Below, one piece after another: positions 1 through 64,000 of a DNA stretch of 64,000 nucleotides. A model generated the notes under the pieces. The model was not told the DNA's origin and made no database searches. It saw only the letters and a program-made list of their open reading frames with translations. Made by a program: the position numbers and the translations under genes. The stretch is from Jiella marina. GTDB taxonomy: Bacteria > Pseudomonadota > Alphaproteobacteria > Rhizobiales > Rhizobiaceae. Every line of letters starts with the position of its first letter. The stretch's first letter is position 1. Location: assembly GCF_024359545.1 (NCBI RefSeq), contig NZ_JAKQZG010000008.1:124001-188000 (forward strand). Direction: 5' to 3'.

Positions 1-2
1 AC

Positions 3-1847
<1,845 letters not shown>

Positions 1848-1849
1848 GG

Positions 1850-2731
1850 TCAGTTACCCAAGGCGAGAAAACGCGCTTTCATGCGTTCTGGATCGGCCGT
1901 CTTGCCGGTGAAGTGTTCGAAGGCCGCCGCCGCCTGTCCGACGGCCATGCCGGCGCCGCCCATGGTCCGGCAGCCGAGGGCCCGCGCGCCGCGCAGGAGC
2001 TCGGTCTCCAGCGGAAAGTAGATCACGTCGGCGACCCACATGCGCGGCGTCAGCCGTTCGAGCGGGTAGGGCGTTCCCGGCAACTTCGCCATGCCGATCG
2101 GGGACGCGTTGACGATCCCGTCGAAAGGCGTTCTGTGATCATCGACCTCGTCGAGCGTTGCCGCGACACTGGCCCGGTCGGATCCGTGGCGAGCGTTGAT
2201 CGCCGTCGCCAGCGCTGTCGCGCGCGCTTCGTCCGGGTCGTGGATCACCAGATGGCCCACCTTGTTCGCCATGAGGCCGAAGGCGACGGCAAAACCTGCA
2301 CCGCCTGCGCCGAGTTGCAGCACACGGCTGCGCGCGACATCCGGCATTTCGCTGCCAAAGCTTTTGGAGAAGCCGGCAAGGTCGGTGTTGAAGCCGAGGC
2401 GGCGTCCCTCGCGGAAGATCACCGTGTTTACTGCGCCAAGCGCTCGAGCCTCGTCGCTCAACGTGTCGAGGTGGTCAAGAATCGCGACCTTGTAGGGGTA
2501 GGTGACGTTGAGGCCCGCAAATCCGCAAAGTTCTGCGGCCCGGAGCAGCTCTTCGAGCGGCGGCGGGTCCATCCGGTCGGTGTCGAACAGGCGGTAGACG
2601 AGCCTCAGACCTTGGGCTGCGCCCTCCGCCTCCTGCATGGCGGGGGTTCGGGAAAGACCGATACCCGCGCCGATCAGGCCGGCGAGCACGGTCTCGGGCG
2701 TGCCGATGGGCTGGAGGCTTGGTGGAGTCAT
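1850..2731 (-). CDS. Quinate/shikimate dehydrogenase, AroE family (QsuD-like)
   Basis: AroE-fold oxidoreductase of 293 residues. The N-terminal GLIGAGIGLSRTPAMQEAEG segment and RLVYRLFDTD resemble the catabolic NAD-dependent quinate/shikimate dehydrogenase of Corynebacterium (QsuD) more than biosynthetic AroE. The substrate-site NVTYPYK motif (near residue 76), the GAGGAG dinucleotide loop (near 142) and the NASPIGM motif (near 211) are present. It is last in a TRAP transporter operon, 30 bases after dctM, which argues for a catabolic role on an imported cyclitol acid. Biosynthetic AroE activity cannot be excluded from sequence. No strong ribosome binding site is visible before the ATG. Confidence 0.82.
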   Translation of the reverse strand: MTPPSLQPIGTPETVLAGLIGAGIGLSRTPAMQEAEGAAQGLRLVYRLFDTDRMDPPPLEELLRAAELCGFAGLNVTYPYKVAILDHLDTLSDEARALGAVNTVIFREGRRLGFNTDLAGFSKSFGSEMPDVARSRVLQLGAGGAGFAVAFGLMANKVGHLVIHDPDEARATALATAINARHGSDRASVAATLDEVDDHRTPFDGIVNASPIGMAKLPGTPYPLERLTPRMWVADVIYFPLETELLRGARALGCRTMGGAGMAVGQAAAAFEHFTGKTADPERMKARFLALGN

Positions 2732-2761
2732 TGCGGAGTCTTTGCCTGCTGGAATTCCGGT

Positions 2762-4057
2762 CTACCCGGCATAGCCGAAGAGGCGCGGTAGCCACAGCAC
2801 GATGTCGGGGAAGAGGATCAGTATCAGCAAAGCCGCGACAAGGACGGCCATGAACAGCCAGATCTCGCGGATGATCGCTCTCAGAGGGATGCCGGTGACG
2901 GCGTTGATGACGAAGAGGACGATGCCGTAGGGCGGCGTTATCAGGCCGATCATGCAATTGACCACGGCGACCACTCCGAAATGGACGAGATCGATCCCGA
3001 GCGCCCGACAGGCGGGAATGAACAGCGGAATGATCACCAGAATAAGCGTCGCAGCGTCGAGCAGGCAGCCGAGGAGCAGGAAGACGACGTTCACCAGGAT
3101 GAGGAAGGCCGTGGGCGACAGGTCGAGCGCGTCGACGAAGACCTGCATCCGGGCGGGAATGTTCTCCGAGGCGACGATGTAGTTGAAGATGAGAGCGCCG
3201 CCGATGACGATGCCGACCGCGGCCGATTGCCGGGCGCTGACGGCCATGATCCGCCACAGCGCCCTGAAGGAGAGCGCGCGGTAGAAGATCGCCGCCAGTA
3301 TCAGCGCGTAGAAGGCGGCGACGGCGGCCGCTTCGGTCGGCGTGGTGACGCCGCCATAGATGCCGTAGAGCAGGATGACGGGCATCAGGAGGGCCGGGAA
3401 TGCGTTGATCGCGAGCTTTGGCAATTTTCGCGCCGGCACCGGCTCCTCGGTCGCAAAGCCGCGCTTCGTCGCGATCCAGGCGTTCATCGCCATCAGGACG
3501 GCGCCCATGAACAGGCCGGGAAGAATGCCGCCGAGAAACAGATAGCCGATCGACTGGCCGGAGACGAGCGCATAGAGCACCATCGGGATGGATGGCGGAA
3601 TGATCGGCCCGATCGTCGAGGAGGCGGCGGTGATGGCAGCGGCATAGCCCGCCGGATAGCGGCCCTCCTTGCGCATCATTTCGATGATCAGCTTGCCGAT
3701 GCCGGCAGCATCGGCGACCGCCGAGCCGGACATGCCGGCGAAGATCAGGCTCGCGACCACGTTGACATGACCGAGGCCGCCACGGAACCGACCGACGAGG
3801 GCGACGACGAAACCCAACAGGCGCTCGGAGATCGTCCCGGCATTCATGATGTTGGCAGCGACGATGAACAGGGGCACCGCCAGGAGCACGAAGCTGTCGT
3901 AGAGCCCCTGGATCATCTGTTCGGCGGGGAGCGCCAGGTCCTGTCCCTGGACGGCCATGAATGAAATGGCACCAACGATCATCGCATAGGCGATCGGCGC
4001 GCCCAGTGCGGCGAGACCGAGAACGACAGCAAGGCAGACCAGGAAGGCGAGACTCAC
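2762..4057 (-). CDS. dctM: TRAP transporter large permease (DctM)
   Basis: Large membrane subunit of a tripartite ATP-independent periplasmic transporter, 431 residues, about twelve hydrophobic segments running the whole length. The family-typical segments MSGSAVADAAGIG (near 110), SSTIGPIIPPSIPMVLYA (near 147) and GLITPPYG near the C-terminus are present. It forms the ion-coupled channel that accepts substrate from the DctP protein. The start overlaps the dctQ stop as ATGA, showing translational coupling. The substrate is inferred from the downstream dehydrogenase to be quinate, shikimate or a related acid; the sequence alone does not show it. Confidence 0.93.
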   Translation of the reverse strand: MSLAFLVCLAVVLGLAALGAPIAYAMIVGAISFMAVQGQDLALPAEQMIQGLYDSFVLLAVPLFIVAANIMNAGTISERLLGFVVALVGRFRGGLGHVNVVASLIFAGMSGSAVADAAGIGKLIIEMMRKEGRYPAGYAAAITAASSTIGPIIPPSIPMVLYALVSGQSIGYLFLGGILPGLFMGAVLMAMNAWIATKRGFATEEPVPARKLPKLAINAFPALLMPVILLYGIYGGVTTPTEAAAVAAFYALILAAIFYRALSFRALWRIMAVSARQSAAVGIVIGGALIFNYIVASENIPARMQVFVDALDLSPTAFLILVNVVFLLLGCLLDAATLILVIIPLFIPACRALGIDLVHFGVVAVVNCMIGLITPPYGIVLFVINAVTGIPLRAIIREIWLFMAVLVAALLILILFPDIVLWLPRLFGYAG

Positions 4058-4602
4058 GGTTGGGAAGGCTCCCGCGACTCGGTTTCCTCGAAAGGAATCG
4101 GCTCGCCGTTCAACTCATCGCCGGATTCGCCGCGAATGATCGCGATCGCGCGCCAGACATAGCGGGCGATGATCGCCACGGCGAAGACCGCGTAGATCGA
4201 AAAGACATAGTCGAGCCGCCATTTCAGAACGGCGCTCTTCTTGATCTTGTAGAAGGTGATGTAGTCCCAGGTGGCGGGCAGGGCCGCGAGCATCGCACCG
4301 GCAATCACGAGAGCTGCGACCAGCGTCATGACTCGCCGGCCGCTGCGTCCCATGCTCAGATAGACGAGGTCGAACTTGACGTGTTCGTTCTCGCTCAAGC
4401 AGAAGGCCGCGCCCCAGAACACCGCCCAGACCCACAGGGTCAAGCAGAGTTCCACCGTCCAGCCGATCTCCACCGACGGGAAGACGCGCAGGACGACGTA
4501 GCGCGCGACGATCTGGATGATGAAGGTGGCGAAGAGGGCGGCGAGCAGTGCCGCCGCCACGTCGTCCGCCCTGGCCTTCAGCCAGTGGCCGATCCGGCCC
4601 AT
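4054..4602 (-). CDS. dctQ: TRAP transporter small permease (DctQ)
   Basis: Small membrane subunit of a TRAP transporter, 182 residues with four hydrophobic helices (around residues 13-35, 48-70, 88-110 and 130-155). The segment WTVELCLTLWVWAVFWGAAFCLSENEHVKFDLVY is characteristic of DctQ proteins. It lies 16 bases after the binding-protein gene and overlaps dctM by four bases. The C-terminal 25 residues are charged and probably cytoplasmic. Confidence 0.92.
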   Translation of the reverse strand: MGRIGHWLKARADDVAAALLAALFATFIIQIVARYVVLRVFPSVEIGWTVELCLTLWVWAVFWGAAFCLSENEHVKFDLVYLSMGRSGRRVMTLVAALVIAGAMLAALPATWDYITFYKIKKSAVLKWRLDYVFSIYAVFAVAIIARYVWRAIAIIRGESGDELNGEPIPFEETESREPSQP

Positions 4603-4618
4603 GGGTCGGATGCGGCCC

Positions 4619-5620
4619 TTAGAGAGCGTTGATCTTGTCGATCATGCCTTCCGGCCAGGACTCGGAGAACTCCGAGTTCAGGTACATTTCCTGAACATGG
4701 CTGCGAAACGCCTCGAGATTGGGCTCGTAGACCTTCAGGCCCTCATCCTTGAAGAACTGCACGAGCTCCTCCTCGAGGGCGAGTTGCTTCTGGCGTCCGC
4801 TCTCGGCCGCGTCGTCGGCGGCCTGTTGCAGCGTCTCCTGCTGCTCTGGCGTGAGGCCGTCCCAGACTTCCTTGGAGATCGCCAGATAGTTCAGGTCGAC
4901 AAGATGCGAGGTGAGCACAATCTGGTCGGTCACCTCGTAGAACTTGGCGTCCTTGTCGGTGGGCAGCGGGTTGTCCTGGCCATCGATGGCACCGGTCTGA
5001 AGCGCCGTATAGACTTCCGTGAAGGCCATCGGCACCGGGCTCGCGCCGAGCGCCTTGCCCAGGAACTGCCAGGCATCCGTGCCCGGCATGCGCAGCTTCA
5101 CGCCGGACAGATCCTCCGGGGTCATGACTTCCATGTCACCACGCAGGTTGAGCTGGCGCCGGCCGAGATACATGACGGACAGGAGCTTCACGCCGAGTTC
5201 GTCTTCCACCTTCTGCTTCAGGGGCTCCATGAAGTCGGCGGCAAAGACCTTCTTCTGATGCTCGGCATCGCGGTGGAGATAGCCGGCGGTGAAGATCGAG
5301 AATTCCGGAAAGATCGTCGCCAGCTCCTGGGCGGACGTGATCGACATGTCCAGATTGCCGCGGGCGATCGCCTCGAGTTCGGTGCCCTGCTTGAACAGGG
5401 TGGCGTTGTAGTGCGGTTCGTAGGTGGCGAAGTCGGAAACGGCTGGTGCGAACACTTCCTCCAGCGCGACGGAGCGCTGGTCGGTTTCCGAAGCCGGGGT
5501 GGATAGGCGCAGGGTGGTCTTGTCCTGGGCCACGGCGGAGCCAGTGCTGAACATGGCCGCAGCCATAGCCACGGATGCGATCGCACCCATGAAAAGGCGA
5601 CGGTGAACGTGTTGTCTCAT
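4619..5620 (-). CDS. dctP: TRAP transporter substrate-binding protein (DctP)
   Basis: Periplasmic solute receptor of a TRAP system, 333 residues. I chose the ATG at 5620 because it follows a good ribosome binding site (GGGAGG) and starts a clear signal peptide, MRQHVHRRLFMGAIASVAMAAA...SAVA-QD; the frame can be extended 45 residues upstream but that part looks non-coding. Family hallmarks include LSGVKLRMPGTDAW (near 145), the region with the conserved arginine that contacts a substrate carboxylate, and GAIDGQDNPL (near 190). It is the first gene of the dctPQM-dehydrogenase operon. Confidence 0.93.
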   Translation of the reverse strand: MRQHVHRRLFMGAIASVAMAAAMFSTGSAVAQDKTTLRLSTPASETDQRSVALEEVFAPAVSDFATYEPHYNATLFKQGTELEAIARGNLDMSITSAQELATIFPEFSIFTAGYLHRDAEHQKKVFAADFMEPLKQKVEDELGVKLLSVMYLGRRQLNLRGDMEVMTPEDLSGVKLRMPGTDAWQFLGKALGASPVPMAFTEVYTALQTGAIDGQDNPLPTDKDAKFYEVTDQIVLTSHLVDLNYLAISKEVWDGLTPEQQETLQQAADDAAESGRQKQLALEEELVQFFKDEGLKVYEPNLEAFRSHVQEMYLNSEFSESWPEGMIDKINAL

Positions 5621-5761
5621 GATTTTCCTCCCAATTGCCAAACCATGGCGATGCCCGCCGCGAAGCCTCGGCCTCCCAGCCGCCGCGACGGGTCTGTTTT
5701 GTTCGCCCGTTCGCGCGAATCTGATCCCGCTCGCTGCAACGGACTTGCTTACCAACTCCGC

Positions 5762-5775
5762 GCTAACATGTTAGC
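5762..5775. promoter_or_regulatory. Perfect 14-bp palindrome, candidate GntR operator
   Basis: GCTAACATGTTAGC is identical on both strands and lies in the 186-bp divergent interval between dctP and the GntR gene, 31 bases before the regulator start. FadR-subfamily GntR proteins bind short palindromes of this kind, so it is the best operator candidate for the TRAP cassette. Binding is inferred. Confidence 0.55.
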
Positions 5776-5806
5776 TTGTTGACCGCAATGAAAAAGGGGC
5801 TGTGCG

Positions 5807-6535
5807 ATGTCCGCAGAGGATGCGGCAACTGCCGAAAACGGTCGCGCCGATCGATGGCCGGAAGCCCGCCCGGCCGTGCCTCTCAGGCAGGCGGCCTACG
5901 AGCATGTCGAGGATCTTCTGAACACCGGCGCACTCAGGCCGGGTGAGATGATCACCCAACGCGAACTGGTCCGCAAGACCGGCGCCACCCTCGGCGCGGT
6001 GCGGGAAGCGGTTCCGCGCCTCGAGGCCGAAGGCCTGATCGTCACGGTTCCACAGCGCGGCCTGATGGTTCCCCGCCTCGATATCGACTTCGTCCGCGAT
6101 GCCTATCAGATGCGCCGGTTGATCGAACTTGGGGCCGTGCAGGACATGGTCGAACGTCATGATCGGCATAAGCTCGCGGAATGGATCGCATGGCACGAGG
6201 CGATGCGCGAGCGGTTGCGCGAAAGAGGCTCCGATCGCGACCTGCTCGACGATCTCCAGCGCCGGGACTGGGAGATGCATGCCTGGTTCGTCTCGGCGAT
6301 GGGCAACAGGCTGGTCGCCAATGTCTACCGGGTCACCGCCATCAAGATCCGGATGGTGGTCCAGTCCAGGATCCAGGTCACGATCGACAATGCCGGCCGC
6401 GTGGTGGGGGAGCATCTCGACATCCTCTATCCGATGCGGGACCGCAATCCGGAGGCCGCCCAGGCGGCGCTTTCTCGTCACCTCGACAACTCTCTTCGTC
6501 TCGCTCTGGGAGGCCCGACAGGGCTCGCCAAATAG
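5807..6535 (+). CDS. GntR family transcriptional regulator (FCD type)
   Basis: Regulator of 242 residues. An N-terminal winged helix-turn-helix (about residues 25-92) contains LRPGEMITQRELVRKTGATLGAVREAVPRLEAEGLI, with the GntR pattern of helix, turn and VREAVPRLEAEG. The C-terminal half (about 100-235) is an all-alpha FCD ligand domain, including the RRLIELGAVQDM segment and late His residues (GEHLDILY, LSRHLDNS) that often hold a metal. It is divergent from the TRAP operon and probably senses its substrate. AAGGGG lies about ten bases before the ATG. Confidence 0.9.
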   Translation: MSAEDAATAENGRADRWPEARPAVPLRQAAYEHVEDLLNTGALRPGEMITQRELVRKTGATLGAVREAVPRLEAEGLIVTVPQRGLMVPRLDIDFVRDAYQMRRLIELGAVQDMVERHDRHKLAEWIAWHEAMRERLRERGSDRDLLDDLQRRDWEMHAWFVSAMGNRLVANVYRVTAIKIRMVVQSRIQVTIDNAGRVVGEHLDILYPMRDRNPEAAQAALSRHLDNSLRLALGGPTGLAK

Positions 6536-6770
6536 CGGCCGGGCACGCGTGCGGACGGATTCCTGTCGGAATTCGCGCCCGTCGGCGGCGATGACCTGGG
6601 AGGTTGCTTCATGGGCACGAGGTCGCCGCTGAGCGGGCTGGTGGCTTTCGGTGCGCGTCTAAACTTCTGATTAGGAAGGGAAGTTTAGCTTGGCTTCGGT
6701 TTCGGCTGATTCCGACGGGCTCGGTTGCGGCCGGAATCGACACGTTGAACCTTGATGGATTTGCAGACGG

Positions 6771-8573
6771 ATGCCCGCCTTTCAGAATTCGATCCTCGAG
6801 ATGGTCGCGAGAGGGGAAGCCTTGGCGACATCGATCGAACGGCTCTGCATCGAAGCCGAGCGACGGCTGCCAGGTGTGGCGTGTTCCGTCCTCAGGGTCG
6901 ATGTCGAAGGTCGCCTGCAATGGCTTGCCGGCCCCAGCCGGCCTGACATGGTCGTGGACGCCACTGAGGTGGCCGCAGTCGAGCTGGGTAACGGAGCCAT
7001 GGCTGCCGACATCGACTCCGCACACGGCATGCGTGCTTTCCCGCTGCCAGAGGGCATGAAATCCTGCTGGTCCATTCCGATACTCGACACGGATGGCAGC
7101 ATGCTGGGCGCACTTGCGCTCTCCTTTCGGGAACTTCGCGAGCCGAGCGCAGAGGAGCGCCGTATCGCCGATGCCTGCTCTCGTCTGTGTTCGATCGCGT
7201 TCGAGCGGGACCGGCGGGATGAAGCGTGGAGACACCAGGCCAGCAGCGATGTGCTGACGGGCCTCGGCAATCGCACCAAGTTCGATGAGGCCATCAGCCG
7301 GCTGGAGTGCCATCGGCCGGGTGGCTGGGGACTCATTGCTATCGATCTCGATCACCTGAAGTATTTCAACGATACCTTCGGTCATCGCGCCGGCGACTGC
7401 CTGCTCGAATGTGTCGCCGAGCGCGTCGTCGATGCCGGGGCGGCAAACCGAGTGTTCCGGATCGGCGGCGACGAATTCATCGTGATCGTCGAAGAGCCGG
7501 GCTACGAGACCACACTCGCCGACATGGCCGAGAGAATCCATCAGCGGGTTGGCCGGGCCGCCGTGTGCGACGGCCATGCCATCGTCCCGCAGACGACGAT
7601 CGGATACGCATTGCTCGAAGCGGGTGACTGCGACGGTGCTGCGGTGCGCAGGAAGGCCGATCTCGCTCTCTACCATGCCAAGGAGACGCAGCGGGGCGGA
7701 AGCGTCGCCTATTCGCCGGGCCTCGGATTGGCGATCACCAATCGCCTCGGCTCTCTCCAACTGGTGGAGGCGGCGCTGGCAGAAGGGCGCATCGACGCCT
7801 ATTACCAGCCAATCTTCCTCCTGGACACGCGCGAGATTGTGGGGCTGGAAGCCCTGTGCCGGATGAAGATGCCCGATGGCCGGGTCGTCTCGGCAGGCGC
7901 CTTCCACGAGGCCTTGTGCGATGCGAGCATTGCCTCCCAGGTTTCCCGAGTGATGCTCGATACCGTCGCGAGCGACATCCGCACCTGGCTCGATCTGGGC
8001 ATTCCTGTCCAGCATGTCGGGATCAATCTGGCCTCGGCGGATTTTCGCGGTGGCGGGGTCGCCAGGCGGGTGACGGAGGCTTTCGGCCGGTACGATGTCC
8101 CGCTCAAGCACGTCATCGTGGAAGTGACCGAGCACGTCTATCTGGGCCGGGGCGACGACGCGGTTGCGCGCGAGATTGCGGACCTGCGCCGGCAGGGCTT
8201 CCTGGTCGCCCTCGACGATTTCGGAACGGGATTTGCGTCCCTGACGCATCTTCTCACGATTCCCGTCGACATCATCAAGCTCGACAAGTCCTTTGTCGAC
8301 CGCATGGCGCCCGGCGAACCGGGAGCCGCCATCATCGGCGGACTGATGCATATCGCCAAGGAACTCTCGATCCGCGTGGTGGCAGAAGGCGTGGAAACCG
8401 AATCTCAGGCTGTGGAGCTTTCATCGATCGGCGGGCGGCTGGGCCAGGGCTTCCTGTTCTCTCCGGCGGTGGACCGCGAAGCCGCGACCCGTTTGCTCGT
8501 ACAGCATGCCCAGCGGCCCCTTGAGGCGGGGGCCGACCAGGTGACGGACCAGGCTTTGCACCAGGTGTTGTGA
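6771..8573 (+). CDS. GAF-GGDEF-EAL cyclic di-GMP enzyme
   Basis: Cytoplasmic bifunctional c-di-GMP protein, 600 residues. Residues 5-145 look like a GAF sensor (PGVACSVLRVD, SCWSIPILDTDGSMLGALAL). The GGDEF domain starts at SSDVLTGLGNR (near 160) and has an intact RIGGDEF active-site loop (near 230), so cyclase activity is plausible. The EAL domain keeps ExLxR (LEALCR, near 358), the INLAS asparagine, VEVTE, DDFGTG (near 480), IKLDKSF, AEGVE and GQGF, which are the metal and substrate residues needed for phosphodiesterase activity. It has no membrane segments or signal peptide. Which activity dominates cannot be told. It is monocistronic, with 235 bases upstream in which I see no clear promoter. 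Confidence 0.9.
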   Translation: MPAFQNSILEMVARGEALATSIERLCIEAERRLPGVACSVLRVDVEGRLQWLAGPSRPDMVVDATEVAAVELGNGAMAADIDSAHGMRAFPLPEGMKSCWSIPILDTDGSMLGALALSFRELREPSAEERRIADACSRLCSIAFERDRRDEAWRHQASSDVLTGLGNRTKFDEAISRLECHRPGGWGLIAIDLDHLKYFNDTFGHRAGDCLLECVAERVVDAGAANRVFRIGGDEFIVIVEEPGYETTLADMAERIHQRVGRAAVCDGHAIVPQTTIGYALLEAGDCDGAAVRRKADLALYHAKETQRGGSVAYSPGLGLAITNRLGSLQLVEAALAEGRIDAYYQPIFLLDTREIVGLEALCRMKMPDGRVVSAGAFHEALCDASIASQVSRVMLDTVASDIRTWLDLGIPVQHVGINLASADFRGGGVARRVTEAFGRYDVPLKHVIVEVTEHVYLGRGDDAVAREIADLRRQGFLVALDDFGTGFASLTHLLTIPVDIIKLDKSFVDRMAPGEPGAAIIGGLMHIAKELSIRVVAEGVETESQAVELSSIGGRLGQGFLFSPAVDREAATRLLVQHAQRPLEAGADQVTDQALHQVL

Positions 8574-8673
8574 AACGGCTGGCAGTCCGCTTCAGGATCT
8601 GGTCGTTACGATGAGATTGAATCTTCCTGCTTCTCCGGCAAAGCTTGTCAGCGGATGAGACGGGAGGTTTCTC

Positions 8674-9087
8674 ATGACTTGTCGAATGCGACTTGCGGCC
8701 CTTTGTGCCGCGATTCCGGTTCTGGCTGCTCCCAGGCCGCTTTCCGCTCAGGAAGCGGTCGATCTCAGCGAATTCAACGAGGTCGCAATTCCCGCTGATG
8801 GGATGGTGTCCGGTGACGCGCTTTCGCTCTTGCAGGCGGTTCCACTCTCCTTTCCGGCCGATCCCGCCGAAGAGGGGCGACCGCGACTGTCGATCACCAT
8901 GGAGCAGAGCGGCGAAACGATCGTCTTCGACATCCGCGACACCGGATGGGCGGACGACTCGGTCGCCGGCAAGGCCTATCGCGGACTCCTCGAGCGCGAG
9001 GACGACGGATGGAAGCTCACGCGCCTCGGCAGCGCCCAGCTTTGTGCACGTGGCGACAAGGCCATGACCAAGGGCAATTGCCCTTGA
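8674..9087 (+). CDS. Small exported protein of unknown function
   Basis: A 137-residue protein with a typical signal peptide (MTCRMRLAALCAAIPVLAAPRPLSAQ-EA). The mature part is acidic, without repeats or a recognised domain; two cysteines near the C-terminus (LCARGD and GNCP) could form a disulfide in the periplasm. GGGAGG-like GACGGGAGG lies just before the ATG. Codon use matches its neighbours. The segment LSITMEQSGETIVFDIRD suggests a small beta-rich fold. I do not recognise the family. Confidence 0.75.
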   Translation: MTCRMRLAALCAAIPVLAAPRPLSAQEAVDLSEFNEVAIPADGMVSGDALSLLQAVPLSFPADPAEEGRPRLSITMEQSGETIVFDIRDTGWADDSVAGKAYRGLLEREDDGWKLTRLGSAQLCARGDKAMTKGNCP

Positions 9088-9249
9088 CGGGGGTGTCAGG
9101 TCCTTCGCTTCCCGTGTCTCGTTCCGCTTATTGCGAGATCCGCTCCCGCCGACCGGTTGCGGAGCAAGACTCCCGCTCCGCCAGGTGGTAGCTTCACGGT
9201 ACGGTTGCCGCCGGGATTTCGCGGCTTGGCAAAAATGTGAGCGATTTGA

Positions 9250-9264
9250 TTAACTAAGTTTTAA
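9250..9264. promoter_or_regulatory. CtrA-like binding site (TTAA-N7-TTAA)
   Basis: TTAACTAAGTTTTAA matches the alphaproteobacterial CtrA consensus TTAA-N7-TTAA exactly. It sits in an A+T-rich promoter-like stretch 67 bases before the methyltransferase start. Six-base arms ACTAAG (9253-9258) and CTTAGT (9288-9293) add further dyad symmetry here. CtrA control is inferred from the motif only. Confidence 0.45.
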
Positions 9265-9331
9265 TGAAGGGCTTTGTGTTTGGCTAACTTAGTAATAACC
9301 TCCTCTCAGTCGGCAAGAGAGGGGAATTCAG

Positions 9332-10372
9332 ATGTCGCGTGGTGCATTGGAGTTGGACGAGCAGAGCCTGATCACCGCGAAGCTGATCCGGCGGTACAAT
9401 GGTGGGGCGAGTCACCAGACCGCCGAGAGCAATCTGGAGGAGTGGATCATCCAGATGAGCTTCGTCCTGGATGTCGCACGTCAAGGTTTCATCAACGGCG
9501 AGCCCGCTGGGACGATCGTCGATCGTCTGGCCGGTCGACTCCACGATATTCGGCGCAACGCCGGCCCGGATATCTGGCAACAACTGATCGCCTTCGCCCA
9601 GCAGCATCCGGTCAAAGAGTACCTGATGCAGGACCCCTTCACCCGCTGGTCGGTGGAAAAGCCCCGCGGCTATTCGGGCGATGCCAGCCTGCTCGACATC
9701 TATTACAAACACCCCGCGGCCCGGGAATACATCGAGGCCTCGACTCCGCTCGGTCAGGAGATCTACGCTTACACCAGCGAGGCGGCGAGTTCGGTCGCCG
9801 GGCGTGAGCGCTGCGAGATCCTGGCCCGTACCGTCGACGAGGCGGCCGACCGGGCGGAGAACGCCGAAATCCTGGCGATCGCCTGCGGCCACATGCGGGA
9901 AGGCGAACTTTCCAAAGCGCTCAAGGAGAACCGGCTGAAACGCTGGATCGGCCTCGACCAGGATCCGGTCAGCGTGGGCTTCGTGACCCGCGACCATGCC
10001 GGGACGGCGATCGAGGCGATGGAAGGCAATGTGAAGGGCCTTCTGCGCCGTTCCTACAAGATCGGAACCTTCGATCTCGTCTATGCCTCCGGCCTCTACG
10101 ACTACCTGCCGCGGGCGATCGGCGTCAGGCTGATGCAGCGGGCGATGGAACTGGTGAAGCCCGGCGGCGAGTTCCTCTTCGCCAATTTCAGCGACGAGAT
10201 CACCACCGACGGCTACATGGAAGCCTTCATGGACTGGCCGCTGCTCCTGCGCTCGGCCGACGACATGTGGGACATCATCAACGGGGCGGTGGATCGCAAC
10301 GAGGTCGATGCCGAGGTGTTCTACGGCGAGAACCGCAACATCGTTTACGGCAAGGTCCGCAAGCGCGGCTGA
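9332..10372 (+). CDS. SAM-dependent methyltransferase-like protein with KPRGYxGD motif
   Basis: 346 residues. The C-terminal half (about 165-340) is a class I SAM methyltransferase fold: AEILAIACGHMRE is motif I, IGLDQDP the acidic post-motif, and DLVYASGLYDYL and VKPGGEFLFANF the later strands. The N-terminal half carries EKPRGYSGDASLLDIYY (near residue 110), a signature of proteins annotated as extracellular-factor 3-hydroxypalmitate methyl ester biosynthesis, related to the PhcB quorum-signal methyltransferase group. The real substrate is unknown. AGAGGGG lies eight bases before the ATG. It is monocistronic and sits behind the CtrA-like site. Confidence 0.75.
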   Translation: MSRGALELDEQSLITAKLIRRYNGGASHQTAESNLEEWIIQMSFVLDVARQGFINGEPAGTIVDRLAGRLHDIRRNAGPDIWQQLIAFAQQHPVKEYLMQDPFTRWSVEKPRGYSGDASLLDIYYKHPAAREYIEASTPLGQEIYAYTSEAASSVAGRERCEILARTVDEAADRAENAEILAIACGHMREGELSKALKENRLKRWIGLDQDPVSVGFVTRDHAGTAIEAMEGNVKGLLRRSYKIGTFDLVYASGLYDYLPRAIGVRLMQRAMELVKPGGEFLFANFSDEITTDGYMEAFMDWPLLLRSADDMWDIINGAVDRNEVDAEVFYGENRNIVYGKVRKRG

Positions 10373-10610
10373 GGGGGCGGACGAGAATTGCCGGCAGCCA
10401 TGGTCTGACCGGCGCTAGGTTGCGGCTCGCCCGAAAGGCGGGCCGCATTTGTTTTGCGCTGCGAGAGAAATGCGATCCAAAAGCCGTCGCGGCTATTGAC
10501 CCGGCCGACCGGCGCCGCTCCCATAGGATGGTTGGAAACCGGGACCGTCCATGCGCGACCACCGATGGTCGAGGCCGCGAGCGGACCGCAGAGCAGGATC
10601 GGCGAATTTG

Positions 10611-11837
10611 GCGGATGTCATCATTCTGGGTGCCGGCATGGTCGGTGTCGGCGCGGCGCTGGCCCTGCAGGGGCGGGGAAAGGACGTGGTCATCGTCGAC
10701 CGGGGCAAGCCCGCGGGCGAGACGAGCTACGGCAATGCCGGAATCATCCAGATGGAAGCCGTCGAGCCCTATGCGATGCCGACCGATCTGGGCAGCATCG
10801 CCGAGATCGCCCTCAAGATCACCAACGACGTGGAATGGCGGTTCGGCTCCGTCATGTCTCAGACCAGGGCGCTTTGGGACTATTATCGCCTGTCCCATCC
10901 CAAGAGCCACCGGCAGATCGCCAGGACCTGGAGCCAGTTGATCCGGCGCTCCACCGCCGACCATGAGGGCTACATCGCAGCATCGCAATCCGAGGCGCTG
11001 ATCCGCCGCGAAGGCTTCTACCTCGCCTATCGCAAGCAGGACTCCATGAAAAAGGGCGTCGCCGAGGCCGAACGCCTCCACCGCGACTACGGCGTCAAGT
11101 CGACGGTTCTTGACGCTGCCGCGCTGATGGCCGCCGAGCCGGCGTTGAAGCCGGGCTTTCTCGGCGCCGTCCACTGGACCGAAAGCTGGACCTGCGCGAG
11201 TCCCGGCATGCTGACCGAGGCCTATGCCCGCCTGTTTCAGGAGCGCGGTGGCTCGATCCTGACCGGCAATGCACACACCCTCTGCCCGGACGGCTCCGGC
11301 TGGCAGGTGGATACGAAGGACGGTCTGGTCTCGGCGCCTCGCGTGGTCATCTGCCTGGGTCCCTGGTCGCCCGAATTCCTCGCCCGTTTCGGCTACAGGG
11401 TGCCGATGATCAAGAAGCGCGGCTACCACCAGCATTTCACCGGCGGCGGTCTCAAGCTGCCGATCATGGACAAGGCCAATGGCGCCGTACTCGCCCCGAT
11501 GAAGGATGGCCTGCGCATCACCACCGGCGCGGAGCTGACCGGCGTCGATGCCGGCCAGAAGCTCAACCAGATCCGCCGGGCCGAGCGCGGCGCGCGCGAA
11601 GTCCTCGATCTCGGCGATCCGGTCGAGCCGAAACCCTGGCACGGCGCTCGGCCCTGCATGCCGGACATGCTGCCTGTGGTCGGCGAAGCGCCCAATCACA
11701 AAGGGATCTGGTTGAATTTCGGTCATGGGCACCAGGGCTTCACCCTCGGTCCAACGACCGGGAACCTGCTGGCCGATGCGATGGACGGCCAGTCCGATCA
11801 GGTCATGGAAGCGGTGTCTCCAAGGCGGCTTGTGTGA
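10611..11837 (+). CDS. FAD-dependent D-amino acid dehydrogenase-like oxidoreductase (DadA family)
   Basis: DAO-family flavoenzyme. The FAD-binding beta-alpha-beta unit [17 protein letters not shown]...VVIVDR starts at once, followed by ETSYGNAG, the DadA-type active-site segment. The C-terminus has [17 protein letters not shown] and [17 protein letters not shown], closing the FAD fold. The frame is also open from an ATG at 10551, but the 20 extra residues are Arg-rich and unlike this family, so I prefer the in-frame TTG near 10611 behind an AGGATCGG stretch; this start is uncertain by a few codons. It lies 49 bases before ACC deaminase on the same strand, so the two probably form an operon acting on D-amino acids or related amines. 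Confidence 0.85.
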
Positions 11838-11886
11838 TCGCGGCGACCGTTCAATGGTGCCGGGCAGATCGAATCGGAGTCTGCCC

Positions 11887-12900
11887 ATGCTGGAAAAATT
11901 CGAACGCTATCCCCTGACCTTCGGCCCGACGCCGATCGAGCGTCTGCCGCGCCTGAGCGAGGCTGTCGGCGGCAAGGTCGACATCTACGCCAAGCGCGAC
12001 GACTGCAATTCCGGCCTGGCCTTCGGCGGCAACAAGCTGAGGAAGCTCGAATATATCGTGCCGGACATTCTGGCGTCGGGTGCCGACACGCTGGTCTCCA
12101 TCGGCGGGGTGCAGTCGAACCACACCCGCATGGTGGCGGCGACTGCCGCAAAGCTCGGACTGAAATGCGTCGTCGTCCAGGAGAAATGGGTGCCGCACTA
12201 CGACGCGGTCTATGATCGGGTCGGCAACATCCTGCTCACCCGCCTGATGGGCGCGGATTCCCGTCTGGTGGAGGACGAGTTCGACATCGGCATCCGCCAG
12301 AGCTGGGAAGACGCCATGCAGTCGGTGCGCGATGCCGGCGGCAAGCCCTACGGCATTCCAGCGGGCGCCTCGGTCCACAAATATGGCGGCCTCGGCTATG
12401 TGGGCTTCGCCGAAGAGGTGCGGCAACAGGAAGCCGAACTCGGCTTCCAATTCGACTATGTGGTGGTCTGCGTCGTCACCGGCTCGACCTTCGCCGGAAT
12501 GGTGGTGGGCTTTGCCGCCGACGGCCGGGCCGATAAGGTCATCGGCATCGACGGTTCGGGAACGCTCGACCAGACCCGCGCCCAGGTGCGTGAAATCGTC
12601 GACAACACGGCCGAACTCGTCGAACTCGGGCGGACGATTGCGGACGAGGAGATCGTCATCAATCCCGATTACGCCTATCCCGCCTATGGCGTGCCGAGCG
12701 AGGAGACCAATGCCGCGATCCGGCTCGCGGCACGCACCGAGGCGATGATCACCGATCCGGTCTATGAAGGGAAATCCATGCAGGGGATGATCGACCTAGC
12801 AAAGAAGGGTTTTTTCCCCGAAGGCTCGAAGGTGCTCTATGCCCATCTCGGCGGCGCGCCGGCGATCAACGGCTACAGCTACTACTACCGCGAGGGCTGA
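11887..12900 (+). CDS. acdS: 1-aminocyclopropane-1-carboxylate (ACC) deaminase
   Basis: PLP enzyme that converts the plant ethylene precursor ACC to 2-oxobutyrate and ammonia. It has 337 residues, matching the usual 337-338. The start [14 protein letters not shown] is conserved, and GGAG lies upstream. PLP lysine is K50 in [11 protein letters not shown]77-N78 of VQSNHT are present. Y293-E294 in DPVYEGKS and L321 in YAHLGG correspond, one residue offset, to the Glu295/Leu322 pair that separates true ACC deaminases from D-cysteine desulfhydrases. The gene converges on and overlaps the last 16 bases of the ABC ATPase gene. Such enzymes also act on some D-amino acids, which fits the upstream DadA-like gene. 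Confidence 0.95.
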
Positions 12901-13916
12901 GCCTCGGGCTCCGATCCCGATTGCGCCATCCGCATCGCCTCCTCGGCAAAGAGGCAGGCGGCGCGGTGATCCGGTGCGACCGGGTCGAGCGGCGGTACCG
13001 TCTCTGCGCAGGCCTCACGGGCGATCGGACAGCGGGTGTGGAAGACGCACCCCGAGGGCGGATTGACGGGCGAGGGGGGATCGCCCTTGATCACGATCCG
13101 TCCGCGCTGGCGCGCGATCTTTGGATCCGGGATCGGGGCCGCCGAAAGCAGCGCCTGGGTGTAGGGATGAACGGGGTTGGCAAAGACCTCGCGCCGCGGC
13201 CCGAGTTCGACGATCCGCCCGAGATAAAGAACCAGGATCCGGTCCGAGACCAGGCGTACGACCGACAGGTCGTGGCTGATGAAGATCAGCGTCAGGCCGA
13301 GCCGTTTCTTCAGTCGTTTGAGCAAGCTCACGATCTGCGCCTGGATCGAGACGTCGAGGGCGGAGACCGGCTCGTCGCAGACGATGAGCTTGGGCTCGGT
13401 GACGATCGCCCGGGCGATGCCGATCCGCTGGGCCTGACCGCCGGAAAATTCGTGCGGATAGCGGTTCGCCATCTGCGGCGCGAGGCCGACCTCCTCCATC
13501 ACCGTCTGGACGCGCTCGCGCCGTTCTTTCCGGGACAGTTCCGGATTCGAGACCCGCAAAGGCTCGGCGATGATGTCGGCGACGGTCATGCGCGGATCGA
13601 GGGAGGCGATCGGGTCCTGGAAGATGATCGACAGGTCGCGCCGGGCCTTGCGCATGTCGCGCGGCGACAGATCGCGCAGATTGTGGCCCTGCCAGACGAT
13701 GCGGCCTTCCGTGGGCTCGATCAGTCGCAGGATCGAGCGGCCGAGGGTGGATTTACCGCAGCCCGATTCCCCGACGATGCCGAGCGTCTCGCCCTTGGCG
13801 AGGTCGAAAGAAACATCGTTGACGGCCTTCAGCTCATGCGACGCGGAAAAGGGTGTTCGACCCGGAAGTTCGAAGATCGTCGAAAGATGCTCGACCGAGA
13901 GGAGCGTCTCAGCCAT
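12885..13916 (-). CDS. Oligopeptide/dipeptide ABC transporter ATP-binding protein (DppF/OppF type)
   Basis: ATPase of a peptide importer, 343 residues from the ATG at 13916 ([12 protein letters not shown]). Walker [10 protein letters not shown], signature [14 protein letters not shown], Walker [13 protein letters not shown] and the H-loop FISHDLSVV are intact. The C-terminal peptide-transporter extension with [13 protein letters not shown] carries cysteines typical of Opp/Dpp ATPases. It is the last gene of oppA-dppBCDF. Its start overlaps the previous gene by eight bases, and its end overlaps the convergent acdS by 16 bases. Confidence 0.93.
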
Positions 13917-14922
13917 GGGCAGCCTCTTGAGCGGCCTCGGTGCCGGCCGTCTCGTCGATGAAGGGGAACCAGCAGGCCGCCTGCCGGCCTGGCGCAACCT
14001 CGGCCAGCGGCGGGCGCTCGCGCCGGCAACGGTCCTCGACGAAGCGGCAGCGGGGATGGAAAGGACAGCCAGTCGGCGGGCGAATGAGATCCGGCGGCCG
14101 CCCGGGGATCGGCTCGACCGCTTCCACATCCTGATCCGGCCGGGGGATCGAGCGCATCAGCGCCGCGGTATAGGGCATGGCGGGACGGGCGAACAGTTCG
14201 CTGGCCTCCGCCTCCTCGACGATCCGGCCCGCATACATCACTGCCACCCGATCCGCGATGCCGGCGACGACGCCGAGATCATGGGTGATGAGGACCAGTG
14301 CCGTGCCGGATTCGGCGATGAGATCGCGAAACAGATCGAGGATCTGCGCCTGGATCGTGACGTCGAGTGCGGTGGTCGGCTCGTCGGCGACGATCAGTTT
14401 CGGCCGGCACAGAAGTGCCATGGCGATGACCACGCGCTGGCGCATGCCACCGGACAACTGATGGGGATATTGTTCGATCCGCCGCTCGGCCTCGGGAATG
14501 CCCACCCGCTTCATGATGGCGAGCGCCTCGGCATTGGCCTCGCGCCGGGAAAGCCCGCGATGAACGGTGAGCGTCTCGGCGAGCTGCTTCCTGATCTTCA
14601 TCGCGGGGTTGAGCGCTGTCATCGGGTCCTGAAACACCATCGCCATGTCGCGCCCGCGGATCTGGTCGAGCATGCGCGGGCTGAGACCGAGCAGGTCGCG
14701 ACCTTCGAGCTTGGCTTCGCCGCTGGTCGTCGCGTTTCTCGCCAGCAGGCCGAAGACACCATTGAAGGTCTGGCTCTTGCCGGAGCCCGACTCGCCCACC
14801 ACCGCAAGCACCTCGCCGGGCTGGACGCCGAGATCGAGACCGTTGACGGCCCGGACCGTGCCGTCCGGCGTCGCGAAGGAGATCGCGTAATCCCTGAGGG
14901 CGAGGAGGGGCGCGTCGCGCAT
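13909..14922 (-). CDS. Oligopeptide/dipeptide ABC transporter ATP-binding protein (DppD/OppD type)
   Basis: 337 residues from the ATG at 14922 ([16 protein letters not shown]). Walker [10 protein letters not shown], signature [15 protein letters not shown], Walker [13 protein letters not shown] and the H-loop LITHDLGVV are intact; the C-terminal [14 protein letters not shown] extension is typical of peptide/nickel transporter ATPases. It partners the DppF-type subunit to power import. Start and preceding stop overlap as TGATG. A serine-to-glutamine change follows the Walker lysine (GKSQ), common in this subfamily. Confidence 0.93.
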
Positions 14923-15839
14923 CACCGGTCCTTCGGGTCGAAGGCGTCGCGGAGGCCGTCGCCGATGAAGGCGAGCGACAGGAGGAGGCTGACGAGGACG
15001 GCGCCAGGAAACAGGAGGAGCCAGGGCATGACTTCCAGAACGTCGGTGCCTTCGGCGATCAGCGTGCCGAGGGAGGTCAGGGGCTCCTGCACGCCGAAGC
15101 CGAGATAGGAGAGGAAGCTTTCTGTGATGACGATCTCCGGCACCGTCAGCGTCGCGTAGATGACGACCGGGCCGACGAGATTGGGCACGATGTGGCGCAG
15201 GATGATCGGGAAGGTGGAAACGCCGGAGGCGCGGGCGGCCTCGATGAATTCGCGTTCCTTCAAAGAAAGCGTCTGGCCGCGCACGATCCGCGCCATGGTG
15301 AGCCATTCCAGAAGGCCGATCGCGGCGAAGAGCAGGAAGACGTTCCGCCCGAACATCACCATCAGGAGAATGACGAAGAGAATGTAGGGAAGCGCGTACA
15401 TGACATCGACGAAGCGCATCATCGCCTGGTCGATGCGCCCGCCGAGGAAGCCCGAGGTCGCGCCGTAGAGGACGCCGACGATGACCGAGACGGTGGTGGC
15501 GATGAGCGCGACGGTGAGCGAGATGCGCGTGCCGTAGAGGGTGCGGGCGAGCAGATCGCGGCCGTTCTGGTCGGTGCCGAAATAGTGGCCGCTCTCGATC
15601 GAGGGCGGCGCGCGAAAGGCCGACCAGTCCGGCGTTTCGTAGTCATAGGGGATGAAAAAGGGACCAAAGATCGCCGCCAGCACGATGAAGGCGAGCACGA
15701 AGAGCGAGACCACCGCCGCCTTGTTCGCCCTGAGCCGTCGCATGGCGTCGCGGGTCAGCGAACGCGGCTTGCCCCTCGGCATCTCGCGATCGAGGAAGGC
15801 GTCTTCCAGCGCTTCGCGCTTGCCGGCATAGAGCGTCAT
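14922..15839 (-). CDS. Peptide ABC transporter permease (DppC/OppC type)
   Basis: Inner-membrane permease of 305 residues. After a charged N-terminus containing RDAMRRLRANKAAVVSL, typical of OppC, there are about six helices. The EAA loop EFIEAARASGVSTFPIILRHIVPNLVGPVV (near residues 205-235) is the ATPase contact site. The periplasmic FGTDQNGRDLLAR segment (near 95) is a strong family signature. Its stop overlaps the dppD start. Confidence 0.94.
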   Translation of the reverse strand: MTLYAGKREALEDAFLDREMPRGKPRSLTRDAMRRLRANKAAVVSLFVLAFIVLAAIFGPFFIPYDYETPDWSAFRAPPSIESGHYFGTDQNGRDLLARTLYGTRISLTVALIATTVSVIVGVLYGATSGFLGGRIDQAMMRFVDVMYALPYILFVILLMVMFGRNVFLLFAAIGLLEWLTMARIVRGQTLSLKEREFIEAARASGVSTFPIILRHIVPNLVGPVVIYATLTVPEIVITESFLSYLGFGVQEPLTSLGTLIAEGTDVLEVMPWLLLFPGAVLVSLLLSLAFIGDGLRDAFDPKDR

Positions 15840-16759
15840 CTCGTGCGGACCTTCGGATCGAGCCAGGCATAGGCGAGGTCGACGAGAAGGTTCAGGACCA
15901 CGATCAGCACCATGTAGAAGATGACCGTGCCGAGCACCATGCCGTAGTCGCGGTTGAGCGCGGCGTTAATGAAGTATCGCCCGATGCCGGGAATCCCGAA
16001 GATCTGTTCGACCACGATCGAGCCGGTGAGGAGATAGCCGGCGGCGGGGCCGAGATAGGAGACCACGGGGGTAAGCGCCGGCCTGAGCGCATGGCCGATG
16101 ACGGTGCGGCGCCTGCCGATCCCCTTGGCGGTCGCGGTCTTGATGAAGTTGGCGTTCAGCGTCTCGATCATCGAGCCGCGCATCAGCCGCGATATGCGGG
16201 CGATATGCGGCAGGGCGAGAACGATCACCGGCATGATCAGATAGGGCAGCGATCCGTCGCCCCAGCCGCCGACCGGAAGCCAGTCGAGCTTGACGCCGAA
16301 GATCAGCTGCAGGATCGGCGCGACGAGGAAATTCGGCACGACGAGGCCGGTGATGACGACCGCCGCGATCCCATAGTCCGCCCACCGGTTCTGATAGAGC
16401 GCTCCGCAGACGCCGGAGATCACGCCCGCGACCATGGCCAGCAGGAAGGCGGAGCCCCCGACAATCAGCGTATAGGGCAGGCCGATCGCGATCTGCTGGG
16501 CGACGGTGAAGTCCTTGGTGGTGAAGGATGGCCCGAGATCGAACTGAGCAAGACGGCCGAGATAGCGCAGATACTGGACGATCAGCGTATCGTCCAAATG
16601 GTAGTAGGCCCTGAGATTGGCGAGCACCGCCGGCGGCAGCGCCCGCTCCTGATCGAACGGCCCACCCGGCGCCAGCCGCAGGATGAAGAAACAGGCGGTG
16701 ATCGCGATCAGAAGGACCGGGATCGTAGAAAGCAGGCGGAAGGTCGCGTAGCGGAGCAT
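15836..16759 (-). CDS. Peptide ABC transporter permease (DppB/OppB type)
   Basis: 307 residues from the ATG at 16759, starting with the first membrane helix (MLRYATFRLLSTIPVLLIAITACFFILRLAPGGPFD), which matches the family start; an upstream extension of about 40 residues would cross the palindromic repeats and is rejected. The EAA region is NFIKTATAKGIGRRRTVIGHALRPALTPV (near 200). The four-base overlap with the next permease shows coupling. It is separated from the binding-protein gene by 300 bases holding an inverted repeat pair. Confidence 0.93.
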   Translation of the reverse strand: MLRYATFRLLSTIPVLLIAITACFFILRLAPGGPFDQERALPPAVLANLRAYYHLDDTLIVQYLRYLGRLAQFDLGPSFTTKDFTVAQQIAIGLPYTLIVGGSAFLLAMVAGVISGVCGALYQNRWADYGIAAVVITGLVVPNFLVAPILQLIFGVKLDWLPVGGWGDGSLPYLIMPVIVLALPHIARISRLMRGSMIETLNANFIKTATAKGIGRRRTVIGHALRPALTPVVSYLGPAAGYLLTGSIVVEQIFGIPGIGRYFINAALNRDYGMVLGTVIFYMVLIVVLNLLVDLAYAWLDPKVRTR

Positions 16760-16849
16760 CGGGTGTTTACGATGTCGACGCGGATATCGCCGCAAAGTGC
16801 CGCATGAACTGACGTTGGCGCCCGCGAGTACCCCCCTCTGCCTGCCGGC

Positions 16850-16872
16850 ATCTCCCCCGCAAGGGGGGAGAT
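16850..16872. repeat. Palindromic intergenic repeat, copy 1
   Basis: A 23-base near-palindrome of C-run and G-run arms (ATCTCCCCC ... GGGGGGAGAT). It is the exact reverse complement of the second copy at 16901-16923. The preceding flank (about 16831-16849) is also C-rich with CTGCCGG, as in short palindromic elements I recall from rhizobial genomes. The gap is 28 bases, so the pair can fold into one large hairpin. Confidence 0.8.
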
Positions 16873-16900
16873 CGATCGTCATCGACGCTGGCTCCCACCA

Positions 16901-16923
16901 ATCTCCCCCCTTGCGGGGGAGAT
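16901..16923. repeat. Palindromic intergenic repeat, copy 2 (inverted)
   Basis: Exact reverse complement of the repeat at 16850-16872, so the two copies form a head-to-head pair like a BIME. It lies between the binding-protein gene and the permease genes of the peptide importer. The rest of the 300-base interval (16760-17059) shows no gene. Confidence 0.8.
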
Positions 16924-17059
16924 TTCACAAAGTGACAGAGGCGGGTATTCGGCGAGACTACCAGAGACTCGTTCGAAGATGACGTATCTCCGTCGAGGCC
17001 ACGTCCGGCAGGATCACGAACCGAGTGAAGTGGCAGAGCGGCCAAACCCCACACGCCGC

Positions 17060-18664
17060 TTACTCCTCCAGCGACATGTACCGCGTGCGGTGCTTGTCGA
17101 AGACGTTGTCTTCGAAGCCCTTCACCTTCGGCGAGACGATGTTCTCCGAGAGGTAATAGTAGATCGGCAGCGCTGCGGAATCGTCGAGCGCGATCTGTTC
17201 GGCTTCCTTCAGCACCTTTCCGCGCTCTTCCAGGTCCTGCATGCTGGAAGCCTGGTCGAGAAGCTTGTTGTATGTCTCGTTCGACCAGCGCCCGTAATTC
17301 ATCTCGACACCGGATTTCAGGAGGTCGAGGAAATTGATCGGGTCGTTATAGTCGGCGAGCCAGCCCGCCCGCGCCGTCTCGAAATCGCCGGCGCGCAGAT
17401 CGGCGTAGTGGACTTTCACCTCGGCATTGTTCAGTTCGACATTGACGCCGAGCGGCTTCCACATTGCGGCGACGGCGACCGCGGCGCGCTTGTGGTTCTC
17501 GTTGGTGTTGTAACGGAGCACGACGTTCAGCGGATTGTCCGGCCCGTAGCCGGCCTCAGAGAGAAGCGTCTTCGCCTCCTCCACCCGCTCGCCATAGGGC
17601 ATGTCGGCCCATTCCACCCTGGCGCCGTCCTCCGGATAGTTGGCCATGCCCGGCGGCACCCAGCCATAGGCCGGTGGCTCGCCGGTGCCGAGCACCTGCG
17701 GCCCGATCACCTGGCGGTTGACGGCCATCGAGAGCGCCTTGCGGACATCGGCATTGTCGAAGGGCGGCTTGGAGGTGTTGAAGACGTAGTAGTAGAGGCC
17801 GGCGAAGGGGACGACATGGGCCTGGCCCGGCAGGTTCTCCTCGATGAAGGCGAACTGGTCCTTCGGGAAGTCGGTCATCCAGTCGATCTCGCCGGCGCGG
17901 TAGCGCTTGAAGCCGGCGGAATTGTCTTCCATCGAGAGAAAGCGCACGCCGTCGATCTGAAGATCGTCGACGCCGTACCATTCCTCGTTCTTCGCCGTCA
18001 GCACGTGGCTGCCCGGCACCCACTCCACCGGCTTGTAGGGGCCGTTGGTGACGATCGTGCCGATCTGCACCCAGTCGTCCGGGTTCGTCTCGATGAGATG
18101 CTTCGGCACGGGATACGCGGTGTAATGGGTCAGCGCGCCGAGGAAATAGGGGGTCGGCCGCTCCAGGGTGATCTCCAGCGTCTTGTCGTCGATCGCCCTG
18201 ACGCCGAGCTGGGAGAGATCCTCGATCTTGCCGGTGTTGATCGCCTCCGCATTCTTGATCGGATATTGCAGATAGGCGTATTGCGCGGCGGTTTTCGGGG
18301 CCTGCAGCCGGCGGAAGGCATAGACGAAATCCTCCGCCGTCACCGGCTCTCCGTCCGACCATCGGGCGTCTTCCCGCAGATGGAAGGTGTAGGTTAGCCC
18401 GTCGTCGGAGATCTCGTGGCTTTCGGCCTGGCCGGCCACGGGCTTGGCCTTCGGATCCTCGGTCATCAGGCCTTCATAGATGTCGCCGGCGACGCGGTCC
18501 TCCCAGTCGCCGGAGAGCTTGTGCGGATCGAGCGAGGTGACGTCACCGCCATTGTAGACGACCATGTCGGCCGCCTCCGCGCGTCCGGAGTCGAGGGCCG
18601 TGCCCGTCAGGAAAATGGCGGAAAGCGCCAGGGCGCCTGCGAAGCTTCTCAGAGCGATAGTCAT
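17060..18664 (-). CDS. Periplasmic oligopeptide-binding protein (OppA family)
   Basis: Family 5 extracellular solute-binding protein, 534 residues, with signal peptide MTIALRSFAGALALSAIFLTG...AEA-AD. Family signatures include the start VVYNGGDVTSLDPHKLSGDWEDRVAGDIYEGL, LTYTFHLREDARWSDGEPVTAEDFVYAFRR (near 90-120) and NGPYKPVEW (near 215). The arrangement resembles OppA/MppA rather than DppA, suggesting tri- or oligopeptides or murein peptides. It is the first gene of the operon; the inverted repeats lie downstream of it. Confidence 0.93.
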   Translation of the reverse strand: MTIALRSFAGALALSAIFLTGTALDSGRAEAADMVVYNGGDVTSLDPHKLSGDWEDRVAGDIYEGLMTEDPKAKPVAGQAESHEISDDGLTYTFHLREDARWSDGEPVTAEDFVYAFRRLQAPKTAAQYAYLQYPIKNAEAINTGKIEDLSQLGVRAIDDKTLEITLERPTPYFLGALTHYTAYPVPKHLIETNPDDWVQIGTIVTNGPYKPVEWVPGSHVLTAKNEEWYGVDDLQIDGVRFLSMEDNSAGFKRYRAGEIDWMTDFPKDQFAFIEENLPGQAHVVPFAGLYYYVFNTSKPPFDNADVRKALSMAVNRQVIGPQVLGTGEPPAYGWVPPGMANYPEDGARVEWADMPYGERVEEAKTLLSEAGYGPDNPLNVVLRYNTNENHKRAAVAVAAMWKPLGVNVELNNAEVKVHYADLRAGDFETARAGWLADYNDPINFLDLLKSGVEMNYGRWSNETYNKLLDQASSMQDLEERGKVLKEAEQIALDDSAALPIYYYLSENIVSPKVKGFEDNVFDKHRTRYMSLEE

Positions 18665-18795
18665 GCGCGTATCCGCTTCATCGTTGCCAGGAATGCTTCC
18701 GAACGGTCTATGCCGTTTCGGTCCTTTAAGATGAAGCTAGAGACGATCCGGTAGCCGACAACAAGTCGCCATGCCCATGTTTCAAGCAGGTTTGA

Positions 18796-18837
18796 TGAAA
18801 AGCCTAAAAAGCAAACGTCCGACCCAAGGGCCGGACG
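18796..18837 (-). terminator. Intrinsic terminator after cysH
   Basis: Stem CGTCCG-A-CCC / GGG-C-CGGACG at 18816-18837 (one mismatch, AA loop) is followed on the minus strand by a T-rich tail read from 18815 down to 18796. It lies 28 bases after the cysH stop and would end the sulfur operon. Confidence 0.75.
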
Positions 18838-18865
18838 CTCCAATCGCGTAAAGGGCTGATATCGC

Positions 18866-19612
18866 TCAGATGCCGGCGCCGTCGCTGACCGTCGTGCGGT
18901 CCGGCACGTGAAGGCCGCATTCGCGCTTGGTATCGTCCTCCCACCACCAGCGGCCGGCACGCTCCGGCTCGCCGGGTTGCAGGGCGCGCGTGCAGGGCGC
19001 GCAGCCGATCGACAGGAAGCCCTTGGCGTGAAGCGCGTTCACCGGCACGCCGTGATCGTCGTTGAAATGGGCGATCCGCTCGCGCGAATGGTCGAGCAGG
19101 GGGTTCGCCTTGATCAGCTTCTTCTGCGTCTCGTAGCTGGCGAACGGCATCGACAGCCGGTTCTGGGACTGATCGCCGCGAAGCCCGGTGACCCAGGCGG
19201 CCGCCCCTTCCAGCGCACGACCGAGCGGCTCGATCTTGCGCACGCCGCAGCAGGCCAGCCGGAACTCCTTGGCGTAATAGAAGCCATCAATGCCCTGCTC
19301 GTCGATCAGGGTTTCGAGTGCTTCGGCCTGGGGGTACTTCGCGTGGATGCGCTTGCCGTATTTCTCCTCCGTCTCTCGCCAGAGCGTGTAGGTCTCGGGA
19401 AACAGCCGGCCAGTGTCGAGCGTGACGACGTCGATCTTCAGATTGTTGGCGAAGATCAGATGGGTCAGCATCTGGTCCTCGAGGCCGAGGCTGGTGGTGA
19501 AGACGATGCGCCCCTTCACTTTGTCGCGCAGGCTTTCCAGCCGTTCGAGCGGCGTCAGTTGCGCGAACTCGGCGTCGAGGGTCTCGGCAAGCAGTTTCGG
19601 ATCCTGAATCAC
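18866..19612 (-). CDS. cysH: Assimilatory adenylylsulfate (APS) reductase
   Basis: Reduces activated sulfate to sulfite in the cytoplasm. It has 248 residues from a GTG at 19612 that overlaps the previous stop as GTGA; a longer frame exists upstream but runs back through that gene. The paired cysteines CCGVRK (near 130) and CAPC (near 218) are the four ligands of the 4Fe-4S cluster that marks APS reductases rather than PAPS reductases; the C-terminal RECGLH holds the catalytic cysteine. The pyrophosphate-binding-like FTTSLGLEDQ segment is near residue 40. Confidence 0.93.
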   Translation of the reverse strand: MIQDPKLLAETLDAEFAQLTPLERLESLRDKVKGRIVFTTSLGLEDQMLTHLIFANNLKIDVVTLDTGRLFPETYTLWRETEEKYGKRIHAKYPQAEALETLIDEQGIDGFYYAKEFRLACCGVRKIEPLGRALEGAAAWVTGLRGDQSQNRLSMPFASYETQKKLIKANPLLDHSRERIAHFNDDHGVPVNALHAKGFLSIGCAPCTRALQPGEPERAGRWWWEDDTKRECGLHVPDRTTVSDGAGI

Positions 19613-20124
19613 GGGCGTGCCCCTTTGCGTGCGGCGCGGCGCTTCTCGAGGATGCTCAATCCCTCGCCGTACCCCGATTGATAGAAATCGGTGATCGTGT
19701 CCTTGGCTTCCATCCATTGCTGGACGGGTTGGCGGTTCGTCATGGTCTCGGGCAGTTCGACCTCGTCGAAGCCGCATTGGAGCGCATCGGTGAACTGGTC
19801 GGCGATCAGTGGACCGGAGGCACGCAACCGGCCGGCAAAGCCCTCCCGCTTGACCCGCCGGGCGAGCGAAAAGCCGCGTCCGTCGGAAAATCCGGGAAAC
19901 TCGATGGCAATCAGCGAGGCTTGAGCGAGATAGGGCACGAGGTCCTCGATCGGCATGGAGCCGGGGACCGAGAGGCCGAAATCCGTGCCCGGTTTCGCGA
20001 CCACATATTCGTCCACGAGGCTTGCCGGGATCAGCGGAATTCCGTCCGCTTCAAACGCAGTTTCCAGCGTGTCGGCGCGGACGTAAGCGTCGGCGATCTC
20101 CCCCTTTTTGGTGATGACGGTCAT
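19609..20124 (-). CDS. DUF934 protein, sulfite-reduction partner
   Basis: 171 residues of the DUF934 family, which is almost always found between cysI and cysH in alphaproteobacteria and is thought to support sulfite reduction; its biochemistry is not settled. Visible conserved parts are LIAIEFPGFSDGRGFSLARRVKREGFAGRLRASGPLIADQ and the CGFDEVELPE stretch. It overlaps cysI by ATGA and cysH by GTGA, so all three are translationally coupled. Confidence 0.9.
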   Translation of the reverse strand: MTVITKKGEIADAYVRADTLETAFEADGIPLIPASLVDEYVVAKPGTDFGLSVPGSMPIEDLVPYLAQASLIAIEFPGFSDGRGFSLARRVKREGFAGRLRASGPLIADQFTDALQCGFDEVELPETMTNRQPVQQWMEAKDTITDFYQSGYGEGLSILEKRRAARKGARP

Positions 20125-21812
20125 TCCGCAGCCTCGCTCTGGGCAGCCGCACGGGCTTCGATAAAGGCGGTGAAGCCGGCCTTGAACGGCTCGGCGCCGG
20201 TGCGCCGCACGGTTTCGATGAAGCTCTCCGACCCCTGTTTCTCGGCGAGATAGGTCTCGACGACCGCCTCGATCGCGCCCGGCACATCCCCGGCATCGAT
20301 GCCGGGTCCGAGGCGCTCGCCGAGGGCCGCATGCTCGGTCGCGTCGCCGCCGATGGTGATCTGGTAGTTCTCGCGCCCGCCCTTTTCGAGGCCGAGAATG
20401 CCGATCGCGCCCACATGGTGGTGCCCGCAGGCATTGATGCAGCCGGAGATCTTGATCGGCAGATCGCCGATCGCCTTCTGGCGATCGGGATCGGCGAAGG
20501 TCTTGGCGATGTCCTGCGCGATCGGGATCGATTTCGCCGTCGCCAGCGCGCAATAGTCGAGGCCCGGGCAGGCGATGATGTCGGTGATCAGTCCGGCATT
20601 GGCGGAGGCGAGCCCCGCTTCCTTCAGCGCCGCATAGACCGCCGGCAGATCGTCCTTCTTCACATGTGGCAGGACGAGGTTCTGCGAATGCGTGACGCGG
20701 AACTCGTCGAAGGAGTATTTCTCGGCAATGTCCGCGAAGGCGCGCATCTGGTCCGCGCTCATGTCGCCGGGCACGGCACCGATTTCCTTCAGCGCGATCG
20801 TCAGCGCGATATAGCCCGGCTGCTTGTGGGCAAAGCCGTTCTGCTCGACGAAACGGTCGAGGGCCGGATCGCTCGCGCGGGCGCCGTCGAGCGTGGCCGA
20901 ATCCTCCGCCAGATCCTCATAGGCCGGCGGCGCGAAATAGGCGGCGATCCGCTCGACTTCTTCTTCCGGCGCGTTGATCGTCGGTCCGTCGAGCTTGGCA
21001 TATTCTTCCTCGACCCGGGCGCGGAACTCCTCCTCGCCGGTCTCGTGGACGAGGATCTTCACCCGCGCCTTGTACTTGTTGTCGCGGCGGCCTTCCGAAT
21101 TGTAGACGCGCATGATCGCCTCGAGATAGGCGAGCAGTTCCTCCTTGGGCAGGAAGTCTCGCACCACCTTGCCGATCATCGGCGTGCGGCCGAGCCCGCC
21201 ACCCACGATGACCTCGTAGCCGACTTCCCCTGCCGCGTTCCGCTTCAGCTTCAGGCCGATATCGTGGACCTTGATCGCCGCGCGGTCGTGCTCGGCGCCG
21301 GTGACGGCGATCTTGAACTTGCGCGGCAGCCAGACGAATTCCGGATGCAGGCTCGACCACTGGCGAAGCAGCTCCGCTGTCGGCCGCGGGTCTTCGACCT
21401 CGTCCTTGGCGACGCCGGCGAACTGGTCTGCCGTCACGTTCCGGATGCAGTTGCCGGAGGTCTGGATGCAGTGCATCTCGACATCGGCCAAAAGGTCCAG
21501 AATGTCCGGCACGTCCTTCAGCTTCGGCCAGTTGAACTGAAGGTTTTGGCGCGTGGTGAAGTGGCCGTAGCCCTTGTCATAGGTCTCGGCGATATGGGCG
21601 AGTTGGCGCAGCTGGCGGGAATTCAGCGTGCCATAGGGCACGGCGATCCGCAGCATGTAGGCGTGGAGCTGCAGATAGAGCCCGTTCTTCAGGCGCAGGG
21701 GCTTGAATTCGTCCTCGGTGAGCGAGCCCTCCAGACGGCGCTCGACCTGGCCCCGGAACTGGGCGACGCGTTCGCGCACGAAGCGTTCGTCGAATTCGTC
21801 GTAGCGATACAT
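20121..21812 (-). CDS. cysI: Sulfite reductase hemoprotein subunit
   Basis: Six-electron reduction of sulfite to sulfide. 563 residues with the two homologous ferredoxin-like/siroheme halves. The cluster ligands are in ACPGLDYC (near 440) and SGCINACGHHH (near 480), the Cys-x5-Cys and Cys-x3-Cys pattern that bridges the 4Fe-4S and siroheme. Early siroheme contacts include KGYGHFTTRQNLQFNW (near 80) and TSGNCIRNVTAD (near 120). No flavoprotein partner (CysJ) lies in the window, so it is probably ferredoxin-type or uses a partner elsewhere. Confidence 0.93.
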   Translation of the reverse strand: MYRYDEFDERFVRERVAQFRGQVERRLEGSLTEDEFKPLRLKNGLYLQLHAYMLRIAVPYGTLNSRQLRQLAHIAETYDKGYGHFTTRQNLQFNWPKLKDVPDILDLLADVEMHCIQTSGNCIRNVTADQFAGVAKDEVEDPRPTAELLRQWSSLHPEFVWLPRKFKIAVTGAEHDRAAIKVHDIGLKLKRNAAGEVGYEVIVGGGLGRTPMIGKVVRDFLPKEELLAYLEAIMRVYNSEGRRDNKYKARVKILVHETGEEEFRARVEEEYAKLDGPTINAPEEEVERIAAYFAPPAYEDLAEDSATLDGARASDPALDRFVEQNGFAHKQPGYIALTIALKEIGAVPGDMSADQMRAFADIAEKYSFDEFRVTHSQNLVLPHVKKDDLPAVYAALKEAGLASANAGLITDIIACPGLDYCALATAKSIPIAQDIAKTFADPDRQKAIGDLPIKISGCINACGHHHVGAIGILGLEKGGRENYQITIGGDATEHAALGERLGPGIDAGDVPGAIEAVVETYLAEKQGSESFIETVRRTGAEPFKAGFTAFIEARAAAQSEAAE

Positions 21813-21903
21813 GGGGCGTCCTTCTTGGTGTCTTCATGTCGGCCGATCCGCGAACGGACCCTGCCGCCATCATGAGGCTTGGTGTTCGTTCGGCTCGCGC
21901 TGT

Positions 21904-22254
21904 TCAGCGGATCGGCGCGTATTCAGCCTGCTTGCCCATATCGGGATGGACCGATGGGCCTTTCTGGCGCATCGCGTCGCGGAAATGCCGGGCCACCGGC
22001 AGGCCGGTGGTCGTCAGGTCCACCGGCACGAGATAGGGATCGACCACGGCATTGGCCGCAGCCGCCGCCTTGCCCTCGGCCTCCATGGCCGCCGCCGTCT
22101 CGGCGTCATGGGCAATCTTCGCGCCCGACGGATCGAGCGTCCAGCCGCCGTCCGCCAGGAACACCACGTCGCCTTCGAGCAGGTGATTGGCCATCAGGAT
22201 CGCCGGCAGCTTGTCGCCACGCACCTTCGATCCCGCCCGGTGCTCCTTCGCCAT
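21904..22254 (-). CDS. DUF2849 protein, first gene of the sulfur operon
   Basis: 116 residues from the ATG at 22254. DUF2849 proteins are small and usually encoded directly before cysI in Rhizobiales; function unknown. Visible pattern: ANHLLEGDVVFLADGGWTLD, an alanine-rich helix, and VVDPYLVPVDLTTTGLPVARHFRDAMRQKGPSV, which is the conserved core. The frame can be extended 25 residues upstream but the family starts near here. The gap to cysI is 91 bases. The siroheme synthase gene cysG, which usually precedes it, is absent. Confidence 0.85.
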   Translation of the reverse strand: MAKEHRAGSKVRGDKLPAILMANHLLEGDVVFLADGGWTLDPSGAKIAHDAETAAAMEAEGKAAAAANAVVDPYLVPVDLTTTGLPVARHFRDAMRQKGPSVHPDMGKQAEYAPIR

Positions 22255-22606
22255 CGTCTCACTCCGTCTGCCGATCATTGTTCGGGCCAGCGCCGGCATA
22301 TGAGGCACGACCCGCCAATTTACAGACATTCAAAATAAGCGGGAACGGCGGGCGATGCGCCGAGGCGGATTGCCTAGTCGGGGACGGAAGTGAAATGAAT
22401 TTGCGGCGGATTGCCAAGGAAGGGGAAATTCGTGCCACGAGCTTCCCTCGAGCTCCTGCCTCACCCCATGGAAATGTGAAGAACGCGCCCGGCCCAGCTT
22501 CCGGCGCTACCGCTCATGGACGAAACGGGTGGCTCTCCCGGCGAAGCGACTCCATACGGCGACCGCTGCCCGGGCGAGTGCGTTCGTTGCTCCTGCAGCC
22601 GTTCGA
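22255..22606. other. Intergenic region without a gene
   Basis: 352 bases between the DUF2849 start and the end of the MFS gene, both leftward. It should hold the promoter of the sulfur operon. I see no convincing hairpin, known operator or short reading frame of typical codon use. Confidence 0.5.
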
Positions 22607-23893
22607 TCACGCAAGTTCGCGATCTTGAGGATTCTTGAAGCGTAGGGCGTCAATTTTCGGGGCTTCTCCGGCGATCCGCCACGAAATCGCTATTGCCAGA
22701 AACGCAAAGATCCCGGCACAGGAAAAGAACGCCGCGTATCCCAGCCATTCCGCAGTAAAGCCAGCCAAAACTCCGCCAGTGAGCGATAGAGCTGCATCGA
22801 CGCATTGAAACAGCGTGAAGTCGATGCCCGCCTGCCGGGGGTCGGCCAGGCGCATGAACTCCGTGTAGAGTGCGACGAAGCCGAAGGCCATGACACCGGA
22901 GGTGGCGAAGACCGAAACGCCGAGAAGCAGCCAGTCGGGCGGCCCCGCACCCAGCGCAGAGAGCGCGATAAGCAAAAGCATCGTTCCCTGCAGACCGAGC
23001 GCCGCAGCCAGCACGGGACGCACGCCGAAGCGACGAACCATCGCCCCGCCGGCCAGCGCTCCGGCAAGACCGAGAAGGATCGAGCCGGCGCCGGAGAGGA
23101 TGCCGAGTGTCGTCAAGGTGAAGCCCCGATCTGTGAGGTAGGGGCCGAGCATGTTGAATGCGGTCTTCTGTGCGAGAACGTAGACAGCAGCCAGAAGCAG
23201 CCCGCGCCGGACTTCGGATCTGAGGAAGGCAGCCTTCAACGAGGGTTGATGCGGCCTCTCGATCACGGCGTTCGCGGCCCGCGCCTGCAAGACGAATGGC
23301 AGGACGAGGACGGCGACGAGTGCCGCCACCGTCCAGGCGCCGATCTGCCAGCCCGCCAGATCGACCAGAACCAGAAAGACGCCGCCGCCTATCGCCGAGC
23401 CGAGATAGGCACCACCGACCTGGGCGGCGTTGCCCCATCCTTGCTGGCGATGGGAGAGGTTTTCGACCGCATAGCCGTCGCAGGCGATGTCGACCGTCGC
23501 CGTTGCCAGTGCGGCGACGGTAAGGGTGACAAAGATCGCCGCGAGACTCGTGGCGGGCAGGAGGCCGATCAGGAGGAGGCATACGATGATGATGCTCGCG
23601 CCCACCAGCGTGATGACTGCCGAACGATTGCGGCCCCTGGCCGGCAGGCGATAACGCTCGACGGCCGGCGCCCAGAGAAATTTCAGCGCCCAGGGCAGGG
23701 CGATCAGGGAGACAAGTCCGATCTGCGAAAGCGCCATGCCCTCGCGGCGCAATACAGCCGGCAAGCCCACCCAGGTCAGGCCTCCGACGACGCTCTGTGC
23801 CACATAAAGTCCGCCGATCGCCGCAACGATGGCGATCGGCGAATGCTGCCAGGTTTGACGCCGGTTCAGGTCGACATCACGGTCGGAGGTCAT
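22607..23893 (-). CDS. MFS transporter, RhtX/FptX-like siderophore importer
   Basis: Major facilitator of 428 residues with about twelve helices, related to AmpG. The start [55 protein letters not shown] is close to the RhtX/FptX group, which carries ferric siderophore across the inner membrane in place of an ABC system. The pairing with a TonB receptor supports this: its start overlaps the receptor stop as TGATG. Substrate specificity is not visible; a role in peptide or muropeptide uptake (AmpG-like) is less likely given the neighbour. Confidence 0.82.
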
Positions 23894-26001
23894 CAGAAGC
23901 GGTAGCGCAAGCTGCCGATCACCTTGCGACCTTCGTCGCGATAGCAGTAGCCGGAGGTGCAGACAGCCTTCTGGACATCCAAGAGGTTCTTGGCGTTGAC
24001 CTGCAGCTTCACGTTCTGCCAGTCGGGATTGACCTTGCCGAAATCATAGGAGAGCGAAGCGTCGACGAAGTAGCGGTCCTCGTTCTCGATCGTGTTGAAG
24101 TCGTCGCCGAAGCTCGTGCCGGCATAGCGCACCCCGGCGCCGAGACCGAGACCGGCGAGCGTGCTATCCGGCTGAAACTCGTAATGTCCCCAGAGCGAGA
24201 CGATGTCGTTCGGCACGCCGGAAAGCTCGTTGCCGGTGGTGCCTGCCGCTCCCTTCTCGATGGTCATCTTCATGTGCGTATAGGAGGCGATCAGGCTGAA
24301 TCCGTTCTCGAAGGACGCCTGAGCCTCGAACTCGACACCTTCGGAATTGAGGTCGAGCTGCACCTGCTTGTTGATTCCCGTGGAGGTGTCGAAGACCGCA
24401 CCGTCCTGTTGATCGATATTGAAATAGGCGGCTGACAGGACGGCGTTCGTGTCCGGAATCTCGTACTTCACGCCGACCTCGATCTGCTCGGCGATCGTCG
24501 GATTCGCCGTGCGCGTCGCGGTTGTGGTGACATCGTCGTACACGAGGCCGATGTTCGGCGAGAATGAGCTGGAATAGTTGGCGTAAGGAATGATGCCCCA
24601 TTGCGTCCGGTAGGAAAGCCCGACGCGGCCTGAAAACGCCTCGTCCTGCTGCTCGGTCTCACTGTAGTCTGTTGCGGTCGAGGTGGTGTCGACCCAATCG
24701 TAGCGGCCGCTGAGAAACAGCGTGAAGTCGTTCCACTCCATCTGATCGTGAAGGTAGACGCCGGTCTGGCTGGTCACCTGGCCCCCGTCATAGGCGAGGT
24801 CGGCGTTGCGGATCGCGTCGACGGAGACATAGCCGAGGGCCCGGTAGGCGTCGTAGTCGGCCCAGGTATAGTCGAGACCGGCGACAGCGGTGTGGGCGAC
24901 AGGGCCGGTGTCGAAAGTGAACTGTGCCATGTTGTCGACGACGAAATTCGACACGTCCTCCTGATAATGCCCCCAGTACCGCGCGAGATTTCCGCCGCCA
25001 GCGTCATAATGGCCGCTATATTCGAGATCGGCATCGACGTGGCTGTAGCGCAGGTTCTGGCGAACGGTCAGGAATTCGTTGAACCGGTGCTCGAACTCGT
25101 ATCCGATCCGGCCCTGTTCCTGAGTGAAGTCGTTGTAGGCCGGGTCACCGTTGTAGAGATCCGAGACGACGCCGAAGGACGGGTTATAGAAGGCGGCCGT
25201 GCCGCCCGTTACGCTGCGGGAAATCTCGCTGAGAATCGTCAGCGAAGTATCGCCTGTCGGTTGGAACGTCAGAGCCGGGGCAAGATAAAGCTTGTCGTCG
25301 GAATAGCCGTCGAGCCAGGTGTCCGCATCGCGGGCGACGCCCGTAACACGGTAGAGGATCGTGCCTGTGTCGTTTGCCGGGCCCGATGCATCGAAATTCG
25401 CCTGATATCGGTCGTCCTCACCGTAGACGAGTTCGATTTCGTGGAAAGGCACGTCCTTCGGACGTTTGGTCACGAGATTCACGATGCCGCCGGGGCCGCT
25501 CACGCCATAGAGTGACGAGGCGGGACCCTTCAGGATGGTGATGCCTTCCAGCCCGTAGGGCTCGGCCTTGTAGAGTGCGGTGGGGGCGTTGTACTGCCGC
25601 AGGCCGTCGCGAAAGATGCCGTTGTAGTAGGCGTTGAAGCCGCGCAGCCTGAAGGCGTCGTAACGGGTGTCGAAGCCGAAATTGTAGGGATTGGCGCTGG
25701 CCGTATAGGTCAGAGCTTCGTTGAGATTCCGCGGCTCCTGATCCTCGATCTGATCCTGGGTGATCACGGTGATCGCCTGCGGGATCTCGACGATAGGGGT
25801 ATCCACCTTGGTGCCGATCCGATCCTGCACCGCGACGTATCCGTCCTGCTTGAGGATCTCGTTACTCTCGGATTCGATCTCGACCGTGTCCAGGTTGATC
25901 ATAAGACTCGCGTCTTGAGCGCGCACGCTCGACGGGAGGGCGAGGGCGATCAGCCCGCTTGCCAAGATCGTTTGCAATTTCAGTTGATTAACAGTGTTCA
26001 T
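23893..26001 (-). CDS. TonB-dependent siderophore receptor
   Basis: Outer-membrane receptor of 702 residues from the ATG at 26001, which follows GAGGGG by a few bases and starts a signal peptide ([30 protein letters not shown]). The plug domain has [37 protein letters not shown] and [15 protein letters not shown] (about residues 60-170); the rest is the 22-strand barrel, ending in the outer-membrane signature LRYRF. It is first in an operon with the MFS importer and sits behind a candidate iron box. A xenosiderophore or hydroxamate ligand is likely but cannot be specified. Confidence 0.93.
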
Positions 26002-26043
26002 AAGCCCCTCGGTCGCCTGCGTTTGAGGGTCTTCTTCCAAATA

Positions 26044-26058
26044 TGATATTTTGAGTCA
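26044..26058. promoter_or_regulatory. Candidate RirA iron-responsive (IRO) box
   Basis: TGATATTTTGAGTCA fits the dyad TGA-N9-TCA described for RirA sites in rhizobia. It is 43 bases before the siderophore receptor start in an A+T-rich stretch, a position suited to repression under iron-replete conditions. Recognition by RirA is inferred from the pattern. Confidence 0.55.
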
Positions 26059-26176
26059 ACAAATGGGGTTGTGGACTATCTTCCTAATCCTGAGGCGTGG
26101 CCGACCGGCCACAGTCCGTTTGCCCGCGAACTCATTGGCCCCGGCTCAATCGGCGGGTGACAGGCCGCTTTCGAAG

Positions 26177-27424
26177 CTAAATCGCTTCCCCCCGCAACAA
26201 TCGCGGGCTCGGCCCCTTTGTCAGCCCGGCCGCCTGCCCGATGAAGAAATCCTTCAGCGCCGGGGCGCGGTCGACCATGGAGAGGCCGAAGCTGCGGGCC
26301 ATGCGCAGGACCGTCGAGTCGTTGGAGAACAGGCGGTTCAGGACGTCCGTCGTTACGCCCATCTGGAGCGTGTCGAAGCGGCGCCAACGCTGATAGGTTT
26401 CGAGCGTGTCAAGGGCGCCGATGTCGAGGCCGCGGCGTTCGGCGTCGACGATGGTTTCGGCGAGTGCCGCGGCATCCTTGAAGCCGAGATTGAGGCCCTG
26501 GCCGGCGATCGGGTGGATGCCATGGGCGGCATCGCCGGCGAGCGCCACGCGCGGCTTGACGAAGTCGCGGGCAAGCGTCAGGCCGAGCGGGAAGGCCTTG
26601 CGCGGGCCCTCGACAGTGAGCGCGCCGAGCTTGTGGCCGAAGCGCTGTTCCAGTTCCAGCTCGAACACCATGTCGTCGGACTGGACGAGGCGCTCGGCTT
26701 CGCGGGTCGGCTCGGTCCAGACGAGCGATGACCGGTTGCCCTTGAGCGGCAGGATGGCGAAGGGGCCGGACGGCAGGAAATGCTCCTCGGCGCGGCCATG
26801 ATGGGGGCGCTCGTGGCCGACGGTCGTGACGATGCCCGACTGGCCGTAATCCCAGTGCAGCGTACGGATGCCCGCCATGTCGCGGATCGCCGACTTCACC
26901 CCGTCGCAGGCGACCAGCAAGCGTGCGGCAATCGTCTCGCCATTGGCGAGCGAGACATGCATGCGGGCCATCTGGCCGTCGATTGCGGAGACGGCCACAC
27001 CCTGGCGGATGGTGATGCCGAGTTCGGCCGCGCGTTTGCGCAGCGCGCCGTTGAGCGCGACATTCGGCATCATATGGGCGAAGGGCTCGCCGGGCCGTGC
27101 TTCGCCGCCGAAGGTAAGGAAGACCGGGCGGACCGCGTCGCCGGTCTTGGAATCGGTGACGATCATCTCGGTGATCGGCTGGGACTCGTCGCGGATCTGA
27201 TGCCAGATCTTCATCTGTTCGAGCATCCGCACGGCCGCCGCCGCGATCGCCGAGGCGCGGCCGTCCTTTTCCCAGACGCCTTCCGGAGCAGCATCGACCA
27301 CAACGATCTTCAGATGGGGCGCCGCATCGGCAATCGCGACCGCCGTGGTCAGGCCGACATAGCCGGCTCCCGCAATCACGATGTCGGCGGTCTCCGACGG
27401 GGTCTTGCCACTCAAATCACTCAT
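26177..27424 (-). CDS. UbiH/UbiL-type FAD-dependent hydroxylase for ubiquinone synthesis
   Basis: Aromatic hydroxylase of 415 residues from the ATG at 27424 (MSDLSGKTPSETADIVIAGAGYVGLTTAVA). FAD-binding GAGYVGL near 19; second FAD motif PRVALAGDAAHGIHPIAGQGLNLGFKDAAALAE near 290-320, the UbiH/UbiF/Coq6 signature. Which ring position it hydroxylates cannot be decided; alphaproteobacteria use several paralogues (UbiL, UbiM, UbiH). It is divergent from tesB with 98 bases between. Confidence 0.88.
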   Translation of the reverse strand: MSDLSGKTPSETADIVIAGAGYVGLTTAVAIADAAPHLKIVVVDAAPEGVWEKDGRASAIAAAAVRMLEQMKIWHQIRDESQPITEMIVTDSKTGDAVRPVFLTFGGEARPGEPFAHMMPNVALNGALRKRAAELGITIRQGVAVSAIDGQMARMHVSLANGETIAARLLVACDGVKSAIRDMAGIRTLHWDYGQSGIVTTVGHERPHHGRAEEHFLPSGPFAILPLKGNRSSLVWTEPTREAERLVQSDDMVFELELEQRFGHKLGALTVEGPRKAFPLGLTLARDFVKPRVALAGDAAHGIHPIAGQGLNLGFKDAAALAETIVDAERRGLDIGALDTLETYQRWRRFDTLQMGVTTDVLNRLFSNDSTVLRMARSFGLSMVDRAPALKDFFIGQAAGLTKGPSPRLLRGEAI

Positions 27425-27522
27425 CGTCTCATCTCCGCCGCTGCCGGCTGAAAACCGGCAGGCCTTTGCGATCCATTCGGCCACGCTATACGAAGTCTCA
27501 CGGCCGGAAGGAGCATTTAGGA

Positions 27523-28383
27523 ATGAGCGACGTGGTTCAACGGCTTCTGGAGATTCTCGACCTCGAGAAGCTGGAAGAAAATCTGTTTCGCGGTGTCAGT
27601 CCGGACAATGGCTGGCAGCGGGTCTTCGGCGGCCAGGTGATCGCGCAGGCGCTGGTGGCGGCGACACGGACGGTGCCCGAAGAGCGCGGCTGCCACTCGC
27701 TGCACGCCTATTTCATGCGTCCCGGCGATCCGGCGGTGCCGATCGTCTACGAGGTCGATCGCATTCGCGATGGCGGGTCGTTCACCACCCGGCGTGTGGT
27801 CGCCCTCCAGCATGGGCAGGCGATCTTCTCTCTTTCGGCGTCGTTTCAAAAGGAGGAGGCGGGTTTCGAACACCAACTGCAGATGCCTGACATTCCCAAG
27901 CCGGACGATCTGCCGCATGGCAAGGCGCTGGAAGAAACCATCCTGAAGAATGCGCCGCCGGCGGTCCAGCGCTACTGGAAACGGCCGCGCCCGATCGAGT
28001 TCCGCCCCGTCATGCTCGACCATTATCTCTCCAACGAGAAACTCGAGCCCTTTCAGCATATCTGGGTGCGCTGCCGCGGCGATGTGGGGCCTGATCCCGC
28101 CCGCAACACCGCCGTACTGGCTTATCTGTCGGACATGACGCTACTCGACACCGCGCTTTTTGCGCACGGCCTGTCTGTCTTCGACGAGCGGGTGCAGGCG
28201 GCGAGCCTCGACCACGCCATGTGGTTTCACCGGCCGGTCGATGTGTCGCAATGGATGCTTTACACGCAGGATAGCCCGTCGTCCTCGGGCGGACGCGGGC
28301 TGACACGCGGTTCGCTCTACAGCCTCGACGGAACGTTGATCGCCTCGGTCGCACAGGAAGGGCTGATCCGACCAAGACGCTGA
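27523..28383 (+). CDS. tesB: Acyl-CoA thioesterase II
   Basis: Hydrolyses acyl-CoA to free fatty acid and CoA. 286 residues, the same as E. coli TesB, as a double hot-dog protein: first domain GWQRVFGGQVIAQALVAATRTV and HSLHAYFMRPG, second domain ending ASLDHAMWFHRPVDVSQWMLY and GRGLTRGSLY. Candidate catalytic residues are the Asp of LSDMTLL and the Gln of SVAQEGLIR. GAAGGAG about ten bases before the ATG supports this start over an upstream in-frame one. Confidence 0.94.
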   Translation: MSDVVQRLLEILDLEKLEENLFRGVSPDNGWQRVFGGQVIAQALVAATRTVPEERGCHSLHAYFMRPGDPAVPIVYEVDRIRDGGSFTTRRVVALQHGQAIFSLSASFQKEEAGFEHQLQMPDIPKPDDLPHGKALEETILKNAPPAVQRYWKRPRPIEFRPVMLDHYLSNEKLEPFQHIWVRCRGDVGPDPARNTAVLAYLSDMTLLDTALFAHGLSVFDERVQAASLDHAMWFHRPVDVSQWMLYTQDSPSSSGGRGLTRGSLYSLDGTLIASVAQEGLIRPRR

Positions 28384-28443
28384 TCGATGCCAGGCCGAGA
28401 CCTCCGTTTTCGGGTCTTCAAGACGCGGCACCGTTACGCGCCG

Positions 28444-28791
28444 TCAAGCCGCCAATGGCAGAACGCTCTCGATCTGATGCGGCTGGAACGGCTTGGTGAT
28501 CCGCGGCACCGAGCGGAACTCACTCGGAATACGGCCGGTGCTTCCGGAAACGAAGCAGAACGGTACGCCACGTTCCATCAGCCGCTTGGCAAGCGGGATG
28601 GATGTTTCGCCGTCATTGTCGAGTTCCACGTCAAGAAGTGCGAAGTCGACGTCGCCATCAGCCTGCCTGGCGTGGGCCAGAGCGTCCTCTAGGCTCGACA
28701 GAAGAATGACCTCGGCAGACAGATGGTTCTGCACGATGTCTTCCAGGTCCCAGGCGATGATCGGCTCGTCTTCGAGGATTAACACTTTCAT
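28444..28791 (-). CDS. Stand-alone response regulator receiver protein
   Basis: 115 residues, a single CheY-like receiver without output domain. Acidic pocket E7-D8-E9, phospho-acceptor D54 in ALLDVEL, Ser in FVSGS and the conserved Lys in RITKPFQPHQI. I chose the ATG at 28791 (MKVLILEDEP); a 14-residue extension has no family match. It lies 133 bases downstream of the GGDEF-EAL gene on the same strand and may be cotranscribed, linking phosphorelay and c-di-GMP signalling. Confidence 0.88.
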   Translation of the reverse strand: MKVLILEDEPIIAWDLEDIVQNHLSAEVILLSSLEDALAHARQADGDVDFALLDVELDNDGETSIPLAKRLMERGVPFCFVSGSTGRIPSEFRSVPRITKPFQPHQIESVLPLAA

Positions 28792-28924
28792 GACGCATCC
28801 CTTCCTTTTCGAACCAAATGCTTCGCAATCCATTCGGTTTCGTCGAAGGAGTGTTCACGAAAGATCACAGTGAATGAATTCTTGATACGCGCACGGTGAG
28901 CGGGTCCGGCGACTTGCTCGGAGA

Positions 28925-30916
28925 TCAGGCTCTCTGCCTGATGTCGGACCGATCGACCTTGCGCCCCGGAATTCGAGCGCGCGGATCGAATCGGGACAGG
29001 ATCTCGGCCGCAACTTCCGTCGCCGGCATCGGCTTGCCGAAATAAAAGCCCTGCAGCTGGTCGCAGCCGAGCGAACGCAGAAACTCCACCTGCTCCTCCG
29101 TCTCGACGCCTTCCGTCGTCACCTTCATCTTCATGTGGTGAGCCAGGGAAACGATGGTGGCGATGATCTGGTCGACATTGCGCTCCCGGTTGATCATCGC
29201 CTTCATGAAGGACTGGTCGATCTTCAGTTTGTCGAAGGGGAAGCGCCACAGATAGCCGAGCGAGGAATAGCCCGTGCCGAAATCGTCCATGTCGATGGAG
29301 ATCCCGAGCTTCTTCAGCGCCACGAGCTGGTCCAAGATGGTGCCGGAGCGTTCGAGGAGCAGCGACTCCACCACCTCGACTTCCAGACGCCGCCCGTCGA
29401 TGCCTGCCTTGGCGAGGGCGTCGCGGATGATGTCGACCAGATCGCCGTCGACGAACTGGACCGCACTGAGATTGACCGAGACGAAAAGCGGTTCCGGCCA
29501 CTGGGAGATCTGCCGGGCCGCTTCGTAGATCACCCAGGTGCCGATGGTCTTGATATAGCCGCGTGACTCGGCGATCGGCACGAATTCGGCCGGTGAAACA
29601 TACTCGCCGTCCTGGTCGCGCAGCCGCAGAAGCGCTTCGAACCCGACGACGCTGCCATCTTCGCCTTTGACGAGGGGCTGATAGAACAGCTCGAATGCGT
29701 CGTTTTCGATGGCCTTGCGCAGGAGCGCCTCGATCTGGCGCCGGCGATGCATCTCCTCGTCCATGCGAGGCTCGAAGAAGATCAGCGGCTCCTGCCGATC
29801 GCCCTTGTGGTGAAAGTGCGCGATCTCCGCATGCTTCACCAGTTCGGAATGGGTGCGGCCGTGTTCGCTGACCATGGCGCAGCCGATGGAGATTTTCGGC
29901 GTGACGGTCTGCCCCTTGAGTTCGACCGTTTCGCCGACGGCTTCGGTAAGGCGGCGCGCCAGCGCGACCACGTCTTCCAGCGGGCCGACGCGTCGATGAA
30001 GGATCGCGAAGTCATCCGGCCCGATCCGGGCGAGAAGGTCGCCGGGACCAAGGCTCGCCGCCAGGCGGCCGGCAACCACGCGCAACAGATCGTCGCCGCA
30101 GGCCTGGCCGAAGCTGTCGTTGATTTCCGCCAGATCGTCGAGGTCGATGTAGAGATAGGCAAGCCGCTCCCGCGTGACGCGGACCTTTGTCAGGATCTGG
30201 TCGGTCTCTTCCTGCATGCGCCGGCGGTTCAGGAGGTGGGTCAGGGCGTCGTGATCGGCGAGGAAGCGGATCCGTTCGTCGGCTTCGGCGATCTTCCGCT
30301 TGCGCATGAGATAGAGCAGGAAGGGCAGGCCGGTCGCGCACAGAAGCACCAGAACGACGAGGGCCGACGTGCGGGCGAGCGTGGTCTGGTAGTGATAGCG
30401 GTCGGCGATCATGTCGGCGACCACCGAAACGAAGCCGATCTTCGTGCCGTTTCTGATCAGGGGCGTGATGACGGAGGGATTGGTCTCGCCGTCGTCATAC
30501 ACAATCTGCCAGTGGCCGGGTTTCGAGATCACCGAATGGGACAGCCGGTCGCCGGTTGTCACGCCGCCGGGCCTGTCCCGCAGCAGCCATTCGTAGCGGT
30601 CCGACCGGGAACGGAAGAGTTCGTTGCCCTCCCGGTCGAAGATCGCAAAGCTGTCGATATTCGCCAGATCGGCGACCCGGCGCATGGTCGTCTCGGCGTC
30701 CGGATCGCGGGCGATGCCGGTCATGAAGGCGTCGATATTGCCGTCAGGGGCCATCAGCAGGTCAGCAAAATTCTGGCCGCGGCTGCGCATCTCCGCATCG
30801 ACCAGCTTCCCGACGGCGGCATTCCCCAGAGCAAGCACGCTCACGGTCACGAACGCGATGAACGCTATGACGCCGAGGATGATTGCCCAATGCTTCTTCA
30901 GAAGGGTGAAAGCCAT
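28925..30916 (-). CDS. Membrane-bound c-di-GMP phosphodiesterase, degenerate GGDEF plus EAL
   Basis: 663 residues from the ATG at 30916. Helix 1 (about 10-30), a periplasmic sensor of about 150 residues (31-182, with FAIFDREGNELFRSRSDRYEW), helix 2 (183-203). The GGDEF domain begins HDALTHLLNRRRM but its active loop reads RIGPDDF (near 300) instead of RGGDEF, so cyclase activity is doubtful. The EAL domain is complete: GFEALLRLR (near 423), VNLSAVQF, VEVVES, DMDDFGTGYSSL (near 543), LKIDQSF, TEGVE and LQGFYFGKP. It is therefore most likely a phosphodiesterase regulated by its sensor and perhaps by GTP in the degenerate domain. Confidence 0.9.
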   Translation of the reverse strand: MAFTLLKKHWAIILGVIAFIAFVTVSVLALGNAAVGKLVDAEMRSRGQNFADLLMAPDGNIDAFMTGIARDPDAETTMRRVADLANIDSFAIFDREGNELFRSRSDRYEWLLRDRPGGVTTGDRLSHSVISKPGHWQIVYDDGETNPSVITPLIRNGTKIGFVSVVADMIADRYHYQTTLARTSALVVLVLLCATGLPFLLYLMRKRKIAEADERIRFLADHDALTHLLNRRRMQEETDQILTKVRVTRERLAYLYIDLDDLAEINDSFGQACGDDLLRVVAGRLAASLGPGDLLARIGPDDFAILHRRVGPLEDVVALARRLTEAVGETVELKGQTVTPKISIGCAMVSEHGRTHSELVKHAEIAHFHHKGDRQEPLIFFEPRMDEEMHRRRQIEALLRKAIENDAFELFYQPLVKGEDGSVVGFEALLRLRDQDGEYVSPAEFVPIAESRGYIKTIGTWVIYEAARQISQWPEPLFVSVNLSAVQFVDGDLVDIIRDALAKAGIDGRRLEVEVVESLLLERSGTILDQLVALKKLGISIDMDDFGTGYSSLGYLWRFPFDKLKIDQSFMKAMINRERNVDQIIATIVSLAHHMKMKVTTEGVETEEQVEFLRSLGCDQLQGFYFGKPMPATEVAAEILSRFDPRARIPGRKVDRSDIRQRA

Positions 30917-30974
30917 GGCCCTTTGCGCTCGGTGGTAGCGGAAAGGATAGGCGGGAGAGGTAAATTTTTTCACA

Positions 30975-31032
30975 AGTCTTGAAGAGCTGAAGAGCCGATG
31001 TGCTTCGTTTCCTTCCAATAATCTTCAAGACT
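30975..31032. repeat. 11-bp inverted repeat upstream of the phosphodiesterase gene
   Basis: AGTCTTGAAGA (30975-30985) and TCTTCAAGACT (31022-31032) are exact reverse complements, 36 bases apart, 59-116 bases before the phosphodiesterase start. It could be a regulator site or a leader hairpin; its left arm is followed toward the gene by a run of T on the plus strand (30965-30970). Confidence 0.5.
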
Positions 31033-31155
31033 AGGCGGTCCGTCTTATGCCGAAATTGCCACTGTCTCAGGGCATCGCAGGGGCGGTGGTGGAGCACCAC
31101 AGGCCTTGTGCTCGTGCCACGACGACCGGTCTTGCGGCCCCAACGCAGGCGCCGC

Positions 31156-32616
31156 TCAGCCCTTGACCTCGTCATAGGCCGCGAGCGCCCGTTCGCGCGC
31201 TTCGCCATGATCGACGATCGGTTTGGGATAGGTCTCGCCGAGAGCGACGCCCGCCTCTTCGAGCGTCTTCTGATCGGCTTCCCACGGAGCATGGATCGCC
31301 TTGGCCGGAAGATCGCGCAGCTCAGGAACGAAGTTGCGGATGTATTCCCCCTTCGGATCGAATCTCTCGCTCTGGGTGATCGGATTGAAGATGCGGAAGA
31401 AGGGTTGGGCGTCGGCGCCAGACCCACCGATCCACTGCCACTGCGCCGTGTTCGACGCGATGTCGCCATCGACCAGCGTGTCCCAAAACCAGCTCTCGCC
31501 TTCGCGCCAGTGGATCAACAGGTCCTTGGTGAGGAACGAGCCGACGATCATGCGCACCCGGTTGTGCATCCAGCCGCGATGCCAGAGCTGACGCATGCCG
31601 GCATCGACGATCGGATAGCCGGTCAGACCCTTCTGCCATGCCTTGAGGTCTTCGGAGGAGCGACGCCAGGGAAAGCCGTCGAACCGGTCATTGAAATTGT
31701 CGCGCTCCAGACGGCCGAAATTGAAAAGAAGGTGATAGTTGAAGTCGCGCCAGACCAGTTCCTGGTGAAAGGTCCGCAACGCTTCGTCGGGAATCGTCTT
31801 GCGCCGTGCGGCGTAGGCTGCGGCTTCGTGCCAGAGCCGGTAGGGGGAGATCTCGCCCCATCTGAGATAGGGCGACATGCGCGAGGTGTCGTCGGCGAAG
31901 GGGCGCTCGCGGCCCTTGTGATAGTCGGCGAGGAGTTCGTCGCAGAAATGGTCGAGCCGTTCGTGGGCGGCCTCTTCACCCGGCGTCCAGAACTCCCGGA
32001 TGCCGCCGGCCCAGTCCGGCTTGGTCGGCAGGAGCTCCCAGTCATCAAGTTCGTCGGACTTCGGGAAGGTGTCTGGTTGCGAGAAGCCCTTGGGGGCGTC
32101 GATCGGATCGCGGGGCTCGGTTTCGGATAGGTTTTTCCAGAAGGGCGTGTAGACCTTGTAGTAGCCGCCCGACTTGGTCTCGACGGACCCCGGCTCATGC
32201 AGGAGATTGCCGGTGAACCATTCCGCCGAAACCTCGTCGCCGAGCGCTTCGACGACGTCCTCATCGACCTTTCGGGAGGCCGGGTCGTAACGACGATTGA
32301 AAAACAGGGCCGTGGCGCCCACCCTGTCGATCACCTCCAGCACGTGGTCCTTTGCCTTGCCGCGCCGAAGGATCAACTGCGAACCGCGGCCACGCAGGCT
32401 CCGGGCGAAACTCTCCAGGGAATGGTGCAGCCACCATTTGTGGGCACCGCCGAGCGGCCGGACGTTCGGCGAGTCCTCGTCGAGGACGAAGAGCGGGACG
32501 ACCGGCCGGCCAGTTTCGGCCGCGTGCGCCAGCGCCGGATTGTCGTCGAGCCTCAGATCGTTGCGCAGCCACACCACGATCGGGCCCGAGCCCTGCTTCG
32601 CCTCTTTCGCCATCAT
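31156..32616 (-). CDS. phrB: Deoxyribodipyrimidine photolyase (class I CPD type)
   Basis: Light-driven repair of cyclobutane pyrimidine dimers, 486 residues. N-terminal alpha/beta antenna domain starts VVWLRNDLRLDDNPAL; the FAD domain contains TSRMSPYLRWGEISP (near 245), ELVWRDFNYHLLFNF (near 290) and the signature IVDAGMRQLWHRGWMHNRVRMIVGSFLTKDLLIHWREGESWFWDTLVDGDIASNTAQWQWIGG region (near 340-400), with the tryptophans of the electron-transfer chain. ITQSERFDPKGEYIRNFVPEL is conserved near the C-terminus. A cryptochrome role cannot be excluded. It is monocistronic. Confidence 0.93.
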   Translation of the reverse strand: MMAKEAKQGSGPIVVWLRNDLRLDDNPALAHAAETGRPVVPLFVLDEDSPNVRPLGGAHKWWLHHSLESFARSLRGRGSQLILRRGKAKDHVLEVIDRVGATALFFNRRYDPASRKVDEDVVEALGDEVSAEWFTGNLLHEPGSVETKSGGYYKVYTPFWKNLSETEPRDPIDAPKGFSQPDTFPKSDELDDWELLPTKPDWAGGIREFWTPGEEAAHERLDHFCDELLADYHKGRERPFADDTSRMSPYLRWGEISPYRLWHEAAAYAARRKTIPDEALRTFHQELVWRDFNYHLLFNFGRLERDNFNDRFDGFPWRRSSEDLKAWQKGLTGYPIVDAGMRQLWHRGWMHNRVRMIVGSFLTKDLLIHWREGESWFWDTLVDGDIASNTAQWQWIGGSGADAQPFFRIFNPITQSERFDPKGEYIRNFVPELRDLPAKAIHAPWEADQKTLEEAGVALGETYPKPIVDHGEARERALAAYDEVKG

Positions 32617-32814
32617 GCGCCTTCTGTCGCGTTCGTCTTGCCCGCCATTTCGGCGGACCGATCCAATTAGAGGCGGCTACGGACGTTGGACATGGTGGCG
32701 GCGCAAATGCGCGGCAAAGCGTGCTCCGAACGCCCTGCCCCGCAGGGTGCTTCAGAGCGGTGGCGGCATAAGGTCGCGTGTGATGTGCGACCCGGCGCGA
32801 GAGCCGATCGGCGG

Positions 32815-35800
32815 CTAGAACAGCGCGAAATCGCCGATCATCTGGTTGCGCGCGATCCAGGGGGTCTGGGCGCCGCGGGTGCGCATGACGACCTCGCGCT
32901 TGACCGCACCGTAGAGCTCGGAGATCTCGATCGCCCCATTACCGTTGCGGTCGGTCGTCGCGCGGTCGGCGACGAGGGCCGCTTCAATGGCGCGGGTGAA
33001 ATAGCCGCCCTTTGCCTCGTCGCTTTCGACCGCCGCCTGCCGGCCCTTGGAGGCGGCGAAGACGACGACGCCGGACGGCGCGGCATCGAGGATCGAGCCG
33101 ACCGCCGCGTCGTTGGTGGCGAAGAGGTTCGAACCGGCAAAGCCCGACTGGCAAGCGTCGATGAAGACCGCGACGCGGGTCTTCGCCTCGCCGACGATCG
33201 CCGCGAGCTTCGCCCAGGGAAGCGCGGTGTCCTGAAGTGCGTCAAGCTTTGCAGCGCTCGGCACCAGGTAATAGCCGCCATCCGGCGCCTGCAGACCGTG
33301 TCCGGCATAGAAGATCGCGATGGTCTCGCCCTTCGGCACGCTGTCGACGAGGCGCTGTGCCTCGGCCAGAATGCGTTCCGCCGAGGCGTCCTCGTCGAGA
33401 AGCAGGGTCTTCGAAGCGATCTCGACATCGGTTCCTGTGGCACCGGCCAATCGCTCAAGCGATGAAGCAAAGGTCGCGGCGTCGGTCGTCGGGCCGTCGA
33501 GTTGGGGGATCGCATCGTCGGCGAAGCGCTCAATGCCGATCGAAAGGACATGCACGCGTCGCTTGGCATCGGCGTCCGGACCGAGATCACGGCCCATCGG
33601 CAGGCTGACAACCGACGCCTGATCCGTGGCGAGCAACGACATCCAGCGACTGCCGGGAAGGCGATCGACCGTTCGGGTGATTTCGGCCTCCTCGCCACGC
33701 CTTTCGAGCGGAATGGTGTCGGTCAGAAGCCCGTCCTGGAACACCTGCAACCGGGCGAGCGGCTCGACCCCGCGAGCCTTGGCCGTCACCGCGATCCTGT
33801 CACCACTGTCCGGTTCCTCGGAGTCGATCGTCGCCGTCAGGTCCGGCGGCGGGGAGAGCTCGATGGGCCGCTCTTCGAGCGTGCCGCTCAGGACCTTGTC
33901 GACGAGCCCTTCGACCCTGAGCTTGGCGTCGAACTGCTGGAAGGAATATTCCCCAATCCGGCCAGGAAACTGGAAAGCGACAAAGGACGCGCCCTCGGCC
34001 GTGGCGTCGAAGCGCCCGTCCGGCAGCCAGACAACGATCTCATCGTCGGCATAGCGGCCGTTCAGCGCGATCGAGCCATCCGCCATGCGCAGGATCAGGA
34101 ACTGGCCGTTCTTGAAGGTCACCAGAAGATGCTCGCGATCCTCCAGCATGTAGGCGCCATCCATGATGTCGCCCTGCGGAATGCCGAAGCGCTTCATGCG
34201 CATGGTGTTGGAGACGATGTCGTAGACGCCGACTCCGTTCGCGGCGGACGACCAGATGACGAGGTCGTCACCGAAGACGCGAATGTCGAAAGCGCAGGCG
34301 TCGAGCGACATCGGGCAGATGGTGCCGATATTGGTGCTTTCGTCCTTTAAGTCCCTAGATATTTCGGCAGAGTCTCCAGCGCCTCGGGAACTGTGAAGCT
34401 GGGTAATAGGATAAAGAAAGGCGGCGGAGCCGTCGGCGCACTCGCGATGTGTTAGCCAGTAAATATCGTCTCCTGCAACCCATCGCCAAGACCGATCGAA
34501 AAATAGTGGTATGTAAGTTTTGTTGTCGCTATTGGAATAATCTGTCTTTCCTGTGCGTGGATCTTCGAAAGACCCACAACCCCGCATCTCACGAAACATG
34601 TCTTGCGCTAAGCCGGTTTCGCTCGCTATCCTATCAGTGAACTTTCTTCTGATAGATTTATTCCGATAAATAATATCATCCGTGGTGATAGATGTCTGCT
34701 CCTTCGTCGTTTCCGATGGGAGTCGATTTAGTGTGACTTGTTCCTTGTCGATATCCTTGCTTTCGAAAAATTCCACGGATCGTGAAGACGCAAAAGAAAG
34801 CGAGAAACTATTGAGGCGATCAGTTAATTTCTTGTGATCCCTGCCGTCGGAGCGAGCATATGAGGTAGCATTGGCTTTCGGACGCCAGTCTGTAATTTGC
34901 GCTTGGAGGTTGGCGACTTGGTAATCTGATGAAGTTTCGATCGAAGTCGTAATGGGTGTATCTTCACCCTTGGTTGTCCGTTCTGTTTGACGTGGACGCG
35001 CGTCGATCACAGGCGAATGATCGCGAATTGTAGCGAGATTGACACGGCTCGTTACAGCCGCTTGAGCTTTTGCATAAGCGCGTATTCGGGAGGAACTGCC
35101 GCGCACCTGTGCTGCGTTTGAGAGGCTGGCAAATAGGGTTCCTCCCGTAGCATCTTTGCCAAACCCGCTTTCACCACTAAGGATCAGATAGTTGTTCTCA
35201 AGGTCTATGCTGAAGCCCTTGCCAATTTCAAATCCGCAGATCCGGCACGCTGCCATCGAAGCGTCTGATACAATCTGTCTGCCGCTCGTCGTGTCGTAGA
35301 TTGTTGTCAGGCCGAATCCGCCCCAATTTGCGATGAGCAGGCTTTCTTCGTTGTGCCACGCCGCCGACCAATGTTGGGTGAATATGACCTTGCTTCCGTC
35401 CAGCGATGACAGCAACAAGAGACCGTTGATGATGCTTGTATCGTCGCCGTTGTGATCTCGCTTGTCTTGCGTGTCTAACAGCACGAACCGCCCCGTCGGG
35501 GAGAATGCTGGATCCGTCCCCGCCCGCTCCAGAAGCTCTGCGCCAGTCGCCGTGTCGATGAGGCGGAAGCGGTCTTCATAGACGACGATCTGCCTCGTCC
35601 CGTCCGGTGAGGTGATGATGTCCGTCGGCGTGCCGAGATCGGTCGGATCGTTCACGACGATCTTCGGATTGCCGGCGGTCTTCGCCCGCACGGCGAATTC
35701 GCCTGCGCCCTCCGGGGCGAAATGGACGGCGCAGCCATCATAGCCGACGGTGGTCCATTTCACCGTCATGTTTCGGGCGAAGACCGGGGCGACCGTGATG

Positions 35801-36861
35801 GTGCCCGAAGCTGGCGCTTCCCGGCCGAAGAGCGGGATGACCGCGCGTGTCCGCTCCTTGTCCCAGGCGATATCGTAGGCCGCGCGCGCCTCCGGCAGGA
35901 GGCCGTAGAAGCCGGTGCTGCCGCCGAGCCGCACGGGCTCGGAGAAGGAGGCCATGAGGAAAATCGGTTCGCGCTCGGGGAAAACGCCGCGACCCCAAGA
36001 CAGCGTCAGCTCTTCGCCGACGGACAGCTCCGTCCGGTCGAAATTCATCAGCATCTCGCGGCCGAGCCGGTCGATGATCTCCCTGCGCTCGGCGCATGTC
36101 TTGTCGCTGGCAAGCTCCCAGCGGCCGTCGGTCGCCGGCCCGGCGCTGGTCTCCGCCAAGTCGGACGAAGCGTCCGGCCGGGTCGTCGCCACCGCCACCT
36201 GCGAACCGTCGGATGCATCGTCGCCGGAAGCCGGGTCAGGGGAGGAGGGCCCCCCGCCCGCCGCCGCCGCGATCGCCATCCGATAGGCTTCGCGGACCTT
36301 GGTGACGTCCGGGTCGAGGCCGCGGCTTCGGACGAAGGCGGCAATGGCGCGGCCGGTGGTTCGGCCGAGCTGGCCGTCGGGCTCGCCGGCGTCGAAGCCG
36401 AGGGAATTCAGTGCCTTCTGATAGGTGAGGATCTCGGCTTCGGTGAGCGTGTCCTCGCCGCGCGCGACGTCGCTGCCACCGCCCGAGCCCAGGAGTTGCG
36501 CTCTTTCGCTGTCGGTCAGAACGCCGGTCCGCGGATGGCCGAGGCTGGCCTGGAAGCGCTGGATCGCGGCGCGTGTGCCGGCGCCGGCCAGGCCGTCGAC
36601 GGCACCGGCCTTGAAGCCGCGGGCATTGAGCTGCCGCTGGATCGCCGCCGTGGTGGTGTCGCCGCGTGGCGCCTGTCGGCGGGACGGAACCCGGCCGAGC
36701 AGCACACGGTCCCGCCCGTCCCGGCGCTGGAGCTCATTCTGAAGGAGCCGTCCGCCAATGCCGAGGATCGTGCGCAGCGCCCGGTCGTCCGCCAAGGCCG
36801 CTCCCGGCGGAAACGCCATGAGAGCGGCGAGAGCGAGGGCGACGACACGAAACACCATCAT
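32815..36861 (-). CDS. Large exported caspase-like (peptidase C14) protein with peptidoglycan-binding-like repeats
   Basis: 1348 residues. Signal peptide 1-24 (MMVFRVVALALAALMAFPPGAALA). Two peptidoglycan_binding_1-like units at about 70-123 (AIQRQLNARGFKAGAVDGLAGAGTRAAIQRFQ) and 140-184. A low-complexity linker, then beta-rich segments with TolB/WD40-like strands (TSPDGTRQIVVYEDRFRLIDTATG, WLPDGRFDA). The C-terminal about 250 residues form a caspase fold: YAGHG with the catalytic His (near 1188) and IDACQSG with the catalytic Cys (near 1237). An EF-hand-like loop DRNGNGAIEISE (near 1300) follows. Bases about 34330-35480 (residues about 460-840) are markedly A+T-rich but in frame. The OmpA-family gene lies 61 bases upstream in the same direction. 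The substrate is unknown; the signal peptide places the protease domain in the periplasm, unlike most bacterial metacaspases. Confidence 0.85.
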   Translation of the reverse strand: MMVFRVVALALAALMAFPPGAALADDRALRTILGIGGRLLQNELQRRDGRDRVLLGRVPSRRQAPRGDTTTAAIQRQLNARGFKAGAVDGLAGAGTRAAIQRFQASLGHPRTGVLTDSERAQLLGSGGGSDVARGEDTLTEAEILTYQKALNSLGFDAGEPDGQLGRTTGRAIAAFVRSRGLDPDVTKVREAYRMAIAAAAGGGPSSPDPASGDDASDGSQVAVATTRPDASSDLAETSAGPATDGRWELASDKTCAERREIIDRLGREMLMNFDRTELSVGEELTLSWGRGVFPEREPIFLMASFSEPVRLGGSTGFYGLLPEARAAYDIAWDKERTRAVIPLFGREAPASGTITVAPVFARNMTVKWTTVGYDGCAVHFAPEGAGEFAVRAKTAGNPKIVVNDPTDLGTPTDIITSPDGTRQIVVYEDRFRLIDTATGAELLERAGTDPAFSPTGRFVLLDTQDKRDHNGDDTSIINGLLLLSSLDGSKVIFTQHWSAAWHNEESLLIANWGGFGLTTIYDTTSGRQIVSDASMAACRICGFEIGKGFSIDLENNYLILSGESGFGKDATGGTLFASLSNAAQVRGSSSRIRAYAKAQAAVTSRVNLATIRDHSPVIDARPRQTERTTKGEDTPITTSIETSSDYQVANLQAQITDWRPKANATSYARSDGRDHKKLTDRLNSFSLSFASSRSVEFFESKDIDKEQVTLNRLPSETTKEQTSITTDDIIYRNKSIRRKFTDRIASETGLAQDMFREMRGCGSFEDPRTGKTDYSNSDNKTYIPLFFDRSWRWVAGDDIYWLTHRECADGSAAFLYPITQLHSSRGAGDSAEISRDLKDESTNIGTICPMSLDACAFDIRVFGDDLVIWSSAANGVGVYDIVSNTMRMKRFGIPQGDIMDGAYMLEDREHLLVTFKNGQFLILRMADGSIALNGRYADDEIVVWLPDGRFDATAEGASFVAFQFPGRIGEYSFQQFDAKLRVEGLVDKVLSGTLEERPIELSPPPDLTATIDSEEPDSGDRIAVTAKARGVEPLARLQVFQDGLLTDTIPLERRGEEAEITRTVDRLPGSRWMSLLATDQASVVSLPMGRDLGPDADAKRRVHVLSIGIERFADDAIPQLDGPTTDAATFASSLERLAGATGTDVEIASKTLLLDEDASAERILAEAQRLVDSVPKGETIAIFYAGHGLQAPDGGYYLVPSAAKLDALQDTALPWAKLAAIVGEAKTRVAVFIDACQSGFAGSNLFATNDAAVGSILDAAPSGVVVFAASKGRQAAVESDEAKGGYFTRAIEAALVADRATTDRNGNGAIEISELYGAVKREVVMRTRGAQTPWIARNQMIGDFALF

Positions 36862-36922
36862 CAGCAGTCCAAACCCGGATTTCGGCGGGCCTCGGCGGTG
36901 GCGCCGGACCCGCGCGCCGGCA

Positions 36923-37636
36923 TTACCTCAACAGAACGATCTGCACGCGGCGGTTTTCCGCCGCCAGCGGATCGGCGGGATCCTTGAGATCACTTTCGCC
37001 GCGCCCGGCCACGACAAAGCGTTGGTGCTCCGCCCCGGTCAGGAGCATCAGCTGGTCGCGGACGGCCGCCGCGCGCCGGGTAGAAAGCGCCTGGTTGTAG
37101 GTGTCGCTGCCGGCGGCGTCGGTATGGCCGATGACGACGAAGCGGGATTCGGCAAAGCGCGGGTCGGACACGGTTTCGGCCAAGGCCCGCAATTCGGGCC
37201 CCGACGAGGGCAGTGGCGCATCCGCGCCATAGGCGAAGAGGATTTCGACATCGATCGAGGGCAGGGGGGCCGTATCCGGCTCGTCGTCCTCGACGATCAA
37301 GAGACGGGTGCGCTCGCCGGGCCGAAGCTGCGGCTGCTTCTTCGTCGCCGCAACCCGGCATTCCGAGCCCTCCACGATGTCGAGGTCGCAGAGTTCCGTG
37401 CGGCTGAACGAGCGCGAGGCCTGCGCGGCCTTGGGCCCGCAATCTTCGGCCTCACCGGCCAGACAGTCGCCCAGCGCCGCCGGCTTCTTTTCCGGCGTCT
37501 CCCCAAGGAATTCGCCGAGGTCCATCGGTTCCAGACGTTCGGTGGATTGCTGCGCCTGACCACTCGCCGGCATGAGTGCCGCGAGGCTCAATGCCGCCAG
37601 CGAAACGAGGAATGTTCGCGCCTTCGATCCCGTCAT
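36923..37636 (-). CDS. OmpA-family periplasmic peptidoglycan-associated protein
   Basis: 237 residues from the ATG at 37636, behind GGGAG. Signal peptide MTGSKARTFLVSLAALSLAALMPASGQA-QQ. A cysteine-containing middle part (C58, C66, C83, C93) could form disulfides. The OmpA C-terminal domain spans about 128-236, with VVIGHTDAAGSDTYNQALSTRRAAAVRDQL containing the Asp and Arg that bind diaminopimelate in peptidoglycan; the end reads AENRRVQIVLLR. There is no lipobox or beta barrel. It is the first gene of a probable operon with the caspase-like protein, which also has peptidoglycan-binding-like units. Confidence 0.9.
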   Translation of the reverse strand: MTGSKARTFLVSLAALSLAALMPASGQAQQSTERLEPMDLGEFLGETPEKKPAALGDCLAGEAEDCGPKAAQASRSFSRTELCDLDIVEGSECRVAATKKQPQLRPGERTRLLIVEDDEPDTAPLPSIDVEILFAYGADAPLPSSGPELRALAETVSDPRFAESRFVVIGHTDAAGSDTYNQALSTRRAAAVRDQLMLLTGAEHQRFVVAGRGESDLKDPADPLAAENRRVQIVLLR

Positions 37637-38440
37637 GTCGTCTCCCGCCAACAAGATCCTTGCCTTTGGCCGAACCGGCAGAAGGCCGGCGTGCCATCCT
37701 GACGAGTGGAAAGATCAGACCGATTGGATCGGCGAAGAACTTTCCAGACGTTCGGCAAGCCGGCGTTGCGTAAGGTCAGATTATCGGCGGGAAATACGGT
37801 GTCAACCGAAAGCGGCTGAAGCCCCAGGTTGCGGGCGCGACATCAAGCGCTCCAAGGGGGACCGTTTTCAGCAGAGCAGATATGCATCTGCGCCCCAGCC
37901 GCCATGAAGCGGGGAGGCGATCTGAAAAAGAAATGAGATGGCTGAAGTGCCACCCGGGGAGCGGCGAAAGTTCGAGCCTGTTTCACGGCTTCCGCGGCTC
38001 GTAGGCCGCTCCCGAGTGCTGCCAGTCGGACGCGCCGCTAAACAAGATCCCGTACAACAAATCCTGCTGTCTAGGCGGCAACCTGCTGGGGTGGTTCCAT
38101 CGCGACCTCCCAGTTCCTTCCCGTTTGCAGGAGAAAGACTACGCCGATCTGCGAATCCGTCAAGCAATTTCGGAGAAGTGCTGTCTTTTTATAGTTGGCG
38201 ATGAACCGGTTTGCTTGGCTGATGGATCGGGCGCGTGGGACTCGGGTGAGCGGTTCGGTGGATCGACGGGATTTCGTGTTCGGGGTCACCCTCTCGCTTC
38301 GTCATCCCCGGCCCTGCGGGCCGAGTATGATCAGGCGGAGATGTCGTGACATCTGAAATTCCGTTGGCCCGAGCTTCCTCGACCGCGTCCATAGAGGGCA
38401 ACGCTAACAGACTCTGGAATAGATCAGCCGAATCTCGCCA
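37637..38440. other. 804-base interval without a recognisable gene
   Basis: Between the OmpA-family start and the asparaginase end. Short frames on both strands have neither family match nor the codon bias of neighbours. The A+T content is higher than nearby. It holds several short dyads: arms CGGCCC/GGGCCG near 38309-38323 and AGATGTC/GACATCT at 38339-38354. It could be decayed coding or mobile DNA plus the promoter of the ompA-caspase pair; I recognise no transposase remnant. Confidence 0.5.
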
Positions 38441-39448
38441 TCAGGCCTCCGGCAGCGTGACCCGCAGCGAGCCCACCTGCGTTCCGCGCCAGTTCTCCAG
38501 CGGGCGTTCGGCGAGGCGCTTGTAGGTCGAAGCCAGTTCGGCGTCTTCGTTCTCCAGCGCCTTGGCAAGCACGGCTGCGGTGAGAAGATCGCTCGCCCGG
38601 CTCGCTCCGTCGTCGATCTTCAGGGCAAAGCCCATGCCGAGTTCCGGCAGGAGCCCGCAGAAGACGCCTTCCGCGCCGGTCTTGACCAGAACGCGCCCCG
38701 GGGCGGCCTGCATCAGCCGCATGCAGGCCCGGTTCGTGCCGGACATTTCGAAGGGCGCCGCCATGCAGGCAGAAATCAGCGACTGGGCCGCTTCGGCGCG
38801 CTGCGGATCGATCCCCTTGCCTGAGGCGAGCTTGGCGAAGGCCGTGGCCCAGGCCCGGAGTGCGGCGGCATAGGTCGGGATCGAGCAGCCGTCGGTGCCG
38901 CAGACGTCGACATGGAGGCTTTGGCCGAGGAGTTCTTCGATCGTCGCCTTGACGCGGACCTGGCCCGGATGGTTGGGGCCGACATAGCCGGCGGTCTCCT
39001 CGCCGCGATGAACCGCGGTCAGGAGGAACCCCGCATGCTTGCCGGAGCAGTTGTTGTGAAGCGTGCTGGGCGTCTCGCCCTTCGTGACCATGTCGCGCGA
39101 GACCTGGGGATCGAACGGCCAGTGGCAGCCACATTCGAGCGCGCCCTCGTCGAGGCCGGCCTTGTCCAGCATCGCGCGGGCACGGTGCACGTGGGCGGGT
39201 TCGCCGGAGTGGGAGGCGCAGGCGAGCGCAAGATCATGCTCGTCGAGCCCGAAGCGCGCGGCCGCGCCGGTCTCGATCAGCGGCAGGGCCTGGATCAGCT
39301 TGATCGCCGATCGTGGAAAAACCGGTCGGTCGATGTCGCCCGCCTTGGCCACCATCCGCCCGTCGCCATCGATCAGGGCGAAGGCGCCGCGATGGGCGCT
39401 TTCGACCAGGGGACCACGCGTGGCTTCCACGAGGATGGGATTTTCCAT
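38441..39448 (-). CDS. L-asparaginase, Rhizobium etli ReAV (class 3) type
   Basis: Hydrolyses asparagine to aspartate and ammonia. 335 residues of the asparaginase II family typified by R. etli ReAV, unrelated to E. coli AnsA/AnsB. The tandem Ser-Lys motif is S47-x-x-K50 in PRSAIKL; HNNCSGKHAG contains C134 and K137, and DVCGTDGCSIP contains C188 with D186. One residue offset, these match the Zn-binding Cys135/Lys138/Cys189 and catalytic Ser48/Lys51 that I recall from the ReAV structure. It is monocistronic, divergent from the DUF3750 gene. Confidence 0.92.
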   Translation of the reverse strand: MENPILVEATRGPLVESAHRGAFALIDGDGRMVAKAGDIDRPVFPRSAIKLIQALPLIETGAAARFGLDEHDLALACASHSGEPAHVHRARAMLDKAGLDEGALECGCHWPFDPQVSRDMVTKGETPSTLHNNCSGKHAGFLLTAVHRGEETAGYVGPNHPGQVRVKATIEELLGQSLHVDVCGTDGCSIPTYAAALRAWATAFAKLASGKGIDPQRAEAAQSLISACMAAPFEMSGTNRACMRLMQAAPGRVLVKTGAEGVFCGLLPELGMGFALKIDDGASRASDLLTAAVLAKALENEDAELASTYKRLAERPLENWRGTQVGSLRVTLPEA

Positions 39449-39588
39449 GAGTTCCGACCCGTCTTGTGCGCAATTGTTGCCGAGAGCAGCATTCTTGCCC
39501 GATTATTGCCGAGGGCGGCATCTAGGGCGTTGGTTGCGATTGGGCACCATCCCGCCGGTCGCGAAGACGGAGCATCGAAATCCTGGCC

Positions 39589-40332
39589 ATGACGCGCATG
39601 TTGAAACTCGCCCTCGTCGCCATCCTGGTGGTCTACCTCGTGCCGGCGGCGCTTTCGGCCGGGCTCTGGTACACATCCGACCACGCCACCTCCTGGCGCA
39701 CGGCCGACTGGTCGTCCTCCGGGCTTCTGCCGGCGGCCGGCGCCGACGAGCGCGCGGCGTTCTACATTCTGTCGGCGCGCACCGGCGGGCTGAAGGGGGC
39801 GGTGGCGGAGCACTCCTGGATCGTCGCCAAGGAAAAGGGCGCCGCCCGGTACGAGCGCTGGGACAAGGTCGGCTGGGGCAGCCCCATCCGCCACAATGGC
39901 TACGACGCCGATGGCCGGTGGTATTCCAACGAGCCGCGGGTGGTGTTTTCGGCCTTCGGCGAGCGGGCGGAACGTCTGATCCCTAAGGTGCGTGAAGCGA
40001 TCGACGCCTATCCCTTCGCCATGCGCGGCGGCTATCACATCTTTCCGGGGCCGAACTCCAACACCTTTGTCGCCCATGTGATGCGGCACGTGCCGGAGAT
40101 CGACGTGGCGCTGCCCTCGGTTTCGGTGGGTCGGAACTATCCGTCCGACGGTGACCTCGTCTTCCTCGATCCCGACAGGCGGGACCTTCACCTCTCGCTG
40201 TTCGGCTATGCGGGGCTTTCCATCGGCTGGAAGAGCGGGCTGGAGGTCAATCTTCTGGGACTCGTCGCCGGCATCGATCCGCGCCGGCTGGGCGTCAAGA
40301 TTCCTGCTTTCGGGACCTTCGGCCTGCTCTGA
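39589..40332 (+). CDS. DUF3750 membrane-anchored protein
   Basis: 247 residues. One N-terminal hydrophobic segment (residues 5-27) acts as signal anchor; the rest is probably periplasmic. Conserved DUF3750 stretches are AEHSWIVAKEKGAARYERWDKVGWG, FPGPNSNTFVAHVMRHVPEI (with a papain/NlpC-like look of an N-S-N-T-F core) and the glycine-rich C-terminal LFGYAGLSIGWKSGLEVNLLGLVAGID. Function unknown. A second in-frame ATG lies three codons later; no strong ribosome binding site decides between them. Confidence 0.8.
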   Translation: MTRMLKLALVAILVVYLVPAALSAGLWYTSDHATSWRTADWSSSGLLPAAGADERAAFYILSARTGGLKGAVAEHSWIVAKEKGAARYERWDKVGWGSPIRHNGYDADGRWYSNEPRVVFSAFGERAERLIPKVREAIDAYPFAMRGGYHIFPGPNSNTFVAHVMRHVPEIDVALPSVSVGRNYPSDGDLVFLDPDRRDLHLSLFGYAGLSIGWKSGLEVNLLGLVAGIDPRRLGVKIPAFGTFGLL

Positions 40333-40564
40333 TCATTCTGTCTTGTGGCTGTCAGTTGGTGTCGTTTTCGAGAAGCTGGTGCGGACAGTCGGCGCACATC
40401 GCCGGAGTGGCAGGCCATGCAGCGCTCACGAAAGACCTTAGTCGGGTAGGCACTTTGCCGATTGCGGCCGGGGAACGATCGTCTCTAGCCGGTCTTTCAT
40501 CAGCATATCCAGAAAACGGCAGTCGGGGCGCGGAGCGCGCCCGCTGCAGATGACGGGACGTCCG

Positions 40565-41734
40565 ATGAAAGCGATCACCTGGCACGGCAAACATGACATG
40601 CGATGCGAAAGCGTCCCGGATCCCCAGATCGAACAGGGCCGTGACGCCATCATCAAGGTTTCGAGCTGCGCGATATGCGGTTCCGACCTCCATTTTTATG
40701 ACGGCTTCATGCCCGGCATGGAATCCGGCGACATTGTCGGCCATGAGTTCATGGGCGAGGTCATGGAAGTCGGTCGCGACAATTCCAAGCTCAAGGTCGG
40801 CGACCGGGTCGTCGTGCCCTTCACCATCGTCTGCGGCGAATGCGACCAGTGCAAGCGCGGCAATTTCTCGGTCTGCGAGCGCTCCAACCGCAATGCCGAC
40901 GTCCAGAGGAAGATGTTCGGCCATGCCGGTGCGGGCCTCTTCGGCTATACGCACCTCACCGGCGGCTATTCCGGCGGCCAGGCAGAATATGTGCGCGTTC
41001 CCTATGCCGATGTGGGGCCGGTGAAGATCCCGAACGGACTTTCCGACGACGAGGTTCTGTTCCTCGGCGACATCCTGCCGACCGGCTGGCAGGGCGCGGC
41101 CAATTGCGACATCGAGCCGACCGATACGGTAGCGATCTGGGGCGCCGGGCCGGTCGGCCTCTTCGCGCTGCAGGCGGCGAAGATCATGGGCGCGCGCCAG
41201 GTCATCGTCATCGACGAGGTCGCGGAACGACTGCAGCTTGCGGCCGACAAGGGCGCGATCACGATCAATTTCCAGGTCGAGAGCACCGTCGAGCGGCTGA
41301 ACGAACTCACTGACGGCAAAGGCCCGGAGAAGTGCATCGACTGCGTCGGAATGGAGGCGCACGCGCCCTACGGCGCCGAGCACATGTTCGACCGCGCCAA
41401 GCAGGCCGTCATGGCGGAAACCGATCGTCCGCATGTATTGCGCGAGATGATCTATGTCTGCCGGCCGGGCGGCACCATCTCGGTGCCGGGCGTCTATGGC
41501 GGCATCGTCGACAAGATCCCGTTCGGCGCGGCGATGAACAAGTCGCTGTCCTTCCGCATGGGCCAGACCCATGTGAACAAATGGACCGACGATCTGCTGC
41601 GGCGGGTGCAGGAAGGCGAGATCGACAGCGGCTTCATGATCACCCATCGCGGGTCGCTGGAAGACGGTCCGGACCTCTACAAGAAGTTCCGCGACAAGGA
41701 AGACGGCTGCGTGAAGGTGGTGCTCAATCCCTAA
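40565..41734 (+). CDS. Zinc-dependent alcohol dehydrogenase, formaldehyde-dehydrogenase-like
   Basis: MDR-family enzyme of 389 residues. Catalytic zinc Cys in CAICGSDLH and GHEFMGEV; structural zinc lobe CGECDQCKRGNFSVC; NAD-binding GAGPVGLFALQAAKIMGA (near 195). The long insert with DCVGMEAHAPYGAEHMFDRAKQAV matches the glutathione-independent formaldehyde dehydrogenase-like subgroup often annotated simply as zinc alcohol dehydrogenase. Substrate unknown. Start chosen at MKAITWHGKHDMRCE (GGGACG upstream) rather than the ATG at 40550. It converges on terC with a terminator hairpin between. Confidence 0.88.
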   Translation: MKAITWHGKHDMRCESVPDPQIEQGRDAIIKVSSCAICGSDLHFYDGFMPGMESGDIVGHEFMGEVMEVGRDNSKLKVGDRVVVPFTIVCGECDQCKRGNFSVCERSNRNADVQRKMFGHAGAGLFGYTHLTGGYSGGQAEYVRVPYADVGPVKIPNGLSDDEVLFLGDILPTGWQGAANCDIEPTDTVAIWGAGPVGLFALQAAKIMGARQVIVIDEVAERLQLAADKGAITINFQVESTVERLNELTDGKGPEKCIDCVGMEAHAPYGAEHMFDRAKQAVMAETDRPHVLREMIYVCRPGGTISVPGVYGGIVDKIPFGAAMNKSLSFRMGQTHVNKWTDDLLRRVQEGEIDSGFMITHRGSLEDGPDLYKKFRDKEDGCVKVVLNP

Positions 41735-41784
41735 CCCATGAGTTCCGAACGTTTGGGCGCTTAATGGAAAAGAGCGACCTGAAG

Positions 41785-41836
41785 AAAAAGCGATCGGCGG
41801 GGCGGCGACCGAAGAGGATGCCGTCCCGCCGATTGC
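41785..41836 (-). terminator. Intrinsic terminator after terC
   Basis: A 17-bp stem with two wobble pairs (41790-41806 with 41820-41836, 13-base loop) is followed on the minus strand by TTTTT (41789-41785). It ends terC and may also slow transcription from the convergent dehydrogenase gene. Confidence 0.75.
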
Positions 41837-41908
41837 GTTTCGCCATTCCGGGCCCCGGCGGTGGACGCAGGCGATGCGCACGCCCCATCCTCCGCCGACC
41901 CTTGGCGA

Positions 41909-42904
41909 TTACCGGGAGTGACCCTCCTCGAGCTTCTCACCGCTGGTCTTCCACAGGCTATAGACCACCCCGCCGGCGAGGATCGCGAAGGTGACGCCGA
42001 GCGAGACGAGCGGCGGGATCTTATCGAGGCCGAAAAGATCGGCGGCGAAGATCTTGGCGCCGATGAAGATCAGCACGAAGGACAGCGCGACCTTGAGATA
42101 CTCGAAGCGGTGGATCATCGCCGCGAGCGCGAAATAGAGCACCCGGAGCCCCAGGATCGCGAAGATGTTCGATGTGTAGACGATGAACGGGTCGGTGGTG
42201 ATGGCGAAGATCGCCGGAACGGAATCCACCGCGAAGATCACGTCGGCGATCTCGATCATGACCAGCGCCATGAACAGGGGCGTCACGAAGAGCGTGAGCC
42301 GCCCGGTCTTCGGGTGAGGCTGGCGGATGAAGAAGCGCTCGCCATGGTGCTCGTCGGTGACGTTGAGGTGCCGCCGCATGAAGCGTACGAGAATGTTCTC
42401 TGACAGCGGCTTTTCCTGATCGCCCACGACCAGCATCTTCACGCCGGTCGCGATCAGGAAGACGGCGAAGACGTAGAGCACCCAGGAAAAGTTCGTCACC
42501 AGCGCCGTGCCGAAGCCGATCATGATCGCGCGTAGCACGATCACGCCGAGAATGCCCCAGAACAGCACCCGGTGCTGATACATGCGCGGGACGGCGAAGT
42601 AGCTGAAGATCATCGCGATGACGAAGACGTTGTCCATCGCCAGCGCCTTCTCGACCACAAAGCCGGTGAAGTAGTTGATCGCCGGCTCGCCCCCCTTCAG
42701 CCACCAGACGGCGACGCCGAAGAGAAGGCCGAGGCCGATGTAGAAGCCCGAAAGCTTCAGGCTCTCGGCGACTTCGATCTCATGATCTTCCTTGTTGAGA
42801 ACGCCGAGGTCGAAGGCGAGGAGCGCCACCACCAGGGCGAAGAAGACGAGCCACATCCACAGCGGCGTGCCAAGCCAAAGCGCAAACAGAAACGACCATT
42901 CCAT
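41909..42904 (-). CDS. TerC family membrane protein (Alx-like)
   Basis: 331 residues with about nine helices. The two TerC acidic membrane motifs are visible: EKALAMDNVFVIAMIF (near 88) and MIEIADVIFAVDSVPAIFAIT (near 220), which in this family are tied to Mn2+/metal export. A soluble loop (about 170-205, NVTDEHHGERFFIRQPHPKTG) separates the halves as in E. coli Alx. I looked for a yybP-ykoY manganese riboswitch in the 341-base leader and saw none. Confidence 0.92.
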   Translation of the reverse strand: MEWSFLFALWLGTPLWMWLVFFALVVALLAFDLGVLNKEDHEIEVAESLKLSGFYIGLGLLFGVAVWWLKGGEPAINYFTGFVVEKALAMDNVFVIAMIFSYFAVPRMYQHRVLFWGILGVIVLRAIMIGFGTALVTNFSWVLYVFAVFLIATGVKMLVVGDQEKPLSENILVRFMRRHLNVTDEHHGERFFIRQPHPKTGRLTLFVTPLFMALVMIEIADVIFAVDSVPAIFAITTDPFIVYTSNIFAILGLRVLYFALAAMIHRFEYLKVALSFVLIFIGAKIFAADLFGLDKIPPLVSLGVTFAILAGGVVYSLWKTSGEKLEEGHSR

Positions 42905-43245
42905 GGGTCGAGAGCCTCCCTGCCGGCTTGCGATGCCGAAAGAAGATCCGACATCGCGAGAGTGCCGACAGCTCTCGCCAGAGGGGCCCGGATCAGGAAT
43001 TCGGAAACGAAGTGGGCGTTGTGCGCATGTCGTTCAAGCCAGGGCTCCGTGCCGCGTAACACACTGGCGTGAGGCGCGCGTGAACCCGGCGGCGAGCACC
43101 TGAGCAAGGCGGCTTCCCGATGGGCAGGCGGAGGGTGTGTGGGATTCAGTTCAAATTAAGCGCAAACTTTAATCGCGTCTTCAAAACTTGTCTGCATCTT
43201 CCATGACCATAGGGAAACAACAACGCGACAGGGACGCGAAGACAA
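42905..43245. other. Divergent intergenic region of terC and the Sel1-like gene
   Basis: 341 bases holding both promoters. The right 100 bases are A+T-richer (near 43145-43215), as expected for the promoter of the small gene. No riboswitch-like element or clear operator was recognised. Confidence 0.5.
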
Positions 43246-43518
43246 ATGGCACAGATCGATACCACCGCTTTCGAAACCGCTTCCGCCAACGGCGCCGCCT
43301 TCGTCGACGGGACGCTGCTCATGGAACTCGGTATGCGGGCCGCCGCCGGCCGCGATGGCACGGCGGACCTTGTCGCCGCGCACATGTTCTTCAATCTCGC
43401 CGACCGCAAGGGCGCGGCCGAGGCTGCTTTCCACCGCCAGGATGTCGCGGCGCAGATGTCGAAGGCCGAGATCAGCCAAGCGCTGCGCAATGCGCGGGAA
43501 TGGCTGACGCGTCACTGA
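43246..43518 (+). CDS. Short Sel1-like repeat protein
   Basis: 90 residues. The core LMELGMRAAAGRDGTADLVAAHMFFNLADRKGAAEAAFHRQDVAAQMSKAEISQALRNAREWL has the Sel1 spacing (YELGLxYxxGxGxxxDLxxAxxWFxLAAxxG) and ends in the helix typical of a widespread short Rhizobiales protein. It is cytoplasmic, without signal peptide, and probably a protein-protein adaptor. No partner is indicated by context. It converges on the aminotransferase gene. Confidence 0.8.
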   Translation: MAQIDTTAFETASANGAAFVDGTLLMELGMRAAAGRDGTADLVAAHMFFNLADRKGAAEAAFHRQDVAAQMSKAEISQALRNAREWLTRH

Positions 43519-43536
43519 GGCGGTTGGTCGCCTGTC

Positions 43537-44658
43537 TCAGGCAGGCTGAGGCTCGCCGACCTCTTCGATCGCCGTGAACAGGGCCGTCTCGAAGAGCGTG
43601 AGATCCTCCGGCCGACCGACGGAGACGCGGATCATGCGATCCAGTGGCGCGACGCCTGGCATTCGGATGAACACCCCCTGTTTCAACACCGCCTGCAGCA
43701 GAGCTCGGGCATAGTCTCCGTCGCCGCCGCAATCGATGGCAACAAAATTGGTGGCTGAGGCTAGCGGCGTCATGCCGGCTTTCCGCGCGATGGCCGACAA
43801 TTCGTCCCGCGCCGAGACGATCCGGGCCGTGACGTCCTTGAGATAGGCTTGATCGGCAAGCGCCGCGAGCGCGCCGGCCTGGGCCATGCGCGACACGCCG
43901 AAATGATTGCGCACCTTGTCGAACTGGGCGATCGATTCCGCTTCGCCGACCACATAGGCAACGCGCACCCCGGCCATCCCGTAGGCCTTCGAAAAGGTGC
44001 GAAAGCGCAGGAGGTTCGGCCGCATCAGCGTGATCGGCGGCAGCGCCGTGGCCGGCGCCAAGTCGCAGTAGGCTTCGTCCAGAATGAGGATCGTCTCTTC
44101 CGGCGTCTGGTCGATCAGCCGCTCGATCGTCGCGGCCTCGTGCCAGGTGCCGGTCGGATTGTCCGGATTGGCAAAGTACAGAAGCTTCGGCTGGGTCTCA
44201 CGCGCTCGCGCGATCAGGGCCTCCGGATCCTCGTGATCGTCGGCCGCCCGATAGGGCACGAAATCGAGCCGCGCGCCGTGGCCCGCCACATGATAGTTGA
44301 AGGTCGGATAGGCGCCGAGCGAGGTCACTACCGTATCGCCGGGATCTGTCGCCAGATGAACCAGATGGCCGAGCAGCCCATCGATCCCTTCGCCGATCGC
44401 GATGTTCTCCATGCCGATCCCATGATGCTCGGCGATGGCGCGCTTCAGCTCGTACTGCTCGGGATCGCCATAGGCCCAGCTTTCCGCCGCCGCCCGGCTC
44501 ATGGCCTCGATCACCTTCGGCGAAGGGCCGAAGACGCTCTCATTGGCGCCAAGCCGCGCCTTGAAGCGCATCCCCATGCGCCGTTCGAGCGCTTCCGGGC
44601 CAACGAACGGGACGGTGGCGGGCAGCGAGCGGGCGAGTTTGGTGAAGAGTGGCGGCAT
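43537..44658 (-). CDS. HisC-like PLP-dependent aminotransferase
   Basis: Fold-type I aminotransferase of 373 residues from the ATG at 44658 (MPPLFTKLARSLPATVPFVGPEALER). LGANESVFGPSP is the HisC-type substrate segment, FANPDNPTGTW and ILDEAYCDLAP hold PLP contacts, and TFSKAYGMAGVRVAY carries the Schiff-base lysine. No other histidine genes are near, so it may be an aromatic or histidinol-phosphate aminotransferase paralogue. It lies 103 bases after the gamma carbonic anhydrase gene on the same strand. Confidence 0.88.
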   Translation of the reverse strand: MPPLFTKLARSLPATVPFVGPEALERRMGMRFKARLGANESVFGPSPKVIEAMSRAAAESWAYGDPEQYELKRAIAEHHGIGMENIAIGEGIDGLLGHLVHLATDPGDTVVTSLGAYPTFNYHVAGHGARLDFVPYRAADDHEDPEALIARARETQPKLLYFANPDNPTGTWHEAATIERLIDQTPEETILILDEAYCDLAPATALPPITLMRPNLLRFRTFSKAYGMAGVRVAYVVGEAESIAQFDKVRNHFGVSRMAQAGALAALADQAYLKDVTARIVSARDELSAIARKAGMTPLASATNFVAIDCGGDGDYARALLQAVLKQGVFIRMPGVAPLDRMIRVSVGRPEDLTLFETALFTAIEEVGEPQPA

Positions 44659-44761
44659 CGCGATCGTCCAGGCGAGAGGGGCCAAGTGGATTGCAGGCCC
44701 CGGTCAAGGTCGGGACGATGGACTTACCGGCTCGTTGACCGCAAGGGAAGCGGCTCCGCGC

Positions 44762-45289
44762 TCATTCGGCGAGAAGCTTCAGGCCGGCGGCGTAGCGCTG
44801 GCCGTTCTGATTGTAGTGCCGGGCGGATTCGGTGAGCTTCTCTGCCGTTGCCGCGTCGAGCGTGCGGATCGCCTTGGCCGGCGCGCCGACGATCAGCGAG
44901 TTCTCCGGAAATTCCTTGCCTTCGGTGACGAGGGCGTTCGCCCCGACGATCGAGTTCTTCCCGATCTTCGCGCCGTTGAGGATCGTCGCGCCCATGCCGA
45001 TCAGGACGTTGTCTTCGATGGTGCAGCCATGGACGATCGCCATGTGGCCGATGGTGCAGCCCGCCCCGATCTTCAGCGGCGAGCCCATGTCGCTGTGGAG
45101 CGCGGAATTGTCCTGAATGTTGGTGAGTTCGCCGATCTCGATCCATTCGTTGTCGCCGCGGATCACCGCGCCGAACCAGACGCTTGCGCCGGCGCCGAGC
45201 CGCACCCGGCCGATGACATGGGCGCCCGGCGCGACGAAGACCCCGTCGCCCATTTCCGGCTGATCGTTTTCGAGCGCGTAGATCGGCAT
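44762..45289 (-). CDS. Gamma-class carbonic anhydrase family protein
   Basis: 175 residues of left-handed beta-helix hexapeptide repeats (IGRVRLGAGASVWFGAVIRGD, IGAGCTIGHMAIVHGCTIEDNVLIGMGATILNGAKIGKNSIVGANALV). The three zinc-type histidines are the His of ALHSD and the two of GHMAIVHG. Members (YrdA/CaiE/PaaY group) may be carbonic anhydrases or thioesterases. The catalytic Glu equivalents of archaeal Cam are not obvious, so activity is uncertain. Confidence 0.9.
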   Translation of the reverse strand: MPIYALENDQPEMGDGVFVAPGAHVIGRVRLGAGASVWFGAVIRGDNEWIEIGELTNIQDNSALHSDMGSPLKIGAGCTIGHMAIVHGCTIEDNVLIGMGATILNGAKIGKNSIVGANALVTEGKEFPENSLIVGAPAKAIRTLDAATAEKLTESARHYNQNGQRYAAGLKLLAE

Positions 45290-45488
45290 GGTCTGTCTCC
45301 CGTGATTCCTGGGCCTCGGACGTCTTGGCCGCCGAAGCTCTGTTTGCGCTCAGGAATGAGCCAAGGGAGCCCGCCGGGTCAAGCGGGGTTGCGTGGACGT
45401 ACCGCGGACGTCGCCCATGCGGTGACGCACTTCCCGCCGGCGCTTCGAAGCGGTAGAGCGGTGCCGCACCCCTCAAGAACCAAGCTCC

Positions 45489-46232
45489 ATGGCCGTCGAA
45501 ATCATCCTCTTTCTCGTCGCCGCCGCGTTCGTGGCCGGTTATATCGACGCCGTTGCCGGCGGCGGTGGCCTCATTACCATTCCGGCTCTCCTGATCGCGG
45601 GGGTCGAGCCGCTGACGGCGCTCGGGACCAACAAGGTGCAGTCGCTGTTCGGTTCGGGCTCGGCGACGATCGCCTATGCCGCCAAGGGGCATATGGACCT
45701 CAAGGCACAACTGCCCGCGGCGCTCCTGTCGTTCGGCGGCGCGGCGCTCGGGGCGCTCGCGGCGAAGATCGTGCCGACGGCGATCCTGGAGACGGCGCTG
45801 CCCTTCCTGCTGATCGCCGTCGCGATCTTCTTCGCCCTGAAGCCCGGCCTGTCGGATGTCGACGTGGAACGTCGCATCTCGCCGCTCCTCTTCACCCTGA
45901 CCTTCGTGCCGTTGATCGGCGCCTATGACGGGCTGTTCGGGCCGGGCACGGGTTCCTTCTTCATGCTCGCCTTCGTGACGCTTGCGGGCTACGGTGTCCT
46001 CAAGGCGACGGCGCATACGAAGCTGTTGAACTTTGCCTCCAATCTCGGCGGCTTCGCGGTGTTTGCGCTCGCTGGCGCGGTACTCTGGAAGATCGGCCTG
46101 GCGATGGGGGTGGCCCAGTTCATCGGCGCACGGCTCGGCGCGATGACGGCGATGCGTTTCGGATCGAAGATCATCCGTCCGTTGCTGGTCGTCGTCTGTC
46201 TCGCGCTGGCGCTCAAGCTTCTGTGGCAATAG
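45489..46232 (+). CDS. TSUP family membrane transporter (TauE/SafE)
   Basis: 247 residues, about eight helices in two repeats: [40 protein letters not shown] and [47 protein letters not shown] are the paired TSUP signatures. The family carries sulfite, sulfoacetate or other organosulfur anions. The cobQ gene starts eight bases after its stop, implying cotranscription, though a link to cobalamin is not known to me. Confidence 0.9.
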
Positions 46233-46240
46233 GAGCCCCG

Positions 46241-47752
46241 ATGGCGAAGACGCCCGCGATCATGCTGCAGGGTACCGGCTCGGACGTCGGCAAGAGCGTG
46301 CTCGTCGCGGGGCTCTGTCGGCTGTTTGCCAATCGCGGCCTTCGCGTGCGGCCATTCAAGCCGCAGAACATGTCGAACAACGCGGCCGTCGCCGCGATTC
46401 CCGGCACCGGCGACTTCGGTGAGATCGGCCGTGCCCAATGGCTGCAGGCGCTCGCCGCCCGGACCCCGCCGACCACGGACATGAATCCGGTGCTCCTCAA
46501 GCCGCAGAGCGAGACCGGCAGCCAGATCGTGCTCAACGGACGGGTTGCCGGCGCTGCGAAGGGGCGGGACTACCAGCGCCTCAAGGCCGGCTTTCTCGAA
46601 GCGGTAGTGAGCGGCTTCGAGCGCCTGTCGAATGAGGCCGACCTCGTCATCGTCGAGGGCGCAGGCTCGCCGGCGGAGATCAATCTGAGAGCCAACGACA
46701 TCGCCAATATGGGGTTCGCGCGCGCCGCCGATGTCCCCGTCTGCCTCGTCGGCGATATCGACCGGGGAGGGGTCATCGCTTCGCTGGTCGGCACCCACAC
46801 GATCCTCGATCCGGCCGACCGGGCGATGATCGCCGGCTTCCTGATCAACAAGTTCCGGGGCGACGTGTCCCTCTTCGACGACGGACTTGCGGCGATCACC
46901 CGCTTCACCTCTTGGGAAAGCTTCGGCGTGATCCCCCATCTTGCCGCCGCCGCGCGCCTGCCGGCGGAGGATTCCGTCGCACTCGAAAGGTTGGCGGCGA
47001 CATCCGCCCCGGCGCCGAAGCTCAAGGTCGCAGTTCCGATCATCGGGCGGATCGCGAATTTCGACGATCTCGACCCGCTCAAGGCGGAGCCGGACGTGGC
47101 GGTCGTCTTCGTGCCGCCGGGCGAGCGCCTACCGCGCGACGCCGGCCTGGTTGTGCTGCCGGGCTCGAAATCGACCATTGCCGATCTGGCCACCCTGCGC
47201 CGCAATGGCTGGGACGCCGACCTTGCCGCCCATGTGGAGCGCGGCGGTCACGTGGTCGGCCTTTGCGGCGGGTATCAGATGCTCGGGTGCCGGGTCAGCG
47301 ATCCGGACGGGATCGAGGGTCCTGAGCGGGAAGCAGAGGGGCTTGGCCTCCTCGATATCGAGACCGTCCTGGCGCCGGAAAAGACGGTTCGCGCGGCGCG
47401 GGCCGAAACACCGGAGGGCTTTCCCCTCGAAGGCTATGAAATCCATCTCGGACGCACGACGGGGCCCGATTGTGCAAAGCCGGTTGCAGTCCTCGATGGT
47501 GCGCCGGATGGTGCGTCCTCGCCCGACGGCCGGATCATCGGCACCTATCTGCACGGGCTGTTCTCGTCCGACCCGTACCGTCGCCGCTTTCTGACACGGT
47601 TCGGGATCGAAGCGGGAGGGGAGGGGTACCGCGCCTCGGTCGAGCGCGCCCTCGACGAAATCGCGGTGCATCTGGAGGAAACGGTCGCCGTCAACCGGCT
47701 GCTGGCGATCGCCGAGAGCCGTTCGAAACGCAATCCGATTGGGGAGGAATGA
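46241..47752 (+). CDS. cobQ: Cobyric acid synthase
   Basis: Glutamine-dependent amidation of adenosyl-cobyrinate a,c-diamide at four side chains in cobalamin synthesis. 503 residues from the ATG at 46241, behind AGGAG. N-terminal ATPase: [18 protein letters not shown] (P-loop), [25 protein letters not shown]-terminal amidotransferase: [10 protein letters not shown] with the nucleophile Cys and GTYLHGLF with the catalytic His. No other cob genes and no cobalamin riboswitch are visible in the window. Confidence 0.95.
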
Positions 47753-47927
47753 CACCGGATGCCCTCGCCCGATACGCGGAACCTTCTTCAGGCCGGCCGC
47801 ATCCGGTGTCGACAACAGGTTTAGCGGGCCGGGGTTACCGTTCGGTTTATCGGCCCTCTCGTTCCGCAATCGTTGAGCGGAGCGGCGTGGCGGATCCACG
47901 CTGCATCGCCGGAAACGAGCCGTAAAA

Positions 47928-47958
47928 CGCGAAAAAGGGCCGCTTTCGGCAGCCCTTT
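47928..47958 (-). terminator. Intrinsic terminator after gap
   Basis: Arms AAAGGGC (47934-47940) and GCCCTTT (47952-47958) plus two inner pairs make a stem about 30 bases past the gap stop; the minus strand continues TTTTTCGCGTTTT. It lies between convergent cobQ and gap. Confidence 0.7.
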
Positions 47959-47987
47959 CTCATCAAGACTGCTGGAAAAAATTCCGC

Positions 47988-49001
47988 TCAGGCGTTCTGC
48001 ATCGCGATCGCGGTGTCCGACATGCGGTTCGAGAAGCCCCATTCATTGTCGTACCAGGACAGGATGCGCACCAGCGAGCCCTCCATCACCTTGGTCTGGT
48101 CCATGTGGAAGACCGAGGAATGGGAGTCGTGGTTGAAGTCGGTCGAGACATTCTTGTCGTCGGTATAGCCGAGCACGCCCTTGAGTGGGCCGTTGGCGGC
48201 GGTGCGGATCGCCTCCTGAACTTCCTCGACGCTGGTCTGGCGCTTGGCGACGAACTTGAAGTCGACCACCGAGACGTTCGGGGTCGGGACGCGGATCGCC
48301 ACGCCGTCGAGACGGCCGTTCAGTTCGGGAAGCACGAGGCCGACGGCCTTGGCGGCGCCGGTCGAGGTCGGAATCATCGACAGCGCTGCGGCGCGGGCGC
48401 GGTAGAGATCCTTGTGCATCGTGTCGAGCGTCGGCTGGTCGCCGGTATAGGAGTGGATCGTCGTCATGAAGCCCTTGTCGATGCCGATGGCATCGTTGAG
48501 GACCTTGGCGACCGGCGCGAGGCAGTTGGTCGTGCAGGAGGCGTTGGACGCGACCTTGTCGTCGGCGGTGAGCGACTGATGATTGACGCCGTAGACGATG
48601 GTCTTTTCCGCGCCCGAAGCGTTCGAGAGCGGGCCGGAGATCAGGACCTTCTTGGCGCCGGCTTCGAGATGCGCGGAGGCCTTCGCCGGGTCGGTGAAGA
48701 TGCCGGTGCACTCCATCGCCACGTCGATGCCCATCTCGCCCCAGGGGAGCGCCTTCGGATCGCGCTCGGCGGTGACCTTGATCGGACCGCGGCCGACATC
48801 GATCGTGTCGCCCTCGACCTTCACTTCGCCCGGGAAGCGGCCATGGACGGAATCGTAGCGGATCAGATGGGCGTTGGTCTCGACCGGGCCGAGATCGTTG
48901 ACGGCGACCACTTCGATGTCGGTGCGGCCGGACTCGATGATGGCGCGCAGGACATTGCGCCCGATGCGGCCAAATCCGTTGATAGCGACGCGAACTGCCA
49001 T
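47988..49001 (-). CDS. gap: Glyceraldehyde-3-phosphate dehydrogenase
   Basis: Oxidative phosphorylation of glyceraldehyde-3-phosphate, 337 residues. NAD-binding INGFGRIGRNVLRA at the start; active-site SNASCTTNCLAP with C156; substrate site HSYTGDQPTLD and RRxAxSMIPTSTGAAKAV-like RAAALSMIPTSTGAAKAV. AAGGAG precedes the ATG at 49001. The last residues SWYDNEWGFSNRM are conserved. It follows tkt by 152 bases on the same strand. No pgk follows in this window, unlike the common tkt-gap-pgk order. Confidence 0.96.
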   Translation of the reverse strand: MAVRVAINGFGRIGRNVLRAIIESGRTDIEVVAVNDLGPVETNAHLIRYDSVHGRFPGEVKVEGDTIDVGRGPIKVTAERDPKALPWGEMGIDVAMECTGIFTDPAKASAHLEAGAKKVLISGPLSNASGAEKTIVYGVNHQSLTADDKVASNASCTTNCLAPVAKVLNDAIGIDKGFMTTIHSYTGDQPTLDTMHKDLYRARAAALSMIPTSTGAAKAVGLVLPELNGRLDGVAIRVPTPNVSVVDFKFVAKRQTSVEEVQEAIRTAANGPLKGVLGYTDDKNVSTDFNHDSHSSVFHMDQTKVMEGSLVRILSWYDNEWGFSNRMSDTAIAMQNA

Positions 49002-49153
49002 GATGTCTCTCCTTGAAGGATGCCGGAAATCTGCGTTGCGCTGGGCTGTAGACCCCGCCGCCGGCTTTATCAAGCGCGCGGCGTGCTGAGCTTTTCAAAG
49101 GGCGGGCGTGAGTTTTTCGCGGCATCCGGCCGGATGGACCGGATCGTCCTGCC

Positions 49154-51163
49154 TCAAGCGCCGGTCGCCGATTCCTCGCGCGTGCCGAGTCCGCCCCTGA
49201 CGGCCGTCACCACCGCATCGGCGGTGATGCCGAAATGCTGGTAGAGTTCCGGGCCGGGGCCGGAGGCGCCGAACCCGTTCATGCCGACGAACAGGCCATG
49301 GCGGCCGATGAGTTCATCCCACCCCTGGCGCACGCCCGCCTCGATGGCGATCTTGAGGCTGCTGTCGTCGATCAGCGCCCGGCGATATTCGGCGGTCTGG
49401 CGGCGGAAAAGTTCGAAGGAGGGAACCGAGACGACGCGGGTGGGCACGCCTTCGGCCTCCAGCCGCTTGCGCGCCGCAACGCCGATCTCCACCTCCGAGC
49501 CGGTGGCGTAGATCGTGACCTTCGCTTCGCCCGAGGCCGGGGCGATTTCGTAAGCGCCGCGGGCGCTCTTGTTCTCGTCATGCTCGTCGAGGCGCAGCGT
49601 CGGCAGGTTCTGCCGCGACAGGGCCAAGATCGAAGGCGCCGCCCGGCTTTCCAGGGCGAGCTGCCAGCATTCGGCGACCTCCACCGCGTCGGCCGGACGG
49701 AAGACGAGGAGGTTCGGGATCGCGCGGAGTGCGGCCAGATGCTCCACCGGCTGGTGGGTGGGGCCGTCCTCGCCGAGGCCGATCGAGTCGTGGGTCATCA
49801 CATGGATGACGCGGATCCCCATCAAGGCCGAAAGCCGCAGCGCGCCGCGGCAATAGTCGGAGAAGGTCAGGAACGTCCCCGAATAGGGGATCAGTCCGCC
49901 ATGCAGCGTCATGCCGTTCATGATTGCGGCCATGCCATGCTCGCGGATGCCGTAATGCACGAAGCGGCCGGAATAGTCGCCGGCGGTGATCGGGGCGGTC
50001 TGGCTGGTGCGGGTGTTGTTGGAGCCGGTGAGATCCGCCGAGCCGCCGATCGTTTCCGGCACGATGGCGTTGATCTCCTCCAGCGTCATCTCGGAGGATT
50101 TGCGCGAGGCGAGTTTCGGCTGTTCCTCGTTCATCCGCCGCTTGAACCGGTGCATCGCCTGGACGAAGCCGCTCGGCAGATCGCCACGCATGCGCCGTTC
50201 GAACTCGCCGCGGGTCTCGGCGTCGACTTCGGCGAAGCGGGTCTCCCATTCCTTGCGCTTGGCGCTGGAGCGCAGCCCGGCGATCCGCCATTTGTCGAGG
50301 ATCTCGGACGGCACCTCGAAGGGGGGATACGGCCAGCCCAGCGCTTCCCGCGCCGCCCGAATCTCCTCCGGACCGAGCGGTGAGCCGTGGGCCTTGTTGG
50401 TTCCGGCCTTCTGCGGCGCGCCATAGCCGATCGTGGTCTTTGCCGCGATCAGGGTCGGCTTGTCGCTTCCGCGCGCGGTCTCGATCGCCGCGGCGATCGC
50501 ATCCTGATCGTGCCCGTCGCAGGAGAGCGCCTGCCAGCCGGACGCCTCGAAACGGGCGAGCTGATCGGTGGAATCGGCGAGCGCGACATTGCCGTCGATG
50601 GTGATGCCGTTGTCGTCCCACAGGAAGATCAGCTTGCTCAGCTTCAGATGCCCCGCGAGCGAAATCGCTTCCTGGCTGATGCCCTCCATCAGACAGCCGT
50701 CGCCGACGAGGGCGTAGGTATAGTGATTGACGATGTCGTCGCCGAAGCGGGCGTTCAGCACACGCTCGGCGAGCGCCATGCCAACGGCGTTGCCGGTCCC
50801 TTGTCCGAGCGGGCCGGTGGTCGTCTCGATGCCGGCGGCGTGGCCGTATTCGGGGTGACCGGCGGTCTTCGAACCCAGCTGGCGGAAGCGCTTGATCTCC
50901 TCAATGTCGATGTCGCTGTAGCCCAGGAGATAGAGCAGGCTGTAGAGCAGCATGGAGCCATGGCCAGCGGAGAACACGAAACGGTCCCGGTCCGGCCAGT
51001 CCGGCTTCTTCGGATCGAAGGTCAGAAACCTTGTGAACAGCACGGTCGCGATGTCGGCCGCGCCCATGGGAAGCCCCGGATGGCCGGACTGGGCGGCTTC
51101 CACCGCATCGGCCGACAGGAAACGGATGGCGTTCGCCATCTGCTGCCGCATGTCCGTCGTCAT
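49154..51163 (-). CDS. tkt: Transketolase
   Basis: Thiamine-diphosphate enzyme of the pentose phosphate pathway, 669 residues from [14 protein letters not shown] (ATG 51163, GGGAG upstream). ThDP/Mg motif [39 protein letters not shown]-terminal [14 protein letters not shown]; pyrimidine domain [14 protein letters not shown] and [26 protein letters not shown]. The C-terminal domain is complete. It is probably cotranscribed with gap, linking sugar-phosphate and triose metabolism. Confidence 0.96.
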
Positions 51164-51450
51164 CGCCAGACTCCCAAACCCTCCGATTGAATCTGCGAGG
51201 GGTGCGCGTTCGAAAACGCGCCGCAGCAATCATATGGCCTCGGCCATGTCAACAAAACCCCGGTGAGCCGGGCAAGGAGTGGTGTTCGGACTGCCGTTTC
51301 GCGCCGGCGCTTGGAACCGCCCGTTGCGCTCGCGCTTTCCTTGACCGTTGCAAGCCGTTAAGACCGGATGGGGAAATTTCGGGATCACACCGCGGGTCGC
51401 GCACCGGGAGCACCGGCCGCAAGCCGCGATCATGCATGAAGAGGTCGTCC

Positions 51451-51729
51451 ATGCAGTCAGAAGACCCGTTCGACGCCGCGAGGGCGCGACTTCGAACGGC
51501 GCTGCAGCGGCTCGAAGCCGCCGTCGATGCGCGGCTGCAGCGGCCGGAGGATCCCGTCGACGTCGCCGAGGAAGTCCAGCGCCAGACCGCCGACCGGGGC
51601 CGGTTGGCTCGCGAACTCGACGCGGCGCTCGCCCGTGGCGAACGGCTGGAGCAGGCCAATCGCGAAGTCTCCCGGCGTCTTGTCGATGCAATGGAGCGCG
51701 TGCGCGCCGTGCGCGATCAGCACAAATAG
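51451..51729 (+). CDS. DUF4164 coiled-coil protein
   Basis: 92 residues, nearly all predicted helix with heptad-like spacing (ARARLRTALQRLEAAVDARLQR ... DRGRLARELDAALARGERLEQANREVSRRLVDAMERVRAV). DUF4164 proteins usually precede zapA in Rhizobiales and may take part in cell division. I chose the ATG at 51451; an earlier start in frame would extend into divergent promoter DNA. zapA follows after 81 bases. Confidence 0.82.
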   Translation: MQSEDPFDAARARLRTALQRLEAAVDARLQRPEDPVDVAEEVQRQTADRGRLARELDAALARGERLEQANREVSRRLVDAMERVRAVRDQHK

Positions 51730-51810
51730 ACTGACGGTCCTTTACACACTGGGCCGTGTCCCCCGGCCCCTGAAACACCCCCGCAATCGAGACCGAAACG
51801 AGTTGGCCCG

Positions 51811-52173
51811 ATGCCGCAAATTGTCGTGACGATCGACGGAAAGACCTACCGCATGGCCTGCGCGGAGGGGGAGGAGGCGCATCTCGAATCGCTCGCCGCC
51901 GACGTCGACGGCAAGATCGCCGAGCTGCGCGAATCCTTCGGCCAGATCGGCGATCTGCGTCTGACGGTCATGGCGGCGATCATGGCGACGGATCAGCTGT
52001 ACGAGGCCCGGCGCAAGCTGAAGGATCTGGAGGCGAGGGTCGAAGCCGAAACCGCCGGGCGCGAGGACGGCGACGATCTCGACGCCGAAACGCGCCGGCA
52101 ATACGCCGAAAGCCTCGAAGAGACCGCCGCCACTGTGGAGCGGGTCACGGCCAAGCTGACGGGCGAGGCGTGA
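51811..52173 (+). CDS. zapA: Cell division protein ZapA
   Basis: FtsZ-ring stabiliser of 120 residues. N-terminal globular part MPQIVVTIDGKTYRMACAEGEEAHLESLAADVDGKIAELRESFGQIGDLRLTVMAAIMATDQL is the family signature; the rest is a coiled coil for tetramerisation. The stop overlaps the next start as GTGA. The 6S RNA and 5-formyltetrahydrofolate cyclo-ligase often found after zapA are absent here. Confidence 0.92.
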   Translation: MPQIVVTIDGKTYRMACAEGEEAHLESLAADVDGKIAELRESFGQIGDLRLTVMAAIMATDQLYEARRKLKDLEARVEAETAGREDGDDLDAETRRQYAESLEETAATVERVTAKLTGEA

Positions 52174-53081
52174 GCGACCACGTCGAGGCCGGCCAGAAGC
52201 CGGGCCGGAGTGGCGGGCTTCGCAGGCTCGTCATGCTCCTCGTCTGCGGTCTCTACGGTCTCGCCCTGTCCGGCTGCGCGTCCGCGCTCAATGCGGTCAC
52301 CCCGACTGGCGATATCCGGGTCGTTTCCGACATCCCCTATGCGCCCGGCGAGCGCCGTGTCTTCGATCTCTATCTGCCGAAGACCCTGACTGCCACGACG
52401 CCGGCTGTCGTCTTCATCCATGGCGGCAGCTGGGATACGGGCTCGAAGGACATCTATCCCTTCGTCGGCCAGTCGCTGGCCAGCGCCGGCGTCATCGTTG
52501 CTGTTCCGAACTACAGGCTTTATCCCGAAACGCGCTTTCCCGGCTTTGTCGAGGATGCGGCGGAGGCAGTGGCGGCGGTCGAGACGAGCCTCGGCAGCGG
52601 GCGCTACGGCATCCCGAAAGGCTCGCATCCGCTCTTCATCATGGGGCATTCGGCCGGCGCGGAGATCGTTGGTCTTCTCGCCACGGACAAGCGCTATCTC
52701 GCGCGCGCCGGCTCTTCCATCGGTCGGCTGGCGGGCTTCATCGGCCTGTCCGGCCCTTACGACTTCCTGCCGCTGAAGGAGGAGCGCTACAAGCGCATCT
52801 TCCCTGAAGCCCTGCGCGCGGCGAGCCAGCCGGTCAACTTCGTCGATGGCGACGAGCCGCCGAGTCTGTTGATCACCGGCGCGGACGATACGACCGTCGA
52901 CCCTCAGAACACGCGCTCGCTGTCCGACAAGCTGAAAGGCGCCGGCATTGCGGTCAAGACGATCGTCTATCCCGGCCTCGGCCATATCGACACGATCAGC
53001 TCGTTCTCGACAGTGCTGCCGCTCGGCAATTCGGCGATCCGGGAGGAAACGCTGGCGTTTATCCGGCGGCATTCCCGGTGA
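52170..53081 (+). CDS. Lipoprotein alpha/beta hydrolase (esterase/lipase)
   Basis: 303 residues starting at a GTG that overlaps the zapA stop. A hydrophobic signal (about 19-35) ends in LALSGC, a lipobox, so it is probably a membrane-anchored lipoprotein. The BD-FAE/HSL-like fold shows HGGSWDTGSKD (oxyanion hole, near 86), nucleophile Ser in GHSAGAE (near 165), Asp near GADDTTVDP and His in LGHIDT. Substrate unknown. The tight coupling to zapA is unusual and suggests a cell-envelope role or simple read-through. Confidence 0.87.
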   Translation: MSDHVEAGQKPGRSGGLRRLVMLLVCGLYGLALSGCASALNAVTPTGDIRVVSDIPYAPGERRVFDLYLPKTLTATTPAVVFIHGGSWDTGSKDIYPFVGQSLASAGVIVAVPNYRLYPETRFPGFVEDAAEAVAAVETSLGSGRYGIPKGSHPLFIMGHSAGAEIVGLLATDKRYLARAGSSIGRLAGFIGLSGPYDFLPLKEERYKRIFPEALRAASQPVNFVDGDEPPSLLITGADDTTVDPQNTRSLSDKLKGAGIAVKTIVYPGLGHIDTISSFSTVLPLGNSAIREETLAFIRRHSR

Positions 53082-53481
53082 CGGAAGAGACTGCCGGAGG
53101 GTGAGGATCCGTCTTGTCGACGAGACATCATCAACTCCTCCGGCTTGTGGCTTCGGGACCATCCGAGGGCCGAGCCGTCGTCAGCGGCCTCCACGACAAG
53201 CCGCCAACCCTCCCACGAACGTCATCCTCGGCCACCGTGCGAGGATCCAGTGCCGAATCGAAAACGGGCTGAAGTCGCTGACGTCCCCCGTCATCGACTG
53301 TCGTGTATCCGGCAACGCTTCTCTGGATTCCCGGGACGAGGCCCGAGAATGACGCAGCGGAGGCGCTGACACCACTATTCCAGCCGGTTCGCCGCGTTGC
53401 GCGTGGATCGCACCCGCGGACCAGCGTCAGCACCGAAGGCAAGGGTCTCAGGGTGAGGGAGGCGCGGGGCGTAGAGAAGAC
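53082..53481. other. Intergenic region with dispersed-repeat-like sequence
   Basis: 400 bases between convergent hydrolase and pyc genes. No gene is supported. The stretch around 53320-53360, with CCCGGGACGAGGCCCGAG and GAATGACG, and one near 53219-53240 (GTCATCCTCGG) resemble small palindromic repeats common in intergenic DNA of this group; I see no strong intrinsic terminator for pyc. Confidence 0.45.
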
Positions 53482-56400
53482 CTACGCCGCGTACGTGACC
53501 AACAGATCCTTCGCGTCGATCTGCGCGCCGGCGGAAACGTGCACCGCCTCGATCGTGCCGTCGCGTTCGGCATGAATCGCGGTTTCCATCTTCATCGCCT
53601 CGATCGAAAGGAGCACGTCGCCGGCCTTTACCTCCTGACCGGCCGCAACGCCCAGCGTCGAGACGACGCCCGGCATCGGCGCGCCGACATGGTTGGGGTT
53701 GGACGGGTCGGCCTTCTGCTTGACGCCGTTGCCGGCGGCGCCATGGGCCCGGTCCGGCACCTTGACGCGGCGGGGCTGGCCGTTCAGCTCGAAGAAGACC
53801 GTGCGCATGCCCTTCTCGTCGGTCTCGCCGAAGCCCAGGCAGCGGATCACCAGCGTCTTGCCGCGCTCGATGTCGACCAGAACCTCGTCGTCCTGCTCGA
53901 TGCCGTAGAAATAGCTCGGCGTCGGCAGCATCGAGACGGGGCCGTATTTCTCCGTTGCGAGCGCATAGTCGGTGAAGACCTTCGGGTACATCAGATAGGA
54001 GGCGAATTCCGCATCCGTCACCTTGCGCTCGAGCTTCTCCTCGATCGTCTCGCGCTCCTTGGCGAGGTCGGCGTCGGGAATGAGCGAACCGGGGCGGACA
54101 GTGATCGGCTCCTTGTCCTTCAAGACCTTCTTCTGGATGTCCTTCGGCCATCCGGCCGGCGGCTGGCCGAGATCGCCATGCATCATCGACACGACGGAAT
54201 CGGGGAAGGAGAGGTCTTTCTTCGGATCCATCACCTCTGCGACGGAAAGGTCCTGGGAGACCATCATCAGCGCCATGTCGCCCACCACCTTGGAGGAGGG
54301 GGTGACCTTCACGATGTCGCCGAACATCTGGTTGACGTCCGCATAGGTCTGGGCCACCTGATGCCAGCGTGTCTCGAGGCCGAGCGAGCGGGCCTGTTCC
54401 TTCAGATTGGTAAACTGGCCGCCCGGCATTTCGTGGAGATAGACCTCCGAAGCCGGCCCCTTCAGATCGCTCTCGAAGGCGGCATACTGGTTGCGCACCG
54501 CTTCCCAGTAGAAGGAGATGCGCCGGATCGATTCCGCCGACAGGCCGGGATCGCGCTCGGAGCCCTTGAGCGCCTCGACGATCGAGCCGAGGCAGGGCTG
54601 GGACGTATTGCCGGAGAAGGCGTCCATCGCCGCGTCGACCGCATCGACGCCGGAATCCACAGCAGCGAGCACGGTCGCGGCCGAGATGCCCGAGGTGTCG
54701 TGCGTGTGGAAATGGATCGGCAGGCCGATTTCTTCCTTCAGCGTCTTGAACAGAACCCGTGCGGCGGCGGGCTTCAGGAGCCCCGCCATGTCCTTGACGC
54801 CGAGAATGTGGGCGCCGGCGGCCTCCAGCTCCTTGGCGAGCGCGACGTAATATTTGAGATCGTATTTCGACCGCTCGGGATCGAAGAGATCGCCGGTATA
54901 GCAGAGCGTGCCCTCGCAGAGCTTGCCTGCCTCCTGCACCGCGTCCATCGAGACGCGCATGTTCTCGACCCAGTTCAGGCAGTCGAAGACGCGGAAGAGA
55001 TCGACGCCGCCCTTTGCGGCTTCCGCCACGAAGTACTTCACCACATTGTCGGGATAGTTGGTGTATCCGACGCCGTTCGAGCCTCTCAGCAGCATCTGCA
55101 GGAGAATGTTCGGCGCCTTTTCCCGGATCAGCGCCAGCCGTTCCCACGGGTCTTCGGTGAGGAAGCGCATCGAGACGTCGAAGGTCGCTCCGCCCCAGCA
55201 TTCGAGCGAGAGGAGTTGCGGCAGGCCCCGGGCATAGGCCTCCGCGATGGCGACGATGTCATGGGTGCGGGCGCGGGTTGCGAGCAGCGACTGGTGACCG
55301 TCGCGCATCGTCGTGTCGGTGAGCATCACCTCGGGCTTGTCGCGCAGCCACTGGGCAAAACCCGCGGGACCCAACTCGTCGAGCTTCTGGCGGGTGCCGT
55401 CGACGATCGGCGCGGAGAAAAGTGGTGGCACCGGCGCGGCGTGATCCTCGGAAGGGCGCGGCCGGTCCTTCGTCTCGGGATGGCCGTTCACCGTCACGTC
55501 GGCGAGATAGGTCAGCAGCTTGGTCGCGCGGTCGCGACGCTTGACCTGCTGGAACAGCTCCGGCGTCTGGTCGATGAACTTGGTGGTGTAGGAATTGTCC
55601 TGGAATTTCGGGTGGCCGATGATCGCTTCCAGGAAGGTCAGGTTCGTCGCCACACCGCGGATGCGGAACTCGCGCAATGCGCGATCCATGCGCGCGATCG
55701 CCTCGTCCGGCGTCGGCGCCCAGGCCGTGACCTTTTCGAGAAGCGGATCGTAGAAGCGGGTGATGACCGCGCCGGAATAGGCCGTGCCGCCATCGAGCCG
55801 GATGCCGAAGCCGGTGGCGCCGCGATAGGCGGTGATGCGGCCGTAATCGGGAATGAAGTTCTGCTCGGGATCCTCGGTGGTGATCCGGCACTGCAGGGCG
55901 TGGCCGTTGAGCTTGATGTCGGCCTGGACCGGCACGCCCGATTCCGGCGTTCCGATGGCGTGGCCGTCGAGGATATGGATCTGCGCCTTGACGATGTCGA
56001 TGCCGGTTACCTCCTCGGTGACCGTGTGCTCGACCTGGATGCGCGGATTGACCTCGATGAAGTAGAAGGCGCCGGTATCGGCGTCCATCAGGAACTCGAC
56101 CGTGCCGGCGCCGACATAGTTCGTCGCGTCCGCAAGCTTGCGGGCATAGCCGGCGAGTTCGCGGCGCTGCTCGTGGTTCAGATACGGCGCCGGCGCGCGC
56201 TCGACAACTTTCTGGTTGCGCCGCTGGATCGAGCAGTCGCGCTCGAAGAGGTCGACCACATTGCCATGGGTGTCGCCAAGGATCTGCACCTCGACATGGC
56301 GGGCGCGCTCGACCAGCTTTTCGAGATAGACCTCGTCCTTGCCGAAGGCGGCCTTGGCCTCGCGCTTGGCCTCGATCACCTCGCGTTCGAGGTCTTTCTC

Positions 56401-56943
56401 CTCGCGGATGACACGCATGCCGCGGCCGCCGCCGCCCCAGGACGCCTTGAGCATGACCGGGAAGCCGACCTCGGCCGCCATCTCGCGCACCTTGGCCATG
56501 TCGTCGGGCAGGGGCTCGGTGGCGGGCACGACCGGAACGCCGACCTCCAGCGCCAGATTGCGGGCCGCCACCTTGTTGCCGAGCCGGCGCATCGTATCGC
56601 CCGAGGGACCGATGAAGGTGATTCCTGCTTCCTGGCAGGCATCGACGAATTCCGGGCTTTCCGACAGAAGGCCGTAGCCGGGATGGATCGCGTCGGCGCC
56701 CGACAGCTTGGCGACGCGGAGCACCTCCTCGATCGAGAGATAGCTTTCGATCGGGCCCATGTCCTTGTCGAGATGCGAGCCCCGGCCGACCTGATAACTC
56801 TCGTCGGCCTTGAAGCGGTGGAGCGCCAGCTTGTCCTCCTCCGCCCAGATCGCGACCGTCCTCAGCCCCAACTCGTTGGCGGCCCGGAAGACGCGAATGG
56901 CGATTTCGGACCGGTTGGCGACGAGGATCTTGCGAATGGCCAC
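53482..56943 (-). CDS. pyc: Pyruvate carboxylase
   Basis: ATP- and biotin-dependent anaplerotic enzyme, 1153 residues. I chose the GTG at 56943 (MAIRKILVANRSEIAIRVFRAANELG) because GGGAGG sits eight bases before it; the GTG three codons earlier lies too close to that site. Biotin carboxylase about 1-455 (GGGGRGMRV-type WGGGGRGMRVI; FIEVNPRIQVEHTVTEEVTG), carboxyltransferase about 530-830 (TTMRDGHQSLLATR, FHTHDT metal site), biotin carrier at the C-terminus with K1118 in IEAMKMETA. It is of the single-chain rhizobial type, close in length to R. etli Pyc. Confidence 0.96.
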   Translation of the reverse strand: MAIRKILVANRSEIAIRVFRAANELGLRTVAIWAEEDKLALHRFKADESYQVGRGSHLDKDMGPIESYLSIEEVLRVAKLSGADAIHPGYGLLSESPEFVDACQEAGITFIGPSGDTMRRLGNKVAARNLALEVGVPVVPATEPLPDDMAKVREMAAEVGFPVMLKASWGGGGRGMRVIREEKDLEREVIEAKREAKAAFGKDEVYLEKLVERARHVEVQILGDTHGNVVDLFERDCSIQRRNQKVVERAPAPYLNHEQRRELAGYARKLADATNYVGAGTVEFLMDADTGAFYFIEVNPRIQVEHTVTEEVTGIDIVKAQIHILDGHAIGTPESGVPVQADIKLNGHALQCRITTEDPEQNFIPDYGRITAYRGATGFGIRLDGGTAYSGAVITRFYDPLLEKVTAWAPTPDEAIARMDRALREFRIRGVATNLTFLEAIIGHPKFQDNSYTTKFIDQTPELFQQVKRRDRATKLLTYLADVTVNGHPETKDRPRPSEDHAAPVPPLFSAPIVDGTRQKLDELGPAGFAQWLRDKPEVMLTDTTMRDGHQSLLATRARTHDIVAIAEAYARGLPQLLSLECWGGATFDVSMRFLTEDPWERLALIREKAPNILLQMLLRGSNGVGYTNYPDNVVKYFVAEAAKGGVDLFRVFDCLNWVENMRVSMDAVQEAGKLCEGTLCYTGDLFDPERSKYDLKYYVALAKELEAAGAHILGVKDMAGLLKPAAARVLFKTLKEEIGLPIHFHTHDTSGISAATVLAAVDSGVDAVDAAMDAFSGNTSQPCLGSIVEALKGSERDPGLSAESIRRISFYWEAVRNQYAAFESDLKGPASEVYLHEMPGGQFTNLKEQARSLGLETRWHQVAQTYADVNQMFGDIVKVTPSSKVVGDMALMMVSQDLSVAEVMDPKKDLSFPDSVVSMMHGDLGQPPAGWPKDIQKKVLKDKEPITVRPGSLIPDADLAKERETIEEKLERKVTDAEFASYLMYPKVFTDYALATEKYGPVSMLPTPSYFYGIEQDDEVLVDIERGKTLVIRCLGFGETDEKGMRTVFFELNGQPRRVKVPDRAHGAAGNGVKQKADPSNPNHVGAPMPGVVSTLGVAAGQEVKAGDVLLSIEAMKMETAIHAERDGTIEAVHVSAGAQIDAKDLLVTYAA

Positions 56944-57078
56944 GGAGAACACCTCCCGAAGTGTTGGACAGCGCTCGCCTTATATTCGTTCAGCGAGGAT
57001 GCACAAGATTGCGGCGGACCGGGCGATTTCGCAAGTGCGAAGAATGGGAAGTCATGCAAAGAACCGTCTTGCGGCCGG

Positions 57079-57102
57079 CCAATCGAATTGGCAATCATTG
57101 CC
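57079..57102. promoter_or_regulatory. Overlapping dyads, candidate ParD operator
   Basis: CCAATCGAATTGG (57079-57091) and GGCAATCATTGCC (57090-57102) are two adjoining dyads 33-56 bases before parD; a further CCATAATTGG follows. ParD antitoxins repress their own operon from such repeats, so this is the likely autoregulatory site. Confidence 0.6.
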
Positions 57103-57134
57103 ATAATTGGGGAGTCGTACAAACGGAGCGAGAC

Positions 57135-57386
57135 ATGGCGACGATGAATGTTTCCCTGCCCGACGCAATGAAAGAATGGGTGGAAGCCCAGGCTGGGACC
57201 GGACGCTACAGTAACGCCAGCGACTATGTGCGCGACCTCATCCGCCGCGATCAGGACCGCGCCGCAAAAATAGCTCACATGCAAGCCTTGGTGACAGAAG
57301 GTCTGGAGAGCGGCGTCAGCCCCCTCTCCATGGACGATATCGAACTCGCAGCCCGCCGAAATGCCGGTCTCGATCCAGCGGAATGA
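57135..57386 (+). CDS. parD: ParD-family antitoxin
   Basis: 83 residues. The N-terminal ribbon-helix-helix MATMNVSLPDAMKEWVEAQAGTGRYSNASDYVRDLIRRDQDR (residues 1-42) is typical of ParD1/CC2985-type antitoxins and binds DNA as a dimer; the acidic C-terminal tail would wrap the toxin. GGAGCGAGAC precedes the ATG. The stop overlaps the toxin start as ATGA. Confidence 0.92.
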   Translation: MATMNVSLPDAMKEWVEAQAGTGRYSNASDYVRDLIRRDQDRAAKIAHMQALVTEGLESGVSPLSMDDIELAARRNAGLDPAE

Positions 57387-57667
57387 TCTACAGGCTGACA
57401 GTAAAGGCGGCGGAGGATATTGAGCGCATTTACGTGGACGGGATACGTCTTTTCGGAGCGGAGCAAGCCGTCCGCTATCATGCGCGCATCCGACAAAGCT
57501 TCGAAACACTCGCGCGACATCCAGAGCTCGCCCGCGAGCGAATCGAGTTGAGCACTTCGGTTCGCATCCATCCCTGCGGTACACACATCATCATCTACAA
57601 GATCGACAAGGAAGGCGTTCTGATCGTTCGCGTTCGCCATGGCCACGAAGATTGGCTCGATAGCTGA
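57383..57667 (+). CDS. parE: ParE-family toxin
   Basis: 94 residues of the RelE/ParE fold: YRLTVKAAEDIERIYVDGIRLFG, then LARHPELARERIELSTSVRIHPCGTHIIIYKIDKEGVLIVRVRHGHEDW, ending in the strand pattern IYKxxxxxVLIxRVRHGxxDW of ParE toxins that target gyrase. It is coupled to parD. The pair is chromosomal, so it is a stress or addiction module rather than evidence of a plasmid. Confidence 0.92.
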   Translation: MIYRLTVKAAEDIERIYVDGIRLFGAEQAVRYHARIRQSFETLARHPELARERIELSTSVRIHPCGTHIIIYKIDKEGVLIVRVRHGHEDWLDS

Positions 57668-57724
57668 TCTCTGATTTCGTGTGAACTAATCACCGGGGAC
57701 GCCGGTAACTCTGCTGTCTCCGCC

Positions 57725-58609
57725 TCACCGATTGCGCAACAGCGGCGTCTTTTGCGGCCAGACGGTCTTTTCCTTCTCGCGCACGAAGGTGAAGAGACCG
57801 GAGATGCCGACCAGCGCCATCCCGACCATCGCGAGGACGTCGGGATATTCTCCGAAGAACGCCGCGCCGAGGACCGCCGCCCAGATGATCTGGCTGTACT
57901 GGGTGGGCGCGACGCTGGAGGCCGGGGCGAGGCGGGTGGCGAAGACGAGGAGGAGATGCGCCAGGCCGACGACGAGGCCGCCGAAAAGCAGCAGCGGCCA
58001 GAGATCGAGGCTCGGCGTGGCGAAACTCGGAATCATGAGGAGGCCGTTGACGACGATGGCGGCGACGAGCACCGCGCCGATCAGCGTCACGCGTCTTTCG
58101 CTTGGCCCCAGCACGCGCAGGACCAGCACGGTGGCAGCCCCGCAGATCGCGACGCCGATGGCGGCGAAATGGCCGGGCAGGATCTCGCGAAAGCCCGGCC
58201 GCACGACGAGAAGCACGCCCGCCAGGCCCCCGAACACCGCGAGCCAGCGGCGCCAGCCGATCTCTTCCTTCAACACCACGAAAGAAAACACCGTGACGAA
58301 GATCGGCAGGAGGAAGATCAGGGCGTAGGCTTCGGCGAGCGGGAGCGTCGTGAAGGCGACGACGCCGAGTATTCCGCCCATCGTGCCGCTCGCCATGCGG
58401 AGCACCAGAAGCCCCGGTCGTTTCGGCACGAAGACGTTCGACCAATTGTCCTCGGGGCGCTTGGTGAAGAGCGCCGGGATCAGCGCGAAGAGCGAGATGA
58501 AGAATCCGATCTCGAAGACCGGCAGCCGATCACCGATCGCTTTCAGCGTGGCATCACCGCATGCAAACGAGAAATACGCCGCGAAGGCGAGGAGAATGCC
58601 GATTTGCAT
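57725..58609 (-). CDS. DMT-superfamily transporter (EamA)
   Basis: 294 residues with ten helices in two EamA repeats: the first from MQIGILLAFAAYFSFACGDATLKAIG, the second from FAAIGVAICGAATVLVLRVLG. PLAEAYALIFLLPIFVTVFSFVVLKEEIGWRRWLAVFGGLAGVLLVVRPG is the classic EamA end of repeat one. I chose the ATG at 58609, at the start of helix one, over an upstream start 27 residues earlier. Likely a metabolite exporter; substrate unknown. Confidence 0.88.
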   Translation of the reverse strand: MQIGILLAFAAYFSFACGDATLKAIGDRLPVFEIGFFISLFALIPALFTKRPEDNWSNVFVPKRPGLLVLRMASGTMGGILGVVAFTTLPLAEAYALIFLLPIFVTVFSFVVLKEEIGWRRWLAVFGGLAGVLLVVRPGFREILPGHFAAIGVAICGAATVLVLRVLGPSERRVTLIGAVLVAAIVVNGLLMIPSFATPSLDLWPLLLFGGLVVGLAHLLLVFATRLAPASSVAPTQYSQIIWAAVLGAAFFGEYPDVLAMVGMALVGISGLFTFVREKEKTVWPQKTPLLRNR

Positions 58610-58698
58610 GGAGAGGCTCGATCGGAAGGAGGTTCCATCCCGATACTGCCGATGATCCGCCCCAGGCAAGCGCACGTTTCGCGACGTCACGATATAAT

Positions 58699-58808
58699 GC
58701 GGGACCGTTCTTCGCGGGCAACAGAATGGGCGCGCTCAACAGAATGGGAATGAAAGATTGCAAACACGAAAAAGGGCAGCGAGGGGGGAGCTGCCCTTTT
58801 TCGTTTGC
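58699..58808 (+). ncRNA. Possible small RNA ending in the 58760-58808 hairpin
   Basis: A TATAAT box at 58693-58698 and a strong terminator about 65-110 bases downstream frame a short transcript with no reading frame and a tandem 12-base repeat inside. No good -35 box is visible, and the boundaries are only approximate. A minus-strand transcript ending in the same hairpin is equally possible. I match it to no known RNA family. Confidence 0.3.
58760..58808. terminator. Strong bidirectional intrinsic terminator
   Basis: Arms of 19 bases (GCAAAC, then after a two-base bulge GAAAAAGGGCAGC, pairing with GCTGCCCTTTTTC and GTTTGC) enclose a nine-base loop. GC core plus T run on either strand. It lies about 150 bases upstream of the leftward DMT gene start and does not follow any annotated gene, so it probably ends an unannotated short transcript. 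Confidence 0.8.
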
Positions 58809-59204
58809 ATTGTGCGATCGAGGGGGATGATCGCTTGGGGGTGCCTGAATAATGCGCCAACCGAATAGGGGTTCCCGCGAAGACGAATTTTTTTCAGATT
58901 TTTTCGAGCCTCTTTCGAAACTCCGCTCTCCCGGCGTTTGAACGTCCTTGCGGGATGCATTTCGTGGCCTGACGATCGGCTCCGACCGCGGTCTCCTCTG
59001 GTTCGTTCCACCCGATCCTATTGTTCGCCCAGAATGGCCGTGGTGCGGTTCCGATCCGGGATTTCGCGCCCGCCTTGCCTCGGCCCGTGATTTTGCGTAT
59101 CAGGGCGCCCGTTCTTCGACAGTTTCGTGCGGCGTTCCGGCCGGGTCGAAACGGCGTAGCCTTACCGGCCCGCCGCATCATGTCGAAGCCAATCATTCGA
59201 ATGA

Positions 59205-59254
59205 ACGAAACGGTCATTCCGTCCAACCGCACGGGTTCGAGCCCCGTCTTTCGT
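59205..59254 (+). promoter_or_regulatory. tRNA T-arm-like leader element before rbfA-truB
   Basis: ACGGGTTCGAGCCCCGT at 59231-59247 has the exact T-arm geometry: five-pair stem and seven-base loop TTCGAGC. It contains GTTCGAGCC, the GUUCNANNC pattern that TruB-type enzymes prefer. Outer arms ACGAAA (59205-59210) and TTTCGT (59249-59254) close a three-way structure that also holds a CGG/CCG hairpin (59211-59221). There is no D-arm and no proper anticodon arm, so it is not a normal tRNA. The rbfA start is 31 bases after the T-arm. Confidence 0.5.
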
Positions 59255-59278
59255 CCGCACTTATTCGACAGGTAGAAT

Positions 59279-59737
59279 TTGGCCCGGAAATCCACCACCC
59301 GGAAATCGTCCTCGGCTCCGTCGCAGCGCATGCTGTCCGTGGGCGAGAAGGTGCGCCACGCGCTGACCGAGATCTTCCAGCGCGGCGAGATCCGCGATCC
59401 GCTTCTCGAGAAGGCCGTCGTTTCGGTCTCGGAAGTGCGGATGTCGCCCGACCTGAAGCTCGCGACCGCCTACGTGACCGTGCTCGGCCAGGACGAGACC
59501 AAGCCCTTCGTCGACGCCTTGAACAAGAACGCGCGGTTCATTCGCGGACGTCTGACGCCGGCGTTGAAGGAAATGAAATACATGCCGGAGGTGCGGTTCC
59601 GCACCGACACCTCCTTCGACAATTTTGCCAGGATCGACGCGCTCCTGAAGTCGCCCGAGGTCCAACGCGACCTCGACCATGGCGACGATGAGGACGGCGC
59701 GGCGCCGGCGGATCACGAACACGGAGAGAAGAACTGA
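59279..59737 (+). CDS. rbfA: Ribosome-binding factor A
   Basis: 30S maturation factor binding 16S rRNA, 152 residues. A TAG lies two codons upstream in frame, so the start is either the TTG at 59279 (AGGT just before it) or the ATG at 59330; the TTG keeps the [18 protein letters not shown] start seen in rhizobial RbfA. The KH-like core [24 protein letters not shown] ... [37 protein letters not shown] is complete, followed by an acidic/His-rich tail. The stop overlaps truB. Confidence 0.93.
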
Positions 59738-60720
59738 TGGCACGGCGCGGCAAGAAGCCCAAGGGGCGGCCGATCAATGGCTGGATCATCCTCGACAAGC
59801 CGAAGGGCATGGGTTCGACGGATGCGGTGGCCAAGCTGAAATGGCTCTATTTCGCCCAGAAGGCGGGCCATGCCGGCACGCTCGATCCGCTTGCCTCCGG
59901 CATGCTGCCGATCGCGCTGGGTGACGCGACCAAGACCGTTCCCTTCGTCATGGACGGGCGCAAGGTCTATCGCTTCACCGTGCGCTGGGGCGCGGAGACG
60001 ACGACCGACGACACCGAAGGCCCGGTGACAAAGACCGCCGACGAACGCCCCGCGCGCGCTGAGATCGAAGCGGCCATGTCCCACTATATCGGGGAAATCA
60101 CCCAGGTTCCGCCAACCTTTTCGGCGGTGAAGATCGCCGGCGAGCGCGCCTATGATCTCGCCCGCGAGGGCGAGACCGTGGAGATCCAGCCCCGCACCGT
60201 CGTCGTCCACCGGCTCGAGATCGTCGACATGCCCGACGCCGAAACGACGGTGTTCGAGGCCGAATGCGGCAAGGGCACCTATGTGCGCGCAATCGCCCGC
60301 GACATGGGCCGCGAACTCGGCTGCTACGGCCATGTCACGGATCTGCGCCGCGTCGCCGTCGGTGCGTTTTCCGAAGACGACCTGGTGCCGCTGGACGAGC
60401 TGGAGGCCGCCGCCGAAGAGGGCCGCGAGGAACTCGATGCCGAAGCCATCGAGTCCGGCGCCAAGGCGCGGGTCGTCGATTTCGCCCCGCTCGACGAATA
60501 CCTGGTCGAGCCGGCGGCGGCGCTCGCCGATCTTTACGAGGTGATGCTCTCGGACGATCAGGCAAGTCGCGTCCTGTCCGGCAATCCGGTGATCCTGAGA
60601 GGCCGCGACGCTCCGGTCTTCTGCGAGGAGGCCTTCGCCACGGGCCACGGCCGACTGATCGCGTTGGGAGCCATCGAACAGGGCTCCTTCAAGCCGAAAC
60701 GGGTCTTTGCCGGGCGCTGA
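59737..60720 (+). CDS. truB: tRNA pseudouridine-55 synthase
   Basis: Makes pseudouridine at U55 of the tRNA T-loop. 327 residues. Active-site [22 protein letters not shown] with the catalytic Asp (near 50); [40 protein letters not shown]-terminal PUA-like domain with a FxxxSxxKPKRVFA-type end. It overlaps the rbfA stop as TGATG. rpsO and pnp, which usually follow, are missing. A T-arm-like sequence lies in the leader of this operon. Confidence 0.95.
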
Positions 60721-60753
60721 TCGCCACCGACGGCGAGGGGCCGTCGGAACCTC

Positions 60754-61902
60754 ATGGCCGACTTCCCGCTTGTTCCCGCTCGTGAAGACCGGAAACGGCG
60801 GAGACGCGGCCATATGATCAAGGTGCCGGGGCACAAGAGGCGAAAGAAGAAGCGCGAGGCGGCCAAGCGCTCGGCCGTGGGGGCGCCTCCGGGCGAACTC
60901 GTCGCCGATCCGCACGCCTCCCAATCCCGGCTCACTGCAATCGGGCTCGGCAATGGCCGCAATCTGAAGCGCGAGGCGGTCAGCCTGGAGGAAGCTCTCG
61001 CGCTTCGGAGCGAATGGCCGCTCCTCTGGCTCGACTGCGCCGGGCTCGCCGACATCGATCTGATCGAGCGGATCGGCGCAGCCTTCGGCCTTCATCCCCT
61101 ATCCCTCGAAGACGTGGTCAACACCGACCAGCGGCCGAAATGCGAGGCCTATGAGGCGCATGCCTTCGTGGTCATGCGGATGCTGTCGGGCGAGGAGAGC
61201 GAACAGCTTTCCGTGTTCTTCGGCGAGGGCTTCGTCCTGACTTTTCAGGAGCGGCCAGCGGATGTCTTCGATCCCGTGCGCGCACGTATCGCCAAGGGCG
61301 CGCCGCGGCTTCACAATGGCGGCGCGGACTATCTCGCCTATGCGCTGATCGACGCCGTTGTCGACGCCTATTTCCCGCTGGTCGATACCCAGGCCGACCG
61401 GATCGACGGGCTCGAGGATGCGATCTTCGAGGATGTCGACGCGGTGCAGGTGCCCGAACTCCACCATATGCGCCGCGAGATGCTGACCATGCGTCGCTAC
61501 CTTCGCCCCACGCGGGACGCTCTGGGCGTCATCCTGCGCCTGGATCGCCCTTGGCTGAACGACGAGACCAAGGTCTATTTCGGCGACGTCCAGGATCACT
61601 GCGACCAGCTGATCGATCTGAACGACACCTATCGCGATACGGCGGCCGGGCTCATCGACCTGCACATGACGCTTTCGGCCGCCCAGACCAACGAGGTGAT
61701 CAATCTGCTCACCATCGTCTCGACGATCTTCATCCCCTTGAGCTTTCTCGCCGGCCTTTGGGGCATGAACTTCAATCCCGAGCTTTCCGACTGGAACATG
61801 CCGCTGACCCAGTCGCCGATCGGCTATCCGCTCGCGCTTGGCCTGATGCTCGTTCTGGCGGTCGGCTTGCTGGTCTATTTCAAGAAAAGGCGCTGGATCT
61901 GA
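60754..61902 (+). CDS. corA: CorA family magnesium/cobalt transporter
   Basis: 382 residues. A basic N-terminus, a cytoplasmic alpha/beta and long-helix domain (LHPLSLEDVVNTDQRPKCEAYEAHAFVVMRML; YALIDAVVDAYFPLVDTQADRIDGLEDAIF), then two C-terminal helices around the signature GMN in LAGLWGMNFNPEL, ending KKRRWI. The first 25-40 residues are unusually Arg/Lys-rich; the ATG at 60814 (MIKVPGHKRRKKK) is an alternative start. It is separated by two bases from the downstream esterase. Confidence 0.92.
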   Translation: MADFPLVPAREDRKRRRRGHMIKVPGHKRRKKKREAAKRSAVGAPPGELVADPHASQSRLTAIGLGNGRNLKREAVSLEEALALRSEWPLLWLDCAGLADIDLIERIGAAFGLHPLSLEDVVNTDQRPKCEAYEAHAFVVMRMLSGEESEQLSVFFGEGFVLTFQERPADVFDPVRARIAKGAPRLHNGGADYLAYALIDAVVDAYFPLVDTQADRIDGLEDAIFEDVDAVQVPELHHMRREMLTMRRYLRPTRDALGVILRLDRPWLNDETKVYFGDVQDHCDQLIDLNDTYRDTAAGLIDLHMTLSAAQTNEVINLLTIVSTIFIPLSFLAGLWGMNFNPELSDWNMPLTQSPIGYPLALGLMLVLAVGLLVYFKKRRWI

Positions 61903-61904
61903 TC

Positions 61905-62837
61905 ATGCTGACAACCCAAGCCAAAGCCGTGCTGGCCGATCTCGCCCGCAAGAGTAGCGCCCAGATCGACCCCGCCGACGATGCGCAGAAGCTGGCGCAA
62001 GCGCGGGCTCTGACCGGGTCGCTGGCTGATTATTCCGGGACGGCGCCGGCGGAGGTGACCGCGGAGGAAGTCGAGCTGGACGATCTGGCCGGCCCGATCC
62101 GCGTCCGGCTCTATCGACCGGGGGAGGGCGGCGAGTGTCTTCTCATCTGGTATCATGGTGGCGGCGCCATGGCCGGCTCCCTCGACAGCCACGACACGGC
62201 GCTTCGGCAGCTCTCTGCCGCCACGGGGCGCGTGATCGCGTCGGTGGATTATCGTCTCGCCCCTGAGCATGTTTCTCCGGCTCCGCAGCAGGACTGCATT
62301 GCCGCGACGCGGGCGCTACTCGCCCGTGCCAGGGAATTCGGCTGCGATCCGGATCGGGTCGCGATCGGCGGCGATTCCATCGGCGGGCTGTTCGCGGCCG
62401 TGGTGGCGATCGCGCTCCGCGACGCCGGCGAAGCGATGCCCTCGGCCATGATCATGCTCTATCCGAACACCGATCTGAGGCCCGATCGCCCTTTCGCCTC
62501 GCTCGACAGCGAGGCCGGAAACGTGATGACACGCGAATCCCTCGCCTATGAGAACACGCTCTTCGTCCCGCGCGTCGAGGACCGCACCGATCCGTCCGTC
62601 TCGCCGCTGCTGGCGCCCGATCTGTCGCGGCTGCCGTCGACGCTGCTCGTTCTCTGCGAGCACGACCCGCTGCGCGACGAGGGCGAGGCCTTCGGCCGTC
62701 GGCTGGCCGAGGCCGGGGTCCGGCTGGAACAGCGCCTCTACCCGGGCATGATCCACGGCTTCCTGCAGATGGACGGTTGGATCGAGACTGCAGCGGATTT
62801 GCGGACCGACATTGCCCACTTCCTGTCCTCGCATTGA
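61905..62837 (+). CDS. Alpha/beta hydrolase, hormone-sensitive-lipase (family IV) type
   Basis: 310 residues. Oxyanion hole YHGGGAMAGS (near 83), VDYRLAPEH, nucleophile Ser in GGDSIGGLFAA (GDSxGG, near 155), Asp in CEHDPLRDEG (near 250) and His in MIHGF (near 280) are all present, the complete bacterial HSL-family triad. Cytoplasmic esterase on short-chain acyl esters; natural substrate unknown. It starts two bases after corA, so the two are cotranscribed. Confidence 0.93.
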   Translation: MLTTQAKAVLADLARKSSAQIDPADDAQKLAQARALTGSLADYSGTAPAEVTAEEVELDDLAGPIRVRLYRPGEGGECLLIWYHGGGAMAGSLDSHDTALRQLSAATGRVIASVDYRLAPEHVSPAPQQDCIAATRALLARAREFGCDPDRVAIGGDSIGGLFAAVVAIALRDAGEAMPSAMIMLYPNTDLRPDRPFASLDSEAGNVMTRESLAYENTLFVPRVEDRTDPSVSPLLAPDLSRLPSTLLVLCEHDPLRDEGEAFGRRLAEAGVRLEQRLYPGMIHGFLQMDGWIETAADLRTDIAHFLSSH

Positions 62838-62879
62838 GGGAAGCGTCGCCGAACGAGCGATGAGGGCCAGGAGACCGCC

Positions 62880-63830
62880 TCAGCCGAGCGCGGGCAGGCC
62901 GAGATCCGATCTGCGGGGAAGGTCGGCCCCCTTGCGCGAGCAGGTGACGGCGGCGGCGCTGATGGCGAATTTCAGCAGTTCCTCGACATCCTCGGTGGAA
63001 AAACCCGCGATCGCCTCGCGGCGCAACGCGTTGCGTTCCTTGAGGCCCGCGAGCAGTGCGGCCTGGAACGTGTCGCCCGCCCCGACCGTATCGACGACAT
63101 TCACCTGCTGTCCCGGCGCCATGGCGGAGACGCCGTTCGCCGTGCCCGCGACGGCGCCCTGTTCGCCGAGCGTGACGACGGCCATCTGGGCGCCCGCGGC
63201 GATCCAGTCGGCAATCACGCTTTCGGCTGCCCGGCCGGGATAGAGCTGCGCCAAATCCTCCTCGCTCGCCTTCACGAGGCTGGCGAGCGGCACGATCTCG
63301 TCGACCTTGGCCCGCCAGACGTCGAGGTCCGGCTCGATCGAGGCACGGACATTCGGGTCGTAGGAGATGAAGCGGCGCGGGGCCTCCTGCTTGACCAGCC
63401 GCACCAGCGCCGAGGCCGTCGGCTCGGTCACCGTGGAATAGGAGGCGAGGTGGACCGCCTCCAGTTCCTCGGGAAAACTGTTGGGCACTTCGTCGGGCTC
63501 GATCGAGCGATCGGCGGTTCCTTCGATATAGAAGGCGTAAGCCGCCGAGCCGTCCGGACCCAGCGAGACCATGGCGAGCGTCGTCTGCCGATCCGTCGGG
63601 ATCAGGAAGCGCTGGTCGATCCTTTCGCGCTCCATGAAGCCGCGCACCTTCTCGCCGAACAGGTCGCACGACATCTTGGTGAAGAAGGCGGAGTGATGCC
63701 CGAGCCGGGCAAGCCCCAGCGCGACGTTGAGCGGCGAGCCGCCGACCCGGCCAGACAGGGAAGCGGCCGCGACGTCGTCGGTGGGCTGGGCGAAGAGATC
63801 GAACAGGCAATCTCCGCAACTGAGAAACAT
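62880..63830 (-). CDS. PfkB family sugar kinase (fructokinase-like)
   Basis: Ribokinase-fold kinase, 316 residues. N-terminal GGSPLNVALGLARLGHHSAFFTKM binds the sugar; C-terminal DTVGAGDTFQAALLAGL (near 252) carries the anion hole and catalytic Asp. SYDPNVRASIEPD is typical of fructokinases, but the exact sugar is not decided. It is monocistronic and convergent with the esterase, 42 bases apart. Confidence 0.92.
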   Translation of the reverse strand: MFLSCGDCLFDLFAQPTDDVAAASLSGRVGGSPLNVALGLARLGHHSAFFTKMSCDLFGEKVRGFMERERIDQRFLIPTDRQTTLAMVSLGPDGSAAYAFYIEGTADRSIEPDEVPNSFPEELEAVHLASYSTVTEPTASALVRLVKQEAPRRFISYDPNVRASIEPDLDVWRAKVDEIVPLASLVKASEEDLAQLYPGRAAESVIADWIAAGAQMAVVTLGEQGAVAGTANGVSAMAPGQQVNVVDTVGAGDTFQAALLAGLKERNALRREAIAGFSTEDVEELLKFAISAAAVTCSRKGADLPRRSDLGLPALG

Positions 63831-63881
63831 GGACGACCCTTTCGGATGGCTTTTGGCGCTTAGCCCCAGCCGCTAGCAGGA

Positions 63882-64000
63882 ATGCCGCGTCCAGAAAAGA
63901 GAACGCACCCTTCCTTCGTCTGTCCCGCCCCCTATGATCCGCCCGACCGGGTGTCCGAGATCCCGGTTGTTCTCGAAGACGATGCGGAGGCCTTCATGCC
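63882..64000 (+). CDS. Start of a reading frame running off the window
   Basis: An ATG at 63882 behind AGCAGGA opens a frame to the window end (MPRPEKRTHPSFVCPAPYDPPDR, continuing 16 more residues), with G/C-rich third positions in its later codons as in local genes. Too short to assign. It is divergent from the sugar kinase with 51 bases between. Confidence 0.4.
   Translation, partial: MPRPEKRTHPSFVCPAPYDPPDRVSEIPVVLEDDAEAFM

What the first reader, a model, noticed from the sequence alone, without database searches (positions are those of the whole stretch)
59205..59278. T-arm mimic carrying the TruB target motif in the leader of the rbfA-truB operon
The leader contains a perfect five-pair, seven-base-loop hairpin (59231-59247) with loop TTCGAGC and the pattern GTTCNANNC, 31 bases before rbfA, whose next gene encodes TruB, the enzyme that recognises this hairpin in tRNA. 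Isolated T-arms are known to be enough for TruB, and human TRUB1 modifies mRNA hairpins with the same GUUCNANNC motif. TruB could bind or modify its own leader as feedback. The alternative is a decayed tRNA left by the rearrangement that removed infB.
Basis: partly seen in the sequence, partly recalled or inferred. Interest (0 to 1): 0.75.

Follow-up and report, generated by a model that had tools for sequence, protein, structure and literature searches.

The report
tRNA T-arm look-alike before rbfA–truB
The messenger RNA that encodes a ribosome-assembly factor and the tRNA-modifying enzyme TruB begins, in many relatives of rhizobia, with a small hairpin that imitates the part of tRNA that TruB recognises, so the enzyme may regulate its own production through this decoy.

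Summary
The hairpin is as described: ACGGG-TTCGAGC-CCCGT at 59231-59247, 31 bases before the TTG start of rbfA, and the only GTTCNANNC with 5 or more pairs in the window. Among 251 rbfA leaders the same kind of hairpin recurs in many genera and several families of the order, far above shuffles and the antisense strand, with a covarying stem and a fixed loop (U54, A58, closing G53-C61). Rfam matches no family in 11 strong loci. It is not a recognisable tRNA or terminator. The consensus GUYYNANYC nearly equals the published minimal TruB substrate GUUYRANYC, but the target base is C in 44 of 88 distinct cores. I favour TruB binding its own leader as an operator, modification being optional. TruB binding is unproven. 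The window copy is the less certain part: nine same-genus relatives lack the hairpin, and a model trained without it scores it first in the window but weakly (E 0.13) and does not list it genome-wide. The element across the order is solid; its ligand is inference.

The parts
59231..59247 (+). T-arm-like hairpin, 5 bp, loop UUCGAGC (positions 49-65 in tRNA numbering)
   Evidence: Read directly. Only GTTCNANNC with 5 or more pairs in the window. Best hit in the window of covariance model R1, trained without it: 17.6 bits, E 0.13.
59235..59243 (+). GUUCGAGCC, fits the published TruB minimal-substrate consensus 53-GUUYRANYC-61; 59237 is U55
   Evidence: consensus from PMC7912444, passage
59266..59278 (+). 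presumed ribosome-binding region of rbfA (CGACAGGTAGAAT)
   Evidence: by eye; inference
59279..59737 (+). rbfA, TTG start, 152 aa
   Evidence: NCBIfam NF001802, 196.4 bits; start lines up with the ATG-GCC-CGC of same-genus relatives (by eye)
59737..60720 (+). truB, 327 aa, start overlaps the rbfA stop by 1 nt (TGATG), so translational coupling is likely (inference)
   Evidence: TIGR00431, 220.5 bits; matches solved TruB chains such as 1k8w, 1zl3, 1r3e

Best explanation
The hairpin belongs to a conserved cis-acting RNA element of the order (Hyphomicrobiales, judged by the named carriers): a T-loop hairpin a few tens of bases upstream of rbfA-truB. Shown by computation: it exists, its loop is fixed, its stem covaries, and it also occurs before rbfA-truB where infB is not upstream. 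Inferred: free TruB, when tRNA T-arms are satisfied, binds this imitation T-arm just upstream of the ribosome-binding site, hinders initiation at rbfA and, through the overlapping start, at truB. Where base 55 is U (as in the window) the enzyme may also convert it to pseudouridine; where it is C (half of the distinct cores) it would be a non-reactive operator. In the window the same role is likely but less certain.
For: Excess over chance: a TYCNANN loop on 5 or more pairs in 31 of 171 leaders (last 130 nt, window included) against a mean of 0.9 in 20 shuffles (max 3), 5 antisense, 2 in upstream sequence, 2 reversed. Loop-blind: of 67 distinct 7-nt-loop hairpins of 7 or more pairs, 31 have T...A and 30 of these T[CT][CT]NA; antisense 1 of 55 and 0 with TYC.A. 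Selecting only the 11-mer GGTYYNANYCC: 88 distinct cores in 72 nt sense, 7 antisense, 5 in 350 nt farther upstream; the next pair out forms in 98% (63% shuffled), the one after in 84% (44%). 8 of 9 stem pairs change on both sides, covariation 0.473 against 0.165 shuffled, 0 of 500 (rows chosen for having stems). By a pattern for the IF2 C-terminus, 76 of the 171 leaders with infB upstream and 16 of the 80 without carry 11-mer plus 4 pairs. In 10 of 12 whole genomes the rbfA leader is the model's best hit; all 10 were in its training set. TruB link: gene adjacency; consensus GUYYNANYC against GUUYRANYC and sufficiency of a 17-base T-arm; GUUC sites of TruB in E. coli mRNA (PMC13062092, passages).
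Against: No binding or expression data. Base 55 is C in 44 of 88 cores. truB follows rbfA in nearly all loci (match in 179 of 181, 171 at the usual distance), so TruB cannot be told from RbfA by gene order. Fixed U54 would suit a U54 methylase too. Nine same-genus relatives lack the hairpin (only weak look-alikes: 4 pairs at -239 in G006, 4 pairs without G-C closure at -8 in G004, 3 pairs in G007) and have no DNA match to the window leader. 159 of 251 leaders fail 11-mer plus 4 pairs, including the Rhizobium and Brucella leaders read. The window's hairpin is not among the 10 matches listed for its own genome at E up to 1 (only 150 of 2815 first-look candidates were scored).
Confidence: 0.45

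Rival explanations
1. The element is real across the order, but the ligand is not TruB: RbfA itself, a T-loop methylase (TrmA/TrmFO acting on U54), or a nuclease that recognises T-arms.
For: U54 and A58 are the fixed loop bases while U55 is not; TrmA and TrmFO also act on an isolated T-arm (PMC7912444, passage); rbfA is the first gene and is hardly ever parted from truB here.
Against: The consensus fits the TruB minimal substrate except at 55 and 57. I know of no T-loop recognition by RbfA and of no methylase gene beside rbfA (recalled, not searched).
Confidence: 0.3
2. In the window the hairpin is a chance match or a re-acquired T-arm, and not the inherited element, although the element is real elsewhere.
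For: Nine same-genus relatives lack it; no DNA match to the leader in them; modest model score, 17.6 bits against 16.3 for the second hit in the window; not listed genome-wide at E up to 1; folding z-score near zero.
Against: The single GTTCNANNC with 5 or more pairs in 128 kb of strand falls on the right strand in the 72 nt before rbfA, about 0.06% by position alone; its distance, -44, is usual for the element.
Confidence: 0.4
3. Decayed tRNA (3' part of a tRNA gene or an attachment-site scar) left by the rearrangement that parted rbfA from infB.
For: 17-base identity CGGGTTCGAGCCCCGTC to the genome's own tRNA-Asp (30 of the 45 tRNA loci were compared).
Against: No tRNA by ARAGORN or Rfam; flanks no more like tRNA-Asp than shuffles (P 0.56 and 0.89); the identity stops short of the acceptor end, unlike an integration scar. 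For the element at large, base 57 is a pyrimidine in 40 of 88 cores, against a conserved purine in tRNA.
Confidence: 0.08
4. Plain terminator or mRNA-stabilising hairpin of the gene upstream, with no loop-specific reader.
For: It sits between infB and rbfA in many genomes.
Against: No terminator call at the window hairpin and no T-run after the hairpins that I read; loop kept while stem bases turn over; present in 16 of 80 leaders without infB upstream; strand-specific.
Confidence: 0.07

Closest known systems
tRNA T-arm / 17-mer TruB minimal substrate (PMC7912444, passages)
   Same: G53-C61 closing pair, U54, A58, pyrimidines at 56 and 60, 7-base loop, short stem
   Different: Base 55 is C in 44 of 88 cores, base 57 a pyrimidine in 40 of 88, stem up to 13 pairs, no tRNA around it
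Autogenous operators that imitate the protein's RNA target (E. coli thrS operator, r-protein leaders; recalled)
   Same: Imitation of the substrate in the leader of the enzyme's own operon, near the ribosome-binding site
   Different: The presumed regulator is a modification enzyme and the imitation a lone T-arm; regulation not shown
TruB/TRUB1 mRNA pseudouridine sites
   Same: T-arm-like motif in mRNA
   Different: Those are modified uridines found by sequencing; here position 55 is not kept as U
BIME upstream of rbfA in enterobacteria (PMC2965389, passages)
   Same: Hairpin element before rbfA, proposed as an attenuator
   Different: A dispersed repeat of other sequence; the E. coli K-12 leader has GTTCCATGC but I see no stem around it (by eye)

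Membership tests
TruB minimal substrate (T-arm 17-mer) | 53-GUUYRANYC-61 in a 7-base loop on a T-arm-sized stem | tested here: met
   Window: GUUCGAGCC, 5 pairs (consensus)
TruB minimal substrate (T-arm 17-mer) | U at 55 throughout the leader element | tested here: not met
   C55 in 44 of 88 distinct cores and 18 of 31 in the loop-blind set; at least 12 changes among 64 carriers on a quick RbfA tree
TruB minimal substrate (T-arm 17-mer) | Binding or modification by TruB | not testable with these tools
   needs protein and RNA
tRNA gene or relic | Recognisable cloverleaf or tRNA profile match | tested here: not met
   ARAGORN 0 in the window; no tRNA family match at E up to 10 in 54-64 kb; flanks like shuffles
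Known Rfam family | Match to one of 4227 models | tested here: not met
   No match at E up to 5 in 11 strong loci; five weak matches in 54-64 kb, none at the hairpin
Intrinsic terminator | GC-rich stem followed by T-run | tested here: not met
   No call at 59231-59247
Conserved structured RNA | Covarying stem across species above shuffles and slid controls | tested here: met
   for the element across the order; the window's own sisters were not available
Autogenous leader operator | Product represses its own leader | not testable with these tools
   no expression data

The most novel reading that the evidence does not exclude
Across Hyphomicrobiales a tRNA-modifying enzyme, TruB, is kept in balance with tRNA supply by a lone T-arm imitation in its own mRNA; lineages switch freely between a reactive (U55) and a non-reactive (C55) form of the decoy, which turns the leader into a sensor of unmodified tRNA.
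Probability: 0.35. Interest if true: 0.85.

Novelty: new variant of a known kind. Interest (0 to 1): 0.7.

Why it matters
How cells set the amount of tRNA-modifying enzymes against tRNA supply is, as far as I know, largely open, and my searches of the open library listed no report of TruB feedback or of this element. A short, strand-specific, covarying hairpin gives a cheap test: 25-base RNAs with U55 or C55 and a leader reporter in a truB deletion. If true, it shows a T-loop used as a free-standing regulatory signal outside tRNA.

Tried and rejected
Without result or rejected. Stability of the window hairpin, or of a larger fold of the leader: z between -0.74 and 0.00. A relic of tRNA-Asp: only the T-arm matches. 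Separating rbfA from truB by gene order: of 181 loci 179 hold a truB match, 171 at the usual distance, 8 at other distances (335 to 1502 nt), 2 none (two earlier pattern attempts were too narrow). A wider regulon: one search listed 70 matches in 12 genomes, 11 of them rbfA leaders (10 in first place, G055's second); of the 59 others I checked the 19 that had loci, and 16 lie on tRNA genes by ARAGORN. The three left are a hairpin after a gene that reads like an aldolase (L349), one in a coding frame of the own genome that I read as urease (L361) and one not identified (L363) (labels recalled). Only 150 of 998 to 3635 first-look candidates per genome were scored. Range: of 133 class-level genomes outside the order with an RbfA match I examined 68, plus one of the order; two leaders had the 11-mer, one of them with 4 pairs, and a third had a 6-pair hairpin at -88; two more had 4-pair look-alikes. 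Outside the class, 0 of 40 had the 11-mer; two had 4-pair look-alikes. A rpsO pattern was not reliable and is not used.

Limits of the counts. The leaders are 171 by genome handle (158 of the family, 13 of other families of the order; a part of the 295 family genomes with a match) and the best 80 of at least 565 by named record; some genomes are in both sets, judged by equal contig lengths. Many distinct cores are close Mesorhizobium relatives. The rows of A2 were chosen for loop and stem, so leans towards the structure; the 11-mer itself fixes U54, Y55, Y56, A58, Y60 and two pairs; fixes only loop length and stem. The tree is a quick one of 115-residue RbfA pieces; presence of the hairpin changes at least 19 times on it. 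Of 110 genomes, 35 gave no RbfA match; I fetched 40 of the 46 places outside the class.

Changed on re-checking: the window hairpin's absence from the genome-wide list is now told; my odds that the window copy works like the element went from 0.6 to 0.55 and rival 2 from 0.35 to 0.4 for that reason. Hoeflea was dropped from the named carriers (3 pairs only).

Full report
What is there. Window 59231-59247 (+) reads ACGGG TTCGAGC CCCGT, a perfect 5-bp hairpin with a 7-base loop that fits GTTCNANNC, with 31 bases between its foot and the TTG start of rbfA at 59279. The proteins are RbfA and TruB by NCBIfam, followed by CorA; upstream on the other strand is a transporter (weak NCBIfam matches below their cut-offs; EamA-type is my reading). 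rbfA and truB overlap by one base. infB lies on another contig. The motif alone is common (35 seen, 31 expected) and the hairpin's stability is ordinary, but motif plus 5 or more pairs occurs once in the window on both strands; the looser GTYYNANNC gives four.

Not a tRNA. ARAGORN finds no tRNA in the window and Rfam lists no tRNA match in 54-64 kb at E up to 10. The genome's tRNA-Asp shares 17 bases with the hairpin, but the rest of that tRNA aligns to the window flanks with scores that shuffles reach in 56% and 89% of cases.

Comparative evidence. I collected 171 rbfA leaders by genome handle and 80 by named record, with some genomes in both sets. Four tests agree. (1) In the last 130 nt a TYCNANN loop on 5 or more pairs is in 31 of 171 leaders, the window included, against a shuffle mean of 0.9 (max 3 of 20 shuffles), 5 antisense, 2 farther upstream, 2 reversed. 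(2) Without looking at the loop, 67 distinct hairpins with 7-nt loops and 7 or more pairs lie in -80 to -8 (251 leaders); 31 have T at 54 and A at 58, and 30 of those read T[CT][CT]NA; antisense 1 of 55, none with TYC.A. (3) Selecting only GGTYYNANYCC gives 88 distinct cores in 72 nt sense, 7 antisense and 5 in 350 nt farther upstream; outside the selected bases the next pair forms in 98% (63% when arms are shuffled), then 84% (44%), 67% (44%), 67% (49%), 60% (49%), 44% (38%), 56% (44%), 56% (47%). (4) In an alignment of 78 hairpins without the window's, 8 of 9 pairs change on both sides and the covariation score is 0.473 against 0.165 shuffled and at most 0.196 when slid (rows chosen for having stems). 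Examples: CTGACCCGG TTCCATC CCGGGTCAG, TGCAGGTCGG TTCGATC CCGGCCTGCA, GCGCTGTCCGG TCCCATC CCGGACAGCGT, CGCTTGCGG TTCTATC CCGCAAGCG.

Range. With 3 or more pairs and G-C closure, 58 of the 171 leaders in 33 genus codes carry it. Named carriers with 4 or more pairs include Mesorhizobium, Pseudaminobacter, Aminobacter, Aquamicrobium and Tianweitania; the Rhizobium and Brucella records in that list showed none. In one other family of the order all 12 genomes searched carry it, all of one genus; in another 1 of 8. Of nine further leaders from other families of the order, four have a TYYNA loop on 4 to 12 pairs. Outside the order it is rare, and outside the class 0 of 40 have the 11-mer. By a pattern for the IF2 C-terminus, 76 of the 171 leaders with infB upstream and 16 of the 80 without carry 11-mer plus 4 pairs (the equal totals 171 and 80 are a coincidence with the set sizes). 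In 12 whole genomes the rbfA leader is the model's best hit in ten, all in its training set; 16 of the 19 other hits checked, out of 59, lie on tRNA genes. Rfam has no match for 11 strong loci.

The window's copy. It sits at -44, a usual distance, and a covariance model trained without it ranks it first in 64 kb, at 17.6 bits and E 0.13, the next hit at 16.3. Against it: the nine other genomes of the genus have at best weak look-alikes and no DNA match to the leader, and the genome-wide search lists ten matches in its genome at E up to 1, not this one. I put the chance that it works like the element elsewhere at about 0.55.

What reads it. A review states that TruB accepts a 17-base T-arm with 53-GUUYRANYC-61 (PMC7912444, passages). 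The leader consensus is GUYYNANYC. TruB takes GUUC sites in E. coli mRNA (PMC13062092, passages). GU-psi-CG is reported as the predominant tRNA and rRNA motif and at a mean fraction of 19% in mRNA, though that paper also says that no motif is universally enriched in mRNA (PMC13236023, passages). A third paper names RluA as the major mRNA synthase of E. coli (PMC11421799, title and passages). The enzyme is encoded by the second gene after the leader. This argues for TruB. But base 55, the target, is C in 44 of 88 cores and changes at least 12 times among 64 carriers, so modification cannot be the shared function; binding can. Base 57, a conserved purine in tRNA, wedged between T-loop and D-loop pairs, is a pyrimidine in 40 of 88 cores, as one would expect of a T-arm that docks with a protein and not with a D-loop. 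The same review says that the U54 methylases also take isolated T-arms, and truB cannot be told from rbfA by gene order, so the ligand stays open.

Mechanism proposed (inference). Free TruB binds the hairpin upstream of the ribosome-binding site, hinders initiation at rbfA and, by the overlapping start, at truB; unmodified tRNA competes for TruB and relieves this. U55 leaders could also be modified; C55 leaders could not.

Print. I searched open papers for TruB autoregulation, rbfA leader motifs and T-loop regulation. From the listings and the passages read I saw no report of this element; the nearest is a BIME before rbfA in enterobacteria (PMC2965389, passages). Most subscription papers are not in the library.

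Noticed in passing
window 57145-57667 (+): Two small adjacent genes that read like a ParD/ParE toxin-antitoxin pair (label recalled from the ORF translations).
   Followed up: no
window 58781-58801 (+): Terminator-like hairpin with T-run between the transporter gene and the rbfA leader.
   Followed up: no
L349, centre (genome G186): A 9-bp hairpin CGCGACCGG TTCGATC CCGGTCGCG with the same T-loop after a gene that reads like a fructose-bisphosphate aldolase; ARAGORN finds no tRNA there.
   Followed up: partly
L036, L039, L040, L041, L044, L045 (six of nine same-genus leaders): By eye they share a different hairpin before rbfA (around TCTCGGCGCC...GGCGTCGAGA); in at least four the gene upstream ends like RutE (label recalled).
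   Followed up: no
L287-L298 (one genus of another family of the order): All 12 genomes carry CCCGG TCCGANC CCGGG (one TCCGG...CCGGA) at -44 to -52 before rbfA.
   Followed up: partly
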